From: Victivallis vadensis
Lineage (GTDB): Bacteria; Verrucomicrobiota; Lentisphaeria; Victivallales; Victivallaceae
DNA: 64,000 nt
Direction: 5' to 3'
Assembly (NCBI RefSeq): GCF_003096415.1
Contig: NZ_QEKH01000008.1
Location: 1-64,000 of the forward strand
Shown: piece after piece, positions 1-64,000 of the stretch
Layout of the letters: each line of letters begins with the position of its first letter
Position numbering within the stretch: position 1 is the stretch's first letter
Position numbers and translations under genes: made by a program
Notes under the pieces: model-generated
What the model was told of the DNA's origin: nothing
What the model saw: the letters and a program-made list of their open reading frames with translations, nothing else
Databases searched by the model: none

Positions 1-328
1 AAAAATTCGTGTTTTTTTCAATCAAGGTCGGCACAATAAATTCAGGAACTTCTCTCGATTCGCGGGAGCAGTTCAAAAAAACAGGAAAACTTGAATTCTT
101 ATTATTGAATCAATCGTAATGGAAATCATAAATTTCGAGAAAGTCCACTGTTTCTCTCCTTTCCCATAACTTTCCCGGTTATGCCGCAGTTGCCGTCCAT
201 TTTTTTTATTTTAATTATACTGCAAATTTCTTTTTTTTAAATTGACAAAAACAAATAAGTGTCTTTAAAAATATTAAAAAAAGTCAATTCATTTTCCGCA
301 ATCGGGCCGGCTGTGCCCGGAGGGGGCT
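1..328. other. AT-rich intergenic region, no gene seen
   Basis: No credible coding frame is visible. The stretch is much more AT-rich than the rest of the window, with runs of A and T. On the minus strand a TATAAT-like hexamer (plus 214-219) is followed downstream by a GGAGAG and a GTG that opens only a 12-codon frame. It may hold the promoter and leader of a minus-strand gene beyond the left edge, but that gene is not in the window. Confidence 0.5.
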
Positions 329-1105
329 TCACTGATGGGAAGAATTCTTCCGGCGGTATTGCGCGGGAGTTGTGCCGGTCTGTTTCTTAAAAGCGCGATA
401 AAACGTTTCCAGATTCCTGAAACGGGTTTTCTCCGAGATCTCCCGGATACTCAATGTGCTTTCAACCAGCAACTTGCATGCGGTCTGTATCCGGTAACGG
501 AGCCGATATTGGTAAGGCGGGATATTGAACTGCTCCTTGAAGAACGTTCTGAGGTAAACGGGGCTGTATCCGGCGCGGACCAGCGAAAATTCTTGCCAGT
601 TGATATCTTCATCCAGATGTTCGAGCTTATCCCTTACAACAAATATCTCTCTGGCCAGCTCCGCTCTGCGATCCACTGTTATATCCGGGACAACAAGCAG
701 ATTCTGGCGCAGCGAAGTAAACAGATATTCCGCCAGCAGTTCCGGGTCTGTTTTAAGATGAAAATCCTCCAGAGCGTCATGAACAAACGAATCCAGTGAA
801 GCAAGGTGGCGCCACTGTCCGATATGAGGAAGATTCCACTTCTTGCGGTCATAGTTCTCAAACAGCAGCAGAAGAACCCGGTAAGGTTGATTTTTCGGAA
901 AATCGTGAAGCGTCATATCCCCGGCGGCATGACAGAATACAGTACCGCGCCGATATGTATTTCCTTCATAACAGACAGCCCCGCCGACTAAGATTTCCAC
1001 ATACAGCGTATTCCGCTGGACAACAAACGGGCTGAAAGCGCACCGGGTGGAAGCACGGAAATAATAAACGACTGCAAGCCTGGGACTGTATTGACGTTTT
1101 TTCAT
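329..1105 (-). CDS. AraC-family transcriptional regulator
   Basis: Predicted 258-residue AraC/XylS-type regulator. The first 140 or so residues form a cupin-like sensing domain (a basic start MKKRQYSPRL, then alternating beta segments). Residues from about 165 to the end carry the two helix-turn-helix motifs of the family, with the recognisable tail SIREISEKTRFRN followed by FYRAFKKQTGTTPAQYRR. I start at the ATG at 1105 because the longer open frame upstream runs into the rhamnosidase gene and has no AraC-like sequence. The ribosome site is weak. It lies downstream of the GH78 gene on the same strand, separated by a hairpin, so it may sense a rhamnose-containing substrate; the ligand is inference. 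Confidence 0.85.
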   Translation of the reverse strand: MKKRQYSPRLAVVYYFRASTRCAFSPFVVQRNTLYVEILVGGAVCYEGNTYRRGTVFCHAAGDMTLHDFPKNQPYRVLLLLFENYDRKKWNLPHIGQWRHLASLDSFVHDALEDFHLKTDPELLAEYLFTSLRQNLLVVPDITVDRRAELAREIFVVRDKLEHLDEDINWQEFSLVRAGYSPVYLRTFFKEQFNIPPYQYRLRYRIQTACKLLVESTLSIREISEKTRFRNLETFYRAFKKQTGTTPAQYRRKNSSHQ

Positions 1106-1145
1106 ATTTTCCAGCGGAAAAATCAACCCGGACAGAATATTCGAA

Positions 1146-1188
1146 ATTCCGCACCCGGTCGGGCGCTTCGCGCTGCCGGGTGCGGAAT
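1146..1188 (-). terminator. Hairpin between GH78 gene and AraC gene
   Basis: A 13-bp perfect inverted repeat (1146-1158 with 1176-1188, arm ATTCCGCACCCGG) lies 6 bases past the rhamnosidase stop codon. There is no clear U-tract after it on the minus strand, so it may be a Rho-independent-like terminator, an RNA-stabilising hairpin or a processing site that lowers read-through into the AraC gene. Confidence 0.5.
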
Positions 1189-1194
1189 CCCGGT

Positions 1195-3384
1195 TTACGG
1201 CAGGCGGCAGCTGCGCTGATAGCGCCCGGATTCGAGTTCGAAGACCGAACCGTCCGGCATCGCGAGAGTCGCGGTGCAGCCGGAGGGGACGGAGAGCTGG
1301 ATCACGAATTCGCCGTCCTCCACCTTCCAATCCGAAACATAACCGCGGTATTCGGCGATGCAGGAGGCGATCACCGGGAACGGGCGCACCCGCAGATGAC
1401 GGTATCCCGGCCGCTCCCACTCATGTCGGAAACCGCCGAGATAGCGGTAGAACCACGCGCTGAGGTCGCCGAACATGATATGGTTCCGCGAATTGTTTCC
1501 TGTCCAGTTCTCGCCGAGGGTGGTCATACCGAGGTCGATCCAGTACGCCCAGCCCGGAAATTCGTGACGGGTGAAGAACTTCAGCGCCAGCTCCGCATGG
1601 CCGTATTCGGCCAGCACACGGGGGATGTACTTCGCGCCGAGAATGCCGAAGTCGCACGCGCAGTTGATCCTGCGGGCGTGTTCGGCGAGGAACTCCACCG
1701 CCGGCTGTTTGTATTCGCCCGGCACCAGGTCATGATAGAGCGCGCAGCCGGTGGCGGTGAATTCGCCGATGCCGCTGCCGGTCCCGTAACGGCCGTTTTT
1801 GCGGAGGAAGCGGGCGTTGAACGCCTTCTTGATCGCTTCGGCGAGCATGCCGTACCTCTTTTCGTCCTCCGGCCTGCCGAGGATCCGGGCGAACTCCGAA
1901 AGCAGCTGCGCATCCATGTAATAGTAACCGGTGGAGGTGATTTCGACCGGACACATCTTCTCGCGGTCAGGGTGGCACCAGTCGCCGAGTCCGAAAAAGA
2001 CGATATGATCCGTCGCCATCGATTCACAGTAATCCAGATAGCGCTTCATCGCGTCGTAGAAGCACCGGATCGCGGTGTCGTCGCCGGTGTGCAGATAGAT
2101 GTCCGCGGGCATCGACAGCAGCACGCTGTCCCACGCCGGGCCGCTGCCCCAGTTGAACCCCCAGCCGCCGGAAGGAGCGATGCCGGAGAGCTGGCCGCTC
2201 GGACGCTGATTGTCCGCCAGAATCTGCAGCCACTCCAGATAGCTCGCCGCCGGATCGAAGTTGAAAAGACCGGTTTCGGCGGCCAGCATCGCATCGCCGG
2301 TCCAGCCGTTCTTCTCGCGGTGCGGGCAGTCGGTCGGAATGCCGACATAGTTCGAGCGGTAGGCCCAGCGGGTCATCGCCTGAAGCCGGTTCAGGTCGGG
2401 TTCGGACATCGTGATTCTGCCGACCGAATCGAACGCGGTCCCGACCATGCGCGCCTCGATCTTTCTGATCGCGGCGTTGCCGGAGACGGTCGCTTTGATG
2501 AACTGGAAACCGTGGTAGGTGAAACGCGGCTCCCAGATTTCGACGCCGCCGCCCTTGAGGATGTATCTGTCGGTCTGGAATTCGCCGGATTTGACGAATA
2601 CATCCTGAGATTCGGCGGAGAGGTCCCCCTCCGGCGTCAGCCGTTCCGCATAGCGCAGCGTGACCTCCGCCCCGGCCTCGCCCTCGACGGTGATCCGGGC
2701 CCAGCCGGCCATGTTCTGCTTCGTGTCGTACACATCGAACTTCCCGGTCGGAACCGCCGGGAAGGTGCCGAGCACCCGGCACGGCGGCTGCTTTTGCTCG
2801 ACCGGCTCACCGCCGGGCGGCGCGATCCTGACCGCGTGCGGCCACGCCGAATCGTCGAAACGGTCGCCGGTCCAGCCGGGCACTTCGAGCCGGGCGTCGT
2901 AGAATTCACCGTTGCGCAGCGCATTGAAAACGATCGGCCCCTTGCCGACCCGCCAGGTCTCATCGGATTCGAGCACGGTCCTGCCGTCGATTTCCAACTT
3001 CAGCGCGAACTTCGGACAGTCGCGCCACGGCGCCGTCAGGAAATTCCACACCTCCGCCGTATTGGGATTGTACCAGCCGTTGCCGAGGATCACGCCGACG
3101 GTGTTGCGGCCGGGACGCAGGTAATCGGTGATGTCGAGCGTCACGAAACGCACATGCTTCAGATAGTCGCTGACCGCCGGATCGAGGACGCGGTCCCCGA
3201 CCTTGCGGCCGTTCAGGTACAGCTCGTAGAATCCCAGCCCGCTGATCGATACCCGGCCGTGTTCGAATTTTTCTTCATATTCAAACTCCCGCCGGAAATG
3301 CGGCGCACTGTCGCAGCGTTCCGAACCGAAGCCGCGATCCGTTTCCGGCGCGGCGATCCACTTTCCGAGAATTCCGTTATTCAT
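1195..3384 (-). CDS. GH78 alpha-L-rhamnosidase
   Basis: 729-residue glycoside hydrolase expected to release terminal alpha-L-rhamnose from glycans or glycosides by inversion. The N-terminal beta-domain has the family signature SGLGFYELYLNGRKVGD (about 45-63). The alpha/alpha barrel carries the acidic motif CPHREKNGWTGDA, which fits the GH78 consensus, and a later E in TTLGENWTG. The C-terminus is a beta-sandwich (GYVSDWK and onward). It is shorter than many family members because few accessory domains are present. No signal peptide is visible at the start, so it probably acts in the cytoplasm on imported oligosaccharides. The ATG at 3384 follows a GGAGGG site 7 bases away. It is divergent from eda-kdgK and has its own sigma70-like promoter. 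Confidence 0.92.
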   Translation of the reverse strand: MNNGILGKWIAAPETDRGFGSERCDSAPHFRREFEYEEKFEHGRVSISGLGFYELYLNGRKVGDRVLDPAVSDYLKHVRFVTLDITDYLRPGRNTVGVILGNGWYNPNTAEVWNFLTAPWRDCPKFALKLEIDGRTVLESDETWRVGKGPIVFNALRNGEFYDARLEVPGWTGDRFDDSAWPHAVRIAPPGGEPVEQKQPPCRVLGTFPAVPTGKFDVYDTKQNMAGWARITVEGEAGAEVTLRYAERLTPEGDLSAESQDVFVKSGEFQTDRYILKGGGVEIWEPRFTYHGFQFIKATVSGNAAIRKIEARMVGTAFDSVGRITMSEPDLNRLQAMTRWAYRSNYVGIPTDCPHREKNGWTGDAMLAAETGLFNFDPAASYLEWLQILADNQRPSGQLSGIAPSGGWGFNWGSGPAWDSVLLSMPADIYLHTGDDTAIRCFYDAMKRYLDYCESMATDHIVFFGLGDWCHPDREKMCPVEITSTGYYYMDAQLLSEFARILGRPEDEKRYGMLAEAIKKAFNARFLRKNGRYGTGSGIGEFTATGCALYHDLVPGEYKQPAVEFLAEHARRINCACDFGILGAKYIPRVLAEYGHAELALKFFTRHEFPGWAYWIDLGMTTLGENWTGNNSRNHIMFGDLSAWFYRYLGGFRHEWERPGYRHLRVRPFPVIASCIAEYRGYVSDWKVEDGEFVIQLSVPSGCTATLAMPDGSVFELESGRYQRSCRLP

Positions 3385-3426
3385 CGCAAATCCCTCCTCT
3401 GTTTCGCGTATATTGCCTTGCTTTTA

Positions 3427-3454
3427 AGTATAGCTCTCTTCACCGGGAATGCAA
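3427..3454 (-). promoter_or_regulatory. Promoter of GH78 gene
   Basis: On the minus strand TTGCAT (plus 3449-3454) and TATACT (plus 3427-3432) are spaced 16 bases apart, about 45 bases before the start codon. The same two hexamers occur in the divergent eda promoter. Confidence 0.55.
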
Positions 3455-3508
3455 ACGGCAGAACGCCGAGATTTCAAGAAACCTTTTCATTCCACTGCCG
3501 GAAAAAAC

Positions 3509-3537
3509 TTGCATATTCGCCGTTTTGACCGTATACT
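3509..3537 (+). promoter_or_regulatory. Promoter of eda-kdgK
   Basis: TTGCAT (3509-3514), a 17-base spacer and TATACT (3532-3537) form a good sigma70-like promoter. It is followed by a leader of about 40 bases with AGGAGTG just before the eda ATG. Confidence 0.65.
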
Positions 3538-3580
3538 ATAGCAAGGACGATTACTCACAACGAACCAACAGGAGTGACAG

Positions 3581-4237
3581 ATGAGTTTTACGTTGAAAAC
3601 CGAACAGGTGGTCACCGAACTGGGCAAAATCCGGATCGTTCCGGTCCTGGTGCTCAACGACCTGACCAGCGGCCTCAAGATGTGCGAAATCCTCGCGGAA
3701 TGCGGCCTGCCCGCCGCGGAAATCACCTTCCGCACCCAGGCGGCGGAGTCGATCATCCGCGCGGCGGCCAAAGAATTTCCGGGCCTCTACCTCGGAGCGG
3801 GCACCATCCTGAACACCTGCGACCTCAAGCGCGCCTTCGACGCGGGTGCGAAATTCGCGGTTGCCCCCGGTTTCAATCCGAAAACCGTCCGGACGGCGGT
3901 CGACAGCGATTTCGCGTTCGCTCCCGGCGTCTGCACCCCCTCCGAAGTCGAACAGGCGATGGACCTCGGCTGCAGGTTCCTGAAATTCTTCCCGGCGGAA
4001 GCCGCGGGCGGCACCAAGATGCTCAAGTCGATCATCGCCCCCTATAAACACCTCGGCGTGCGTTTCATGCCGACCGGAGGCGTGACCACCGCCAATGTGC
4101 AGGAATATCTCGCGATCAAGGAAGTCGTCGCAGTCGGCGGCACCTGGCTCGGCAAGGCCGACGATATCGCTGCGGGCAACTGGGACAAAATCCGCGAAAC
4201 CGTCAAACAGGCGGTCGCGCTCAAGGAAGGGAAGTAA
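3581..4237 (+). CDS. eda: KDPG aldolase (2-dehydro-3-deoxy-phosphogluconate aldolase)
   Basis: 218-residue class I aldolase of the KDPG/KHG family. It should split 2-keto-3-deoxy-6-phosphogluconate into pyruvate and glyceraldehyde 3-phosphate in the cytoplasm. Visible signatures are VPVLVLND near the N-terminus, AAEITFRT with the catalytic Glu, GAGTI, APGFNP, and FLKFFPAEAAGG, whose Lys is the expected Schiff-base residue, followed by FMPTGGV. The length is normal for the family. The ATG has an AGGAGTGACAG ribosome site. The kinase gene starts 3 bases after its stop, so the pair is an operon that turns KDG from uronate-containing polymers into central metabolites. Confidence 0.95.
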   Translation: MSFTLKTEQVVTELGKIRIVPVLVLNDLTSGLKMCEILAECGLPAAEITFRTQAAESIIRAAAKEFPGLYLGAGTILNTCDLKRAFDAGAKFAVAPGFNPKTVRTAVDSDFAFAPGVCTPSEVEQAMDLGCRFLKFFPAEAAGGTKMLKSIIAPYKHLGVRFMPTGGVTTANVQEYLAIKEVVAVGGTWLGKADDIAAGNWDKIRETVKQAVALKEGK

Positions 4238-4240
4238 ACA

Positions 4241-5335
4241 ATGCTGCAATACAAATCCGCTGAATCGTGCCGTTTCGACGAAGTGAGCCTCGGCGAAATC
4301 ATGCTCCGCCTCGATCCCGGCTGCGGCCGGATCCACACCACCCGCACTTTCGACGTATGGGAAGGCGGCGGCGAGTACAACGTCGCGCGCGGCCTGCGCC
4401 GCTGCTTCGGGCTGCGTACCGCGGTGGTCACCGCCTTTGCGGACAACGCGGTCGGCCGTCTGGTCGAAGACTTCATTCTGCAGGGCGGCGTGGACACCTC
4501 CTATGTGAAGTGGGTCCCCTACGACGGCATCGGCCGTACCGTCCGCAACGGACTCAACTTCGTCGAGCGCGGCTTCGGCATCCGGGGCGCCAAGAGCTGC
4601 TCCGACCGCGGCAACACCGCCGTGAGCCAGCTCAAGGCCGGCGATATCGACTGGGAGGAGATCTTCGGCAAACAGGGAGTGCGCCATTTCCATACCGGCG
4701 GCATCTTCGCGGCGCTCTCCGACACCACCCCCGATGTGGTGATTGAGGCGCTCAAGACCGCCAAGAAGTACGGCACCGTCACCAGCTACGACCTGAACTA
4801 CCGTCCGAGCCTGTGGAAAAGCATCGGCGGCGTGGAGCGGGCCCGCGAAGTGAACCGCGAACTCGCGAAATATGTCGACGTGATGATCGGCAATGAGGAG
4901 GACTTCACCGCCTGCCTCGGGCTGGAGGTCAAAGGCGTCGATGCGAATCTCTCCAAGCTCGATACCGCCAGCTTCCGCGCGATGATCGAGGAAGCGGTCA
5001 AGACCTATCCGAATTTCCAGGTGGTCGCGACCACGCTGCGCGCGGTCAAGACCGCGACGGTCAACGACTGGGGCGCGATCGCGTGGAAGGACGGCAAGTT
5101 CGCCGAGGCGGTCCACCGCCCGAACCTCGAAATCTTCGACCGCGTCGGCGGCGGCGACAGCTTCGCCTCCGGCCTGATCTACGGACTGATGACCACCGGC
5201 GACGTCGAGCAGGCGGTCAACTACGGCGCGGCTCACGGCGCGCTGGCGATGACCACCCCCGGCGACACCTCGATGGCAACGCTGGATGAGGTGAAAAAGC
5301 TGATGAAGGGAGCCGGCGCGCGCGTTGACCGGTAA
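4241..5335 (+). CDS. kdgK: 2-keto-3-deoxygluconate kinase (PfkB family)
   Basis: 364-residue ribokinase/PfkB-family sugar kinase. The N-terminal glycine-rich substrate motif is visible (WEGGGEYNVARGL, about residues 40-52). The C-terminal signature DRVGGGDSFASGLIYGLM holds the catalytic Asp near residue 306. Placement directly behind eda makes 2-keto-3-deoxygluconate the most likely substrate, giving KDPG for the aldolase; fructokinase-like specificity cannot be excluded from sequence alone. It is a few tens of residues longer than E. coli KdgK, with an insert around residues 225-245. A clear terminator follows its stop. Confidence 0.88.
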   Translation: MLQYKSAESCRFDEVSLGEIMLRLDPGCGRIHTTRTFDVWEGGGEYNVARGLRRCFGLRTAVVTAFADNAVGRLVEDFILQGGVDTSYVKWVPYDGIGRTVRNGLNFVERGFGIRGAKSCSDRGNTAVSQLKAGDIDWEEIFGKQGVRHFHTGGIFAALSDTTPDVVIEALKTAKKYGTVTSYDLNYRPSLWKSIGGVERAREVNRELAKYVDVMIGNEEDFTACLGLEVKGVDANLSKLDTASFRAMIEEAVKTYPNFQVVATTLRAVKTATVNDWGAIAWKDGKFAEAVHRPNLEIFDRVGGGDSFASGLIYGLMTTGDVEQAVNYGAAHGALAMTTPGDTSMATLDEVKKLMKGAGARVDR

Positions 5336-5356
5336 CGCTGTCCCTCCGGAAAATCC

Positions 5357-5398
5357 GACACCTGCGGGGGCATTGTCGCAACCGGAGGTGTCTTTTTC
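5357..5398 (+). terminator. Rho-independent terminator of eda-kdgK
   Basis: GACACCT (5357-5363) pairs with AGGTGTC (5386-5392), extended inward by a near-perfect GC stretch, and is followed directly by TTTTT. It lies 21 bases after the kdgK stop. Confidence 0.8.
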
Positions 5399-5420
5399 CT
5401 GAACAATTCGGAAAGGCAAG

Positions 5421-6977
5421 ATGAAAAAGCACCTCCTGCTGGCGGCGGCTCTTTTAAGCTCCGCACTGTTCGCGGCTCCGGCGCAATTGCGTCCCGGTCC
5501 GACGGAAACGCTGCCGGGCGTGGGAATAAAGCTGCGGATTTTCCGGGACTTCACCCCTGCCCCGCTGCCGCTCCCGGCCGTCCGCTGGACCCGCCGGGCG
5601 GACCAGGCGAAGCTGTTCAGCGCCGTCGAACTGTGGCGGCACCGGGAAACCGCCGGTGTCTGGAGCGGCGATGCCGGAACCGTGCTGCTTGCCGCAATCA
5701 CCCAGCCGCCGCCCGATGAAAAGGCGGTTTCCGAGGACGAAGCGACCCGGCTTTTCAACACGGCGCAGCCTCCGGGCAAATGGGATGAGGCGGCGCTGCT
5801 CGGCTGGGCCGGGCGCTTCACCGGCATGGAAGCGGTTTCCCTGAAGGAGCTTGACAGCTCGCCGCTCGGGAGAACCGTCCGCGAAGTGGTGTTTTCCGGG
5901 AAAGACGCCCAGAACACCGCCGCGTTCCTGATCTGGCCCAGCCGCGAGGAGAACCGCAAATTCCTGCTGCTGGTCACCTCCGCCGCGGCGCGCGACGCCG
6001 GGCAGTTCCGCAAGGCGGCCGGGCAATTGGCCGATTCGGTGGAATTTTTCCGTCCCGACGCTTCCGCGACGGTGCGGAGGCTGAACCGGAATACAGCCGC
6101 CGGCTCCGAAACGATGCAGGCCAGCCGGGAACGGGTGATCCGCAATATCCGCAACCTCTCCGGCTGGTGGTATCTGGAGAGCCCGAACTATATTTTCGTC
6201 TCCAACCAGACCGACCGGCGCGGCATGGAGCGGCTGCGCCGCGAAATCGAACGCGCCCGCAACTGCTTTATGAGCTGGTTTCCGCCGCAGGTCAGAATCA
6301 ACGAAGTCAGCGTGGTCCGCATCTTCAACGACCGCGACGAATACACCCGTTACGTCGGCGGCGAAATGGAGTGGACCGGCGGCGTCTGGCAGCCGGCTCG
6401 CCGGGAACTGGTGATTTCGCCGCTGAGCTGGGACGCTTCGGAAGAGAGACAGCGCGAAGCGATCGCGAAGATCGCATTCCACGAGGGGTTCCACCAGTAT
6501 CTCCACTACGCCTCCGGCGAACTGCACTTCCCGCTCTGGTTCAACGAGGGGTGCGCCGAATTTTTCGAAGGGATCGAATTCCGGGGGGCCACCAGCTTGG
6601 TCGGCCTGCCCGATCCATTGAAACGCCGCCTCGCGCGGCTCTTCGCCTTCAAAAAAAAGTACGACCTCGATGAACTGATCCGGATGAACCGCGAACAGTT
6701 TTACAATCGGGAAACCCGGGACCGCAACTACCTGCTCGCCAACGCTCTGGTCTACTATCTGCTCAAGGGTGCTCCGGCCAACGGCCAAAAGGAGTACGCC
6801 GGCATCATGTCCCGGTATTATCTCACTTTCAGCAAGACCCGGAACCCCGAGACGGCGCAAAAGGCGGCGCTCGGCACCGTCGACCTGAAACGGCTGTCGG
6901 CCGACCTCACCGCGTTCTGGAACGACGAGAGGCAGATCAGGCGGTCAATCCGTTACAATACACCGATGAAAAGGTAG
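5421..6977 (+). CDS. Secreted DUF1570-like putative zinc metallopeptidase
   Basis: 518-residue protein with an N-terminal signal peptide (MKKHLLLAAALLSSALFAAP). The C-terminal half contains the gluzincin zinc motif HEGFHQY (HExxH) followed by LWFNEGCAEFFEG, whose Glu would be the third zinc ligand. This arrangement is seen in peptidase-MA-like and DUF1570 proteins. The first 230 residues look like a separate beta-rich domain with no family I recognise. It probably acts in the periplasm or outside the cell; substrate unknown. A GGAAAGG site precedes the ATG. recQ starts 4 bases after its stop, so the two are probably co-transcribed although their functions look unrelated. Confidence 0.75.
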   Translation: MKKHLLLAAALLSSALFAAPAQLRPGPTETLPGVGIKLRIFRDFTPAPLPLPAVRWTRRADQAKLFSAVELWRHRETAGVWSGDAGTVLLAAITQPPPDEKAVSEDEATRLFNTAQPPGKWDEAALLGWAGRFTGMEAVSLKELDSSPLGRTVREVVFSGKDAQNTAAFLIWPSREENRKFLLLVTSAAARDAGQFRKAAGQLADSVEFFRPDASATVRRLNRNTAAGSETMQASRERVIRNIRNLSGWWYLESPNYIFVSNQTDRRGMERLRREIERARNCFMSWFPPQVRINEVSVVRIFNDRDEYTRYVGGEMEWTGGVWQPARRELVISPLSWDASEERQREAIAKIAFHEGFHQYLHYASGELHFPLWFNEGCAEFFEGIEFRGATSLVGLPDPLKRRLARLFAFKKKYDLDELIRMNREQFYNRETRDRNYLLANALVYYLLKGAPANGQKEYAGIMSRYYLTFSKTRNPETAQKAALGTVDLKRLSADLTAFWNDERQIRRSIRYNTPMKR

Positions 6978-6981
6978 AACA

Positions 6982-9351
6982 ATGCAAACAACCGAAAAAT
7001 ATGGCGCCCGGGAGGCGCTGAAACAGTATTTCGGTTTCGAAGGATTCCTCGACCATCAGGAGGAGATCGTGTCGGCCATGCTCTCCGGCCGCGACCTCTG
7101 CGTGATCATGCCGACCGGCGCAGGCAAATCGCTCTGCTACCAGCTGCCATTGCTGCTGCGCCCCGGTTACGGCATCGTGGTGTCGCCGCTGATTTCGCTG
7201 ATGAAGGACCAGGTGGACGCGCTGATCGAAAAACAGATTCCGGCGGCTTTCATCAACAGCACCGTCTCCTTCGGCGAACAGTGCCGGATCGTCGACCGCG
7301 CCGCCGCCGGGGAGCTCAAGCTGCTCTATGTGGCGCCGGAACGGTTTCAGACCGATTTCTTCCGCAACTTCATTTTACACACTCCGCCGTCCACGATGGT
7401 GATCGACGAAGCGCACTGCATCAGCCAGTGGGGACACGATTTCCGCCCCTCCTACTGGCGGCTCGGCGAAGTGATCGACCAGTTCAACATTCCGCAGGTG
7501 TGCGCTTTCACCGCAACCGCGACGCCGCACGTCCGCGAGGACATCCGCACCCAGCTGCACCGCCCCGGCATGGAGCTGTGCGTGGCGGGCTTCAAGCGGC
7601 CCAACCTGTCGTTTCAGGTGGTCAACTGTTCGTCGGACGCGAGCAAGTTCGCGGCGATCCGCAAGCTGCTCGCGCGCAAATGCCCGACCATCATCTACGC
7701 TTCCACCCGCAAGGGAGTCGAACAGCTGGTCGAGGAATTCGGCGTGACCGGCTACCACGCCGGCATGCCCGACGCCGACCGCACCGAGGCGCAAGACCGG
7801 TTCATGAACGATCCCTGTCCGGTGCTGGCCGCGACCAACGCCTTCGGCATGGGCATCGACCGCCCCGACGTGCGGCAGGTGATCCACTTCAATTTGCCCG
7901 GTTCGCTCGAAGCCTACTATCAGGAGGCCGGGCGCGCCGGGCGCGACGGCGAAGCCGCCGACTGCATTCTGCTCTACGCCTACCGCGACCGCTATGTGCA
8001 GGAGTTCCTGATCGACCTGAGCAATCCGCCGCCGGAGGTGGTCCAGCAGCTCTACCGCGAGCTGCGCCGCACCGCCGTCGAACGCAAGTCGCGCGTGATC
8101 GAAGTCACCCTCGGCGAACTGCTTCCCGGCGTCGAAGACGCGAAATCCGAAAACCAGCTCTCCGCAGCGATGGGCATTCTCGAAAAGGCCGGCATGATCG
8201 CGCGCGGCTACCGTCAGAGCAGCCGGGGAGTGATGCAGTTCACCGGCGATCTCGAAGAACTGCGGCTGCTGAACCAGCTGGAAAACACCCAGCGTTCCCG
8301 CTTCGTCAGCCGGGTAGTGAAACACTACGGCGCGCAACTCCGGCAGCCGGGCAACTACACGGTCGAGGAGCTTGCAAACGTCGCCGGACTGAACCCGGAG
8401 CAGACCCGCCGGGTACTGAACGCATTGAACGGAGAGTGCCTGTCGTGGAACATTCCGTTCTCCGGCCGCAGCACCGAACTGCTCCACCCGGAGCTGGCCG
8501 AAGTCGAGCTGGACTACGAGGCGATGAACCGCAAACGGGAGTTCGAGCTGAACCGCCTCGGCGAAGTGATCAGCTACGCAACCGCCCGCAAATGCCGCCA
8601 GGCCTGCCTGATCTCCTACTTCGGCGAATCCACCGACGGCTGGAGCTGCGGCAGCTGCGACAACTGCCGCGAAACCGGCCTCGCGGTCAGGCGCGCCCCA
8701 TCGGCAGGCGAGCAGGAGATCATTCAGGTGATCCTCGGCTGTATCGGCGACTTCGACGGAAGATTCGGCGCAGGCAAGATCAGCCAGATTCTGGCCGGAG
8801 CCAGAAGCGCGGAGCTGGTGAACCGCAACCTGCACCACAGCCGCTGGTTCGGCGCACTCTCGCAGCTGCGCCAGAATCAGGTGATGAAATACATCAAATC
8901 CCTTGAAGGCTGCCGCTGCATCGGCCGGATCGAGCGCGGCGACTACCCCTGTCTGGAACTGGCCCCGCACGGCATGGAGGTGTTGGCCGGCCACGCCCGG
9001 GCCGAACTCGACGTGCCGGAGGAACCGATCCGGGGACGCCGCCGCCGCGAAAGTCCGGATACAAGCGCCATCCGCCGCACCGAAACCAGAGTCGCCCGAA
9101 TGGAGCATCACGCGCTCTACGACGCTTTGAAAGCAGTCCGTGCCCGGCTGGCTGAACAGCGCGGCGTCCCGGCCTTTCAGGTGCTCTCCAACGCAGCGCT
9201 GGCCGAATTCGCGGAACGCCAGCCGCTGACCGTGCAGGAAGCGATGGAAATCAACGGAATCGGTCCGGTAAAGGCCGCCACCGTTGTCCCCCTCTTCCTT
9301 GAAGCGATCCGCCTCTGGCGCGCCGCCGAACGCGAAGCCCGCGACGGATAA
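6982..9351 (+). CDS. recQ: ATP-dependent DNA helicase RecQ
   Basis: 789-residue 3'-5' superfamily 2 helicase for recombination and repair. Walker A is PTGAGKS with Lys49, motif II is DEAH (Asp142) in IDEAHCISQWGHDFRPSY, and motif VI is YYQEAGRAGRDG. The RQC zinc site is complete (Cys538, Cys556, Cys559, Cys562). A long segment follows, then a C-terminal HRDC domain (about 710-780, ending in MEINGIGPVKAATVV). At 789 residues it is longer than E. coli RecQ (about 610); the extra part is the region between RQC and HRDC plus a basic linker. The start at 6982 fits the family's N-terminus closely. Confidence 0.95.
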   Translation: MQTTEKYGAREALKQYFGFEGFLDHQEEIVSAMLSGRDLCVIMPTGAGKSLCYQLPLLLRPGYGIVVSPLISLMKDQVDALIEKQIPAAFINSTVSFGEQCRIVDRAAAGELKLLYVAPERFQTDFFRNFILHTPPSTMVIDEAHCISQWGHDFRPSYWRLGEVIDQFNIPQVCAFTATATPHVREDIRTQLHRPGMELCVAGFKRPNLSFQVVNCSSDASKFAAIRKLLARKCPTIIYASTRKGVEQLVEEFGVTGYHAGMPDADRTEAQDRFMNDPCPVLAATNAFGMGIDRPDVRQVIHFNLPGSLEAYYQEAGRAGRDGEAADCILLYAYRDRYVQEFLIDLSNPPPEVVQQLYRELRRTAVERKSRVIEVTLGELLPGVEDAKSENQLSAAMGILEKAGMIARGYRQSSRGVMQFTGDLEELRLLNQLENTQRSRFVSRVVKHYGAQLRQPGNYTVEELANVAGLNPEQTRRVLNALNGECLSWNIPFSGRSTELLHPELAEVELDYEAMNRKREFELNRLGEVISYATARKCRQACLISYFGESTDGWSCGSCDNCRETGLAVRRAPSAGEQEIIQVILGCIGDFDGRFGAGKISQILAGARSAELVNRNLHHSRWFGALSQLRQNQVMKYIKSLEGCRCIGRIERGDYPCLELAPHGMEVLAGHARAELDVPEEPIRGRRRRESPDTSAIRRTETRVARMEHHALYDALKAVRARLAEQRGVPAFQVLSNAALAEFAERQPLTVQEAMEINGIGPVKAATVVPLFLEAIRLWRAAEREARDG

Positions 9352-9383
9352 GGGGATTCTGCGCCGGCAGGATCGAAATCCCC
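9352..9383. terminator. Hairpin between convergent recQ and AraC genes
   Basis: GGGGATT (9352-9358) is the reverse complement of AATCCCC (9377-9383), in the 40-base gap between two convergent genes. There is no T-tract, so any terminator role is weakly supported. Confidence 0.35.
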
Positions 9384-9391
9384 GCTATCTT

Positions 9392-10288
9392 CTATCGGGC
9401 AGCTTCAGGACGGGCGCCGGTCCGGCGGCGGTACTCCAGCGGCGTGAGGCCGGTGCTGCGGCGGAACGCCTGCGTGAAATAGTTCTGGCGGGTGAAGCCG
9501 CACTGTTCGCTGATCTCCCTGATCCGCCAGCTGGTGCTTTCGAGCATCACTTTGGCCTGTTCCAGACGCCGGTTGCGGATCGCCTGACCGATGCCGATTC
9601 CCTCCCGGGCGGAAAAGACGGTATTCAGATAGTTGGCGTTCTTGCCCAATTCGTCAGCCAGATAGGAGACGCTCAGCCACGGGTAACAGAAATTGTCCTC
9701 GATCAGCCGGTAGATCCGTTCGATCAGGAAATCGCCGGAATCCGAGGAGATCACCTCATGCATCCAGTAATCCTCCGACAGCAGTTCCATCCCGAGCGTC
9801 CAGAGCCGGAACAGCTTCAGTGAAGTCACGAATCCGCTGCGCGCATGCAGATAACTCTCCGCTTCGCGGTGCATCCGCATATAAGCCGACGCCTGAACCG
9901 GCGACAGCACCTTCAGCAGATAGGGGCGCGGCGGCTCCTCCCGCCGGCCGTCCAACAGTTGCAGCGGCTTGAGCCAATACCGCCCGTCACGGCTGCGGAA
10001 CCGCCAGATGAACGAGCTGTGCTCACAATCCCGCGCGCCGAAGGTGAACCGGTGCGGCACCTCCGGATTCAGCAGCAGCAGCGAACGGACCGGGCACTCC
10101 ACCGGCGTCAACTGCGGAATATGCAGCGTACAGCCGCGCCGGTCCACCAGAATCAGGTGGTAGGCAGGATGCGTATGCAGCGGGAAATGGTGCTCCTGCG
10201 TGAAACGCGAATGGTGCAGCCGGTTGGGTTCCAGTTCCAGAAACCAGCTCTCACCGTCCGCCTCCACCGTAATCTGCGGATTCATCAT
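9392..10288 (-). CDS. AraC-family transcriptional regulator
   Basis: 298-residue AraC regulator with an N-terminal cupin sensor containing [15 protein letters not shown] (about 38-52) and EVPHRFTFG. The C-terminal double helix-turn-helix region (about 195-290) ends with [17 protein letters not shown] and [12 protein letters not shown]. The ATG at 10288 is preceded by GGGAGG at 9 bases. It is divergent from the prepilin-lyase-transporter cassette and shares a 139-base promoter gap with it, so it is the obvious candidate activator of that cassette. The sensor resembles that of the regulator at 19954, which heads the other heparinase-like cassette; related ligands are inference. Confidence 0.9.
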
Positions 10289-10314
10289 CGAAAAATGCCT
10301 CCCTGAGTTGCTTT

Positions 10315-10342
10315 GCTATAGCATATCTGAGAAAATTGTCAA
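10315..10342 (-). promoter_or_regulatory. Promoter of AraC gene (10288)
   Basis: On the minus strand TTGACA (plus 10337-10342) and TATAGC (plus 10315-10320) are 16 bases apart. The -10 overlaps a perfect 10-bp palindrome TGCTATAGCA, a possible operator in the shared divergent promoter. Confidence 0.55.
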
Positions 10343-10361
10343 AACCATGAGTATTTTACTA

Positions 10362-10390
10362 TTGTTTTTATCATTTTTTTCAAGTATAAT
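10362..10390 (+). promoter_or_regulatory. Promoter of prepilin-lyase cassette
   Basis: TTGTTT (10362-10367), 17 bases, TATAAT (10385-10390), followed 25 bases later by GGAGG and the prepilin ATG at 10428. The weak -35 with a perfect -10 fits activator dependence, consistent with the divergent AraC gene. Confidence 0.6.
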
Positions 10391-10427
10391 TTATAGCACA
10401 GCAGGAAAATATACCGGAGGAACCAAA

Positions 10428-11240
10428 ATGGAACATCAAATCGCATCACCGAAATCGACAGGGCTTTCCAAACAGTTTACCTTGATTGAATTGCTGGTCG
10501 TAATCGCGATTATCGCGATTCTGGCGGCGATGCTGTTGCCGGCGCTGAACAAGGCCCGGATGGTCGCGCGACAGTCCACCTGCTCCAACAACCTCAAACA
10601 GCTCGGCACGATGAGCTCGTTCTACAACTCCGACAACGACGATTTTTTCGTTCCCCACATTTATGACAGCACCAATTGGCGCTGGATCAGCCTGTTCGGA
10701 CAGGCCGGATATCTGCCGAACATCAAGCACGTACTCTGCCCGGAAGCCGCCGGCGACAACCGGCCCGAACGGCGGGAGCTGATGGCCTCCAACCCGACTG
10801 CGGTGATGACTTATCCGAACTACAGCCGATACGCCTATGTCGATTACGGCTACAACTACCGCAACCTCGGCAGTTCGGAACGCAACGGCGGCACTCCCAT
10901 TGCGGGCCTTGCCCTGGGCGCTCCGGCCAAGACCGGCAAGGTGAAACAGCCCACCAAAACCATCTGCATGGTCGACACCGGCTCCACCGCCGCCGCGGAA
11001 CTCAGCGGAGGATATTTCACCGTGGAAGATATGGAACAGACCTGGGGCGGACGGCCGATGGGCCGTCACGGCGGCAATGTGAATGTACTCTGGGTGGATG
11101 GCCATGTGACCGGCGAACGCATGCAGATGGCGATGTCGCCCGGAACCCCGATGCCGAATCTGGGTTCGGTCTACGGCGCGAACAGCTTCCCCTTCGCCGC
11201 CTGGAACTCCGTGATGGAAAACTACTGGGACCTCCGCTGA
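10428..11240 (+). CDS. H-X9-DG prepilin-like protein (cassette 1)
   Basis: 270-residue type II secretion/type IV pseudopilin-like protein. A leader of about 18 residues ends before [18 protein letters not shown], the classic prepilin-peptidase site and hydrophobic helix. The head domain ends with the H-X9-DG signature ([12 protein letters not shown]). I start at 10428 because GGAGG precedes it at the right distance and the open frame upstream lies in the promoter region. It is the first gene of an apparent operon with a heparinase-like lyase 20 bases downstream, a GPH transporter and an oxidoreductase. Role inferred: envelope-anchored or pseudopilus subunit dedicated to this substrate system. 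Confidence 0.9.
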
Positions 11241-11260
11241 TTTTGAAAGGAACTTATGTC

Positions 11261-13906
11261 ATGAAAAAACTGATGATGATGTTCGCGGCCGGAGCGGCAC
11301 TCACTGCCGCCGCCGCATTGCCGGAGGTCCGCGACACGGCTTCCAAGCCGCTCGTGCCGAAAACGGAATTTGATTTCTCCGCCGAAGTCACCTCGCCGCA
11401 ACTGTGGATCGAAACCGCAGACGGCGGCCGCAGGACGGTTGCGCAGGCGCAATCCGGCGGCGTGCTGCGTCTTGCCCCCGGTGAAACACTCGTGATGGAT
11501 GCGGCGCTGCTGCCGCCCTCCGGCACGCTGTCGGTGCGGGTGCGCACCTCGGCGGGCGGCGGAGGCCCGCTGCTGAAGTTTCCGTTCGGCAAAATGATGC
11601 TGACTACCGGCCGGGAAGCCCGGCGGCCGGTCTGGCTGACCGGCATTCCCGGCGCGGAAACGGCGGACGGACGGCTGAACGGACGGGGCGAAGCGCCCGA
11701 CGGCCATTGGACGCTGCTGTCGGTCGGCTACTCCCCCGACAAGGTGCAGTTCCATTTCGACGGCCAGTTCGCCGGCGAGGGCAAGGCCCGGCTCGGCGCT
11801 CCGGCCGGAACCGTCCGCATCGGCGGCAAGCTGCCGCTGGAGGTGCGCGATATCGCCTGTTACGACGTATTGTTCGACTTCAACGACGTGCTCAAGGCGG
11901 TTTCCCGCAGCCCGGAGGCGCTGGCGGAAAACGCGAAGCGGCTGGGGCGCACCCCGGCGACGTTCCGCTCCGCAGCCCGTCCCCGGCTGCTGGCTTCCGC
12001 ACAGGATCAGGCGGAACTGCGTTCCGCCGTCAAACAGGACCCGGCGATGGCCGCGCTGCTCGCCCGTTACGTGACCCGGTATGAAGCCGAAATCGCCGGA
12101 GGCGTTCCGAAAGAGGAGAAAGTCGGAGAGATCAAGCGCGAGGACGGCAACCGTCTGGCGATGCTGGCGATCCTTTACGGCGCGACCGGCGACAAACGTT
12201 ATGTGAAAACCGCTTCGGAATACATCGACCGGATCGTGGACTACCGCATCTGGGACGGCGACCGCCCTTACTGGACCAACAGCGACCTGGTGACCGGCCA
12301 TCTGCTGCTCGGACTGGCGCTCGCCTACGACTGGATGTACGACGAGCTGGCGCCGGAACTGAAAACCCGGATGCGTGAAGTGGTCCGCTTCCGGGCCGGG
12401 GATTTCGCGCGGCGCATCCTCTACAAGCGGTGGACCTGGGCCAATCAGGCGATGAACAATCACGGCTGCGTGACCTGTACCGGGCTGATGGCCGCCGCCG
12501 TCGCATTCCATGGCGACCTGCCCGAAACCGCAGTCTGGGCCGACGCGGCGCGGGGCTGGATGAAAAACTTCCTCGCCAACCAGCCGGCGGACGGCGGCGA
12601 CTACGAGGGAATCGGCTACTCCCAGTATACGCTGGGCCATCTGCTGATCTACGCCGATCTGGTGCGCGCCGAATTCGGAGACGACTGCTACCGCGACTGC
12701 GGCTGGCTGGCGAAAACCATGGATTTCCGCATCCAGTCCTCCATCCCGCGGAAACACTGGGTCATCCAGAAGATGCCCGGCGGCCGGCAGCGGCTGGACC
12801 ATTCGCTGATCTCCTTCGGCGATACCCGGCAGCGCGACTTCTTCATCCCGACCGGTCCCGCCCGGAAGCTGGCGGCGGAGTACAGGCGCGGCGACTACCT
12901 CGCCTTCGCGGACAAGGTCGACGCGATCGACAACTTCTGCCGCGCCCACGAGTACCTGTCGCTGCTCTACTTGCATCAGGCGCGGAAATCCGGCGTGAAG
13001 CCCTCCTCCGCCCCGCTTCCGGCCTTCGCTTATTATCCGCAGGTCGGCAAGGTGCTGATGCGCTCCGGCTGGGACGGCAACGAGGCGGTGATGATCTTCC
13101 GCTGCGGCACTCCGGCCGGAACCGAGGCGCTGAAGAATTTCAGCACCGCGCAGGGCGACGGCCACGTCCATCCCGATGTCGGCGCGGTCTCGCTGTTCGC
13201 TGCGGGCGAGCTGATGCTGATCAACTCCGACTACTGCTACAAACTGACCTCCCAGGAGAACACCCTGACGGTCAACGGCGTCGGCCAGCGCGGCGACGAC
13301 CGCCAGTGGCTCGACACTACCGACTTCTACAAGCACAAGCTCAAGCCGGAGATCCTGCGCGCCGAATCGCACGACGCCTATGACTACACGGTCGGGGACG
13401 CCACCGCGGCCTACCGCCCCGAAAGCGGCCTGACCCGGTTCCGGCGGCACATCCTGTTCCTGAAGCCCGACTGCTTCGTGATCGCCGACGAGCTTGCCGC
13501 CGACCGTCCCTCGACCTTTGAAACCCGGTATCATTCGCTGCTGCCGGGCAAGGCCTCCGGCAAGAGCGCGATGTTCGGCGGCAGGCGCGGTGAACTCCAG
13601 ATCCGCGCCCTGCAGCCCCGCGACGGCGAACTCACCTACGAAATCGCCGACGTGCGGCTGATCGACCGGGCCACCGCGCCGCGCAAGACCGGAGTGGTCA
13701 CGCAGCGCAACACCGTGCCCGCAAAATCCACGCTGTTCGTAACCGTGCTGTATGCCGCGCCGAAAGGCGGAACCGCCGATTTCTCCGCTCGGATCGCCGA
13801 TGATGTGATCACGGTCCGCAACGGCCGCAAGGTCCGCAAGGTGAAGCTGATCCGCAAAGGCGGCGTCCGGCTCGAAGTCGCGGAACCGGGGAACGGAGCG
13901 GAGTAA
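11261..13906 (+). CDS. Heparinase II/III-like polysaccharide lyase
   Basis: 881-residue secreted protein with a signal peptide (MKKLMMMFAAGAALTAAAALP). An N-terminal beta-domain of about 200 residues is followed by an alpha/alpha toroid (about 250-560, with NQAMNNHGCVTCTG and DYEGIGYSQYT). The C-terminal heparinase II/III beta-sandwich has GDGHVHPDVGAVSLFAAGE and YHSLLPGKASG. The fold family cleaves uronic-acid polysaccharides by beta-elimination; the actual substrate (alginate, glycosaminoglycan or other) cannot be read from sequence. The ATG at 11261 follows GAAAGGAAC and suits the signal peptide. Its TAA overlaps the transporter ATG (TAATG), indicating translational coupling. Confidence 0.82.
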   Translation: MKKLMMMFAAGAALTAAAALPEVRDTASKPLVPKTEFDFSAEVTSPQLWIETADGGRRTVAQAQSGGVLRLAPGETLVMDAALLPPSGTLSVRVRTSAGGGGPLLKFPFGKMMLTTGREARRPVWLTGIPGAETADGRLNGRGEAPDGHWTLLSVGYSPDKVQFHFDGQFAGEGKARLGAPAGTVRIGGKLPLEVRDIACYDVLFDFNDVLKAVSRSPEALAENAKRLGRTPATFRSAARPRLLASAQDQAELRSAVKQDPAMAALLARYVTRYEAEIAGGVPKEEKVGEIKREDGNRLAMLAILYGATGDKRYVKTASEYIDRIVDYRIWDGDRPYWTNSDLVTGHLLLGLALAYDWMYDELAPELKTRMREVVRFRAGDFARRILYKRWTWANQAMNNHGCVTCTGLMAAAVAFHGDLPETAVWADAARGWMKNFLANQPADGGDYEGIGYSQYTLGHLLIYADLVRAEFGDDCYRDCGWLAKTMDFRIQSSIPRKHWVIQKMPGGRQRLDHSLISFGDTRQRDFFIPTGPARKLAAEYRRGDYLAFADKVDAIDNFCRAHEYLSLLYLHQARKSGVKPSSAPLPAFAYYPQVGKVLMRSGWDGNEAVMIFRCGTPAGTEALKNFSTAQGDGHVHPDVGAVSLFAAGELMLINSDYCYKLTSQENTLTVNGVGQRGDDRQWLDTTDFYKHKLKPEILRAESHDAYDYTVGDATAAYRPESGLTRFRRHILFLKPDCFVIADELAADRPSTFETRYHSLLPGKASGKSAMFGGRRGELQIRALQPRDGELTYEIADVRLIDRATAPRKTGVVTQRNTVPAKSTLFVTVLYAAPKGGTADFSARIADDVITVRNGRKVRKVKLIRKGGVRLEVAEPGNGAE

Positions 13907-15282
13907 TGCCGGTTTTCCTGCGTGAGCTTCGCAATCCGTGCAGTCAGAAAGTCTGGCGGAACGGCACGCTCGTCTACACCCTCTCCGGCGTGATCTCGCT
14001 GTTCTTCCTGCTGCTGACGGGAGATTTCGCGTGGTCGCTCCGGGAACGGTCGATCTTCCAGATCGTGCAGCTGATGTTCAAGACGCACGGCGCATCGGAC
14101 TTCCTGAATGCGGTGATGATCACCGCGCTGCCCGGTGCGCTCGGCTTTATCCTCGGCCCGGTCATCAGCTACCGGTCCGACCGCACCCGGAGCAGATGGG
14201 GGCGGCGGATTCCGTACCTTTTCTTCGCCACGCCGGTCGCGACGGGAGCGCTTTTCGGATTGGGCGTCAGCGTCGAGCTGGGAAACTGGCTGCACGCTCT
14301 CACCGGTTTCGGAACGGACCGCTGCATCCTGGTCTTTCTCGGCTTCTTCTGGACGGTGTTTGAATTCGCGGCGGTGATCAGCGGCGTGATGTTCTCCGCG
14401 CTGGTCAACGACGTGGTGCCGCCGGAGTTTCTCGGACGGTTCTACGGACTCTTCCGCGCGGTCAGCCTGACCGCCGGAATCCTCTTCAACTACTGGCTCT
14501 TCGGGCACGCCGAATCGCACAGCGCCATCCTGTTCTTCTCGCTCGGCGTGATCAACTTCCTCGGTTTCACAGTCATGTGCTGCAAGGTGCGCGAAGGGGA
14601 GTACCCGGAGCCGGAACGGGACACCCGCCATCCCGGTGCGCTCCACGCCGTCAAAACCTACTTTCAGGAATGTTACAGCAACCCGCACTATCTATGGTAC
14701 TACACCTTCAACACGCTCTGCTGGCTCACCATCCTGCCGGTCAACGCCTTCAGCCTCTTCCACGCCAAAAATCTCGGCGTGGACATGGGCGATTACGGCA
14801 AGTACAACGCCTACGTCTATCTGGTTTCACTGGCCCTCGCCTATTTCCTCGGCGTGCTCGCCGACCGCTGCCACCCGCTGCGGCTGACCATCGCGGTGAT
14901 GGGCCTGTACTGCATCGAAACACTGCTGGCAGGGGTGCTGATCACCAATCAGGCCCGCTTCGCGTGGTTCTTCACCGCCCACAGTGTACTGGTCGGCACC
15001 TATCTGACCGTCTCCGCCTCACTCGGCTTGCGGCTGCTGCCGAAAGCCAAATTCGCCCAGTTCGCCTCAGCGGGAGCACTGCTGGTCTCATTCTTTTCTG
15101 TGCTGCTGATCATGGTTCTCGGGAAAGTGCTCGACCTGCTGAACCACCGGTACACGCTGACCTATCTGCTCGCCTCGGTCGCCGCCTTCGCGTCGGTGCT
15201 CGCGGGGCTGGCGCTCTACCGGAGTTTCGTGCGGCACGGCGGTATCTCCGACTACCGCGCCCCCGAGGTCGACTCCCGCTGA
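13906..15282 (+). CDS. GPH/MFS-type sugar transporter
   Basis: 458-residue integral membrane protein with about 12 hydrophobic segments. It has a SYRSDRTRSRWGRRIPYL loop between helices 2 and 3, like the conserved loop of the glycoside-pentoside-hexuronide and related MFS carriers. It is clearly paralogous to the transporter at 46094 (shared WRNGTLVYT start and GDFAWS/GDFAYS segment). It should import the mono- or oligosaccharide released by the upstream lyase by cation symport across the inner membrane. Start and upstream stop overlap by one base. No SusC/SusD or ABC system is nearby, so this carrier is the cassette's only visible uptake route. Confidence 0.85.
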   Translation: MPVFLRELRNPCSQKVWRNGTLVYTLSGVISLFFLLLTGDFAWSLRERSIFQIVQLMFKTHGASDFLNAVMITALPGALGFILGPVISYRSDRTRSRWGRRIPYLFFATPVATGALFGLGVSVELGNWLHALTGFGTDRCILVFLGFFWTVFEFAAVISGVMFSALVNDVVPPEFLGRFYGLFRAVSLTAGILFNYWLFGHAESHSAILFFSLGVINFLGFTVMCCKVREGEYPEPERDTRHPGALHAVKTYFQECYSNPHYLWYYTFNTLCWLTILPVNAFSLFHAKNLGVDMGDYGKYNAYVYLVSLALAYFLGVLADRCHPLRLTIAVMGLYCIETLLAGVLITNQARFAWFFTAHSVLVGTYLTVSASLGLRLLPKAKFAQFASAGALLVSFFSVLLIMVLGKVLDLLNHRYTLTYLLASVAAFASVLAGLALYRSFVRHGGISDYRAPEVDSR

Positions 15283-15299
15283 CGGGACTTTGCCCCCGG

Positions 15300-15395
15300 G
15301 GGCCGGCAAGGCGCCGACGCCTCCGTGTCTGTCCGTGTTTGTCCGGCCGACAGGTATTTTCCTGGCAGGCCGTCGGGGATCAATCAGGTGAAGTA
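15300..15395 (+). terminator. Hairpin cluster after GPH transporter gene
   Basis: The 142-base gap contains a GGCCGGCAAGGCGCCG element related to the dispersed GGCACCTTGCCG module (in reverse orientation), and a second dyad around CGGCCGACAGG...CCTGGCAGGCCG. No long U-run follows, so it may attenuate rather than end transcription before the oxidoreductase gene. Confidence 0.4.
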
Positions 15396-15424
15396 AAATA
15401 TTTGAATTTTCCAGAGGAATCAAG

Positions 15425-16441
15425 ATGAAAAAAATCAGAATCTGCACGATCGGAGCCGGTTTTTTCGCCGGATTCATGCACGGTCCCGTACTGCGGGCGC
15501 TGGCGCAGCGCGATCCGGCGATGGAACTGGCGGCGGTCTGCGACCTCGACGCTGAGCGGGCGAAAACCTTCGCCGCCGCCACCGGCTGCCGGAACTGGTA
15601 CACCGATTTCCGTGAAATGCTCGACTCCGAACGCCCCGACGGCGTGGTCCTGCTCACTCCGGTCACTGCGACCGCCGCGGTCGGTTCCGCGGTGCTCGCG
15701 GCGGGCTACCCGGCGATGCTGGAAAAGCCGCCGGGCCGGAACCGCGCCGAAATCACCGCGCTGATCCGCGCTTCACAGCAGGGCAACGCCCCGGCGATGG
15801 TCGCCTTCAACCGCCGCTGCTCCCCGCTGCTCACACGGGGCATGGAACTCCTGAAACAGGAAGCGCCGAAGGAAAAACTGGAACATATCCGCTGCGACTT
15901 CTACCGCAGCGAACGGTTCGACGCCGATTTTTCGACCACAGCGGTCCACGGCATCGACGCGGTGCGCCACCTCTCCGGCAGCCGCTATGCCCGGGTCGAT
16001 TTCCACTATCAGGAGCTGGAACGCGATGCGGGAAAAATCTGCAACTTCTTCCTGACCGGCACGATGACCGGCGGCAGCTCGGTGCAGCTCTCCTTCTGCC
16101 CTTCCACCGGAGCGGCGCTGGAGCGTTTCACCCTGAATACCCGGAGCCTGACCGTGAGCGTCGAATCCGTCCCGCCCGGCGGCGGATGCGATTTTCCCGG
16201 CCGCATTTTCGTGTACCGGGGCGGAAAGCTGCTGCGGATCGAAGCGCCTCCGGCCCATGAGTTCGACCGCGAGGAGTTTTACCTGGCCGGATACTATCAG
16301 GAGAACTGCCGTTTCATCGAACGGCTCCGGGAGGGCTTCCCGCCGGAAAACGATCTCGAACTCTCCCTCGAAGCCGTCGAAATCGCCGACGCCTGCCGCC
16401 GGCGCGTTCCGCTCTGGACGGCGGAAACAGTCAGAAGCTGA
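15425..16441 (+). CDS. Gfo/Idh/MocA-family oxidoreductase
   Basis: 338-residue NAD(P)-dependent sugar or cyclitol dehydrogenase-like protein. The N-terminal Rossmann motif GAGFFAGFMHG (about 10-20) is followed by VCDLDAERA and the family motif MLEKPPGRN with the conserved EKP (about 98-106). The C-terminal alpha/beta domain follows. It should act in the cytoplasm on a sugar derivative, perhaps the product carried in by the upstream transporter; the substrate is unknown. An AGAGGAA site lies 6 bases before the ATG. The last 11 bases overlap the end of the convergent tsaC-like gene. Confidence 0.85.
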   Translation: MKKIRICTIGAGFFAGFMHGPVLRALAQRDPAMELAAVCDLDAERAKTFAAATGCRNWYTDFREMLDSERPDGVVLLTPVTATAAVGSAVLAAGYPAMLEKPPGRNRAEITALIRASQQGNAPAMVAFNRRCSPLLTRGMELLKQEAPKEKLEHIRCDFYRSERFDADFSTTAVHGIDAVRHLSGSRYARVDFHYQELERDAGKICNFFLTGTMTGGSSVQLSFCPSTGAALERFTLNTRSLTVSVESVPPGGGCDFPGRIFVYRGGKLLRIEAPPAHEFDREEFYLAGYYQENCRFIERLREGFPPENDLELSLEAVEIADACRRRVPLWTAETVRS

Positions 16442-17012
16442 TCGGACCGGGCCGCAGCACCCGCACAGCGTTCCCGGTGGCGTCCACCACCGTGGAGCCT
16501 TGCGCGTCCGGCGGGATATCGCCGCCGTCCACCGCCAGCTCCACGTCGCCGGAAAGCTCCGCCAGCGCCGCCTTCACGCTGAGCGCATTGGGATGGCCGG
16601 AGTGGTTCGCGCTGGTCTGCGCCAGCGGCACACCGGCCAGTTTCAGGATTTCAAGGATCAGCGGATAATCCGGCACCCGGAAACCGAGTGTGCCGCCCGC
16701 CTTTTTGCGCGCGATGATCGTGATCGGGCCCGGGCAGTATTTTTCCGCCAGCTCCGACGGCAGCCCCTCCAGCTCCACACCGTACTCCGCGAGCTTGCGC
16801 CAGTCGCCGACGAACCACCCCAGCAATTTGCTGCGGTCACGGTCCTTCAGGTCGTAGATTTTCGCGACGGCCGCCGCATCGTCCGCCCGGCAGACCAGCC
16901 CGTAAACCGTCTCCGTCGGCAGCAGCAGCACCGCGCCGGGACGTTTCAACGCCTCCGCCGCCAGCCGCGCGGCTTCGGCCACTCCGATCCGATCCAGCCG
17001 TACCGGTTCCAT
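16431..17012 (-). CDS. tsaC: L-threonylcarbamoyladenylate synthase (Sua5/YciO/YrdC)
   Basis: 193-residue protein of the YrdC fold that makes threonylcarbamoyl-AMP for the t6A37 modification of ANN-decoding tRNAs. Signatures are LLPTETVYGLVCRA near residues 30-43, a basic DRSKLL segment, CPGPITIIARKK (about 92-103) and the nucleotide-binding TSANHSGHPNA (about 130-140). The length matches the short TsaC form rather than Sua5, which carries an extra domain. The neighbouring symporter gene ends 9 bases upstream on the same strand, so co-transcription is likely without an obvious functional link. Confidence 0.9.
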   Translation of the reverse strand: MEPVRLDRIGVAEAARLAAEALKRPGAVLLLPTETVYGLVCRADDAAAVAKIYDLKDRDRSKLLGWFVGDWRKLAEYGVELEGLPSELAEKYCPGPITIIARKKAGGTLGFRVPDYPLILEILKLAGVPLAQTSANHSGHPNALSVKAALAELSGDVELAVDGGDIPPDAQGSTVVDATGNAVRVLRPGPISF

Positions 17013-17021
17013 TCGCCGCGC

Positions 17022-18614
17022 CTATTCGTAATCTTCGTCGGGCTGGTCCAGCACGAGGTGCGGAATCCGTTCGCCCATATAGCAGCAGATGAAAGCGACG
17101 ATTCCGGCGAGGAAGCCGTAGACCGCGCCGCAGGTCAGCGCCCGGTCGAGCACGTCGCTGTTCATCAGCTCGGTAAAGCTCATGCCGGTCCCGGAGGCGT
17201 TCACGAACGTATAGGCCAGCCATACGCCGGTCGAAACCGCCATCGTCGCCCACGCGGCGTTCTTGGTCGCCTTCGGCACGTACAATGCGGTGATCACCGG
17301 CACGAAAATAATCACCAGCTGCGAAGCCCAGCTGTTGATCATCAGTTTGTAGATGCTCTCCACATTCAGCGCGAGATAACAGGCGATCACGGTCAGCGCC
17401 ACCGTGGCGACGCGGGTCAGCATCAGCAGCTTCTGGTCGCTGAGGCGGGACCAGATCGAACCGATCACATTGTTGCAGAGCAGCGAGGAACCGGCCAGCA
17501 GCGAACTGTCCGCCGAGCTCATGATCGCCGAAATCAACGCCGCCAGAAACACCGTCAGGATCAGGGGATGCATCCCGCCGAGCACGATCACCGCCATGCG
17601 CGGCAGCACCTGATTGTCGAGGTCGGTCCCCATGGCTTCCGTGGTGACGCCGTGCTGCGCCAGCACGAAGCGGGCGGTGAAACCGATCGTGATCGGCACC
17701 AGCCCGATCGCGGCGTAGAAGAAGCCGGACATCACCGCGCTCGACACCGCGATCTTCTCGTTGCGGCTCGCCAGCGAACGCTGCACCAGGTCCTGCCCGA
17801 CCGTACAGCCGAGGCCCATCACGATCCAGCAGCCGACATAATAAACCCAGTCATTCGCGGTGGGGGCCGCGCCGCCCTCGGTCCGGATCCACAGCGACAG
17901 ATCCTGCGGATTCAGCCGTTCGGCCACGGCCTCCCAGCCCCCGGCCAGACCGACCGCACCGGGCACGATCAGGAAAAGACCGGCCACGATCAGCGAAACC
18001 TGCACCACATCGGTCAGGGTGACCGCCCACATGCCGCCGGCAAAGGTGTAAATCAGCACCACGACCGCGCCGATCAGCGTGCCGGCCGTCACGCTCATGC
18101 CGGTCAGGACGTGCAGGATCGTGCCCATGCCGAGCAACTGCGCGCCGAGCCAGCCGATGTAGACCGGGATCATCCACAAGGAAGTGTAGACCCCTGCCCA
18201 CTTGCCGTATTTGCGTTCTACGATGTCGGTGACGGTCAGGCACTTCAGCCGCCGCAGCAATCCGACGATGAAGATACCCGACAGGATCAGGCTAAGCGAC
18301 GCTCCGAACGGGTCGGCCAGCACCGCGCCGATGCCGTCGGAGTAGACGGTCGCCGCCACTCCCATGCTCGACCCCGCGCCGAACCAGGTCGCCAGCAGCG
18401 TTGCGGTGGCCATCCACAGCGGAAGCCTCCGCCCGGCCACCAGAAAGTCATTCATCCCCTTGACCTTCCGGCTGGACCACATCCCGATACCGATCAGCAC
18501 CGCAACGTAGATGACGATGCCGATCCACAGCATGTACCGGTCACCTGCATCAAGGCCGAGACTGCCGACCGCATGCTGGACCGAAGCCGAAACTTCGCTT
18601 ACTTGATTTTCCAT
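17022..18614 (-). CDS. Sodium:solute symporter family transporter
   Basis: 530-residue SSS-family membrane protein with about 13 hydrophobic segments. The family signature MNDFLVAGRRLPLWM (about 53-67) and GAGSSMG near the second helix are visible, as is the SSS-like stretch TLTDVVQVSLI. It should couple sodium entry to uptake of a small solute such as a sugar, carboxylate or amino acid; the sequence does not fix which. The N-terminal 25 residues before the first helix look like a periplasmic tail. An AAGG site precedes the ATG. Confidence 0.85.
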   Translation of the reverse strand: MENQVSEVSASVQHAVGSLGLDAGDRYMLWIGIVIYVAVLIGIGMWSSRKVKGMNDFLVAGRRLPLWMATATLLATWFGAGSSMGVAATVYSDGIGAVLADPFGASLSLILSGIFIVGLLRRLKCLTVTDIVERKYGKWAGVYTSLWMIPVYIGWLGAQLLGMGTILHVLTGMSVTAGTLIGAVVVLIYTFAGGMWAVTLTDVVQVSLIVAGLFLIVPGAVGLAGGWEAVAERLNPQDLSLWIRTEGGAAPTANDWVYYVGCWIVMGLGCTVGQDLVQRSLASRNEKIAVSSAVMSGFFYAAIGLVPITIGFTARFVLAQHGVTTEAMGTDLDNQVLPRMAVIVLGGMHPLILTVFLAALISAIMSSADSSLLAGSSLLCNNVIGSIWSRLSDQKLLMLTRVATVALTVIACYLALNVESIYKLMINSWASQLVIIFVPVITALYVPKATKNAAWATMAVSTGVWLAYTFVNASGTGMSFTELMNSDVLDRALTCGAVYGFLAGIVAFICCYMGERIPHLVLDQPDEDYE

Positions 18615-18799
18615 TCACTTGCCTTTTTTCTAAAAAAACTGAAAATGACGGATGCGGTCCATGATCGCTCCATAAAAAAACACAGGCAGTAAAACCGTCG
18701 AAACAGGTATCCTTCACAACATCCCGCCCGACCGGTTTTCACCTGTGGCTGCGTCAACTGTATAAACTACATTTTTTTACCGGGATTTCAATGCTGAAA

Positions 18800-18824
18800 C
18801 CGGAAAAAATCCGTTTTTTTCCGG
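18800..18824. other. Perfect AT-tailed dyad between divergent genes
   Basis: CCGGAAAAAA (18800-18809) pairs perfectly with TTTTTTCCGG (18815-18824) over a 5-base loop. It lies just upstream of the ispH promoter and about 190 bases from the symporter start. It could be a bidirectional insulator-type terminator or a regulator site. Confidence 0.4.
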
Positions 18825-18835
18825 CTCACTTCAGC

Positions 18836-18864
18836 TTGAAAAAATTTCCGTTGCGGGCTATACT
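18836..18864 (+). promoter_or_regulatory. Promoter of ispH, probably giving a leaderless mRNA
   Basis: TTGAAA (18836-18841), 17 bases, TATACT (18859-18864). The ispH ATG is at 18871, which is where transcription should begin, and the 6 bases between are TGAAAAG rather than a Shine-Dalgarno with room for a leader. Confidence 0.6.
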
Positions 18865-18870
18865 GAAAAG

Positions 18871-19800
18871 ATGGACAATCAACGAAAAATCTTCATCGCC
18901 CGGCCCCACGGCATGTGTGCGGGAGTCCGGCGCGCCCTCGACACGGTCGAAGCGGTGCTGAAATCCGCTCCCGCCCCGGTCTACGTGCTGCATGAGATCG
19001 TGCACAACAACTTCATCGTGAACCGCCTGAAGGAGCGCGGCGTGATCTTCGCCGAAACGCTGGCGGAGGTCCCGGAAGGGGCGGTGCTGCTCTTCAGCGC
19101 CCACGGCGTCTCCGCCGCGGTCGAGGAGGAGGCCCGGCGCCGCAGCCTGCGCACAGTCGACGCGACCTGCCCGCTGGTGAAATCGCTGCAATCCGCCGCG
19201 TCGAAGAGTTTCCGCCCCGGCGAAGTGCTGATCCTGATCGGGCACCGCGGCCACCCCGAAGTCGAAGGGGTGCTCGGCAGGGTTCCGGCAGGAGGCACGG
19301 TTCATGTGATCTCCGGAGCCGCCGAGGTGCCCGGCCTGCCCGAACTGCCCGCAGGAACGCCGGTCCGCGCCCTCTCCCAGACCACGCTGAACCTCGAAGC
19401 GGTGGATGAGGTGCTCGCCGCCCTCCGGAACCGCTGGCCGCAGCTGGAAAGCGGCCCCGGCGTCTGCTATGCGACCACCAACCGCCAGAAAGCGGTGCGG
19501 CAGCTGGCGGCGCGCTGCCGGACGATCCTGATCATCGGTTCCCCGCGCAGCTCCAACTCCAACCGCCTGCGTGAAATCGCGGAACAGGCCGGAGCGCGCG
19601 CTTTCCTGATCGACGGCCCGCAGGAGCTGCCTCCGCTCGATCCGTCACAGGACATCGGCGTCAGCGCCGGAGCCAGCGCCCCCGAGGAGCTGGTCGAAGC
19701 CACCGTGGAACGGCTGCGCCGCCTCGGCTACGGCGCCTCGGAGCCGGTCGAAGCCGCCGTGGAAACCGTCGCCTTCCGGCTGCCCGCCCTCCCCTGTTGA
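18871..19800 (+). CDS. ispH: 4-hydroxy-3-methylbut-2-enyl diphosphate reductase
   Basis: 309-residue IspH/LytB, the last enzyme of the methylerythritol phosphate pathway, which reduces HMBPP to IPP and DMAPP using a [4Fe-4S] cluster. The three conserved cluster cysteines are present: Cys16 in HGMCAGV, Cys100 in DATCPLV and Cys199 in GVCYATTNRQ. Substrate-binding segments LHEIVHNNFIV, FSAHGVS, GHRGHPEVEG and GSPRSSNSNRL are intact. The length is typical. The start is firm because the cluster motif begins only 11 residues in. No ribosome site is visible and the -10 hexamer ends 6 bases before the ATG. Confidence 0.96.
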   Translation: MDNQRKIFIARPHGMCAGVRRALDTVEAVLKSAPAPVYVLHEIVHNNFIVNRLKERGVIFAETLAEVPEGAVLLFSAHGVSAAVEEEARRRSLRTVDATCPLVKSLQSAASKSFRPGEVLILIGHRGHPEVEGVLGRVPAGGTVHVISGAAEVPGLPELPAGTPVRALSQTTLNLEAVDEVLAALRNRWPQLESGPGVCYATTNRQKAVRQLAARCRTILIIGSPRSSNSNRLREIAEQAGARAFLIDGPQELPPLDPSQDIGVSAGASAPEELVEATVERLRRLGYGASEPVEAAVETVAFRLPALPC

Positions 19801-19861
19801 ACGCCGGCAGCCCATCCGGCTTCGAACTTTGAATTCTGCAACTTTTCTTGCAATATTATCA

Positions 19862-19889
19862 TTGAGAATTCACCACGTACCGCTATATT
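19862..19889 (+). promoter_or_regulatory. Promoter of AraC-dehydrogenase cassette
   Basis: TTGAGA (19862-19867), 16 bases, TATATT (19884-19889), about 65 bases before the AraC ATG at 19954. Confidence 0.45.
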
Positions 19890-19953
19890 TAAAACAGGAA
19901 CCGGGAAAACGGCCAGATTGTCAAACCGTTGAAAAGTATCAATCGGGAGAGGT

Positions 19954-20805
19954 ATGATTCTGCAATTTCATCCGGGCGGCGACGCCCACCGGCTGAAGAT
20001 CGTCGAACTGCACCGGCGCTTCTTCTATCATGAGGGGCTTTTCATGCACCGCCATCCCGCATACCACCTGATCCTGGTCACGCAGGGGAACTGCGAGCTT
20101 CTGGTCCCGGACCGGGCGCCGGTCCGCTGTCCGCTGAACTCGCTGATCATCATCCAGCCGGAGTTTCCCCACGATTTCCGCACCGACGGCGACGGCGTGG
20201 AGCACAGCTGCATCATCTTCACGCTGGAAAACAGCCGCCGGGAGTCCTGCACGGTTCCCTTCGACCACTTTTTCGACCCGCAGGCCGCCGCCCGCCCCTA
20301 CCGGGTGATCCCGCTCTCCGACAGCAACAGCGCGGTGCTGCTCAAGCAGCTCAACCTCGCGATCGGGCTGCGGGAAAAAAGCAGGACGGGGTTCGCGCTG
20401 GAGGTCGCAGTCCACTCGCTGCTGATGAACTGCCTGACCCTCGGCTACCCGGAGTACTTCACCCCGTTCGAGATGGGGCGCAAGGAAAAGAACGCCGAAA
20501 AAGTCCGCATCCTGATCGAACAGAACATCTGGAACCCCGACTTCAACCTGCCGATGCTGGCCCGGCAGCTGAATCTGCACCCCAACCACCTGAACGCCGT
20601 TTTTACCGAAGTGGAAAAGATTCCGATCGGGGAATACCTGATCCGGCGAAGGCTCCAGCGGGCCGGTCAGATGCTCGCCGCCGGACACCGCTGCAAGCAG
20701 GTCGCCGACGCCTGCGGCTTCCGTTCGCTGAGTTATTTCAGCCGTTTGTTCCGCCAGCGTTTCGGCTGTTCACCCCGTCAATACCAGGCAAAGGAAACGA
20801 TATGA
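19954..20805 (+). CDS. AraC-family transcriptional regulator
   Basis: 283-residue AraC regulator. The cupin sensor contains [21 protein letters not shown] (shortened here: [10 protein letters not shown]), then PEFPHDFRTDG, close to the layout of the regulator at 9392. The C-terminal helix-turn-helix pair spans roughly 180-280, with NLPMLARQLNLHPNHLN and RLFRQRFGCSPRQYQ. GGGAG lies 5 bases before the ATG. Its TGA overlaps the next ATG (ATGA), so regulator and dehydrogenase are translated in a coupled way, unlike cassette 1 where the regulator is divergent. It probably controls this operon, which also carries a prepilin and a lyase. Confidence 0.9.
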   Translation: MILQFHPGGDAHRLKIVELHRRFFYHEGLFMHRHPAYHLILVTQGNCELLVPDRAPVRCPLNSLIIIQPEFPHDFRTDGDGVEHSCIIFTLENSRRESCTVPFDHFFDPQAAARPYRVIPLSDSNSAVLLKQLNLAIGLREKSRTGFALEVAVHSLLMNCLTLGYPEYFTPFEMGRKEKNAEKVRILIEQNIWNPDFNLPMLARQLNLHPNHLNAVFTEVEKIPIGEYLIRRRLQRAGQMLAAGHRCKQVADACGFRSLSYFSRLFRQRFGCSPRQYQAKETI

Positions 20806-21875
20806 AATCCATTCCCGAAAAACGCCCGGCCTCGCCGCCGCCGCACAAGAAAATCCTGTTCATGAACGGCAACTCCCGGCTGATCCGGGCGCTGTGGAGC
20901 GCGGAATGCGATGAAAAAGCCGCACGGTACGGTTTTGAAGTCGCAATCCCGGCCCGTGACCGCGACCTTCCGGCGGAAACCTGGCCGCAACTGCTGCCGG
21001 AATACGACGGAGTCATCACCTCCTGGGGTTCCCCGGTCTGCACGGCGGAGCTGCTGGCCCGCGCGCCCCGGCTCGCAATCGTCGGCCATGCCGCCGGTTC
21101 CGCCGCCGCCGTCACCGATGACTCGACCTACCGCACCGCCGTCAGGGTGGTGACCGCCAACCCGGTCATGGCGGAGACGCTTTCGGAGTGGTGCGTGATG
21201 ATGCTCCTGATCGCCCAGCGGCGCCTGACGCAGTATGCGAAGTTCCGTCCGGGCGAACGCTGCGACTGGACGAAGAACGCCGGGTTCCCCGATCTCGGGA
21301 AGCTGGCGATCGGCCTCTGGGGCATGGGAGACATCACCCGCGCACTGCTGAAGAAGCTCTCCGTATTCCGCACCGGCGGCATCCTCGTATTTTCCGAGCA
21401 CGCCGACTCCGGCGAAATCCGGGCGGCAGGCGCGGAAAAGGCTTCCTGCTTCGACGAGCTCCTGCGGCGCAGCGACCTTCTCGTCTGCCTCGCCGGAATG
21501 ACTCCGCGCAACTGCCGTAAGCTGGACGCCGCCCGGCTGGCGCTGCTGAAGGACGGTTCCACCGTGATCAATCCCGGCCGCGCCCGGCTGATCGACAACG
21601 AAGCCCTGTTCCGGGAAGTCCGGTCGGGGCGGCTCTCCGCCATCCTCGACGTATTTGAAGAGGAGCCCCTGCCCCCGGACTCCCCGTGGTACGCGCTCCC
21701 CGGCGCCATTCTGACGCCCCACTCCGGAGCCGGTTGCGGCCGCGAACGTTACGTGCCCTACATTCTCGACCGGTTCCATTGTTTTTTCTCCGGCCGGGAG
21801 CTGTCGAACTGCATCGACGCCGCCCGCTTCCGCACCATGACGCAGGAGCAGTGCGGCAGGGAGCCGGCCCAATGA
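20802..21875 (+). CDS. D-isomer-specific 2-hydroxyacid dehydrogenase-like protein
   Basis: 357-residue NAD-dependent dehydrogenase of the D-2-hydroxyacid family. The nucleotide-binding motif [12 protein letters not shown] sits near residues 170-181. The catalytic Arg lies in the NPGRARLID segment (about 250), the Glu in DVFEEEPLP (about 290) and the His in LTPHSGAG (about 305). It should interconvert a 2-oxoacid and a D-2-hydroxyacid in the cytoplasm. Being inside a lyase cassette, a sugar-acid derivative is a reasonable guess but not shown. It overlaps both neighbours by ATGA junctions at 20802 and 21872. Confidence 0.85.
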
Positions 21876-21922
21876 AAAATCCCGGAAACTGCCACAACTT
21901 TTTCGACACAGAAAGGAATGCC

Positions 21923-23098
21923 ATGAATCCGACACGAAACGAAACTCCCCCCGCCGGACGCAGGTTCACTTTGATTGAGCTGCTCGTGAACACAACTGGT
22001 AAAATATACAATCACTCCACGGCTGCCGCTCTGCGTAAAAGCGAGGGGGTCGGGGGAGAGAAAGCGGCGGGGAGCGCCGCGTCTCTCCCCGTACCAGGCA
22101 ATCTAAGCATCTCTCTCATTCTCCGCAAGTTCTCACGTCTTAGCCAATGCTCTGCAAGCGGCAAGTCGGAGCAAAAACGTGAAGTTGCCTTTCCGCAAAA
22201 AAGCGGGAAGACAACTTCACGTTATTGCGGCTCTTCCTTCCCTGCCGGCCGACCGCGCCTCCGCCCGTCGACCGTCCCGTACCCGGCACCGGCACCTTGC
22301 CGGACGCAGGGGGCGCGGGGGGCGGCGGATACGCCCCCCGCATACCGCCATTTAAGGCCGACCATCGCAAGATTTACGCTGATTGAGCTGCTCGTAGTAA
22401 TATCCATCATCGCCATTCTGGCGAGCATGCTGCTGCCCGCACTGCAGAAAGCGCGCGACAAGGGCCGGCAGGCCTCCTGCGGCAGCAATCTCAAACAGAT
22501 CGGCACGGCGGCCCAGATGTACGCAACCGACGCGACGGATTATATCGTCCCGGCGCTGTACGGAATCCGCTGGAGCCCGGTGTGGAGCTGGTACAATTCG
22601 CTCGGCCCGTATGTCGGCAGGCCGGACCTGCAGAACATCGGTGCCGACGATTCGGCAGCTGAGCAATATCCGCGCGAGTACACCTGCCCGGCCACGCCGC
22701 CGGAGACCTACCGTTCGCTTGGCTGGTCCGCCGCCGGCAAGGTCTGGAGCGGTTACGGAATCAACCGGACCACCGACGGCGACCTCGGCAGCGGCTTCAA
22801 AGTGCTGGTCGCCGGGTATGCGGACGTGACCGGCCAGCAGACCGGCAAAATGACCCGCTTCCGCCGTCCCTCCGGCCTCTTTCTGTTCGCCGACGGCTAC
22901 TGGACGATGGACCGTTCGCTGAACCAGACGCCGAACACATGGATTTACAACACCACCACGCTGCTGCCCAATCCGCACAGCGACGGCCGCAACGTGACGT
23001 TCCTCGACGGCCATGTCGAATACCGGCGCGGCTATATGCCGACTTTCGACTGGAGCAACCGCGACACCCAGATGTTCTATCTGGGAATGTTCTATTGA
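21923..23098 (+). CDS. H-X9-DG prepilin-like protein interrupted by an in-frame repeat insert (cassette 2)
   Basis: Open frame of 391 residues that carries the prepilin signal twice: [10 protein letters not shown] at about 14-23 and [20 protein letters not shown] at about 152-171. The 130 or so residues between are low-complexity (Arg, Pro, Gly, Ser) and come from a palindrome-rich DNA insert. The downstream head domain is normal and ends with H-X9-DG ([12 protein letters not shown]). I start at 21923 (AAAGGA 6 bases upstream); an in-frame ATG at 21872 overlaps the dehydrogenase stop. With the first signal followed by no hydrophobic helix, export is doubtful unless translation restarts near 22367, where ATC stands where a Met would be expected. 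It may be a pseudogene kept open by chance. Confidence 0.7.
21972..22395 (+). repeat. 16-bp direct repeats bracketing a 392-bp palindromic insert
   Basis: TGATTGAGCTGCTCGT occurs at 21972-21987 and again at 22380-22395, encoding the conserved LIELLV of prepilins. Between them 21988-22379 holds strong hairpins: GGGGAGAGA...TCTCTCCCC with an inner GCGGCG/CGCCGC, the 12-bp pair AACGTGAAGTTG/CAACTTCACGTT, GGGGGGCG/CGCCCCCC, and the dispersed GGCACCTTGCCGG module (22291-22303). No transposase is encoded. It looks like a small non-autonomous element or a recombination product between two prepilin genes. Confidence 0.75.
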
Positions 23099-23112
23099 AA
23101 AAGGAAATCACA

Positions 23113-25461
23113 ATGAAACTTCAACTCAACCGCCTTTGCCTCGCATGGCGTTCAATCGCCCTCTCCGCCGCAATCGCTCTGCCGCTTCTTCCGGCGGAAG
23201 CCGCCGCCCCTCCCGAACTCGACCGCGAACCGGTCGCCGGGGAAAACCTGCCGTACCAGCCGGGCGACGGTGAAACCATGCAGGTGAATCCGCCCGCTTT
23301 CCGGTGGCTGCCCGCCGGCGGCGATGCCGTGCGCTACCGCCTTCAAGTTGCGGCCGACCCGGAATTTTCACAGTTGGCCTATCAGGCGCGGAATCTCAGG
23401 TGGCGGATCGAAGTCCCGTCCGAACCGCTGAAACCGGGGAAATGGTTCTGGCGGTACGGCGTGGAACAGCCGGAGGGGGTCCGCTGGAGCCGGACGCGCG
23501 CCTTTTCGATCGCGCCGGACGCCGCCGCATTTCCCTATCCTGAACCGGGCTGGGCCGGACGTATCCCGGCCGCCCGTCCCCGGCTGTTCGTGCCGCCGGG
23601 CGTCCTCGCCGAGCTGCGCCGCCGCGCACAGGAGGGCGACCTGAAGCCGCAGGCCGACCGGCTGGTCCGGGAGGTGCATAAGTTCTCCGGCGAGGAGATC
23701 ATCGCGGAGCCGCCTTTCCTCGGCAAGGACCGCTGGGGCGCGCTCTACGCGACGATCTTCCGCACCACCCGCCCGCCGATGGACAAGATGGAACGCGCGG
23801 CGCTCGCCTATCTGCTGACCGGCGACGAAGCGTGCGGCCGCGAGGCCAGACGGCGTTTGCTGACCTTCTTCGGCTGGGATCCGAAAGGTTCCACCAACCT
23901 CTTCCACAACGACGAACCCGCGATGTGGATGATGATGCGCGGCGTACGCGCCTACGACTGGATCTATCCGATATGCACGCCGGAGGAACGCCGGGCCGTC
24001 GAAACGGTGATGCTCGAACGGGGCCGTGACCTGTTCCGCTACCTGACGGAACGCCGATTCGACAACCGCCCCTATGAAAGCCACGCAGGGCGCATGGTCG
24101 GCTTCCTCGGCGAAGCCGCGATTTCGCTCGCGCCGGAACACCCGGAGGCGAAAGAATGGCTGGATTACGCAGTCCGCATCTACTACGGAGCCTATCCCTG
24201 CTGGGGCGGCGAAGACGGCGGCTGGAACGAGGGAACCCACTACTGGGTCTCCTATATGGATTTCATCCTGAACTTCGTGGTGGCGCTGCGCAACGCGACC
24301 GGCGTCGACCTCGGCCGGAAACCGTTTTTCCGCAACACGCCCTACTATTTGTATTACAGCTCGCCGCCGTTCACCCGGCGTCAGGTGTTCGGCGACGGCT
24401 ACGCGGCGATCAATATGAGGTGGTACGGCGGCATGATGTACAATTTCGCATTACTGAACCGCGATCCCCGCCTGAAGTATTACGCCGAAGCCGCCGGCTT
24501 CAAGCCGGGCCTCACGCTGCTGAACCTGTTTGCGGGCAAGGACGATTTTCAGGCGGAGCCGCCGTCGGAGCTGCCCACTTCCCGCCTTTTCGCGGACGTC
24601 GGGCTGGCGGCGCTGCGCAATACGCTCACCGACGGCGACAATCATATCGGGATGAAATTCCGTTCCAGCCCCTTCGGCGCGGTCTCCCACGGCCACCGCG
24701 ACCAGAACACCTTCGCGATCGAGGCTTTCGGGGAACCGCTGGCCATCGCGACCGGCTACTACAACTATTACGCCTCGCCGCATCACAGCAACTACACCCG
24801 CGCCACCCGCGCCAAATGCGGCATCACCTATGATGGCGGCAAAGGACAGGTCAACGGCTGGAAGGCGACAGGCAGGATCACGTTTTTCGAGGACACGCCT
24901 GACTTCACGCTGTTGTCGGCGGAAGCGGCCCCCGCCTACGGCGGAGCGCTGACCCGCGCCGCCCGGCAGATCATTTTCCTGAAAGCCGCCGGAGTCTTCG
25001 TGATTCACGACATTCTCGCGGCTCCCGAAGCCCACTCCTACGAATATTGGCTTCACGCGCTGGATGAAATGAAAATCGACACGGCCCGGAACACCGTCAC
25101 GATCACCCGCCCCAAGGCGATATTGAATACGCGGTTCCTGCTGCCCGCCTCACCGTTTTTCCGGCAGACCGACCGGTTCGATCCCCCGGTCGGCGAACAG
25201 AAACGCGACTACATGGTGGACAACTACCACCTCACCGCCGCCACGGCTCCGGCAAAGGAGGCGGTTTTCCTGACGGTGCTGGCCGTGACGAAACCAGGCG
25301 CCGAACCGCCGGAATCGGAATTGCTCGAAAGCCCGGCCGCCCGGTGCGCGGCGGTCACCCTGCCGGACGGCCGCCGTTATCTCGCCGGCTTCGCCCGGCA
25401 GGGCGCGGAGCAATCGGATGCGCCGCTCTTCGTCCGGAAACTGCCGCGCACCGGCGACTGA
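23113..25461 (+). CDS. Heparinase II/III-like lyase with N-terminal DUF4962-like domain
   Basis: 782-residue secreted protein. The signal peptide ends near AEAAAPP (about residue 30). A fibronectin-like beta-domain follows (QVNPPAFRWLP, RYRLQVAADPEFS, WFWRYGV; about 50-140). Then comes an alpha/alpha toroid (about 160-500, with ESHAGRMVGFLGEAAI and WNEGTHYWVSYMDF) and a heparinase II/III C-terminal beta-domain (GAVSHGHRDQNTFAIEAFGE). This arrangement matches proteins annotated as DUF4962 plus heparinase II/III. It should degrade a uronate-containing polysaccharide outside the cytoplasm; the substrate is unknown. AAAAGGAA precedes the ATG at 23113. A strong terminator 18 bases after the stop ends the cassette. 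Confidence 0.84.
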   Translation: MKLQLNRLCLAWRSIALSAAIALPLLPAEAAAPPELDREPVAGENLPYQPGDGETMQVNPPAFRWLPAGGDAVRYRLQVAADPEFSQLAYQARNLRWRIEVPSEPLKPGKWFWRYGVEQPEGVRWSRTRAFSIAPDAAAFPYPEPGWAGRIPAARPRLFVPPGVLAELRRRAQEGDLKPQADRLVREVHKFSGEEIIAEPPFLGKDRWGALYATIFRTTRPPMDKMERAALAYLLTGDEACGREARRRLLTFFGWDPKGSTNLFHNDEPAMWMMMRGVRAYDWIYPICTPEERRAVETVMLERGRDLFRYLTERRFDNRPYESHAGRMVGFLGEAAISLAPEHPEAKEWLDYAVRIYYGAYPCWGGEDGGWNEGTHYWVSYMDFILNFVVALRNATGVDLGRKPFFRNTPYYLYYSSPPFTRRQVFGDGYAAINMRWYGGMMYNFALLNRDPRLKYYAEAAGFKPGLTLLNLFAGKDDFQAEPPSELPTSRLFADVGLAALRNTLTDGDNHIGMKFRSSPFGAVSHGHRDQNTFAIEAFGEPLAIATGYYNYYASPHHSNYTRATRAKCGITYDGGKGQVNGWKATGRITFFEDTPDFTLLSAEAAPAYGGALTRAARQIIFLKAAGVFVIHDILAAPEAHSYEYWLHALDEMKIDTARNTVTITRPKAILNTRFLLPASPFFRQTDRFDPPVGEQKRDYMVDNYHLTAATAPAKEAVFLTVLAVTKPGAEPPESELLESPAARCAAVTLPDGRRYLAGFARQGAEQSDAPLFVRKLPRTGD

Positions 25462-25478
25462 TCCCGCTTTTCCGCAGC

Positions 25479-25513
25479 CTCCCGCCGCAAACCGGTTTCC
25501 GGCGGGAGTTTTT
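25479..25513 (+). terminator. Rho-independent terminator of cassette 2
   Basis: CTCCCGCCG (25479-25487) pairs perfectly with CGGCGGGAG (25500-25508), followed by TTTTT. Confidence 0.88.
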
Positions 25514-25524
25514 CATGTTTCCCC

Positions 25525-25553
25525 TTGACTATGCACCGAAGAAGTGTTATTGT
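25525..25553 (+). promoter_or_regulatory. Promoter for the 25585 gene
   Basis: TTGACT (25525-25530), 17 bases, TATTGT (25548-25553), directly after the preceding terminator. AAGGGAAG then precedes the ATG at 25585. Confidence 0.6.
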
Positions 25554-25584
25554 GTTCCCAATCCGGGAAACAAGGGAAGTTTTT

Positions 25585-26850
25585 ATGAAATATATTATTT
25601 TATTGTTTCTGCTCACAGCACTCTGTCGGCTCGAAGCCACGGAAAAACCGATTTTCCCCTATCTGCGTTTAGAAAGTGACTGGAAATTTTCGGAAATCGG
25701 AGCCTGTACCTTTCACTGGACTATCACCTATTCCCCGGACTTTCCATTCGACAAGGCCAGGCTGTATATCAGACAGGGTAATGAATCCGGCGGTTCATCA
25801 GGACGCGTCTTCGATCTCCGTGAAAAACCGACTGACCTCTATTTTTCCATACCCCGCGTCCTGAAACGGCATGACAATCCAAAGATTCTGGACATCAATT
25901 ATTTCGGCCTTGTGACAATAAAAGAAGCACGCCTGCCGTTTGAAGGGTATATCCAAGCTGCGCCGGAAAGTTTCGGGCTGTACTCTCTCTCGGCGGAACT
26001 ACTGCCCGACCAGCCGGTTCCACTGATTGAATTTTCGGTTGCCCGCGAGAAAACAGTTCCGAATTACGGTTACCTCACCCATCCAGAAAGCGATATCAAG
26101 TTCTTTCTCCAACATGCGCCGTGGCAGTTCAATCCGGCCAACACAGTAACCCTGCTCCTTGAGATTGCCGGAATCGGGTCGGAAGAAGCAGCACAGTTCC
26201 GGACGCCGCTTCAGGCTGAGTGTGAAAAGCGGGCGGCGGAATACATCTCCGCCATACCTGAAAATCTTCCGGCGCAAACCCGCAAAACATTGGAAACGCT
26301 GTATGCGGAACGCCTCCGGACCGCACGGATATGGCTGGAAAACAACCGTGAATACCATAGAGGCCGAGTTTCACTGGAAACTCTTGCCGCCGCGCGAGCG
26401 GCAGAATTGACCGCCGATCTGAACCGCCTGAAACTCCTGCGCCCCCATTTCCCTGCCGAGAGTTATTCGGGCTTGCTGCAAAAGCTGACCAACGAACGCC
26501 ATGACGCGTTTTCACAGCTCCTGCAAATGCAACAGGAAAAATATAAAGCCGGCGCCTTGTCGCTGGATGAAGTTCTGGCTGCCCATGAAACAGCTCTCAA
26601 TACGGAACTGATCCATCTCGAACTTCTGAAACCTTATCTGCCGCAAGCGGAGTATCTCTCCCGCCGCCGTCAGGCTTTGGAAGAACGTTGCAATATATTG
26701 AAACAGCTCTACAGTGCATTCCATGCACAATATGAAGCGGGAGCCATTCCACAGGAAGAAGTCCGGCTTGTCCGGCAAAGGCTGAAACAAGCGGAAGACG
26801 CCCGTAATGAATTCATCCGTTCCAATCCCCTGTCGCCTCAATCCGAATAA
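25585..26850 (+). CDS. Secreted alpha-helical repeat protein of unknown function
   Basis: 421-residue protein with a short signal peptide (MKYIILLFLLTALCRLEA). The first 190 residues look beta-rich and match no family I know. From about 210 to 415 there are three imperfect helical repeats of about 70 residues, each built like YAERLRTARIWLENNREYH-rGRVSLETLAAARAAEL, EKYKAGALSLDEVLAAHETAL and AQYEAGAIPQEEVRLVRQRL. The pattern G-x-(I/V/L)-s-x-(E/D)-x-(V/L) is reminiscent of TolC-type efflux helices, but no beta-barrel strands are seen, so I do not call it an efflux protein. Base composition is visibly more AT-rich than its neighbours. It probably precedes the membrane protein at 26939 in one transcript. 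Confidence 0.6.
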   Translation: MKYIILLFLLTALCRLEATEKPIFPYLRLESDWKFSEIGACTFHWTITYSPDFPFDKARLYIRQGNESGGSSGRVFDLREKPTDLYFSIPRVLKRHDNPKILDINYFGLVTIKEARLPFEGYIQAAPESFGLYSLSAELLPDQPVPLIEFSVAREKTVPNYGYLTHPESDIKFFLQHAPWQFNPANTVTLLLEIAGIGSEEAAQFRTPLQAECEKRAAEYISAIPENLPAQTRKTLETLYAERLRTARIWLENNREYHRGRVSLETLAAARAAELTADLNRLKLLRPHFPAESYSGLLQKLTNERHDAFSQLLQMQQEKYKAGALSLDEVLAAHETALNTELIHLELLKPYLPQAEYLSRRRQALEERCNILKQLYSAFHAQYEAGAIPQEEVRLVRQRLKQAEDARNEFIRSNPLSPQSE

Positions 26851-26938
26851 TATTCATGAAATCCGCCTCTTTTCGCTCCTCCGGCTTGATTATCGCGCGG
26901 TTGAAAACTATCTTATGACAAAAACAGGAGACCAGCTT

Positions 26939-28015
26939 ATGAATTGCAATCCCGTCACGATCGGAGAAGCCGTCAGCGCCGCCTGGAAACGCATGGTTCA
27001 GGTTCTTTTTCGTCCGTTCGATCTGACCAAGTGGATCACATGGGGCTTCTGTATCTGGGTTATCTCCTGTTCCAGCGGAAGCAGCGGCGGCAGCGGAAAC
27101 TTTCCCACCGGCAAAACGCACTCCTCGGGCACCGTGCATTCCGGCGGAGCTGACAGTTTCTGGCCAAAGCTCGACCAGCTGCTCAACGGAACCGACGGCT
27201 CTTTCTTCGACCGGATGTGCCGCACTTTTCACTGGGAACCGGCGACCGTCACGCTCGTTCTTTCATTGATCGCTGTTCTGGTGCTGTTCGGCATCGCCAT
27301 CGCCGTGGTCCTGCTCTGGCTGCGCGGACGTTTTGAATTCATGTGGCTTCACAACACCGTGCGCAACTGCGCCGAAATCAAAGCGCCGTGGCGGGAGTAC
27401 CGCCGCGAAGGGAACTCCTTCTTCAAGGGCTGGTTCCTGATCAGCCTGATGTTTGTACTGGCCAGTCTGCTGCTGATGATATCGGTACTGCTCCCGTTTT
27501 TCCGCTGGATCAAAGCCTCCGCCGCCGCCCATGAGGCACTTCCGCTTCACTTTCAGGAGCTGCTGATCGGGGGAGCGGTGTACGCTCTTGCCATCGGGCT
27601 GATCGGCCTGTATCTGTGGCTGGCCGGAACCTTCGTGCCGCCGATCATGTATCGCCGCCGGTGCGGGTTCAGCGAAGGGCTGCACCTTTTCAACCGATTT
27701 CTCCGGCAGGCTCCGGGGCAGTTCATCAAATTCATCCTGATGCACACCCTGATCTTCCTGCTGTTCGGCATCGCGATCGTCAGCGCCGTCTGTCTGACCT
27801 GCTGCATTCTGGCGATTCCGCTGATGATTCCTTTCGTCGGAACGGTGGTCCTGCTGCCGATCCATGTATTCGACCGTTATTTCAGCCTCGAATTCCTCGC
27901 CCGTCTCACGCCGGAATTCGACCTGTTCCCGCCGCCGGAACCGGTTGCCGGTCCGGCGATGACTGAACCGCCCCTTATTGAAGAAGCAACCCAGGATCAA
28001 CAGGAAGAAAAATGA
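26939..28015 (+). CDS. Integral membrane protein of unknown function
   Basis: 358-residue protein with about six hydrophobic segments: WITWGFCIWVISC near residue 25, VTLVLSLIAVLVLFGIAIAV near 105, GWFLISLMFVLASLLLMISV near 165, GAVYALAIGLIGLYLWL near 215, FILMHTLIFLLFGIAIVSAV near 265, and IPLMIPFVGTVVLLPI near 290. A Gly/Ser-rich stretch (SSGSSGGSGN) follows the first segment. The layout resembles DUF4013/DUF7544-like membrane proteins, without a firm match. I start at 26939 because AGGAG sits 8 bases upstream; the open frame begins further up inside the previous gene. The stop overlaps the next gene by ATGA. Confidence 0.65.
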   Translation: MNCNPVTIGEAVSAAWKRMVQVLFRPFDLTKWITWGFCIWVISCSSGSSGGSGNFPTGKTHSSGTVHSGGADSFWPKLDQLLNGTDGSFFDRMCRTFHWEPATVTLVLSLIAVLVLFGIAIAVVLLWLRGRFEFMWLHNTVRNCAEIKAPWREYRREGNSFFKGWFLISLMFVLASLLLMISVLLPFFRWIKASAAAHEALPLHFQELLIGGAVYALAIGLIGLYLWLAGTFVPPIMYRRRCGFSEGLHLFNRFLRQAPGQFIKFILMHTLIFLLFGIAIVSAVCLTCCILAIPLMIPFVGTVVLLPIHVFDRYFSLEFLARLTPEFDLFPPPEPVAGPAMTEPPLIEEATQDQQEEK

Positions 28016-28338
28016 AACAGGCCTCCGATTTCTTTCATGCCGAAGATAACCTCAACTGCGCCCAGTCCGTATTGAAATACTTCGACGCCCCCGCCGCACA
28101 GATCGCCGAATTCAAGGCTTTCGGCGGCGGCCGCGCTCCCGAAGGCCTTTGCGGCGCACTCTACGCTGCGAAGGCCCTGCTCGGCGACGACCGGAAATTC
28201 GCGGAACTCTGCAGCGAGTTTGCCGCCCGAACCGAAGGCGCCCTGACCTGCAAGGAGCTGAAAGGCGAGGTCAAATTCCCCTGCCCCGCCTGTGTGAATC
28301 TCGCCGCCACGCTCGTGGAAAAGTACAAGGAGAAATAG
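28012..28338 (+). CDS. C_GCAxxG_C_C family small cysteine protein
   Basis: 108-residue protein matching the C_GCAxxG_C_C family (putative redox-active or metal-binding). The expected pattern is visible: NCAQSVLKYF (Cys at about 16), GGGRAPEGLCGALYAAK (the glycine-rich CGAL core, Cys about 47), a later Cys in LCSEFAA, then CKELKG and CPACVNLAA near the C-terminus. It is believed to be cytoplasmic; the exact reaction is unknown. It is translationally coupled to the membrane protein upstream through an ATGA overlap, which hints at a shared job such as electron or metal handling. Confidence 0.82.
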   Translation: MKQASDFFHAEDNLNCAQSVLKYFDAPAAQIAEFKAFGGGRAPEGLCGALYAAKALLGDDRKFAELCSEFAARTEGALTCKELKGEVKFPCPACVNLAATLVEKYKEK

Positions 28339-28350
28339 CTCCCCGGCAGA

Positions 28351-29100
28351 TCAGTCGATTTTCTTCCCGGACTGACTGTGAACGGCCCAGAGCATATCCT
28401 TGTCGATGCCGGAGCGGGATGCGACGTGTCCGTCGAGGAACCAGAAATTCAGATCCCGGCCGTGACGGCTGTACAGCAATGCCTGGCTCCACCATTTTAC
28501 CTCCCCGTAAACACCGGCGCTGGTCATGAAGTCGTTGTCCCACCACATCGGAGTACCGGAAGGGTGGCGGTAGGCTGTGACCCGGTTCCGGATAATCCGT
28601 CCCGCCGCCGGCGGTGTAATCGGGTAGATGACCGAAACGATCGAAAAACTCATCCGGGCATCCTCTCCCTGTTTATTCAGCACGCCGGGATCTTTTCCGC
28701 AATGTTCAAGAGCACACTCCTGCTGGGTATTGTCCGCCTTCCATAATTCCTGCGTTCCTCCCAGATAATACTTGCGCAACACAATCCTGTAATCTCCCGA
28801 GTGGCCGCTTCCCGCTTCATAGCTGGTGCCGTTTGTATTGGGCATCCAGTCGGCGAAATCGTTCAGATATCCTTTCAATCCCGTACCGAGCTGGCGCAGA
28901 TTGCTGGCGCACTGCGTTTTCAGCGCCTGGTCCCGCGCCTTATTCAGGGCGGGCAGCAGCATCGCCGCAAGAATCGCAATGATCGCTATTACAACGAGCA
29001 GCTCAATAAGCGTAAAATTCCGGTGCATAATGCTGGGTATATTAATGTGCCGGACGCATTTCTCTTGTTGCATTTGCTTCTCCTTTAGCTTATTACGCAT
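28351..29100 (-). CDS. H-X9-DG prepilin-like protein (cassette 3)
   Basis: 249-residue pseudopilin-like protein. The prepilin site is [19 protein letters not shown] after a leader of 28 residues, and the head ends in H-X9-DG ([12 protein letters not shown]). Two starts are credible: 29100 with GGAGG 5 bases upstream (chosen) and 29073 with AGGAG 6 bases upstream, which would give a shorter leader (240 residues). It lies directly downstream of dispersed repeat A and is separated by it from the two large cassette proteins on the same strand. It ends 12 bases from the convergent C_GCAxxG_C_C gene. Confidence 0.88.
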
Positions 29101-29163
29101 TTTTACCTCCGTTTTAATCGGCTATGCTTTTTTCAAAGGCCATTACAGGCAACAACTCAAATG

Positions 29164-29940
29164 CCATGTTTACTTGTCCGGCCCGATGCCGTCCGATGTC
29201 AACCTTGGAGTGCGGAGATTCATCTCCGCTTTCCAATCTCATGTGATCATGTAATTATACTTAAGTTTAGTTTGACTTTCCGTATCATTACAGGCCACAA
29301 ACTGGTTGTTATGTCTTATGCGGATGGCTCCGGAGGGCCAATCGCCCTCCGGACCTCCCCGCTCGCCTCGGAACTCCTGTTGACTTGCGAAGCACTCCCA
29401 TTCGCGGGCGGGGCTAGCGCCCCTTACTTGTCGGGCTGCGCCCGCCAACTTCTCACCGTTCGCTACGCTCACTACGCCGAAGGGGCTTCGCTCTCTACGT
29501 TCGGCTTCGTCACTATCGTTCCTCGTTATTTTGCTGCCGCAAAATAATTCCCTCACATTCGTTCGCGGCGCTGACCGCGCTTATTGTGCGCCGCGTAAAT
29601 GGTCATGGAGACCAACCAATGCTCACCTGTGCCAGTCGCCGCACGCCCCCCCGAAGGGGCATTGGCGTGCGCACCCGGCAGCGGCACCTTGCCGCCGTTC
29701 GCGGCGCTGACCGCGCTTGTTGTGCGCCGCGTAAAAGGCGGCATAGCCTTACTTAATGCACCGCGTAAATGGCCACTTGGCCTACTATACTGTATAAATG
29801 GCTTTGCCGACCAACCAATGCCTGCCAGTGTTAGCCGCCGCGCGACCCCGAAGGGCGTAGAGCGCGCACTTGGCAGCGGCACCTTGCCGCCGGCATTATA
29901 CGAAATTGCCGTGCCTGCATTGGCAGATTTCACACTTCAA
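29164..29940 (+). repeat. Dispersed repeat, copy A (mosaic of three modules)
   Basis: Fills the 845-base gap between two minus-strand genes. Module 1 (29164-29560) starts with GCCCGATGCCGTCCGA and CCTTGGAGTGCGGAG and matches copies at 36812 and 50619. Module 2 is the short dyad GCGGCGCTGACCGCGC...GCGCCGC (29562-29600 and 29698-29740). Module 3 carries CACCCGGCAGCGGCACC (29673-29696, again at 29868-29891). All are rich in short hairpins. Open frames here are not maintained between copies. Confidence 0.8.
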
Positions 29941-29945
29941 TCAAC

Positions 29946-32633
29946 CTATTTCCGCCCCGCCTGAAACACCAATTCCAGCACGCCGTCAGTGGGAAACGGA
30001 ATGCGCAGCATCCGTACCGGCGCACCGCCGGTTTTCAGCACTCCGCTCAACTCCGCCTGCAGCGAGGCGGGATACGCCAGCGTCACCGTTCCCGTTCCCC
30101 GCCGGTACCGGAAAATTCCGGGGGCGGCGAGCGCCATCTCCGTCTCCCCCTTATGATCGACGAACGGCAGGTTCAGCGCCGGAGCCGTCAGCTTCGACTC
30201 CGTCAGCTTCACGGTCAGCGTCAGCTTACCGGCGCTCCACCGGTAGTTCCATGCGATTTTTCCGGCATCGTTCCGCAGCGTGCCGGTGATTTCATACGCC
30301 CTGCCCGGCTCGATCTCCCGGACCGCGTTGCGCTCCTTGCCTCCGGCGAAAAACCTCCCGCCGGGCAGCGTGCCGGTCACGGTGCTCCACGTCACGTCAT
30401 CCGGAGTTTCGACCTTATTTTTCCTGCCGTTGCGCACTCCGGCCAATGCGGTCCCGGCTTCGGGAGTCCAGAGCGCCAGCGGCCCGCCCGAAGTGATCCC
30501 CGCCAGTTCCTGCTTCGGATTGGCTCCCTCCACATCGTAGAATACCAGTCCGTAGAGGTTTCCCTCCTTCCATGCGATCTGGCCCGGAAACATCTTGAAA
30601 AACTGTTCCCGCAGACAGGGCGGCTGCACCGGTTTCGCCTTGCGCGGCATCCGGTAGGCATTGTAGACATCGCTGATCCAGATGCTGCCGAAGGTGCCGC
30701 GATCCTTCCAGTAGTTCCCCTTCGCCGGAACCTCGCGTTCCAGCAGCCGCCGCGCCCACTCGTCGGAGTTGACGATATGGCCGAAAGTGGCAGCCTGCCC
30801 CGGACCGCTTTCCGGCATCCTGTTCATCAGGAAGCGGGTATAGCCGAGGTCGAACTCCATGCCGGCGATGTAGTCGCCCGGCCAGCTCGGGCTGGCCAGA
30901 TTGCCGTCGGTGCGGCAGTTGAGCGCATTCGGCGAACAGATTCCGCCGTCGGGCTGCACCAGCCAGTAGCAGCTTTTGAATTGCAGGTCCTTTTCGATTC
31001 CCCGGCGGAGTTTCTCCACCAGAACCGGATCGGCCCCCGGCAAGTTGCGGTATTTGTAGTAGGAGGCGACCACGCAGAAGGAATTGAGCTGGTCGTAGTT
31101 GCCGTCCGGCCCGTATTCTTCAAGGAAGTAGCCGGCAGGGTGCTGGCCGTGCTTCGAGGCGGGGCCGAAGGTGTTGTCCAGATAGGCGTTCATCAGCGTC
31201 TCGAAGTATCCCCGGAACCGTTCCTCGCCGGTCGCCGCATAGGTGTTCAGATGACCGTACATCATGTGCGCCCACTGATTCGATTCGTAGGCCATGTAGG
31301 CGACCAGTTTGTCCCCGGCGGCGGTCAGCGCCTCGCTCCAGATTTCGCGCTGTTCCGGGGTGAGCAGATCGCGCAGGTCGGCCAGCGCCTGCGCCAGCGC
31401 CGCATAGGCGAAAAAGGCGTGGGAGACCGGATAGTTGGTGTTGCGGAAATCCCCCTCGCGCAGCAGGTCGTCCCCCTGCATGTGGATGAAGTTGTGGAAT
31501 GCCGCGATCACGGCACGGTTCACGACGGCCCGGCTGCGGTAGGCGGCGTTCAGTTTCGCCGGAATCGTCGCAAGGCCCGCCAGCGCCGCCGCATCGAAAT
31601 AGGCCCGCTGGCGGTTGGCGAGGAAATTATTCCGCTCCGACAGTTCTCCGCGTTTTTCGGGAGCGATCAATGCGCCGCACCAGCGGCCGGCCGGATCGGT
31701 GATCTGGAGTCTGGAAGCAGGGATCAGCATGCCGCTCGCGCCGTATTTGCCGTACAGCACCGCCTCCAGCTGCGGATTTTTGAGGTCAGCCGGAACTTTG
31801 TCAGGGAAGTCGAGATTCAGTTCAAAATCCTCCGGCTTGAATCCGGCGACCAGCCGCCGCGCCCGCGCCTGAAGCGGCCCGGCGACCAGCACGCCGGACT
31901 CCTCGACCAGGCCGCCCTTCAGTTTCGCGGCGGCTTCCGGAGTCGGGCAGAGCAGTCCGGGCATGCCGTCGATCGCGAACGCCTTGCCGCTCATCCGGCC
32001 GAGTTTCACCCTGACGGTCCCGCCTCTGGGAATATCCGGGACGAGGCGTTTCCAGCTCCGTCCAAGTTTTTTCAGTTCTCCCTCCAGCGGCCTGCCATCA
32101 GCCTCGAACTCCGGCGCGGCGTTGCCGAAGCTCTCACAGATCAGCAGCTCCGCACTCTCCGGCACGTACAAATACAACTCCTTCGGGAACTGTTTGCCGA
32201 CGCCGAGCGCCATTTCACCGCGCACACCCCAGACCGGCGTGTCGGGAAATTCGATCCGGTAACGGTCGTTGGAGCCGTTCGCAACCGAAAAGCGCCACAC
32301 TCCGGCAGGCCCTGCCGGAAGTTCCACTTCGTAGCTTTTCACCGCTTCGGACTGTTTGCCGAGATCAACGAACTTCACCAGTTTCCCGGCGGGATCGAAA
32401 ATCCGCAAGGAGCAGAGGTTCGGCCAGCCCCAATAGTAATCCGGTCCGGCCTTGTCGCCGCCGGGACGGGTGGTCCGTACCAGTTTCAGCCGCTTCGGCC
32501 CGCCCGCCGGATATTCCGCCAATACGCCGAAGCCCCGCACGTTGCCGCCGAGCGGGTGGATATTCACATCCAGCTCCGCCGCGCCGAGCAGCGCGGCCAG
32601 CCCCGCCATCAGAAGTACCCCGAATCGTCTCAT
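29946..32633 (-). CDS. Large secreted protein, putative polysaccharide lyase-like fold
   Basis: 895-residue protein with a signal peptide (MRRFGVLLMAGLAALLGAAE). A beta-rich N-terminal third (to about 300) leads into an alpha-helical middle (about 350-650) with aromatic and glycine-rich loops: QWAHMMYGHLNTYAATGEERF, GYFLEEYGPDGNYDQLNSF and SPSWPGDYIAGMEFD. A beta-sandwich C-terminus follows. This domain order is that of toroid/beta-sandwich polysaccharide lyases, but no catalytic signature I can name is present. It shares spaced motifs with its upstream neighbour, so the two look like distant paralogs. The ATG overlaps that neighbour's stop (ATGA). Function is inferred from context only. Confidence 0.6.
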   Translation of the reverse strand: MRRFGVLLMAGLAALLGAAELDVNIHPLGGNVRGFGVLAEYPAGGPKRLKLVRTTRPGGDKAGPDYYWGWPNLCSLRIFDPAGKLVKFVDLGKQSEAVKSYEVELPAGPAGVWRFSVANGSNDRYRIEFPDTPVWGVRGEMALGVGKQFPKELYLYVPESAELLICESFGNAAPEFEADGRPLEGELKKLGRSWKRLVPDIPRGGTVRVKLGRMSGKAFAIDGMPGLLCPTPEAAAKLKGGLVEESGVLVAGPLQARARRLVAGFKPEDFELNLDFPDKVPADLKNPQLEAVLYGKYGASGMLIPASRLQITDPAGRWCGALIAPEKRGELSERNNFLANRQRAYFDAAALAGLATIPAKLNAAYRSRAVVNRAVIAAFHNFIHMQGDDLLREGDFRNTNYPVSHAFFAYAALAQALADLRDLLTPEQREIWSEALTAAGDKLVAYMAYESNQWAHMMYGHLNTYAATGEERFRGYFETLMNAYLDNTFGPASKHGQHPAGYFLEEYGPDGNYDQLNSFCVVASYYKYRNLPGADPVLVEKLRRGIEKDLQFKSCYWLVQPDGGICSPNALNCRTDGNLASPSWPGDYIAGMEFDLGYTRFLMNRMPESGPGQAATFGHIVNSDEWARRLLEREVPAKGNYWKDRGTFGSIWISDVYNAYRMPRKAKPVQPPCLREQFFKMFPGQIAWKEGNLYGLVFYDVEGANPKQELAGITSGGPLALWTPEAGTALAGVRNGRKNKVETPDDVTWSTVTGTLPGGRFFAGGKERNAVREIEPGRAYEITGTLRNDAGKIAWNYRWSAGKLTLTVKLTESKLTAPALNLPFVDHKGETEMALAAPGIFRYRRGTGTVTLAYPASLQAELSGVLKTGGAPVRMLRIPFPTDGVLELVFQAGRK

Positions 32634-35602
32634 TTTCCTTCACTCCTCCATGCCGTTATCGTGTACCCGAATTTCACTTCTTCCCCCTTTTTCAGCTCCG
32701 CGGGCAGCTTGCGCATCAGCGCGCCTCCGGCGGGGGCAACCTCCCGGTAGCGGATCGGATTCAGCAGCCGGAATTCGCCGGGAGCATCGAATTTCACTTC
32801 AACGCCCTTTTCCCCGTGCCGGTCCAGCAGCCGGATTGCGTCGGCCCTGAATCCCGGAGCCGTGCAGCGCGCCTTTTCCAGCGCCGCGTCAGGGAAGCGG
32901 GGGCGCGACGGAGTCACCTGCGGCTCCGGGATTTCCAGCGCCCGGAATTTTCCCCCCTGCCCCGCCAGCACCCGGCGGTTGTCCGCGAAGAACGGCAGCG
33001 ACCAGTTCAGTTCCGCGCCGGAGAAATCCTCCAGAGCCCGCACGCCCGCCTCCACCCGGACCGTATCGGGCGCAAACGAAATGGTGCGGTTCACCTCCAG
33101 CGGCACATACGGAATTTTTTCGGTCAGCCTGTACCGCTTCGCCGCCGCGTCGAACGTGACTTCGGGCTGCGCGTAACAGGCCGCGAAGATGCGCGGGTCG
33201 CAATCCTCCCGGCGCCACGCCGCGAACAGCGGCTGCTTCGCGCGCCCCCAGACGGTGTCCGAATCCATCACGGAGTGATTCTGCCCGAAAACCACCGGGC
33301 CGACGCCGCGCAGATAGAGCGCCGAAATCCCGCCCGGCTTGTTCGCGGTCCCCCAGCCGCCGTAGCCCATCCCGTTCGGCCCGTCGAAGTTCAGCGAATC
33401 GCCGCGCAAGCTCTCCGCACCCCAGTTCGACCAGCGCGGTTCGCGCGGCCCGCCGTACAGGATCGCATAGAAATCCCCCGAGTTCATGAAAAAGAACTTG
33501 TCGTCGATCACCCGCACGAACTCCGCCGTTTCGAGGCAGGGCCACGGCTTCGCGCTCTTGCGTCCTTTCTGCGGAAACCAGAGGTCGAGATAGTCCACTT
33601 TGCCGATCATCTCCGGCGGCTGGTGGTTCTTGTGGGTCATGTAGCGGGTGCGGAAATTGAGGTCGGTCGGCGAACAGGTCTGGCTGAACGTGACCTGCGG
33701 CGCTTCGGCCCCTTTCGGCAGCGTCAGGTGGGTTTTGAGCGTATTGAACGCATTGAACCATTTCACGGTCGAATCGTCCGGGAATTTCCGCCAGATCCAG
33801 CCCCAGAGCATCGTCTGCTCGCAGGTGTATTCACCGTCGAAGCCGAGCTGTTCAGGCATGTAGCCGGAGGGGGTCAGCCCGCAGTCCGTATCCAGTTTTC
33901 CCCGCTTTTTGTCGAAGGGCGTCGCATCGGGATTCACCCTCCCGTACAATCCGACCGTCGTGACCAGCCGCTGGAAGCGGCGGATTTCGGCGGCGATCGC
34001 CGGATCGTCCAGCGCCTCGGCGATCTGCATTAAGATATTGGCGTTGTAGCCCCACTGGTTCGCGACCTCCCCGGCGTGCATATTGAAACGCCCGGAAGCC
34101 CACAGCCGGTACGGCGTTTTCCACGCCTCCAGCACTTCGGCGGGCAGCGCGGCGGCGGCATGTTCTTTGGCCGCGAGCAGCGACGACACATGTTCGGCGT
34201 CCAGCCCGAGCCCGTACCAGTTGGAACGGCTCCCCGCCGTAAAATAACCGGCCCTCTCCGGCTTGCGGAATCCGAGGTCGCTGCCGTCGAAGCGGTACGC
34301 CGCCGACAGCTTCACCAGTTGCGGAATCCGCGCCAGCAGCAGCCGCCGGATCAGCGCCGGGTGGCCGTAATACGGATTCTTCCCCTCCGCCGGTTCGCCC
34401 GCCGCGATTTCCAGCAGGTTCACCAGCTTCGGCCCTTTCTTCACCGCCGGGAACGCGCCGTAATCCGGGCCGGACGGATCGAGATTCTGCTTTGCGAGCA
34501 GCGCAGCTACTTCGCCGACGGCAATTTTACGGTTCTCCCTGCCTTTCAGCACCAGCTTTCCGATTTCCGGGGGAAACGCGACCTCCGCCGCCAGTTCCTC
34601 CGGCTTCACGCCGTCGCGCCACCGGTTCAGCGTCGCGACGTAATCATGGAAACCGTACCGCTTCCGGCTGTCGAATTTCAGCCCGCCCGCCAGCAGCTTC
34701 GCGGTTTCGGCGTCGGGGGCGAAAACGAACGGGAAACCGGCTCCGTGCAGGCCCATCCCGGCATTCGCATTGGCGATATCCAGCTGATAGACCCGGCCCT
34801 TTTCCAGGTCGTCGAAGAACAGGAAAGTGTAAAAGCCGTCCGCTTCCGCCTCCCGGATCAGCCTGCCCTCTCCGTCGCGCAGCGCCAGTTTCCCGGCATA
34901 CGGCAGCGTCTCCTCGCTCAGCGCCAGCGCCACATCCCCCGGCGTATCCGGCAGGTAGAAGAAACTCTTTTCCAGATGGTTCCCCGCCAGATTCAAAGGC
35001 CCGGTGCCGGGGTGGATGCCGGTCGGAATCGGCCGGTCCGGAGTCATCGAAATGAAGTGATCGTAACGCCCGGTGACCAGCACACGGTAAAGTCCGGGGC
35101 CATCCGCCGGAACCTCCAGCTCGACGACCCGGAACGGCAGTTTTTCCGGGTGTTCGAGATAGGGCGAACGCTCCTTTTCCGGCGGAACTCCGCCCGGAGA
35201 GTTGGCGCGGTGAAACTGCCGGTAGCGAAAGTCCGCGTAGGGATCGTAGTGGCCGTCCTGCCGCGCGAAATCGCCGCCGGTCACGCCGTCATCCTCCAGA
35301 AAAGCGCGGGCCAGAATCCGGTCGTCCGGCCCGACGACCTGAAAGAACACCGGGGCGGGCGCGTGAACGTAGGTATTCAGGTCGCGGACCGTGAAGCGCA
35401 GTTTAAACCCGCTCCCCTGCTGATCCATCATGTGAAAGATCAGGTTTTCACGGGGACGCCACAGCACGTCATCCCCCAGATATGCGGTTCCCGGCGCTTT
35501 TCCCCGCCATTCGGGGACCTCCGCCCGCTCTCCGGTGCGACAGCCGCAGAACAGCGCGGCGGCGGCCAGCATCGCCATCCCCGCAATCAGATACTTACGC
35601 AT
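32630..35602 (-). CDS. Large lipoprotein, putative polysaccharide lyase-like fold
   Basis: 990-residue protein with a lipoprotein signal: MRKYLIAGMAMLAAAALFCGC, where the lipobox LFCGC places the lipidated Cys near residue 19-21. The order is a beta-rich N-terminal part, an alpha-helical middle with NQWGYNANILMQIAEAL and GYMPEQLGFDGEYTCEQTM, and a beta C-terminus. It resembles the smaller secreted protein encoded just downstream and probably sits on the outer membrane. The start at 35602 has GGGAG 6 bases upstream and overlaps the end of the regulator gene by 8 bases, so the three genes form one operon. The substrate is not deducible. Confidence 0.62.
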   Translation of the reverse strand: MRKYLIAGMAMLAAAALFCGCRTGERAEVPEWRGKAPGTAYLGDDVLWRPRENLIFHMMDQQGSGFKLRFTVRDLNTYVHAPAPVFFQVVGPDDRILARAFLEDDGVTGGDFARQDGHYDPYADFRYRQFHRANSPGGVPPEKERSPYLEHPEKLPFRVVELEVPADGPGLYRVLVTGRYDHFISMTPDRPIPTGIHPGTGPLNLAGNHLEKSFFYLPDTPGDVALALSEETLPYAGKLALRDGEGRLIREAEADGFYTFLFFDDLEKGRVYQLDIANANAGMGLHGAGFPFVFAPDAETAKLLAGGLKFDSRKRYGFHDYVATLNRWRDGVKPEELAAEVAFPPEIGKLVLKGRENRKIAVGEVAALLAKQNLDPSGPDYGAFPAVKKGPKLVNLLEIAAGEPAEGKNPYYGHPALIRRLLLARIPQLVKLSAAYRFDGSDLGFRKPERAGYFTAGSRSNWYGLGLDAEHVSSLLAAKEHAAAALPAEVLEAWKTPYRLWASGRFNMHAGEVANQWGYNANILMQIAEALDDPAIAAEIRRFQRLVTTVGLYGRVNPDATPFDKKRGKLDTDCGLTPSGYMPEQLGFDGEYTCEQTMLWGWIWRKFPDDSTVKWFNAFNTLKTHLTLPKGAEAPQVTFSQTCSPTDLNFRTRYMTHKNHQPPEMIGKVDYLDLWFPQKGRKSAKPWPCLETAEFVRVIDDKFFFMNSGDFYAILYGGPREPRWSNWGAESLRGDSLNFDGPNGMGYGGWGTANKPGGISALYLRGVGPVVFGQNHSVMDSDTVWGRAKQPLFAAWRREDCDPRIFAACYAQPEVTFDAAAKRYRLTEKIPYVPLEVNRTISFAPDTVRVEAGVRALEDFSGAELNWSLPFFADNRRVLAGQGGKFRALEIPEPQVTPSRPRFPDAALEKARCTAPGFRADAIRLLDRHGEKGVEVKFDAPGEFRLLNPIRYREVAPAGGALMRKLPAELKKGEEVKFGYTITAWRSEGK

Positions 35603-36680
35603 TCCATTCTCCCTGTTTTTCCGGTGCATTGATCCGTCCCCTCAAGATGCGCCGCCCGTACTCTTCGGGCGGCACCAGCCGCGGCGCGAACTTGCGCACC
35701 ACCCGCGGCGCTTCCAGCCCGTTGATCCGGTCGAGCAGCAATACCGCGGCCTGCCGGCCGATTTCGGCGCTGCACAGCTCGATCGAAGCCGGCAACGCCT
35801 GCGGCATCATCATCGAACCGAAAATATCGTTGTTACAGCCGATGATATCCAAGTCCCGCTGCGGCTTCAAACCGTGTTCGTACAGGAAGTTGCAGCAGAA
35901 ACCCGCCTCGTAGTCGGTCGAACAGAATACGCCGGTCGGGCGCTCCTTTTCGGCCAGCCACGCTTCCAGCTGCTTCGTCAGCAACTCATTGCTGAACCGC
36001 GGGGCCGGGGGCGGCTCCCACAGCACGATATCCCGCTCCCGCAACGCCTGCCGGAAGCTCTCGAAGCGTTCCCGGAACAGATCGGAGTGGGCATATCCCA
36101 GAAAACCGATCCGCCGGTGGCCGCGTCCGGCCAAATACTCCGCCGCGATCCGCCCCACTTTCGCCGAATCGTAGGAGATATGGTCAAACCGGCACCCCGG
36201 ATCGGTCACGCCCATCACCCGGATACAGGGTTTCCCTTCCATAGCCTCCAGAAACGGAGTGCCGACCCCGGAAGTCAGGATCATCCCGTCCACCCGCTGC
36301 GCCAGCGAAGTCATGCTCCGGCTGGAGCGCCCGTAAAGATTTTCAAAGATCATAAAGCAGTTGCAGCGGTTCAAACTGCTCTGCACCGCCGAAACCAGCG
36401 GACCGTAAAACGATGCCTCCAGCAGATGCGGATTCGGGTCGCAGAACGCCAGCACCACATTCCGCTGTTTCCTCACATAAGTACCCTTGCGCGAAATCCG
36501 GTAGACCAGATTCTCCGCTTCAAGCTGATTGATCGCCTTGTTCACGGTCATGAAATTGACATCGTAATCCAGCGCCAGCTGTTTCACGCCCGGCAGCGTG
36601 CCGGAAAGTTCCCCCGATTCGATCCGCTTCCTCAACTGCTCCGCGATCCGGTTATATTTATTGGGCAGATTGGCGCTCAC
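35595..36680 (-). CDS. GntR/LacI-hybrid transcriptional regulator
   Basis: 361-residue regulator. Residues 1-75 form a GntR-type winged helix (YNRIAEQLRKRIESGEL, GVKQLALDYDVNFMTVNKAI). The remainder is a LacI/periplasmic-binding-like sensor with GHRRIGFLGYAHSDLFRER and GVFCSTDYEAGF. This hybrid layout is common among sugar-responsive regulators such as AraR. Its target is most likely its own operon (itself, the lipoprotein and the secreted protein), because its promoter carries a direct repeat and dyad that fit a GntR site. The ligand is probably a sugar released by the cassette proteins; that is inference. Confidence 0.88.
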   Translation of the reverse strand: MSANLPNKYNRIAEQLRKRIESGELSGTLPGVKQLALDYDVNFMTVNKAINQLEAENLVYRISRKGTYVRKQRNVVLAFCDPNPHLLEASFYGPLVSAVQSSLNRCNCFMIFENLYGRSSRSMTSLAQRVDGMILTSGVGTPFLEAMEGKPCIRVMGVTDPGCRFDHISYDSAKVGRIAAEYLAGRGHRRIGFLGYAHSDLFRERFESFRQALRERDIVLWEPPPAPRFSNELLTKQLEAWLAEKERPTGVFCSTDYEAGFCCNFLYEHGLKPQRDLDIIGCNNDIFGSMMMPQALPASIELCSAEIGRQAAVLLLDRINGLEAPRVVRKFAPRLVPPEEYGRRILRGRINAPEKQGEWNA

Positions 36681-36693
36681 CTCATCCTCCTGT

Positions 36694-36752
36694 CGCTTAT
36701 AGCTGTCTTACGCTTATAGCTATATTATGACAAAGTCCTCCTGATTTGTCAA
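36694..36752 (-). promoter_or_regulatory. Promoter and probable operator of the cassette 3 regulator
   Basis: On the minus strand TTGACA (plus 36747-36752) and CATAAT (plus 36724-36729) are 17 bases apart. Two direct copies of the 11-mer CGCTTATAGCT (plus 36694-36704 and 36711-36721) lie at and after the -10, 17 bases apart; the second extends into a TATAGCTATA dyad. Binding there would block transcription start. Confidence 0.55.
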
Positions 36753-36811
36753 GAGGCTTCCGGGAAAAAAAGGAAAAATTCCGGCCGCCCCCCAAAAAAG
36801 CCGGGCAGCAG

Positions 36812-37440
36812 CCTTGGAGTGCGGAGATTCATCTTCGCTTTCCAGTCGTGCGTCAGTTTTATGGTTGGCTCGTCATTGCCGCAAGAACAGACATGGCGCC
36901 CGGAGGGTAACAACTTTGAAGCGCAAGAACAGGCATGGTGCCCGGAGGGTAGTAAGCACAGGATTGGCGGCCTGCGGATGGCTCCGGGGGACGTCGCGCA
37001 CGTCCCCCGGACCCCCTCGCCGGTGGCGGAGGCCGGTCCGGTTGCAAGGCACTTCCGCTCGCGGGCGCGGCTTCGCCGCTTACTTGCCGGGCTGCGCCCG
37101 TCAACTCTTCATCGTTCGCTGCGCTCACTACGCCAGAGGGGCTTCGCTCACTGCGTTCGGCTTCGTTACTACCGTTCCTCGTTACTTGCCAAGGGCAAGT
37201 AATTCCCTCACATTCGTTCGCGGCGTTGACCGCGCTTGTTGTGCGCCGCGTAAGTGATATGCAGACCGACTGATGCTTTGCCTGTACTGGCTGCCCGCAC
37301 GCCCCCCGCAGGGGCATTGGCGTGCGCACCCGGCAGCGGCACCTTGCCGCCCGCGCGACCCCGAAGGGCGTAGAGCGCGCACCCGGCAGCGGCACCTTGC
37401 CGCCGTTCGCGGCGCTGACCGCGCTTGTTGTGCGCCGTGA
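36812..37440 (+). repeat. Dispersed repeat, copy B, with internal tandem repeat
   Basis: Occupies most of the 906-base gap between two divergent GntR/LacI genes. It opens with CCTTGGAGTGCGGAG like copies A and C. It contains a 29-base unit repeated at 36880-36908 and 36922-36950 (GCAAGAACAGACATGG / GCAAGAACAGGCATGG), the long shared segment to 37250, the GCGGCG...GCGCCGC dyad twice, and GGCACCTTGCCGCC at 37338-37351 and 37391-37404. No coding function is supported. Confidence 0.78.
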
Positions 37441-37504
37441 ACAAATGTGAGAGAGCCTGCCTGTGGGAAAACCGGAAATTTTTCACGTTTTCTTTGAAAA
37501 CAGC

Positions 37505-37533
37505 TTGACTTTTCCGGTCAAATGTATCATAAT
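37505..37533 (+). promoter_or_regulatory. Promoter of cassette 4
   Basis: TTGACT (37505-37510), 17 bases, CATAAT (37528-37533). The hexamer TGTATC occurs just before and again 10 bases after the -10 (37523-37528 and 37539-37544 region), a plausible site for the regulator encoded next. Confidence 0.55.
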
Positions 37534-37586
37534 ATAATTGTATCGCAACACTGGTTCACTTTTTTTTCTTGTCGGAGATTGTTTTT

Positions 37587-38705
37587 ATGGCGCAGCTGAA
37601 ATACGAGCAGATCAGAAGTTACCTTGAGGCGGAGGCGGTCAAGCCGGAATCGGCGACGCGCATGCCGACGGTGCGCGAACTGATGCGCCGGTTCAATGTT
37701 TCGCTCGTGACGGTGAACCGGGCGCTTTCGGAGCTGGAGCACGCCAAGGTGATCGTGCGCCGCCAGGGGGCCGGGATCGTCGCCGCCCGGTCCAGCCGCG
37801 AAGTCGCGCGGCTCGAAGCGGAGCCGGAATCCGGCCGGAAGTGCCTTGCCTTCGCCTATAACGACTATCCGGATGAAAATATCTGGAACACCATTCACAT
37901 GATCGCGCAGTACACCCGCCAGCACGGCTGCAACCTGCTCGACTGCAAGATTTATCCGGATACCCCCACCGAAACGATCCTGAACCTCGTTCAGTCCCGG
38001 ACGGATTGCGCCGGGCTGGTTCTGCTGTTCGGCTCCGACCGGATGGACCGCGAACAGCTTGAGGCGCTCGGCAGGCTGCCGATGCGGGTGGTGGCGGTCG
38101 ACAGCATGTTCTTCTACTCCGATTTCCTGCCGGATAACGTCTATGTGCTCTCGCCGGACGGGGCGGACTGCGCCGAAAAAATGGCCGAAGTTCTGGTGCG
38201 GCGCGGCCACCGCCGAATCGGGTACATCCGCAACGAACCGCGCAGCGAATACACCGACCTGCATCTGAAAGCATTCGGAGCGGCGCTGAAACGCGCCGGA
38301 GTTGAATTCGGCCCGGAGCAAATCTTCAGCGCGACGATCCGGTCGTGGGAAAATGCGCTGGATGCGGCAATCGCCCAGACCCGCAGCAGCATCGACGCGA
38401 TCCGGCGGCTCGGACTGACGGCGCTGGCCTACAAGTCGAGCGGCGGAGCGCTGGTCGCGATCAGGGCGCTGCGCGAACTGGGCCTGAAAGTGCCGGAGGA
38501 TATCAGCGTGATCGGCGAAGGGGAACGCTCGTTGTACCGTTACCTCGATCCCGGCCTGACGGTGGTCACGCCGGATTATCAGGCGATGAGCTGCGCGGCG
38601 GTCGAAATCGCGTTGGGCTGCCGGACTCCGACAAAACATAATATCTTTTTCCCGCATCGGCTGATTGAACGTGAGAGCATCAAGGATTTAAACCGGATCA
38701 AATAG
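37587..38705 (+). CDS. GntR/LacI-hybrid transcriptional regulator
   Basis: 372-residue regulator with an N-terminal GntR winged helix ([36 protein letters not shown]; about 1-75) and a LacI-type sensor domain ([17 protein letters not shown] near 205, [15 protein letters not shown] near 300). The ATG at 37587 has GGAG 9 bases upstream; a TTG at 37569 would add six residues. It is the first gene of an operon with a prepilin (13 bases after its stop) and a very large GH-A protein, so autoregulated control of that operon is the simplest reading. Confidence 0.88.
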
Positions 38706-38718
38706 GAGGTTGGTCACA

Positions 38719-39441
38719 ATGAAACGGATTTTTACTTTAATCGAACTGCTCGTAGTAATAGCCATCATCGCGATTCTGGCGGCGATGCTGCTGCCTGCGT
38801 TGAACAAGGCGCGTTCAATGGGATATGCCGCCTCCTGCCGCGGCAACCTGAAACAGATCGCTTCGGCGATCAGCTTCTACACGAACGACTTCGGAGTACT
38901 GCCGCTGGCGGTGCCGCCGTGGTCGTGGGCCGGTAAGGAACAGTGGCACGGCAAGCTCGACAGCCTCTATCTGGGCGGTAAACACACGTTGTTCTCCTCC
39001 ATGACCGAACGGACCAGAAGCAAACTGTGGGATTGCCCCGGACGGCGCATGAAAATGACCGGCGGCAAGGAGATCGACGGAACCGGCGGCTACGGCGCCA
39101 ACACCGGCATCATCCGCCACCATCAGGACGGGCCGGCTGAATTTCATGTGGTGGTGCGGCCGGGGAAAATCAAGTATCCCACCCTCTGCCCGACCGTGCT
39201 GGAAACCAACACCTATCTCGGCCAGTGGGAGTGGTTCCGCATCCAGAACGTCTACACCAAGCAACTGCGTTTCGAGCACGGCAACAGTATGAACATGGCT
39301 TTCCTCGACGGCCACGTGGCCGCGGTGCAGCAGCGGCCCGGCATGTGGAACAACAAATGGCTCGGCGACCAGTTTCCCAGCACCGGTTACGTCTGGTGGG
39401 GAACGAATCTGTGGGACAAGAAAAATGCGACGAAATTTTAA
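38719..39441 (+). CDS. H-X9-DG prepilin-like protein (cassette 4)
   Basis: 240-residue pseudopilin-like protein with a very short leader (MKRI) before [18 protein letters not shown]. The head domain ends in H-X9-DG ([12 protein letters not shown]). A perfect AGGAGG lies 9 bases before the ATG at 38719, overlapping the end of the regulator gene region. It is placed between a GntR/LacI regulator and a large secreted glycosidase-like protein that starts 19 bases downstream. As in the other cassettes, the head domain differs strongly from its paralogs outside the N-terminus and the H-X9-DG tail. Confidence 0.9.
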
Positions 39442-39460
39442 GACCGGGGAGTGCCGATCC

Positions 39461-42400
39461 ATGACAGACAGAATATTTTTCGCCCTTTGCATGCTGACCG
39501 CCGGCTGTACCCTTGCCGCCGCGCCGGAGCTGGTCACGATCGGCGACGCCGGCAATCCCGGCAAAAAGGTCTTTTTCCATGAAGTGCCGAACCCGTATCC
39601 GCGCGGCGGCGTCGGTTATCCGTACCGGATCGGGAAAAACGAGGTCTCCAACGCCGAATACGCCGGATTCCTGAACGCCTGCGCCGCCAAAGGCGATCCG
39701 CACCGTCTCTTCGATGAACGCATGAAGATCGCTCGCTCCGGCAAAGAAGGCGCGTGGAGCTATGCGCCGCAGCCCGGCAGCGAAAACTCCGGCGTAAACT
39801 TCGTAAGCCGGGTCAACGCCGCACGCTACTGCAACTACCTGACCACCGGTGATCCGGCGAAGGGCGCCTATGTGATTGCGAAGCGTCCCCGCGAAAACGG
39901 CAAAGTCCATGAAGCGATCGTCGGCTACCGCGACCTGACCTTCCCCGACGCGGCGCGGGTCTGGTATCTGCCCGACATGCACGAGTTTTTCAAGGCGGGC
40001 TGGTACGACGGCAACGGGAACTACCGCGAGCTGACGCCGGAAACGCGCGACGAAACGTCGCACTACGGGATTTCCGGCCACGCTTCCGGGCTGCGCGAGC
40101 ACATGGAAAACAAGTTCTACGCGGGCGCTCCTTTCGTGCTCGGGGCGGACGACAAAAGTTCCGACGCCGCTTCGCTGAACACGGCGCGCCTCTGGCAGCA
40201 GCCGGAGTACGAGGGGCGTGCCGAAAGCGGCTTCCGGGTCGCGGCGACCGCGCCGCTGCAGTTCGGCGACCGGCTGAACCGGCGCAACAACTTCTTTTTC
40301 GACCGCTCCGAACCGGCGAAGCTGCGCATCCGCAACGACGGGCCGATGCGCAACGCGGCGTTCCGGCTGGAGCTGCGCGACTTCGCAAACCGCCCGGTCC
40401 GGTCGGAGCGGCTGAATCCCGAGCTGAAAACCGGCGTGACCGAGCTTACGGTGAAACTGCCGGAAAAGGACGGCTATTACGAACTGCTGATCACCCCGGA
40501 AGACCCGCTTTTCAACCGGCAATCCCAGCGGCTTCCGCTGGCGGTAATGTACGACCCCGCCGACAACGGCGCGGAGGGAAACTTCGGCTTCACCTGCCAT
40601 GTCACGCGGCGGGAACGGCGGTTCAGTTTCGAGGAGTTCGACTTCGACCTGCTGCGCCGCCTCGGTGTCAGCAACGTGCGCGTGGACGTCTCCTACAATG
40701 ACATCGGCGGTTCGCAGAGCGTGCTGCGCCGCATCCGCGAAGCGGGGCTGAATCCGCTCGCGATCATCACCTCCTCCGGCATCAACAGCTATGACAAAAT
40801 CGCGGCGAACCGCGCCGAATTTCCCGAACTGGCGGCCAAATGGGAGAAACACGGGATTCCGGCGGACTACGCCTGGTACGCCGAACAGGTCTACAATCTG
40901 GTCAGCGCCCACCGCGGCATCGTGCGCGACTGGGAGTTCGGCAACGAGCCGACCTACTGGAACTGCCTGCCGGAGGATTACGCGCAGGCGCTGAAGGCCG
41001 GGTACAAGGCGGCCAAGCTCGCCGATCCGGAGTGCAACGTGATGGCGGGCGACCTCAACGCGATCCACGGTCCGGTGCTCCGGGTGAAAGGCGGAGAGTT
41101 CTGCGACTCGATCGCGAGCCATATCTACGGCTTTTACGTGCCGATGTTCTGGGGCATTTCCGGCAAGATGCGCGAGCTGAACGGCTGGAAGCAGGCCGCC
41201 GGGATTCCGGCGAAACCGGTCTGGCTGACCGAAATCGGCGGCTGCACCTACAACTCCATGCACCTGATTCCGGTGCGCACCCTCGACGAAGTGCGCCGCT
41301 ATCAGGCGGTCCACCAGCCGAAGGTGATGGCTGGCGGCATGGCGTTCGGCGCGAGCAAGGTGCTGCCCTACAACTTCCGCGACGTCCCGGTCGATTCGCT
41401 TGAGGAGGAGTTCGGCATGCTCGACCGCTTCGGGCGGCCCAAACCGGCCATCGCCGGCTTCCGCGCCGCCGCGAAGCTGCTGGGACGCGCCCGGTTCTCC
41501 GGTTTCGTGAAGGGACATTCGATGAAAGTCGGTGAAATCGCCGGACTGGCGTTCAAAGACGCCGACGGGCGCGACGTGCTGACCTTCTGGCGCAACGATC
41601 CCTACGGCTACGGCCGGTATGAAACGCCGTTCCTCGACCTGATCAAACCGGCGCAGCCGGTCAGGGTGGCCGCTTCCGGCGACAGCGTCGAAGTGTTCGA
41701 CCTCTCCGGCGGCGCGTCGAAGCTGCCGGTGAAGAATGGGGCGGTCGAAATTCCGGTCGATGAATACCCGGTCTTCGTGCGCGGCGCGCTCACCCCGGAG
41801 CTTGAAACGGTCGCGACCGCCCATGCGGTTCCGGCGCGGCCGCTTCCGGCGGCGAAGGTGCGGATTCTGCCGAACCGCAAATCGCGCTCCTGCGACCTGA
41901 TGTCCGGCGTGACGCTCGACCTGACCGCGGGAATGCCGGAAACGGTCCGGGTACACGTCTACAACCTCAAATCCGAGCCGCTCAAAGGCACCCTGCGGCT
42001 GATCCCGAAAAGCAATTGGCGCGAATGGCCGTGGGCGGTCCGCCCGGCGGCGGTTCCGCTCGAAATTCCGGCTGACGGCATGGGAGAAGGCAGTTTCACC
42101 GTGCCGGTGCCGCGCAGCGCGAAACCGGGGCAGCTCTTCTATATCGACGCGGTGTTCGAGAGCGCTGGAGGCATGGAGTTCTCCGACACGGCGGGATTCC
42201 GCGCGGTGGAAAAAACGCTTTCGCTCCGTGACTGGATCACCTATGCCAAAGGGTTCAAACTGGCCGCCGCCGACGGCGGCAGGCAGCTCCGCATCGGCTG
42301 GGACAAGGAACACGCGAACGTGGTCACATTCTACTTGCGTACGCCGAAGCAGTTCGCCGCCGATGCGGCGGAACTGGAACGGGACGTGGCGATTCCGGTG

Positions 42401-43201
42401 CGGGTTTCGGGCGCGGAGGTGTTCGCGGTCAATCTGCTGTTCCTCGACCGGAACGGCGAGACCTTCCAGCTCAAGCAGAATCTGAAGCTGCCGGAAAACG
42501 AGTGGAAAACCCTGCGCTTTAATGCGGCGGGAGTGCTGCAAAAGGGTGTGATCGTCCACCGCGGCGGCAACGGCAAGGTGGATTTCCCGGTGCGGCTGCT
42601 CGGCTTCAACTTCGAGCTGCGAAATGCGAAACCGGACGGTTCAATCCTGCTCAAGCCGTATGAGATCACCGCCCCCGCGCCGCGCTGGGAGCCGGGCGCG
42701 TGGACGGTTTACGGCAGCGGATATGAACTGCTGCGCGGCACCGGCGACACCGAAGCGGTGATCCGGCACACGCCGGAAGGACGCGGCTACGCTTCGCTCT
42801 TCTCGACCCGGCATCCGGTGCTGGCGAAGGATGAGAAGAGCTGGCCGGAGACGGTCGCCGTAACTTTCCGCCCCGAGGGCAGCGGCATCCGTGCGGTGAG
42901 CTTCCTGGTGCAGGATGCGAAGGGCGAAACTTTCCAGCTCAAGCGGCAACTGAAGGTGCGGCCCGGAGCCGGGGCGACGGCGCACTTCGACCTCTCCTGC
43001 TTCCCTGCCGGGAAAGGGCTGGTCATCTACGGCGGCAATCAGGACCGCAGACTCGATTACCCGGTAAAGCTGCTCGGCTTCAACTTCGACTTTGAAAAGG
43101 GCGGCGCGGCCGGCACGCTGACCGTGAATCCGCCGGAGTTCGGCCGGGGCGGCGACGCCGGGGAGCTTTCAGGCGGCGGCGGAGCCGTCGCGATGGATTA
43201 A
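39461..43201 (+). CDS. Multidomain secreted protein: FGE-like fold, GH-A barrel, tandem C-terminal modules
   Basis: 1246-residue protein with a signal peptide (MTDRIFFALCMLTAGCTLAAA). Residues 45-260 match the formylglycine-generating-enzyme/SUMF1 fold (YRIGKNEVSNAEYAGFLNA, RVNAARYCNYL, WYLPDMHEFFKAGWYDG, GFRVAAT) but lack the catalytic Cys pair, so this domain probably binds rather than oxidises. A TIM barrel follows (about 370-690) with clan GH-A catalytic residues: Glu496 in FGNEP as acid/base and Glu591 in WLTEIGG as nucleophile. The C-terminus holds two similar modules (about 890-1050 and 1065-1220), each with a FQLK motif and ending LLGFNF. ATG at 39461 has GGGGAG 9 bases upstream. Glycan substrate unknown. 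Confidence 0.78.
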   Translation: MTDRIFFALCMLTAGCTLAAAPELVTIGDAGNPGKKVFFHEVPNPYPRGGVGYPYRIGKNEVSNAEYAGFLNACAAKGDPHRLFDERMKIARSGKEGAWSYAPQPGSENSGVNFVSRVNAARYCNYLTTGDPAKGAYVIAKRPRENGKVHEAIVGYRDLTFPDAARVWYLPDMHEFFKAGWYDGNGNYRELTPETRDETSHYGISGHASGLREHMENKFYAGAPFVLGADDKSSDAASLNTARLWQQPEYEGRAESGFRVAATAPLQFGDRLNRRNNFFFDRSEPAKLRIRNDGPMRNAAFRLELRDFANRPVRSERLNPELKTGVTELTVKLPEKDGYYELLITPEDPLFNRQSQRLPLAVMYDPADNGAEGNFGFTCHVTRRERRFSFEEFDFDLLRRLGVSNVRVDVSYNDIGGSQSVLRRIREAGLNPLAIITSSGINSYDKIAANRAEFPELAAKWEKHGIPADYAWYAEQVYNLVSAHRGIVRDWEFGNEPTYWNCLPEDYAQALKAGYKAAKLADPECNVMAGDLNAIHGPVLRVKGGEFCDSIASHIYGFYVPMFWGISGKMRELNGWKQAAGIPAKPVWLTEIGGCTYNSMHLIPVRTLDEVRRYQAVHQPKVMAGGMAFGASKVLPYNFRDVPVDSLEEEFGMLDRFGRPKPAIAGFRAAAKLLGRARFSGFVKGHSMKVGEIAGLAFKDADGRDVLTFWRNDPYGYGRYETPFLDLIKPAQPVRVAASGDSVEVFDLSGGASKLPVKNGAVEIPVDEYPVFVRGALTPELETVATAHAVPARPLPAAKVRILPNRKSRSCDLMSGVTLDLTAGMPETVRVHVYNLKSEPLKGTLRLIPKSNWREWPWAVRPAAVPLEIPADGMGEGSFTVPVPRSAKPGQLFYIDAVFESAGGMEFSDTAGFRAVEKTLSLRDWITYAKGFKLAAADGGRQLRIGWDKEHANVVTFYLRTPKQFAADAAELERDVAIPVRVSGAEVFAVNLLFLDRNGETFQLKQNLKLPENEWKTLRFNAAGVLQKGVIVHRGGNGKVDFPVRLLGFNFELRNAKPDGSILLKPYEITAPAPRWEPGAWTVYGSGYELLRGTGDTEAVIRHTPEGRGYASLFSTRHPVLAKDEKSWPETVAVTFRPEGSGIRAVSFLVQDAKGETFQLKRQLKVRPGAGATAHFDLSCFPAGKGLVIYGGNQDRRLDYPVKLLGFNFDFEKGGAAGTLTVNPPEFGRGGDAGELSGGGGAVAMD

Positions 43202-43974
43202 CGCGGGCGATAACCCCGGCGGTAGGCCGCCGGGGAAAGTCCGTGCAGCCGCTTGAACATCCGTGAAAAGTGAAAGCGGTCCTTCACGCCGACCGCTTCG
43301 CAGATATCGTCGATCGACAGCTCGCCTTCCTCCAGCAGCCGCGCCGCGCGGGTATAGCGCAGATTGGTCAGGTACTGGTAGGGCGTGCTGCCGGTTCCGG
43401 CCTGAAAACGGCGGATGAACGCATTGACCGGCATTCCGAGCCGCCGGGCGAGATCAGTGACGGTCAGCTCCTGCGCCAGCGTGTGGCGCAGCGATTCGCA
43501 CAGCTCCTCAATCTCCCGGTCCGGGCCGAGTTCATCCCAGGCGTCGCCGGGCAGCCGGGCCAGGGCCGCCGCCGCCAGCGCCGTCGCGGTCAGGATCAGG
43601 GCCGGAGCCTGTGAATCCAGCTGTTCCTTCAGCTCCCGCGCCAGCACTGTCAGCACCGGGTCCAGCGGAACCGCGCTGGCCGGAGTCCGGCGGCTGCCGG
43701 TGAGCCGGGCGACTTCGAAGTGCAAATAGAGCTGGTTCAGCACCGGATTTTCACACCACGCCGGCAGGTCGCCGTGCGGCGGCAGCAGCCAGGCGAATCC
43801 CGGCGACAATTCCAGCTTTTCCCCGTTCACCACAACTCCGGCTCCGGGAGCGTCATGCACATAGAGCCGCCAGTGGTGTCCGGTCAGGCGCATCCCGTTC
43901 CACAGCGGCTGCAGGCGGACCAGATGGATCGTCTCCATCCGGATTCCATACCGGCCATCGATGATTTTATTCAT
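43198..43974 (-). CDS. AraC-family transcriptional regulator
   Basis: 258-residue AraC regulator. A cupin sensor (GFAWLLPPHGDLPAWCENP, about 65-83) precedes a C-terminal double helix-turn-helix (about 160-255) with LTVTDLARRLGMPVNAFIRRF and SIDDICEAVGVKDRFHFSRMF, ending HGLSPAAYRRGYRPR. It is divergent from the GH29 fucosidase and is its likely activator. No clear ribosome site precedes the ATG at 43974, and an in-frame Met at 43938 is an alternative. The 3' end overlaps the convergent large GH-A gene by 4 bases. Confidence 0.88.
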   Translation of the reverse strand: MNKIIDGRYGIRMETIHLVRLQPLWNGMRLTGHHWRLYVHDAPGAGVVVNGEKLELSPGFAWLLPPHGDLPAWCENPVLNQLYLHFEVARLTGSRRTPASAVPLDPVLTVLARELKEQLDSQAPALILTATALAAAALARLPGDAWDELGPDREIEELCESLRHTLAQELTVTDLARRLGMPVNAFIRRFQAGTGSTPYQYLTNLRYTRAARLLEEGELSIDDICEAVGVKDRFHFSRMFKRLHGLSPAAYRRGYRPR

Positions 43975-43996
43975 AAAAAATCAACTTTTATTCATA
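43965..43996. promoter_or_regulatory. Direct repeat with 21-bp period, probable AraC-type operator
   Basis: TTTTATTCATA occurs at 43965-43975 and again at 43986-43996. The 21-bp period equals two helical turns, the classical geometry for an AraC dimer on direct half-sites. It lies between the AraC gene, whose start codon is inside the first copy, and the divergent fucosidase gene. Confidence 0.6.
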
Positions 43997-44082
43997 GAGT
44001 TCCAATTGAAAATCTTCATATCGCTCCTTATGTTTAATATAGCCCGAAAATCCTGAAATCAACACCACACAAGGAGCAAAAG

Positions 44083-45369
44083 ATGGGAAATTACGGCAAA
44101 GGCGATACCGCGTGGTTCACTCACGACCGTTTCGGCATGTTCATCCACTGGGGGCTTTACTCTATGCCGGCGCGTCACGAATGGATCCGCCATACCGAGG
44201 AGATCAGCGACGGGGATTACCGGATTTATTTCGACCTTTTCGATCCCGATCTCTTCGACCCGAAGGCGTGGGCCCGCGCCGCCCGCGAAGCCGGCATGAA
44301 ATACTTCGTGATCACCACCAAGCACCATGAAGGCTTCTGCCTCTGGGACACGAAATACACCGATTACAAAGTCACCAACACCCCCGCCGGGCGCGACCTG
44401 CTGCGCGAAGTGGTGGACGCCTTCCGGGCGGAAGGCATCCGGGTCGGCTTCTACTACTCGCTGATCGACTGGCACCACCCCGATTTCACGCTGGATAAGA
44501 TCCACCCGATGCGCAACAAGATTTCCGCCGGGGAGTTCAACAAGGGCCGCGACATGAAGCGTTATGCAAAATACATGCGCGACCAGGTCACCGAACTGCT
44601 GACCAATTACGGCAAGATCGATGTGCTGTGGTTCGACTTCAGCTATCCGGGTGAAAACGGCAAGGGCCATCTGGACTGGGAATCCGAAGAGCTGATCCGG
44701 CTCGTGCGCAAGCTCCAGCCCGGCATCATCGTCGACAACCGCCTCGACCTGCCCGGCTCCGGCGATATCCTGACTCCCGAACAGTTCACGCCGGATCACG
44801 GAATGGTCGACGAGGAAGGCAAGCCCGCCGTCTGGGAAGGCTGCCAGACCTTCTCCGGCTCCTGGGGCTACTTCCGCGACGAAACCAGCTGGAAGAGCGT
44901 CAAAATGTGCATCGAAATGCTGGTCAACCACGTCTCGCGCGGCGGCAATCTGCTGATGAACGTCGGCCCCACCTCGCGCGGCTACATCGACGCCCGCGCG
45001 ATGGAACGGCTCGCCGGTTATGCCGACTGGATGAAGTACAATTCACGCTCCATCTACGGCTGCGGAGCGGCTCCCGCCGGGTTCCCCGCCCCACCGGACT
45101 GCCGCTACACCTACAATCCGGAAACCAACCGCCTCTATCTGCACTGTTTCGCGTGGCCTTTCAAGCACGTCCACCTGCCGAACCTCGCCGGCAAGGTCAA
45201 ATACGCCCAACTCCTCGCCGACGGCAGCGAAATCAGACGCCGCGAAGCCGTCAATGAGGTTCACTCCAATCTCAACAGCACCACGCCCGACAATGCGCTC
45301 ACGCTGGAACTGCCGGTGCTGCTGCCGCAGGGCACCGAGGTTCCGGTGATCGAACTCTTCCTGAAATAA
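44083..45369 (+). CDS. GH29 alpha-L-fucosidase
   Basis: 428-residue glycoside hydrolase that removes alpha-L-fucose from glycans with retention. Family signatures are FGMFIHWGLYSMPARHEW (about 17-34), KYFVITTKHHEGFCLWD (about 75-92) and VLWFDFSYPG, where Asp185 is the expected nucleophile. WGYFRDETSWKS and NLLMNVGPTSRGYID follow. A short C-terminal beta domain ends the protein. There is no signal peptide, so it should act in the cytoplasm on imported oligosaccharides. AAGGAG precedes the ATG. It is divergent from an AraC regulator and followed by the long inverted repeat. Confidence 0.95.
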   Translation: MGNYGKGDTAWFTHDRFGMFIHWGLYSMPARHEWIRHTEEISDGDYRIYFDLFDPDLFDPKAWARAAREAGMKYFVITTKHHEGFCLWDTKYTDYKVTNTPAGRDLLREVVDAFRAEGIRVGFYYSLIDWHHPDFTLDKIHPMRNKISAGEFNKGRDMKRYAKYMRDQVTELLTNYGKIDVLWFDFSYPGENGKGHLDWESEELIRLVRKLQPGIIVDNRLDLPGSGDILTPEQFTPDHGMVDEEGKPAVWEGCQTFSGSWGYFRDETSWKSVKMCIEMLVNHVSRGGNLLMNVGPTSRGYIDARAMERLAGYADWMKYNSRSIYGCGAAPAGFPAPPDCRYTYNPETNRLYLHCFAWPFKHVHLPNLAGKVKYAQLLADGSEIRRREAVNEVHSNLNSTTPDNALTLELPVLLPQGTEVPVIELFLK

Positions 45370-45373
45370 CGTC

Positions 45374-46092
45374 TCTCGGGGATTTCGCTCCTTTCGGAGC
45401 GAGCAGGGCGCTTCGCCCCTGCACCCCGACCGGCAAGGTGCCGGCGTCGGGTACTTAGATCCGGGAAAGGCGTACCGCCTTTCCCTCCGGGTGGGGGAGG
45501 CTCCGGTAGAGACAGGCGTGGTTGTACAGGAGCGGCACACCGCTCCGGTCGGCGCAAAGCCTGCTTTTTTGCAGGCTTTAGGCACTCCCTACGCCTGCTG
45601 CCGCCGGAGGTCACGCGCGGAACCTCCAGATGCTAACCATGTAACAGACAGATACCCTGATGGAGGCTGATAAGAATTGATCTGCCGATATACGCAAAGC
45701 AAGGTCAGGCAACAATGCAATTGTCATATCACCGGCAAGCATATCTTTGAGTACGAACCTTACCAAACCTTGCCTTTATCATAAGGACAGGTAGAGTTCA
45801 GCCTCCATGAGGGTAATTTCACATCATCCGGTCAGCATCTGGCCGTTCCGTGCGTGACCTCCGGCGGCAGCAGGCGCAGGGAGTGCCTAAAGCCTGCAAA
45901 AAAGCAGGCTTTGCGCCGACCGGAGCGGTGTGCCGCTCAGGTACCCGCTTGCCTGTCCACAGTAGAGTCTCCCCCCTGGAGGGAAAGGCGGTACGCCTTT
46001 CCCGGATCTAAGTACCCGGCACCGGCACCTTGCCGGTCGGGGTGCAGGGGCGAAGCGCCCTGCTCGCTCCGAAAGGAGCGAAATCCCCAAGG
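45374..46092. repeat. Long inverted repeat with roughly 250-bp arms
   Basis: The left arm (45374 to about 45625) is nearly identical to the reverse complement of the right arm (about 45842-46092). Further matching blocks run inward: CCAGATGCT(A/G)ACC near both arm ends and TGATGGAGGCTGA (45658) against TCAGCCTCCATGA (45799). The central 125 bases are AT-richer. Each arm contains its own hairpins, including AAAGCCTGC/GCAGGCTTT, GGGAAAGGCG/CGCCTTTCCC, GAGCGG/CCGCTC and the GGCACCTTGCCGG module. It lies between convergent genes and may act as terminator, but its size points to two inverted copies of one element. Confidence 0.85.
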
Positions 46093-46093
46093 G

Positions 46094-47449
46094 TCAGACG
46101 GTCGGAGCAGGAGCGATATAGCCGGAATCGCCTCCGTAACGCTGATAACCGCGATAGACCATCACGAAACAGCCCAGCCCGCAAAGACCGATCACGCCGC
46201 CGATGGTGAAAAGGTGGGGGTAATGGTTGCCGGTAAGATCGAGGAATTTGCCGACCAGCGGCGCGCCGATCACGCTGGCGAGCGCGTTGATCAGCATCAT
46301 CGCGGAATTGAACTGCGCGAAATATTCGCGGGGAAACAGGCGCGGCGCATAGGACGCCATCAGAGTGTTGTAGCTCATGATCGAAATGCCCTGAACCAGA
46401 AACAGCCAGGCGAAAACCGATTCGGTGGTGGCGATCCGGCCGCCGATAAAGAGGATTACGGTTTGAAGCGCCATGGAAACCATGCCGGTGCGGATCGGGT
46501 GGAAGCGGTCGGAGAACCAGCCGAGGAAGAAGCTCAGCACAAAGGAGACCAGGCAGATCAGCGAACTGACCTTGCCGTAGAAATCCATATCCATATTGAG
46601 GCTTTTGGCGTAAAAGATCCCGTAGATGTTAAAGGGGACCACCGAGAAGCCAGACACCACCGACGCCATGATCACCCAGCGGTAATAGGGCAGCGAGAAG
46701 CACTCACGGAAGTAGGTCTTGACCGCGCTCTTCACAGTCGGGGGGCCGGAGGTTTCCGCTTCCGGCGGCGGATATTCGCCCTCTTTGACCTTCAGGCAGA
46801 TGCTGAACAGGCCGATCCCGTAAAGCGCCGCGAGGCCGAGGAAGATTACCAGCGCGTGGGTTTCGGCGTAGCCCATCACGAAGTAATTGAAAAGAAATGC
46901 GCAGCCGAGGCTGACGGCGCGGAACATCGCGAAAAAGCGCCCGAGAAACTCCGTCGGCACCACGTCGGTCGCCAATGCGTTGAAGATCGCGCCGGCCAGC
47001 GTGGTTCCGAAGTCGAGGATGATCCAGAAAAAGCAGAAAACCAGCAGCGCCGTCAGGTTATAGGAGATATGTTCCGCGCCGACGGCCTGCCGGATCAGCC
47101 TCGCCAGAAGCGGCGTGAACCCCAATCCGGCCAGCCCGATTACGATGAACGGGGTGGTCAGCAGCAAATACGGGATGCGCCGCCCGAACCGGCCTCGATG
47201 GCGGTCGGAACGGTAGCTGACGATCGGGCACAGGAAGATGTTCGTGAAGTTCGGGAAGGAGATCATGATGATGCCGAACAGAAAATCCGACACGTCGAAC
47301 TTCTTGAGCATCAGCGCCGCCACCGTCCCGGTCGCCCGGTCCTTCATCGAATACGCGAAATCCCCCCACATCAGCCACAGAAACAGCACGGCCAGTCCTC
47401 CGGCCGTGTAGACCAGCGTGCCGTTGCGCCATGTCCTGCCTTTGCTCAT
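46094..47449 (-). CDS. GPH/MFS-type sugar transporter
   Basis: 451-residue polytopic membrane protein of about 12 helices, paralogous to the transporter at 13906. Both share WRNGTLVYT at the N-terminus, a GDFAYS segment and the SYRSDRHRGRFGRRIPYL loop. It should carry a sugar or oligosaccharide released by the BNR proteins of this cassette, by cation symport. I start at 47449 because the ATG overlaps the upstream stop (ATGA) and the first residues match the paralog; the open frame extends further but into the BNR gene. It is the last gene of cassette 5 and abuts the long inverted repeat. Confidence 0.85.
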   Translation of the reverse strand: MSKGRTWRNGTLVYTAGGLAVLFLWLMWGDFAYSMKDRATGTVAALMLKKFDVSDFLFGIIMISFPNFTNIFLCPIVSYRSDRHRGRFGRRIPYLLLTTPFIVIGLAGLGFTPLLARLIRQAVGAEHISYNLTALLVFCFFWIILDFGTTLAGAIFNALATDVVPTEFLGRFFAMFRAVSLGCAFLFNYFVMGYAETHALVIFLGLAALYGIGLFSICLKVKEGEYPPPEAETSGPPTVKSAVKTYFRECFSLPYYRWVIMASVVSGFSVVPFNIYGIFYAKSLNMDMDFYGKVSSLICLVSFVLSFFLGWFSDRFHPIRTGMVSMALQTVILFIGGRIATTESVFAWLFLVQGISIMSYNTLMASYAPRLFPREYFAQFNSAMMLINALASVIGAPLVGKFLDLTGNHYPHLFTIGGVIGLCGLGCFVMVYRGYQRYGGDSGYIAPAPTV

Positions 47450-49797
47450 CGGAAGTCTCCGGTGCGGGCGAGACTCCAGCTTTCGCCGTTGTCCTTTGAA
47501 ACCAGGATCACCGGTTCGCCGCCGCGCAGCTGCACCATGCCGCCGGCTTCCCACGACTCCCAGTGGCGGACCGGTTTCAGTGTCATTCGCCCGGCGGAGC
47601 CGGAATAAGGCAGCGTCTCCTCCAGCTCCGGGTAGATGAAGCGCATCGTCTCATAATAGTCCGGCGGCCAGAACGACTGCGGCGGCACCGCGAGATAGGT
47701 CAGATAGAGGAAGTTGTTGCGCGGATTGATCGCGACCTTGTGCATCCAGCTGTGGTAGAGCAGCTTGGATGGGGCGACAATAGTGCGGGCCGGTTCCCAC
47801 GGTTGCCCGGGTTTCTTGCGGAACATCACCAGCCGGTTGTTGTAGACGCCGGTGCTGGAGCGGTGGAAACTGTACAGCGTGCCGTCGGTGCCGCAGTTCA
47901 GCGACCCGTAGCTGCACCGCTCCTGCCCCTGTTCGGGGCGGATGAAGCGGACCGGCTCGAACGCCTCCGCCGAATACGGCTGCTTCGACCGGGTGTACAG
48001 CGTCGGATTGTGGTGCCCGTTCACGATCACTTCGATATATCCCTGCGGATCGAAGCTGATCGCGCCCCAGTTGTGGCCGTCCAGCCCGGAACCGGCGGAG
48101 CCGATATAGACCGGTTCGCTTTTCCGTCCGGTTTTCAGGTCGTAAGTCGTGATAAAGGTCGGCACCCCGTTCCGGCTGTCCGCCGGGTTGAAGCGGGAGT
48201 GAAACGGATGATGGTACTGGGAATCGAACCGCATATTCCTCTCCGGCGCATCCGGCCCCGGAAACGACGCGGGCAGCGAACGGCCGTACCGGGTCTTCGC
48301 CAGATTGTCGACCGTCCAGAGTTTTGCGGGATCGGTTTCGCCGGGATGGAGTTTTTTCAACTCCTCAAGAATGGCCCCGCACCACCTGCTGCCCGGCCGG
48401 TATTCAAGCAACCAGCCCCAGATCACGAACAGCTTGTCCGGGGTGGAAAGCACGATGTTGCCGTCGCCGGAGTGATAGTTGCAGCCGATCGCCGCTTCGG
48501 AGATCTCGACCGGTTCCCCCAGCTCCAGCGTGTCACCGTTCCGCTTCGGCAGCAGGAACTTAAGCCCCCGGTAGCCCGCGTCGAAATATCCGTAATCCGA
48601 GAGCAGGATCACCGGCGGGCGGTCCAGCGCCGCCGGATTATTGCCGTCGAGCTTTTCAAAGCCCGCGATCGGCAGCGGCAGCCGGTAGACCCGGAAGGTT
48701 TTAAAGCGGTCGGGCGAAAAGAGCAGCAGCGCGGTGCGGGTGCGCCAGTCGTACCGCCTGCCGGAGCCGTTGAGCGCCTCCACCTGCGCCAGCACATAGG
48801 CGTTGCCGTCGCGGTCGAACCGGATCACCGGCTCGCCGCCCTGTGCCCCCCAGTTGTGGTAAAGCCCGGCCCGGCCCTGTTCCTTCGCCCACTTTTCCAG
48901 ATGGGGCCGCAGCGAAACCGCCCGCCAGTCGCTTCCGTCGAGGTACTGGATCAGTTCTCCCGCCGCGATATACGCCCTGCCCTCCGGTGAAAAACTCACA
49001 TAGCCCGGATTGTAACGAGGATACCACGCATAAAGATCGCGCTCGGCCCGGCTGTGATGGCCGTAGCTGATGAAGCGGTCACCGGTTACGACCGGCCCGT
49101 CCGCCCGGTCCTCCGGCCACGAATGGTTCAGATTCGGGGTGGGACGGTCGGTCAGCCTGACCTGATACAGCTCCGGCTTCGCGGCGGGAATCTCCGCCCT
49201 GCCCGGAACCGGGCTGATTTCCATGAGCCGCACCGCTGCGTAAGGATTGGGGTGGTGTCCGCCGGCTTTGGCAAAGAGATAGACGCCGGAAATCCGATCC
49301 CATCCGGCGGGGCGGTTGATCGGGCGCGCATCGGCGAAATCCAGTTCCAGCTCCTTTTCGCCGGTGAAGTCCAGCGGAATTTCAAAACAGAGGTAGCCGC
49401 GCCCCTTCGCCTCCGGGTTGTCCGACCGGAACGCCAGCGTGATCACATTGTTGCTTTTCAGTGCGGATTCAAGCCGGACCCGGATCGCGCGGCACCCCGT
49501 CCAATCCAGCTTGAGGCCGGTCAGCGCAAGGGTGGGATTGCGGTGCATATCGCGCCAGAACCCCTCCCGGACTCCCCGGTCGAACTCCGCCGGCGATTTG
49601 TGCGGCAACCGCCATTCCCGGCTGGAAAACTCCTGATTGGACCAGAGGTCCTGTTCGGTGAGGTTCTTTTCCGCCATCGCCCGCAGAAGCTCCGGGCTGA
49701 CCGAGCGGAACTCCGCCATATCCAGCTTGAGCTTATCCGGCGCGGCGCCGCAGGAGAAAGCCAGTGCGAGCAGCGCCGGGAACAGTCGTAGTTTCAC
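47446..49797 (-). CDS. Secreted BNR-repeat protein (BNR_4-like beta-propeller)
   Basis: 783-residue protein. I start at the GTG at 49797, with AGGTGA just upstream, because it gives a signal peptide (KLRLFPALLALAFSCGAAP) and begins 5 bases after the prepilin stop. The N-terminal 250 residues form a beta domain. The main part (about 260-740) is a BNR_4-type propeller with PGYVSFSPEGRAYIAAGE, HSGDGNIVLSTPDKLF, GHNWGAISFDPQGYIEV and NGHHNPTLYTR. Similar propellers occur in ulvan-type polysaccharide lyases (PL24/PL25) and in uncharacterised glycan-binding proteins; which applies here is open. It is paralogous to the 969-residue protein upstream. Confidence 0.75.
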   Translation of the reverse strand: MKLRLFPALLALAFSCGAAPDKLKLDMAEFRSVSPELLRAMAEKNLTEQDLWSNQEFSSREWRLPHKSPAEFDRGVREGFWRDMHRNPTLALTGLKLDWTGCRAIRVRLESALKSNNVITLAFRSDNPEAKGRGYLCFEIPLDFTGEKELELDFADARPINRPAGWDRISGVYLFAKAGGHHPNPYAAVRLMEISPVPGRAEIPAAKPELYQVRLTDRPTPNLNHSWPEDRADGPVVTGDRFISYGHHSRAERDLYAWYPRYNPGYVSFSPEGRAYIAAGELIQYLDGSDWRAVSLRPHLEKWAKEQGRAGLYHNWGAQGGEPVIRFDRDGNAYVLAQVEALNGSGRRYDWRTRTALLLFSPDRFKTFRVYRLPLPIAGFEKLDGNNPAALDRPPVILLSDYGYFDAGYRGLKFLLPKRNGDTLELGEPVEISEAAIGCNYHSGDGNIVLSTPDKLFVIWGWLLEYRPGSRWCGAILEELKKLHPGETDPAKLWTVDNLAKTRYGRSLPASFPGPDAPERNMRFDSQYHHPFHSRFNPADSRNGVPTFITTYDLKTGRKSEPVYIGSAGSGLDGHNWGAISFDPQGYIEVIVNGHHNPTLYTRSKQPYSAEAFEPVRFIRPEQGQERCSYGSLNCGTDGTLYSFHRSSTGVYNNRLVMFRKKPGQPWEPARTIVAPSKLLYHSWMHKVAINPRNNFLYLTYLAVPPQSFWPPDYYETMRFIYPELEETLPYSGSAGRMTLKPVRHWESWEAGGMVQLRGGEPVILVSKDNGESWSLARTGDFR

Positions 49798-49802
49798 CGC
49801 CG

Positions 49803-50552
49803 TCACCTGCTGTTGATGTTCCACAGCACGTCCTTGTCGCCGTTGCTGTAGAACTCCCGCACATACGGGTTGATGCCGGTGCCGTAGGAGTGGCGGCTCA
49901 CCTGTACGCCGGTGAATTTCGGCGCGACATGGCCGTCGGCATAGCAGACGTTGCTCGCGAAACTGTGGCGGCCGTCGATAAATCCGAGGTCGTCCGTCGT
50001 AACCTGAAAATTCGACCAGAGCATGAAGAAACCGTCCTCCATCCATTTGGCGGAGTAGGCGTCCGCGAACAGCAGCAGCTTCGACGGGCTGACCGCCCGC
50101 GTCATCTTGCCCCGGCTGCCGGAGGAATCCGTCCGCTGAATCATCCGGTTCATCCCGTAATGGACGTAACGGCCCCCGTTGTAGTTGGCGCCCGGATCGT
50201 CCCAGGCATTCTGCCAGTCCTTGCGCGTCATTTTACGGATTCCGTACTTGTCGTTCGGCATCATCGGGCAGGCGAACACCTTGCCGGAAAGCGAATTGTC
50301 CAGCGCCAGCCGCACCGACCACTGTTTGAGTTTCCCCTGAGCATTCGGAATCTCCTGCGGCATCAGCACGTCGTCGTTGTCGTTGCAGTACATCAGCGTG
50401 GCGCTGCCGACCTGTTTGAGGTTGCTGACGCAGTTTGCCGCCCCCGCCCGCTCCCGCGCCTTGTTCAAGGCAGGCAGCAGCATCGCCGCGAGAATCGCGA
50501 TGATCGCAATCACAACGAGCAGCTCAATTAAGGTAAAGATACATTTTTTCAT
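49803..50552 (-). CDS. H-X9-DG prepilin-like protein (cassette 5)
   Basis: 249-residue pseudopilin-like protein with leader MKKCI before [18 protein letters not shown] and the tail signature H-X9-DG ([12 protein letters not shown]). GGAGG lies 5 bases before the ATG at 50552; a TTG 18 bases upstream is an unlikely alternative. It lies between repeat C and a BNR propeller gene on the same strand. Position and orientation relative to the dispersed repeat are the same as for the prepilin at 28351, so the repeat-prepilin arrangement occurs twice. Confidence 0.9.
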
Positions 50553-50618
50553 TTTTCCCTCCGTCATCAATCATGTCTGGTTTGTTGGTCATAAAGGCTA
50601 CGGTTCCAATCTGATGTT

Positions 50619-51180
50619 ATGTTTGCTTACCCGGCCCGATGCCGTCCGAGGTCAACCTTGGAGTGCGGAGCCCGAAGGGCTTGCTCCCGCAGAGCGGGAG
50701 TAAGCTTCAGCTCCGCTTTCAAGTCGCATATATCATATAATGATGCTTATGCTTAATTCGCCTTTCCGTATCGTTACAAGCCACAAACTGGTTGCGCTTT
50801 GAACTGCGGATGGCTCCGGAGGGCCTTTTTCAAGGCCTGCCCGCCTGCGGCGCGCACGATCGCCCGTCCGGACCTCCCCGCTCGCCTCGGAACTCCCGTT
50901 GACTTGCGAAGCACTCCCATTCGCGGCGGGGCTAGCGCCCCTTACTTGTCGGGCTGCGCCCGCCAACCCTTCAACGTTCGCTGCGCTCACTACGCCAGGG
51001 AGGCTTCGCTCACTACGTTCGGCTTCGTCACTATCGTTCCTCGTTACTTGCTGCCGCAAGTAATTCCCTCACATTCGTTCGCGGCGCTTGCCGCGCTTAT
51101 TGTGCGCCGCGTAAAAGCAACTCGGCCTTTACCGGCGCTTGCCACGCTTATTGTGCGCCGCGTAAAGGCGGCTCAGCCTT
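50619..51180 (+). repeat. Dispersed repeat, copy C
   Basis: Fills most of the 644-base gap between the BNR/LamG gene and the prepilin gene. It aligns with copy A from GCCCGATGCCGTCCGA to the GCGGCG...GCGCCGC dyad (51079-51115) and then repeats that dyad in a degraded form (51132-51166). Unlike copy A it has an extra hairpin insertion (GCTCCCGC/GCGGGAG, about 50680-50700) inside the first module. A one-base difference from copy A (CGCGGGCGG against CGCGGCGG) breaks any shared reading frame. Confidence 0.8.
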
Positions 51181-51196
51181 TATACCCCCTCGCCTA

Positions 51197-54106
51197 CTAT
51201 TTCAAATCCTTTCCGACAGTCAGCTTCCACTGTTTCGCATCGGGATCGAAAGTGAGCAGCGTCAGTTCCGCCGCCGGGCCGACGTACATCTTGCACTTGT
51301 TCCCCTCCGGGAGGCCGATATCGCTTTTGCCGCCCCGGTACGCTTTCTCCTCATCCGGGTACTGGAAGATATCGAACCAATACTGATCGAGCATCAATTG
51401 CTTCATCGACGAGTGCGAGTAAAATCCGAGCGTGATTCCGCCCGTCGCCGGATTGTAGATCGCCTTGTGCCCCCAGACCTTGTACATGTACCGGTACGGC
51501 GTGACCAGCACCTCCTCGCCCTGCCACGGTTGGCCCGCCGGTTTTACATAGAGGCCGAGGTGGTTGTTGTACACGTCGGTGGTGCTGCGGTGAATGGTGT
51601 ACAGCGTGTCGTTTTTGTCGCAGTTCAGCGTCGCATAGGACAGAAACGGCGTCGATTTGCCGGGCTTCACATATTCCGGGGCGCTCCACGGGCCGTAGGG
51701 ATTGTCCGGCTCCAGACTGTGGGTGTAAGCGACCGGATTGTGGTGGCCGTTCGCAATCACATGCAGGATGCCGCGGCTGTCCGCCGTGATCGCCGGCCAG
51801 TTGTGGCCGTCGTCGTGCGCTCCGCCGGAGAGCAGATAGCGCGGTTCGCCGAGCCTGCCGGTTTTCAAATCGTATTCGATGATGAAAGTCGGCGTGCCGT
51901 TTTTGCTGTATTCGGTGAAGGTCTTGCCGCTGCGCTGCTGCTGATAGCTCAGTTTCAGGCCGGGATGATCGGGTGGAATCGGCGGTATGACCGTCTGTTT
52001 CGCGCCTTTCACATCCTGCATCGCGATCGCGTTGACCGAAGCGACGCCGAAGACGATGAACACCTTGTCGCCGCGGGTAATCGCCAGATTGCCGCCGCCG
52101 GAGTGCTGATCCGGGGAGATCGCGAATTCGGCGTACTTGACCGGCTTGCCGAGGTCGAGGGAACCGTCGGCCTTTTTGGAAGGAGTCAGCAGATACCCGG
52201 CCGGATCTGCGTCCCGGAAGTAGCTGTAATCGCCGAGCAGGATCACCGGCGGGCGCTTCAGGCAGTCCCGGTTATGCCCGTCGAGCTTTTCAAACGTCGC
52301 GAGCCGCCCCGGCAGCCGGTGGACCTCGAAGCTCCTCATCCGGTCGCGGGAATGCAGCAGCAGCGTGGTCCGGGTGTGCCAGTCGACATTTTTACCGTCG
52401 GCGTCGAGTTTTTCGACCGGTACCAGCAAATAGAAGTCGCCGTCGTTATCGTAGCGGATCGCCTTTTCGCCGAGCGACTGGCCCCAGCTGAGCTGCAATC
52501 CCGGCCAACCCTGCTCCTTCGCCCACTGTTTCAGGATGGGAACCAGATCGGTGTATTGCCATTTGCCGTCTTCGCCCCGGAACTGAACCAGATCGCCGGA
52601 GTGGATATAGCCCCTGCCGTCCGGCCCGTAGCTGACGAAGCCGGGCAGGAAGTCCGGGCAGTAGTCGAAAAGCGCCCGCTCGGCAGCCTGATAATACTGG
52701 TGGGCGTAGGGGGCGTGCACCGGCTGCTCCCCCCGGGTTTCGGGATAGGGATGATTCAAATAGGCGCGCTGATATTCGCGCTTGTTCATTTTAAAGACAA
52801 AGCCGTCGGCGTCTTTCTCCTGCCGGATTTCCCCCGGAAACTCCGCGCTGTTATCCGGTTCCGCCGATGGACGCAACTCTTTGAGCGTCAGATCGGTCGC
52901 CGGATGGGGCTGCGCACCGGCAACTTTCGTGAAGAACCACGCGCCGTCCACCTTGTCCCAGCCCGCCGGCTCCCCGACCGTTTCAAATTTGTCGCGGCTG
53001 ACCGTGATCGTCTTTTCCCCGGTGAAGTTGACCGCGAACGGGAAACGGTAAAAGTCCCGGTACGGAGTCTGTTTTGAATCGGCGGAAAAAGCGAGCCAGA
53101 CCGTTTCTCCGGTCGCCTCCTTCGAGGTGAGTTTCAGCGAAACCGCCGGCTGTCTGCTCCAATCCGCCGGAACCTGCGCCGCATGCAGCGTCGGATACAT
53201 CGGGTGGCGGTTCCAGCGCAACCCTCCGGCCTCCGGGCGGGCGCCGGTCGCCAGCTCCCGCATCGTTTTCGCCTCGATCCGCTTGCCCGGATCGTTGCCG
53301 AACCGGCTTTTCGCGGACCACATCTCTCCCTCCGGCATGGAGTCGAGCAGCTCCACCGGAGCGGTCAGCCATGCGCCGGGCGCGGAAAAATTCATCACTT
53401 CGGCCGGAGTGAACTTCCTCTCCCACGGATAAAGCTGTTCGCGCACCCGGCGCTGCCAGTTTTCCGGCAGCTTTGAATCATAGATGACCGGATCCTGCAA
53501 AAACAGGTCGCCCGCTTCTCCCGCCTTGCCGCCGCCGAGGGTCAGCGGACTCGACCCGGAACGCAGCGCATCCGGCGGCACCTCCGAGCACACCTCCTGT
53601 CCGTCAATGAAAAGCTTGCCGTAGCTGGCCCCGTCAAGCTCCATCGCGACATGGTGAAGCCTGCCGCCCTGCAGCCGGACCGAACTTCTGCCGACGAAGT
53701 TTTCCTTGCCGTCGGACTTCTTCCAGGTCATGCCGTAGAGCAGATATTCGCCGTTGCCGGCGGGGGCCGCAAAGAACTGCCACTGGTTGTTCTTGCCGCG
53801 CCGCCGGGCGATGTGGCAAAAGACCGCCTTTTCCGGCAGCCTGACCCACGCCTCGAAAGCGACGGTTTCCGGGTTGCCCGGATAGGGAAGCTCGATCCGC
53901 GCGTCAGGCCCCTTCAGCAGGAAGCCGCAGCCGCCGTCCAACCCCTCCGCGGCCTCGACCTTGCCGGTGACCAGTCCCCGGCGTCCGTCGGAACCGGTCA
54001 CGGTCCCCTCCCGCATCGTCTCCGGCCGGACGCCCACCGGCGCCGCCGCACATGTCGCCGCCAGCAACCCGGCGCCGATCCATCCTGTCATCTTCCGGTG
54101 ATTCAT
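51197..54106 (-). CDS. Secreted protein: LamG-like domain plus BNR_4 propeller
   Basis: 969-residue protein with a signal peptide (KMTGWIGAGLLAATCAAAPVG). Residues 50-220 look like a concanavalin/LamG jelly-roll (VAFEAWVRLPEK, RLHHVAMELDG, KLFIDGQEV, LTLGGGKAG), probably binding carbohydrate. A beta linker follows. The C-terminal half (about 450-950) is a BNR_4-type propeller paralogous to the protein at 47446 (PGFVSYGPDGRGYIHSGD, HSGGGNLAITRGDKVF, NGHHNPVAYTH). It could be a polysaccharide lyase of the ulvan-lyase-like propeller type or a binding protein. AGGAG lies 7 bases before the ATG. The upstream gap carries an operator shared with the regulator at 54170. Confidence 0.75.
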   Translation of the reverse strand: MNHRKMTGWIGAGLLAATCAAAPVGVRPETMREGTVTGSDGRRGLVTGKVEAAEGLDGGCGFLLKGPDARIELPYPGNPETVAFEAWVRLPEKAVFCHIARRRGKNNQWQFFAAPAGNGEYLLYGMTWKKSDGKENFVGRSSVRLQGGRLHHVAMELDGASYGKLFIDGQEVCSEVPPDALRSGSSPLTLGGGKAGEAGDLFLQDPVIYDSKLPENWQRRVREQLYPWERKFTPAEVMNFSAPGAWLTAPVELLDSMPEGEMWSAKSRFGNDPGKRIEAKTMRELATGARPEAGGLRWNRHPMYPTLHAAQVPADWSRQPAVSLKLTSKEATGETVWLAFSADSKQTPYRDFYRFPFAVNFTGEKTITVSRDKFETVGEPAGWDKVDGAWFFTKVAGAQPHPATDLTLKELRPSAEPDNSAEFPGEIRQEKDADGFVFKMNKREYQRAYLNHPYPETRGEQPVHAPYAHQYYQAAERALFDYCPDFLPGFVSYGPDGRGYIHSGDLVQFRGEDGKWQYTDLVPILKQWAKEQGWPGLQLSWGQSLGEKAIRYDNDGDFYLLVPVEKLDADGKNVDWHTRTTLLLHSRDRMRSFEVHRLPGRLATFEKLDGHNRDCLKRPPVILLGDYSYFRDADPAGYLLTPSKKADGSLDLGKPVKYAEFAISPDQHSGGGNLAITRGDKVFIVFGVASVNAIAMQDVKGAKQTVIPPIPPDHPGLKLSYQQQRSGKTFTEYSKNGTPTFIIEYDLKTGRLGEPRYLLSGGAHDDGHNWPAITADSRGILHVIANGHHNPVAYTHSLEPDNPYGPWSAPEYVKPGKSTPFLSYATLNCDKNDTLYTIHRSTTDVYNNHLGLYVKPAGQPWQGEEVLVTPYRYMYKVWGHKAIYNPATGGITLGFYSHSSMKQLMLDQYWFDIFQYPDEEKAYRGGKSDIGLPEGNKCKMYVGPAAELTLLTFDPDAKQWKLTVGKDLK

Positions 54107-54124
54107 TTCAAGCTCCTGTATTTC

Positions 54125-54137
54125 ATACCTGTATTAT
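54125..54137. promoter_or_regulatory. GntR-type operator upstream of the BNR/LamG gene
   Basis: ATACCTGTATTAT here is identical to the site at 55256-55268 upstream of the regulator gene. Its core ATAC-CT-GTAT is a dyad like known GntR gluconate-repressor sites (ATACTTGTAT). It sits 19 bases before the BNR/LamG start codon. Confidence 0.62.
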
Positions 54138-54169
54138 TCGTATCGCGGAACGTTCTCTTTTCCAATGCG

Positions 54170-55243
54170 TCAGTTACTGAATTCGAGGGTGGCCGGGTAG
54201 CGCCGTTTCAGGACCGGGACGGCGTTTCTCCTGATGATTTTTTCAGAAAGATACCGGATCGCATCCTCCGCCATCTGCGCCAGCGGCATTTTCACGTAGC
54301 CGAACGGGAAACCGCAGAAGTTGCGCATCTCCCCGATATCGTCGAAGCTGATCACGGCCATATCTTCCGGGATCCGGATATTCAACTGATGAGCCGCCGC
54401 CGCGAACGGCAGGAAATGGGCGCCGAACGGAATATAGACCGCATCCGGCCGGTGCGACTTCAGATATTCGGTGATCACCGCCGTATATTCCGCGTCGGGC
54501 CGGTCCTGCACCAGACTGCAGAACAGCTCCGGCTCCGGGAAACTGCGATCGACCGCTTTCAGGTAGCCGCCGATACGCGCGACGCTGCTGCTGGTGCCGT
54601 CATTGGGAGTGATCAGCGCGATTTTCCGGCAACCGCGTTCCCGCAGGCTGCGGACCGCCCGGAGTGACTCCTCATAATAATCGACGTAAACCGACGCAAG
54701 ATCGGGATGATGGGAAATGCGGTTGAACAAAATCACCTCAATCCCCTGCCGCGCGATCGCTTCAAGCTCGGCGTTTTCATCGGTATTCAGCGCCAGCAGC
54801 CCTTTCCAGTGGTTCGGCTTCAACAGCGCGGCGGAAATTTCACTGACCAGCGAAAGCTTCACCCGGCATTGCGGAGCGGTCGCCGCCGCCGCCTGATAGA
54901 TTTTGGTGTAATACCAGCTGACGTTGAAATTCATCTCGGTCAGGTTGATTGCGACATCGTTCAACTCCTGCGCGGGCGAAAAAGCCGGATCGGCGGGGTC
55001 GCAGACAAAAGAGCCGAGGCCGTTCTTCTTGACGATCAGGCCGTCCTTTTCCAGCTTCGCCAGCGCGGTGCGCACCGAAACCCGGCTGATGCAGTACCGT
55101 TCGCAAAGCTCCGGTTCGGACAGAATCCGGCTTCTGGGCGGCAACTGGCCGCTGCGGATCGCCTGCCGGATTTCATTCAGCATCCTGTCGTAGACCGCTT
55201 TTTTCCGGACCGGTTTATGGACCAATTCATCAAGCATATTCAT
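54170..55243 (-). CDS. GntR/LacI-hybrid transcriptional regulator
   Basis: 357-residue regulator with a GntR winged helix (YDRMLNEIRQAIRSGQLPP, SEPELCERYCISRVSVRTAL, LEKDGLIVKKNGLGSFV; about 15-85) and a LacI-type ligand domain (SLRERGCRKIALITPNDG near 185, MAVISFDDIGEMRN near 300). Operator-like ATACCTGTATTAT copies lie before this gene and before the BNR/LamG gene that follows, so it should control itself and cassette 5 together. The ligand is presumably a sugar from the cassette's substrate. The ATG at 55243 is preceded by CCGGAG. Confidence 0.9.
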   Translation of the reverse strand: MNMLDELVHKPVRKKAVYDRMLNEIRQAIRSGQLPPRSRILSEPELCERYCISRVSVRTALAKLEKDGLIVKKNGLGSFVCDPADPAFSPAQELNDVAINLTEMNFNVSWYYTKIYQAAAATAPQCRVKLSLVSEISAALLKPNHWKGLLALNTDENAELEAIARQGIEVILFNRISHHPDLASVYVDYYEESLRAVRSLRERGCRKIALITPNDGTSSSVARIGGYLKAVDRSFPEPELFCSLVQDRPDAEYTAVITEYLKSHRPDAVYIPFGAHFLPFAAAAHQLNIRIPEDMAVISFDDIGEMRNFCGFPFGYVKMPLAQMAEDAIRYLSEKIIRRNAVPVLKRRYPATLEFSN

Positions 55244-55254
55244 CTCCGGTGTTT

Positions 55255-55269
55255 AATACCTGTATTATA
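55255..55269. promoter_or_regulatory. GntR-type operator over the -10 of the regulator gene
   Basis: AATACCTGTATT (core dyad AATAC-CT-GTATT) lies 12-24 bases before the regulator ATG. On the minus strand a TATAAT hexamer (plus 55264-55269) overlaps it, so binding would block its own promoter. Confidence 0.6.
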
Positions 55270-55335
55270 ATTATGACAAAGAAAGTTGAAAAAAGCAAAT
55301 CTTTTTTGAAAAAAATTTCGATATTTGTGAACAAA

Positions 55336-55380
55336 CAAAAAAGGAAGAAGGCGGGGGCAAGGGGGGCCCGTTCTTCTTCC
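55336..55380 (-). terminator. Rho-independent terminator of the 55401 gene
   Basis: On the minus strand GGAAGAAG (plus 55373-55380) pairs perfectly with CTTCTTCC (plus 55343-55350), with an inner GC-rich loop, followed by TTTTTTG. It lies 20 bases past the stop at 55401. Confidence 0.85.
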
Positions 55381-55400
55381 TCACAGGGAAAAGGCGTTTT

Positions 55401-55859
55401 TTATTCGGCCGGATCGTACTTTGCGATCCCGACCAGCCGGTAACCTTTGGAGTGTTTGTTGAGTACGAACCGGACCGGCTGTTCTCCGTTCAGCCTGCCG
55501 GTGATGTAGAAGCGGGACGGAACATGTTCGACGGCGATGTATTTCACATCGGTCACCGAAAGTTTCCGGCCATGCTCCCGGAGCAGTTCGAGGCTGGATT
55601 TGACGGGGTCCTGTCCCTCCATGCACCGGATGGCCTCGCGTTCTTTCCGGGTCAGGCCGAAAAAGCGTTCCAGCGTGCCGGTACGGTTTTTATCATAGGC
55701 CTCCGCAATTGCGTCGAACGCCTGCTTCAGTTCCGCCTGCTCGGCGGCGGAAGCCTCCACCTCCGTCGGAATGTTATCCGGCGTTTTCTTCACATTGACG
55801 GCCCACACCATCGCCAGGCCGCCGATCACCAGTGCCGCAATCAATACCGCTTTTTTCAT
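55401..55859 (-). CDS. Small membrane-anchored protein of unknown function
   Basis: 152-residue protein with an uncleaved-looking N-terminal anchor (KKAVLIAALVIGGLAMVWAV) and a soluble domain of about 125 residues. The first part of that domain is helical and acidic (AEQAELKQAFDAIAEAYDKN), followed by a mixed alpha/beta region ending in VRFVLNKHSKGYRLVGIAKYD. No family is recognised. It lies 21 bases after the prepilin at 55881 on the same strand and ahead of a strong terminator, so it is probably the last gene of that unit and may be a periplasmic partner of the pseudopilin. Confidence 0.65.
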   Translation of the reverse strand: MKKAVLIAALVIGGLAMVWAVNVKKTPDNIPTEVEASAAEQAELKQAFDAIAEAYDKNRTGTLERFFGLTRKEREAIRCMEGQDPVKSSLELLREHGRKLSVTDVKYIAVEHVPSRFYITGRLNGEQPVRFVLNKHSKGYRLVGIAKYDPAE

Positions 55860-55880
55860 TGCCGTTCCTCCCGATTGCCA

Positions 55881-56690
55881 TTATTCTCCGTACAGGCTTT
55901 CCGCCGTACCTTCGTCATTTTCATCGGCATCCAGGCAGCCGATGTGATTGACCGGATCGGCGTTCGCGGTTCCCATCGTGCCGCCGGCATGGGTGTAGAA
56001 ACCGGTGCGGGAGCCGACGTGCCCGTCGGCGAAAGCGAAGTTCCCCTGCCCGCTGTGCCGGAAATGCACCTTGTTGCAGCTGATCAGGTTGTTGACCTTG
56101 AGCTTGCCGGCGTCGCTGGTTGCGGAGTCCCCGTAACCGACCACGGCGGAGGGATTCTTGATGCGTCCCGGACGCTTTAGACCATAGGTAGAAGAAGCAG
56201 GTCGACCAGACCACATTTCAAAGACGCCGTGAACCTTCCGGTTGACGCCATAGCCGCCGCCGTTGGCCGCCGTAATCTTCTGGCCAGTCAGCATTCCGGC
56301 GACGGAAGCATGCGGACAGATGAACACATTAGAGGAAAGCTCCCGCATGATTTCCTGATCGGCATTGCCGGATTTCTTCAGGTAGGGAGTCAGGTATCCG
56401 TCGGCGGTGAAGTCGATGGAGTCGCCACTGCCGGAAGAACTGCCATTCGATACTCCGCACCAGTAAGTGCCGGAACCGCCCATCAGATACTGCCGGGCCG
56501 GTGAAATGAATTCATAATCGGCAGAATAGAGCGAATCCGCCTGTCCGATCGACTTCAGCCGCCCCACGCAGGAGGCGGAAATTCCCTTTTCCCGCGCCTG
56601 GTTGAGCGCCGGCAGCAGCATCCCGGCCAGAATCGCGATGATGGCGATCACGACGAGCAGCTCAATAAGAGTAAAATTTTTGTACCTCAT
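55881..56690 (-). CDS. H-X9-DG prepilin-like protein (no CAZyme neighbour)
   Basis: 269-residue pseudopilin-like protein: leader MRYKN, then [18 protein letters not shown], and tail H-X9-DG ([12 protein letters not shown]). The head has a Gly/Ser-rich stretch ([14 protein letters not shown]). It is the only one of the six prepilins not next to a polysaccharide-active gene. Its neighbours are an FMN-binding flavoprotein upstream and a small anchored protein downstream. A TATAAT (plus 56739-56744) about 50 bases before the ATG could give it a separate promoter. The ribosome site is weak (AGAG). Confidence 0.88.
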
Positions 56691-56766
56691 TTTTCTCTAA
56701 TGTCCCATAATGGTAATTGTGTTAATAAGATTCACTATATTATATTTGAATATTCTTCTTTTTTTT

Positions 56767-58011
56767 TCACTTGGTCAGTGCATCAAGCCGTTTCTGAATC
56801 ACCGCGTCGGGATCTCTGGTGAATTCGGCAAGGTGGTCCTTCAGGCGCGCAGTCTCCTGTTCTTTCTTTTCGATCGCAGCGGACATCGCGAGAGTGCCCT
56901 GTACCAGCTGGCGGGTCACCTCTTTGCGCAACTGTCCGAGTACCTGCGGATCGCGGTTCTGCCGGTAGGCAGCAGCCAGCTTCGCAATCTTTTCCTCCTG
57001 CTCCTGCGCCTCGGGGCTGCGGAATTTCATCTTCCCCGGAGCGGAAGCCGCTGCCGCCGGAGCTTTCGCTCCGCCTTGTTTCAGGACCATCGCCAGCCGG
57101 GCTTTGACGGCCTCCAGCGCCTTCTCCTGTTCGGCATTGTGAGGGGGAACAGTCTGGAGCATCCGTTCATAATTGGCGAGAATCGCCGCTTTCAACGCCT
57201 GCAGGTCGGCTTCGGATTTGGAAGCCTTGTACTTCTCCGCCGCCAGCGTCACCGGACTTTTCTTTCCGCCGCGGCCGGGATGGTTGAAGAACATCAGCTT
57301 GTTCTCTTTAGCGAACTTCTGCGCCGCTTCCGGCCCCTCCAGCGCGGCGATCAGCCGCAGTTTCAATTCGTCCTCCTTGCGCTCCTGCAACTGCTTGAGC
57401 AGCACCTGACTGCCTGACACGATCCGCTGAAGCATCGCGATGCGCCGTTCCAGCTGAATCACTTCCGGGCTTTTCGGAACAGCCGGAGCGGCGGCGGCCG
57501 GAGCGACCGGAACCTTCTTTTCATCTTCCGCCATTTTCAGGTAGGATTCGGCGAGCTTGCGGACTCCGGCATGGATTGCGGAGCTGCTGTAGGTGGCTCC
57601 GGTCACGAAATCGACCTCCTTGCCGGGGATTTCATTCATCTTGAGCTTGTTCCAGCTTTCGAGAAACCTGGCGGCGCGGACCCGGTTCAGGAAGGAGGGG
57701 GTTTCCTGATTTTTGCCGATCAGGACTCCGGCCACGCGCTGTTCCTTGTCGAACAGCACCGCGATTTCGATGGTCCCGGCATAGCCGAACTGCCGTTCGG
57801 AATCGCCGATGGTTTCCAGATACAGCGAACCGAGCACATTGGAATTGCCGTCGCGCACCTGATAAACGCCCGGCTTGAGCAGGGTGAATTCCCCCGCTTC
57901 CGGAAATACCCGTTCAGCCTCCTTCACAAAAGGTTTGACCGGTTCCGGCACCTCCGCGCCGACAGCCAGAAGCGCCGATACCGCTGTTGCAAAAACGAGA
58001 AGCCGTTTCAT
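56767..58011 (-). CDS. Secreted FMN-binding flavoprotein with coiled-coil extension
   Basis: 414-residue exported protein (signal MKRLLVFATAVSALLAVGA). Residues 25-165 match the FMN_bind domain of RnfG/NqrC-type proteins, with the covalent flavinylation motif DxxTGAT (DFVTGAT, FMN expected on Thr140, attached by an ApbE-type transferase). The C-terminal 250 residues are a charged coiled coil (VIQLERRIAMLQRIVSG and onward) interrupted by an Ala/Pro linker near 335-345; this extension is unusual for the family. It probably moves electrons in the periplasm. ATG at 58011 has AGGA 9 bases upstream. The gap before it holds two TTAG-N6-CTAA dyads suggesting iron control. Confidence 0.8.
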   Translation of the reverse strand: MKRLLVFATAVSALLAVGAEVPEPVKPFVKEAERVFPEAGEFTLLKPGVYQVRDGNSNVLGSLYLETIGDSERQFGYAGTIEIAVLFDKEQRVAGVLIGKNQETPSFLNRVRAARFLESWNKLKMNEIPGKEVDFVTGATYSSSAIHAGVRKLAESYLKMAEDEKKVPVAPAAAAPAVPKSPEVIQLERRIAMLQRIVSGSQVLLKQLQERKEDELKLRLIAALEGPEAAQKFAKENKLMFFNHPGRGGKKSPVTLAAEKYKASKSEADLQALKAAILANYERMLQTVPPHNAEQEKALEAVKARLAMVLKQGGAKAPAAAASAPGKMKFRSPEAQEQEEKIAKLAAAYRQNRDPQVLGQLRKEVTRQLVQGTLAMSAAIEKKEQETARLKDHLAEFTRDPDAVIQKRLDALTK

Positions 58012-58036
58012 TGAAGATTGTCCTTTCCTCAGCAAA

Positions 58037-58050
58037 TTAGCCTTGCCTAA
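58037..58050. promoter_or_regulatory. Iron-box-like dyad 1 (TTAG-N6-CTAA)
   Basis: TTAGCCTTGCCTAA, extended to AAATTAG-N6-CTAATTT, forms 7-bp perfect arms 26 bases before the FMN-binding gene. DtxR/IdeR-type iron regulators bind TTAGG-type dyads of this kind; the assignment is by resemblance. Confidence 0.55.
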
Positions 58051-58154
58051 TTTCAATTATGCAACCATTGCCGTTTTGCTGAAATGGTGAAAAATGGTTT
58101 GATTTGATGTTGCCTTCTAATATATCCGGGGAAAAGAAAATTGCAAATCGATAA

Positions 58155-58168
58155 TTAGGTTTGTCTAA
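58155..58168. promoter_or_regulatory. Iron-box-like dyad 2 (TTAG-N6-CTAA)
   Basis: TTAGGTTTGTCTAA repeats the TTAG-N6-CTAA pattern 118 bases from dyad 1, in the same 310-base divergent gap. Apart from the two dyads the rest of the gap (58012-58321) is AT-rich with no gene. Confidence 0.5.
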
Positions 58169-58321
58169 CTTGTTTTTTGAAAATTTCCTCTCCACGGCTT
58201 TTCAGCCGGATCAGTTTCTTCAGGTTTATCCGCTCCGGCGGGTTGATTTTCATTGGAACGCGGCTACATTATACCGCAAGAAACAGTTTCAAGCCAACTT
58301 TTTATTCAGAGGAACAGGACT

Positions 58322-59239
58322 ATGTATTACACCGGTTTTGCGGATGAGGCCTCCGTCGGCCTCGACGGACAGATCAAGGCGACCAAGGCGCTGGGCTGGA
58401 AGTATATCGAATCGCGCGCGATCGACGGCACCAACATCCATGATCTGCCCGAAGACAAATTCGAGGAGGCGGTCGCGAAGCTGGAAGAAGCCGGCGTGAT
58501 GGTCAACTGCTTCGGCAGCGCGGTAGCGAACTGGGGCTGGGACCCGCTCAAGGAGGAGGATTTCCAGAAGACCGCCGAACAGCTCAAACGCGCGATCGCG
58601 CGCATGAAGCGGCTCAACTGCAAAATGATCCGCGGCATGAGTTTCAAAGCGCTGTGGGAACGCCCCGCCTGGGATAAGGAGATCGAGGAAAACGTGTTCC
58701 GCAAGGTCAACGCCCTGGTCAGGATGTGCGAGGAAGCCGACATCCTCTATCTGCACGAAAACTGCAACAACTACGGCGGCATGTCCTGGAAGCACACCCT
58801 CAAGCTGCTCGACAACGTGAAGTCCCCGAACTTCAAACTTGTTTTCGACACCGGCAACCCGGTGCTGAACTTCGACCGCAGCGAAGGGGACGCGCTGGAC
58901 AAGGTGCAGAGTTCGTGGGAGTTCTACCGCAACGTCAGGGAGTTTATCCACTACGTCCATATCAAGGATGCGATCTTCAAGGGCCGCAGTGAAAACGGCG
59001 GCTTCAACAAGGCCGAGTTCACCTTCCCCGGAGAAGGCGAAGGCGATGTGGTCCGGATCGTGACCGACCTGCTGAAGAACGGCTATGACGGCGGTTTCTC
59101 GATGGAACCGCACATGAAGCTGGTTTTCCATGAAGAAAACGCCGCGCAGAACGCCGTCGAGCGCATGGACAACTACATCGAATACGGCAAACGCTTCATG
59201 AAGCTGGTCGAAGACGCCAGAGCCTCCCTCGCCAGATAA
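58322..59239 (+). CDS. Sugar phosphate isomerase/epimerase-like TIM-barrel protein
   Basis: 305-residue protein of the xylose isomerase-like TIM-barrel superfamily. Metal-binding acidic and histidine residues sit where the fold needs them: YLHENCNNYGG (about 142-152), LVFDTGNPV (about 177-185), YVHIKDAI (about 218-225) and FSMEPHMKL (about 260-268). It should isomerise or epimerise a sugar in the cytoplasm using a divalent metal; the substrate is unknown. I start at 58322 with GAGGA 8 bases upstream rather than the longer frame. Some family members act on inositol or keto-sugar intermediates, which would suit the many oxidoreductases here. Confidence 0.85.
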   Translation: MYYTGFADEASVGLDGQIKATKALGWKYIESRAIDGTNIHDLPEDKFEEAVAKLEEAGVMVNCFGSAVANWGWDPLKEEDFQKTAEQLKRAIARMKRLNCKMIRGMSFKALWERPAWDKEIEENVFRKVNALVRMCEEADILYLHENCNNYGGMSWKHTLKLLDNVKSPNFKLVFDTGNPVLNFDRSEGDALDKVQSSWEFYRNVREFIHYVHIKDAIFKGRSENGGFNKAEFTFPGEGEGDVVRIVTDLLKNGYDGGFSMEPHMKLVFHEENAAQNAVERMDNYIEYGKRFMKLVEDARASLAR

Positions 59240-59573
59240 GGCGGGAATGCCTCCGGCGGCCGGGGGCGCTTCGTCCCCCCCCGGTTATTACTCACAAGCA
59301 GGGCCAGCTCTATCGGCAGCACTTCGCACCGGCACGTTGCCGGTCGGGGTCAAGGGACGAAGTGCCCTTGTCGTCGAAAACGCTTGTGCGCTACTGCGCC
59401 CAGCTACCGGTGCCTGATTGCAAATCAGGCCGCGTAGCGCACAAGGTCTGCAAACCGCAGGGCTGCAGACCCGCCTGCCGCAAAAGCGGCAGGCTTCCCC
59501 GATTCCCCCAATCAGGCAGCAGGGCTGTAAGCCCCGTCTGCTGAAACAAAGCAACTGAAACCGGAAAAGAACA
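59240..59573 (+). repeat. Hairpin-rich intergenic element related to the inverted-repeat arms
   Basis: This 334-base gap has no gene. At 59326-59375 it matches the arm element at 46019-46068: GCACCGGCAC-TTGCCGG, TCGGGGT, then a CAAGGG/CCCTTG-type hairpin. More dyads follow: CTTGTGCGCTAC/GTAGCGCACAAG (59389-59444), GATTGCAAATC, CTGCAAACCGCAG, and GCCTGCCGC/GCGGCAGGC. The paired nature suggests a structured RNA or an element remnant. Confidence 0.6.
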
Positions 59574-60290
59574 ATGGATCTATTGATAGTTCTGGGAATA
59601 CCTCTGATCGGGGTCGCCTGCGGCATCGCCTTTCTGTGCGGTTTGGCAATCGGGTGGAAATGCTGTTGGCTGTGGCTGCTGCTGGCGGGATTCAGCACAG
59701 TGCCGGTCGGCGGAATCGCCATGCTCGGAGCCTTTCAGGGAGCTTTCAATTCAGAGCCGGTCAACTTGTACCGGACGGATTTCTTCGGATACCTCGCCGA
59801 ACTTCTGGAACGGTCGGAACACCCCGTTCAGGCGGCGAAACAAATGGAAGCGGAAGTCGCCGCCGGAGTATGGGAACGCAAATGCAAAGAGTTCCTGCCG
59901 CCGCAATTGCCGGATGCCGTGCTGTATGTCGGAATTGTCTGCGCCATTGTCGCATTCAGCGCTCTCAAAATGAAAAACAGCTGGAAGCGCACGGCGATCT
60001 GGTTTCCGGCATGGCTGGCGGCGGTGGGGTTGATTTCGGGGTGGCTGTTTTGCGATGTCCGGCACTCCGCCACACGCAGCCATATCCGAATGAGCGACAA
60101 CGGCAGAACCCAACTGCTGGAAGAATTGCCGGCAGTTTTGGAAAAGAGTTCGATTTCCGGCGCGGCGGCCGCCGGAATCGTCCGGAACTACATTCAAGAG
60201 GAGTATCCGAACGTCTGCCACTGCGAACCGGCCAGTATGCTTCTGGCGGAGATTTCTACTGCCGCCGGCGGCGAATCACCCCGGAAATAG
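59574..60290 (+). CDS. Membrane protein of unknown function
   Basis: 238-residue protein with four likely membrane segments: LLIVLGIPLIGVACGIAFLCGLAIG (residues 3-28), WLWLLLAGFSTVPVGGIAML (about 31-52), AVLYVGIVCAIVAFSAL (about 115-131) and IWFPAWLAAVGLISGWLFC (about 141-160). It has soluble loops and a C-terminal domain of about 75 residues. No family is recognised. It follows a hairpin-rich gap, has a GAAAAGAAC site, and ends just before a bidirectional terminator copy. Composition is slightly less GC-rich than neighbouring metabolic genes. Confidence 0.6.
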   Translation: MDLLIVLGIPLIGVACGIAFLCGLAIGWKCCWLWLLLAGFSTVPVGGIAMLGAFQGAFNSEPVNLYRTDFFGYLAELLERSEHPVQAAKQMEAEVAAGVWERKCKEFLPPQLPDAVLYVGIVCAIVAFSALKMKNSWKRTAIWFPAWLAAVGLISGWLFCDVRHSATRSHIRMSDNGRTQLLEELPAVLEKSSISGAAAAGIVRNYIQEEYPNVCHCEPASMLLAEISTAAGGESPRK

Positions 60291-60303
60291 TCCTCTCATC
60301 CAC

Positions 60304-60361
60304 AAAAAATAAAGCCCCGCTTTCGCGAGGCTGAGTTTTTAATGGTACACCCGCACAGATT
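60304..60361. repeat. Copy of the tRNA-Lys 3' end plus terminator (direct repeat 1)
   Basis: 58 bases matching 60464-60520 with one extra A. It holds a bidirectional terminator hairpin (AGCCCCGC/GCGAGGCT, 60313-60332, T-run after) and 21 bases of the tRNA-Lys 3' end including the encoded CCA. The remainder of the tRNA is absent, so this copy is not a gene. It serves as terminator for the 59574 gene. Confidence 0.85.
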
Positions 60362-60463
60362 GCCCTCGCTGCGCTCGTGCTCGGCTTCGCCGTCGAACCT
60401 GTTCGAGCGTCACTTCGTGCCGCGGCTCAGGTTTCACCTTCGCCATCCGTGCCGGCGCACATT
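60362..60463. other. Segment between the two tRNA-end repeats
   Basis: About 100 GC-rich bases with no gene. It contains CTCGCTGCGCTCGTGCTCGG and CGAACCTGTTCG, similar in style to the CGCTGCGCTC and CGGCTTCG stretches of dispersed repeats A-C. It looks like a short repeat-derived insertion. Confidence 0.45.
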
Positions 60464-60471
60464 AAAAAATA

Positions 60472-60499
60472 AGCCCCGCTTTCGCGAGGCTGAGTTTTT
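60472..60499. terminator. Terminator downstream of tRNA-Lys
   Basis: AGCCCCGC (60472-60479) pairs with GCGAGGCT (60484-60491). On the minus strand it is followed by TTATTTTTT and on the plus strand by GAGTTTTT, so it can work both ways. Confidence 0.8.
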
Positions 60500-60501
60500 A
60501 A

Positions 60502-60577
60502 TGGTACACCCGCACAGATTCGAACTGTGGACCCAATGATTAAGAGTCATTTGCTCTACCGACTGAGCTACGGGTGC
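60502..60577 (-). tRNA. tRNA-Lys(CTT)
   Basis: A 76-base tRNA on the minus strand. The acceptor stem GCACCCG pairs with CGGGTGT (one G-U). The D arm is AGCTCAGTCGGTAGAGC. The anticodon loop GACTCTTAATC gives anticodon CTT. The T arm is CACAG-TTCGAAT-CTGTG. Discriminator A and the CCA tail are encoded. It lies alone between a membrane protein gene and hisE, followed by a terminator. Confidence 0.96.
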
Positions 60578-60769
60578 CTGATGTGCTTTTTAATATGACG
60601 CAATTCGGGAAAAATGCAAGCGGATTTTCGGAAAAAACAGAAAAATTGTATTTTTTTTATGCTTTTTCCGGGATGCAGGACTGCGGAACTGGCTTTTTTC
60701 GGATCAGGCGCTATATTAACATGTATTTTAGTTCACAGATCACTATTATTTTTACGATTGAGAGAGGCC

Positions 60770-61033
60770 ATGAAAACTTTTGACGGATTGTTTGTGGAAC
60801 TGAAAGCCAAAGCCGCAGCCAATGATCCCGCTTCCGGAACCGTGAAGGAACTCGCCCGCGGCAAACATTTCATCGGCAAAAAGGTCGTGGAAGAGGCCGG
60901 CGAGGTCTGGATGGCCGCGGAATACGAAGGCCGTGAAAAGACCGCCGAGGAAATCTCCCAGCTGCTCTATCATCTTCAGGTGATGATGATCGCCAACGAT
61001 CTCGAACTCGAAGACATCTACAAATATCTGTAA
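60770..61033 (+). CDS. hisE: Phosphoribosyl-ATP pyrophosphatase
   Basis: 87-residue MazG-like enzyme that hydrolyses phosphoribosyl-ATP to phosphoribosyl-AMP, the second step of histidine synthesis. The helical metal-binding segments [16 protein letters not shown] and [14 protein letters not shown] are the HisE signatures; the usual Asp of the second motif (EIADLLYH in most members) is Gln here. The start at 60770 has a GAGAGG site and gives the normal length. HisI is not fused to it. hisG follows 46 bases downstream, so the two form a small histidine operon split from the other his genes. Confidence 0.9.
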
Positions 61034-61079
61034 AACCGGTTCCATCCGGCTGCGATTCATTCTGTAAGGAACGTTCAAT

Positions 61080-61928
61080 ATGCTTCAAATGGCAATTCCG
61101 AATAAGGGCGCCCTCTCCGAGGACGCCGTCCGTCTGCTCCAGGAGGCGGGATACCGCTGCTCCCGCTCCGGCCGTGAACTGATCGTCCGTGACCAGGCCA
61201 ACGAGATCGACTTCGTCTTCCTGCGCCCGCGCGACATCGCGCTCTACGTCGGCAACGGCGTGCTGGACCTCGGCATCACCGGCCGCGACCTCGAAATGGA
61301 TTCCGGCGCCGCCGTCACCGAGGTGATGCCGCTGGAATTCGGCCGCTCCCGCTTCTGCTTCGCGGTGCCGAAGGATTCCGGGTTGACCGTCGAAAAGCTG
61401 GACGGTCTGCGCATCGCGACCTCCTACCCCGAACTGCTGCGGCAGAATCTGGAAAAGTTCGGCCTGAAGTGCCCGATCGTGAAACTGGACGGAGCGGTGG
61501 AGATTTCGATCCGGCTCGGTGTCGCGGATGCGATCGCCGACGTGGTCGAATCCGGCGCGACGCTGAAAGAGGCGGGGCTGGCGGTGATCGGCGAACCGAT
61601 GCTGCACTCCGAAGCAGTGCTGGTCAGCCGTTCCGCCGAGCTGGCCGACCGCCCCGAAGTGCACAAGCTGGTCGCCCGGATCAAGGGGATTCTGGTGGCG
61701 CGCACCTATGCGATGATCGAATACGACATTCCGCGCGCCAGCGTCGAAGCCGCCTGCCGGATCACTCCGGGCATCGAAGCCCCGACCGTTTCGCCGCTCT
61801 CCAATCCGGACTGGGTCGCGGTCAAGGCGATGGTGCTCTGCAAGCAGTGCAACGGCATCATGGACGAACTGTATGAAATCGGCGCCCGCGGCATTATCGT
61901 GACGGATATCCGCTCCTGCCGGCTCTGA
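61080..61928 (+). CDS. hisG: ATP phosphoribosyltransferase (long form)
   Basis: 282-residue HisG catalysing the first, feedback-regulated step of histidine synthesis (ATP plus PRPP to PR-ATP). The N-terminus IPNKGALSEDAVRLLQEAGY and the PRPP-loop region DAIADVVESGATLKEAGL (about 158-175) are typical. The length and the C-terminal domain (about 215-282, SPLSNPDWVAVKAMV) show the long form that carries its own regulatory ACT-like domain and does not need HisZ. AAGGAAC lies 8 bases before the ATG. Confidence 0.95.
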   Translation: MLQMAIPNKGALSEDAVRLLQEAGYRCSRSGRELIVRDQANEIDFVFLRPRDIALYVGNGVLDLGITGRDLEMDSGAAVTEVMPLEFGRSRFCFAVPKDSGLTVEKLDGLRIATSYPELLRQNLEKFGLKCPIVKLDGAVEISIRLGVADAIADVVESGATLKEAGLAVIGEPMLHSEAVLVSRSAELADRPEVHKLVARIKGILVARTYAMIEYDIPRASVEAACRITPGIEAPTVSPLSNPDWVAVKAMVLCKQCNGIMDELYEIGARGIIVTDIRSCRL

Positions 61929-61951
61929 CGGTCTTCCGGGAGATGGAAACG

Positions 61952-62929
61952 ATGACTAAGACGGTTCTGGAACGCGCCCGCGAGGTGTTCGACACCGAGA
62001 TCGAAGGGCTGCAGGCGGTTCGCGACAACCTGAACGGCTCCTTCGAAGAGCTGGTCGCCCGCTGTATGGAGACGCTCTCCAACGAAGGCAAGCTGATCTT
62101 CACCGGCATCGGCAAGAGCGGCTATATCGGCAAGAAGATCGCGGCGACGCTGTCCAGCGTCGGCTCGCCGTCGGTATTCATGCACCCGGTGGAGGCCCGC
62201 CACGGCGACCTCGGCATGATCCAGAAGCATGACCTGCTGATCGCCCTCTCCTACAGCGGCGAAACCGAGGAGCTGCTCGTGGTGCTGAATCCGGCCAAGC
62301 GGCTCGGCGTGCAGCTTGCCGCCATCACGGCCTCCGCCGGTTCGACTCTCGGACGCATGAGCGATCTGGTCGTGGAAATGCCGGTGCCGCAGGAGGCGTG
62401 CCCGTTCAACCTCGCTCCGACCACCACCACCACGGCGCTGCTCGCACTCGGCGACGCGCTGGCGATGGTGCTGCTGGACCGGCAGGGATTCACCAAGTCC
62501 GACTACGGCCGGCTCCATCCGGGCGGCGCGATCGGCAGGATGGTGACGCTGCGCGCGATGGACATCATGCGCGACCTTGAACATACCGCGATCGTCCCGC
62601 CGGAGGCGAAGGTGCGCGACGCGCTTTACCGCATGAGCCATGCCCGCTGCGGCTCCGCGATCGTGGTCGCCCCGGACAACCGGCTGCTCGGCATTTTCAC
62701 CGACGGCGACTTCCGCCGCTGGTGCGAAAAGGATATGTCGGTGCTGGAGCGTCTGATGAGCGAAGTGATGACTCCGAAGCCGGTCACTGTAAAGGCGGAA
62801 CAGCTTGCGGTCGAAGTGCTTAAAACTCTGGAAACCCGCCATGTGGATGACATCGTGGTCGTGGACGACGGCGGCGTGGTGCAGGGCTTCATCGACGTGC
62901 AGGACCTGCCCGGCCTGAAATTGATGTAA
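61952..62929 (+). CDS. kdsD: Arabinose-5-phosphate isomerase (KdsD/KpsF family)
   Basis: 325-residue isomerase that interconverts ribulose 5-phosphate and arabinose 5-phosphate, the precursor of KDO in lipopolysaccharide. The N-terminal SIS domain (about 35-180) has TGIGKSGYIGKKIAATLSS, VEARHGDLGM and ALSYSGETEELL. Two CBS domains follow (about 200-260 and 270-325, VLERLMSEVMTPKPVTV). I prefer the ATG at 61952 because GGGAG is 9 bases upstream; the ATG at 61943 has only a one-base gap. It supports a Gram-negative cell envelope. The BamD-like gene follows, an envelope-related neighbour. Confidence 0.92.
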   Translation: MTKTVLERAREVFDTEIEGLQAVRDNLNGSFEELVARCMETLSNEGKLIFTGIGKSGYIGKKIAATLSSVGSPSVFMHPVEARHGDLGMIQKHDLLIALSYSGETEELLVVLNPAKRLGVQLAAITASAGSTLGRMSDLVVEMPVPQEACPFNLAPTTTTTALLALGDALAMVLLDRQGFTKSDYGRLHPGGAIGRMVTLRAMDIMRDLEHTAIVPPEAKVRDALYRMSHARCGSAIVVAPDNRLLGIFTDGDFRRWCEKDMSVLERLMSEVMTPKPVTVKAEQLAVEVLKTLETRHVDDIVVVDDGGVVQGFIDVQDLPGLKLM

Positions 62930-62974
62930 CAACCAGGCCGGTTGAAAGCGCCGGCGAAACCCGAGGATTGTTTG

Positions 62975-64000
62975 GTGGATAAATCAAAACTTCTGATGCT
63001 TGCCGCCGCATTTCTGCTGGCGCTGCCGCTTGCCGCCGACGATAAATCGGCCGACGATGCCTATCGTGAAGGTCTGGCACTCTATCAGGCAAAGGATTAC
63101 AAGGCGGCGGGCGACAAGTTCGAAGCCGCTGAAATCGAGGCGGATTCCCCGGCCATCAAGGCGAACTCGATCCGGGCGCAGATCGGCGCATGGCGGATGT
63201 GCAGGCTGCTCTACAAGGAGTTCGAGGCGATCGAGTCGCTGATGGAGCGTTTCCCGGAATACGCCGACTTCGTGGAGCTGGTGAAGCGGGAATACGAGAT
63301 CGCCGACGCCTATTATCAGGGCAAGCGGGACCTCGCGTTCTGGTCGCTGCGCTGGATTCCGTGGCTGGTCGGCGACGACAAGAGCATCGAAGTGTTTGAA
63401 AAGGCGCTGGACCGGGCGCCGTTCGCGGAATCCGCCCCGGAAGCGCGGCTGCGGCTGGCCTATCTCTTCGACCAGAAGGGAAAGGTCAAAGAGTCGCTGG
63501 AACAACTGCGGATCATCATCCGGGATTTCCCGGATGCGAAGGCGTGCCGTTACGCGTATCTGGCGCTGGCCAACGGCCTGTACGAGCTCTCCCGGCGCGG
63601 CGACGGCGACGGGGCGTACAACCGTGAATCCTACGAATTGTTCAAGACCTTTCTGGAGAAGTACCCGGATGCGCCCGAAGCGCCGTGGGTCAAAGTGCGC
63701 ATGGTCCGCTCCCGCGACATCCAGGCGGGACGGCTCTACGAGCTGGCTGAATACTATGAACGCGCCGGGCGCAAGGAGGCCTCCGAACGCTACCTCGCCC
63801 AGGTGCTGAAGGATTATCCCGACACCACGTCGGCGGACGCCTCCGAGCGGCTGCTCGTGAAGCTGGACAGCACTTTCGTGCCGGAGGATTTCCGGGAAAA
63901 GCCGGAGGGGCGGCTGCCCCACTACCGGACCCGCCCGATTCCGGCGGAGGCCTCGCAACTGCTGATCGCCCCCGGCGACAGTGACCGCCGCTTCCTGCTG
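62975..64000 (+). CDS. BamD/YfiO-like TPR protein, cut by window end
   Basis: At least 342 residues, open to the last base of the window. A GTG at 62975 with GAGG 8 bases upstream starts a signal peptide (KSKLLMLAAAFLLALPLAA). TPR-like repeats follow: AYREGLALYQAKDYKAAGDK, ARLRLAYLFDQKGKVKESLE, then YELFKTFLEKYPDAPEAPW and ASERYLAQVLKDYPDTTSA, the pattern of BamD/YbgF outer-membrane assembly proteins. There is no lipobox Cys, so it is not a classic BamD lipoprotein and may be a periplasmic TPR scaffold. A Trp-rich FWSLRWIPWLVG (near 127-138) is unusual. The C-terminus is not seen. Confidence 0.7.
   Translation, partial: MDKSKLLMLAAAFLLALPLAADDKSADDAYREGLALYQAKDYKAAGDKFEAAEIEADSPAIKANSIRAQIGAWRMCRLLYKEFEAIESLMERFPEYADFVELVKREYEIADAYYQGKRDLAFWSLRWIPWLVGDDKSIEVFEKALDRAPFAESAPEARLRLAYLFDQKGKVKESLEQLRIIIRDFPDAKACRYAYLALANGLYELSRRGDGDGAYNRESYELFKTFLEKYPDAPEAPWVKVRMVRSRDIQAGRLYELAEYYERAGRKEASERYLAQVLKDYPDTTSADASERLLVKLDSTFVPEDFREKPEGRLPHYRTRPIPAEASQLLIAPGDSDRRFLL

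Follow-up and report, generated by a model that had tools for sequence, protein, structure and literature searches.

A dispersed palindrome of about 0.7 kb with hairpin-string arms, probably a foldback- and REPIN-like element, in Victivallis vadensis

An inverted repeat of approximately 711 bp fills the gap between two convergent genes in a 64,000-nucleotide stretch of the Victivallis vadensis genome (hereafter, the window), and the same unit recurs at 37 loci in this 5.2-Mb genome. We interpret it as probably a lineage-specific, non-coding and non-autonomous dispersed palindrome, foldback- and REPIN-like in organization, with arms composed of strings of short hairpins flanking an asymmetric core. 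A search of the literature found no description of this palindromic family.

Results

Structure of the element. A preliminary description of this DNA had reported an inverted repeat with nested hairpins, and both are real: the core spans positions 45378–46088, with arms of about 297 bp, and the right arm aligns to the left with 88% identity over 298 columns. Direct searching resolved an outer arm pair (45375–45510/45956–46091, 92% complementarity), a second pair (45493–45638/45830–45975, 87%) and an innermost pair of 18 bp (45653–45670/45798–45815). Homology continues inward in interrupted blocks, as had also been proposed. The predicted RNA fold of the element reaches −615 kcal/mol, compared with −286 ± 7 for shuffled sequences (z = −49.6). 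The sequence shared among copies starts with GGGGATTTCGC (45378) and ends with GCGAAATCCCC (46088), such that the outermost 4 bp on each side of the interval 45374–46092 lie outside it, and the 10-mer GGGATTTCGC is located near both ends (45379–45388, with its complement at 46078–46087). Neither the palindrome as a whole nor its 235-bp centre (45617–45851) has a strand; the left arm (45378–45616, + strand) is a string of short hairpins that is repeated, inverted, in the right arm (45852–46088, − strand). Read inward on the + strand, this string includes H1 (45386–45401; GCTCC-TTTC-GGAGC, with four stem alleles), H2 (45403–45422; GCAGGGCGCTTCGCCCCTGC, with CCAAGGCGCTTCGCCCTTGG as the other allele and compensatory pairs), H3 (45428–45451; beginning GACCGGCAAGGTGCCGG), H4 (45463–45485; GGGAAAGGCG-TAC-CGCCTTTCCC, with ACCG/CGGT as the other allele), a near-invariant block (45530–45553; GAGCGGCACACCGCTCCGGTCGGC) and H9 (45556–45579), a hairpin with a T6 loop and four stem alleles in which the T-run is always on the inward-reading strand (its right-arm counterpart lies at 45889–45912, − strand). 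The outer parts of the centre are diverged blocks that continue the arms, the inner ~130 bp are asymmetric and, as anticipated, the centre is non-coding (no open reading frame of at least 100 amino acids).

Copy number and distribution. Thirty-five of the 37 loci are two-armed and the other two are cut by contig ends (C51 and C64); the total combines arm matches, pattern counts and further loci. Most copies are 690–720 bp long, with forms of ~800 bp in which a ~93-bp unit of the core is doubled in tandem (six copies other than that in the window) and a few that carry insertions, and centre lengths range from 232 to 431 bp. A 307-bp arm query matched 44 places in the host genome, each within a full inverted pair, and every recognized arm away from contig ends is paired; the genome-wide search for single half-units that the preliminary description had proposed thus yielded no solo arm. 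Beyond this genome, no element of comparable length was found in 60 relatives, and searches of 136 other genomes of the order for a conserved 24-mer gave either no occurrence or a single one with 3 mismatches. Plasmid, phage and viral-contig collections, from which the host genome itself may have been left out, gave no match, and a broad scan of genome contigs (again possibly excluding the host genome) with a 19-base core pattern gave six scattered matches in unrelated phyla, which we take as chance. Rfam searches with the element and related loci returned no match, with one sub-threshold match outside the element.

Several other hairpin-rich sequences were encountered alongside the family. 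The H2–H3 block is a common intergenic module, occurring in shorter repeats both in the host genome and in same-genus genomes; within the window, the intergenic interval 59240–59640 contains other hairpin-rich repeats that include this block and a palindrome of the form CTTGTGCGCTACTGCG.../...CGCGTAGCGCACAAG. In three copies (L034, L071 and L072) a hairpin-rich sequence of ~130 bp interrupts the arm at the T6 hairpin, in both arms of L072, and is a repeat nested in a repeat. At another locus (L099, G000 C39:27632), an end with GTGTGCAAGTTTCCTGAA-GGGATTTCGC is followed by a hairpin-rich sequence that is longer and of another kind, which may represent a second class of composite element. A same-genus genome (G005; loci L066 and L213–L221) carries a separate family of ~270–340-bp units, tandem in places, each laid out as a sigma-70-like TTGACC...TTAAAAT followed by several hairpins, with the H2–H3 block last; this family also had no match in Rfam.

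Age of the inverted arrangement. The two arms of an element share on average 86.8% identity, compared with 85.0% for unrelated arms and 84.8 ± 0.65% for randomly paired arms. Because identity to an arm's own partner is so close to identity to unrelated arms, the inverted layout must be older than the dispersal of the copies. From these sequence comparisons, the unit that moves or is inherited is the whole ~711-bp inverted pair, and it is old. The preliminary description, which envisaged two inverted copies of a ~300-bp element, was therefore right that a repeat element occurs elsewhere in the genome and mistaken about its unit, and the recent duplication that it deduced from arm similarity does not hold. 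Some coupling between partner arms does exist, limited to the outer ~50 bp; beyond these, complementarity between partners hardly exceeds that between unrelated arms, which gives no support for selection on the giant stem itself.

Hairpin alleles and their exchange. At the scale of individual hairpins, by comparison, pairing is almost perfectly conserved. An alignment of 64 arms folds as a string of local hairpins in which 99.5% of the cells in stem columns can pair with their partners, and 12 pairs have changed on both sides; when partners were slid by 1–2 columns as a control, pairing fell to 38–49%. The alleles of each hairpin slot are discrete and few in number (GGCG/CGCC versus ACCG/CGGT, or the four stems around the T6 loop), all 64 arms are different combinations of these alleles, and alleles on either side of invariant gaps, of 8, 22 or 24 bp, showed no association. 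Beyond ~25–40 bp, mean r2 declines to the sampling floor, with some neighbouring slots still associated (for example, columns 120–162). The loop of H4 occurs in both orientations across copies (TTC/GAA, 21/10; TTT/AAA, 9/5; GCA/TGC, 5/3; TAC/GTA, 9/1), whereas the T6 loop is never flipped (64 T-runs, 0 A-runs) and neither are the H1 loops, which always read inward with the pyrimidine first. We read these patterns as frequent exchange and template switching confined to single hairpins, the mechanism being our interpretation of the alleles, and as strand-specific constraint on the T-rich loops. Template-switch mutation can maintain hairpin pairing even where the RNA serves no function under selection. 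The gene conversion suggested in the preliminary description is supported in this sense, as a process that involves the whole set of copies and acts on individual hairpins.

Remnants. The 10-mer GGGATTTCGC occurs 178 times, with none for the reversed pattern used as a control, and beyond the 37 elements and chance matches in genes there are about a dozen sites with inward-facing pairs 25–63 bp apart. Five of these remnants match exactly a junction between the beginning of an observed arm and the end of a different one, with an overlap of 4–7 bp, as predicted by deletion between short direct repeats; other remnants need a few additional changes to be decomposed into joined arms. Copies thus seem to collapse to short hairpin remnants via direct-repeat deletion. 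A remnant site in a same-genus genome (L220, on contig C72 of G002) is 98.7% identical over 1,425 bp to a site in the host (L115), with the hairpins of the two differing at several clustered positions. That contig is 12 kb long. As the lysS locus of the same assembly is 82% identical to that of the host genome, the contig probably derives from a conspecific strain, with bin contamination or recent transfer as the probable cause.

Genomic context. The neighbours of the window copy are convergent, as previously noted: an alpha-L-fucosidase gene (PF01120; 44083–45369, + strand) stops 8 bp from the element and a major facilitator superfamily (MFS) transporter gene (PF07690; 46094–47449, or to 47554, − strand) stops 5 bp from it. 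With nothing else between the two stop codons, the transcripts of both genes must either end in the element or cross it. Among 34 copies with a gene context, 25 lie in convergent, 7 in tandem and 2 in divergent gaps (gene calls were made with a home-made codon-usage model trained on the window), whereas in 464 kb of the same genome only 14% of gene pairs are convergent and their gaps hold 12% of intergenic bases (P of about 1 × 10−15 to 4 × 10−15 for 25 of 34 against 14%). Copies are mostly 1–40 bp from a stop codon, and the seven in tandem gaps lie close behind the stop of the upstream gene. This convergent bias fits target bias and purifying selection alike. The left and right flanks of a copy are more complementary to each other than in any of 5,000 permutations, and several copies interrupt, at its loop, a terminator-like palindrome formed by their flanks (around L030, for example, this palindrome is perfect over 27 bp and has the A/T tails typical of bidirectional terminators). 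Clear palindromic flanks are restricted to about 7 of 33 copies, and five of these share the repeated motif GTGTGCAAGTTTC, the palindrome of which may instead be an outer portion of the element.

Searches for mobility genes and hairpin nucleases. No match to the Y1 transposase family (PF01797) was found in the genome, with positive controls, and a RAYT-driven origin was rejected; this search of the Y1 family tied no mover, whether transposase, integrase or other, to the element, and none of the 37 loci is an autonomous copy. Target-site duplications (TSDs) were also lacking (2.2 bp shared between a copy's own flanks, compared with 2.4 bp for permuted flanks). An exact empty site was sought via the lysS locus and none was found, the neighbours of that locus not being syntenic in same-genus genomes. 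A single reverse transcriptase was detected in the host, and it is of retron type (L212, G000 C20:94502–95083; PADLOC RT_III-A), and a retron msr–msd origin was rejected, as this locus has no meaningful similarity to the element. Palindromes with such long arms are normally unstable in bacteria, and sbcCD mutants of Escherichia coli tolerate long palindromes. SbcC was not found in the host genome, whereas the same search scored in each of 14 control genomes, and the sole candidate for SbcD is a sub-threshold phosphoesterase; on this genomic evidence, the main hairpin nuclease, SbcCD, appears to be missing from the host.

Discussion

The element works most like REPINs and foldback transposons, yet is a member of neither. 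As in REPINs and BIMEs (inverted REP doublets associated with RAYT Y1 transposases; PMC3116915), the inverted pair is the dispersed, hairpin-forming unit, and copies are likewise intergenic and multicopy, with compensatory changes and shorter singlet-like remnants. It differs in size (about 711 bp, compared with roughly 100 bp), in having arms of about 240–300 bp that are chains of different hairpins rather than REP units of 20–40 bp, in lacking a cognate RAYT (Y1_Tnp) gene and in its strong bias to convergent gaps. The very long, modular inverted repeats with little or no coding capacity recall the eukaryotic foldback transposons FB, Galileo and Tetris, in which arm segments are exchanged between copies, as seems to occur here (PMC2775673, PMC4079207); those elements, however, have TSDs and a known transposase, whereas the present one has no TSD, no linked transposase and a bacterial host, and shared sequence is not expected. 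We therefore assign it to neither group, as it has no RAYT or REP-sized unit on the one hand, and no TSD or known transposase on the other. Families of bacterial stem-loop sequences (PMC1590033, PMC2267715) are similarly dispersed, intergenic and conserved in their stem-loops, but the present element is a large composite of many stem-loops mirrored around a core.

Bacterial MITEs share with it a short, non-coding, multicopy form with terminal inverted repeats and no open reading frame, and the present element is also intergenic and shorter than 1 kb. It might be an ordinary MITE, derived from an insertion sequence that lost its interior but kept very long terminal inverted repeats, and mobilized by a transposase from another locus of the genome; purifying selection against harm alone could then yield the convergent bias. 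We nevertheless consider this origin unlikely, given that no TSD, parental insertion sequence or autonomous copy was found, that arms of ~300 bp built of hairpins are far longer than, and unlike, insertion sequence ends, and that Y1, the one transposase family searched, gave no match. A selected structured RNA or DNA element, such as a bidirectional terminator or insulator spread and homogenized among convergent genes for its usefulness, is possible, if on balance improbable: the element abuts both stop codons, its local hairpins show compensatory changes, and its T-runs are always inward-reading, with a predicted stem no more than 3 nt away in 44 of 64 arms, but simple scans of the window copy detected neither a terminator nor a promoter consensus, Rfam offered no match, the family is limited to a single species of the order, the majority of convergent pairs in the genome do without it and copies decay to remnants. 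That a collapsed or chimeric repeat was merely assembled as an inverted repeat is highly improbable. The two copies at contig ends do indicate that the repeat broke the assembly in places; mis-assembly is nonetheless disfavoured because about 34 copies lie within contigs between distinct gene pairs and flanks and because the modules of the arms are shuffled even across invariant gaps of 8 bp, a length at which k-mer chimeras cannot arise, and the remnants, including the near-identical site in another assembly, are independent of repeat assembly.

For the foldback- and REPIN-like dispersed palindrome that we favour, we suggest that a mobile-element process placed the copies and that it favours, or that its products survive in, intergenic terminator hairpins. 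Because it would be sited in terminator regions and fold back on itself, such that a split terminator stem can stay paired, the element would be tolerated; in the window it forms the whole 3′ region of both genes and must therefore either end their transcription or be crossed by their transcripts. Replication over the hairpins could lead to template switching and short exchanges between copies, producing a homogenized family with flipped loops, and the apparent absence of SbcCD may allow the long palindromes to persist. A fuller scenario is speculative and rather unlikely in its entirety: a foldback-type element would insert into terminator loops harmlessly, its own palindrome holding the split stem, and, with SbcCD lacking in the host, the ~37 copies would behave as a panmictic population in which template switching exchanges and inverts single hairpins and slippage reduces copies to short terminator-like hairpins.

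Together, these results describe a genome that maintains dozens of long-armed palindromes despite their usual instability in bacteria, and in which SbcCD is not recognizable. Each hairpin slot is a natural record of hairpin copying and exchange in replication, in which the shuffling of alleles can be followed at a resolution of ~10 bp. The family may also represent a case of selfish DNA settling in terminators, and thereby a possible source of raw material for new bidirectional terminators.
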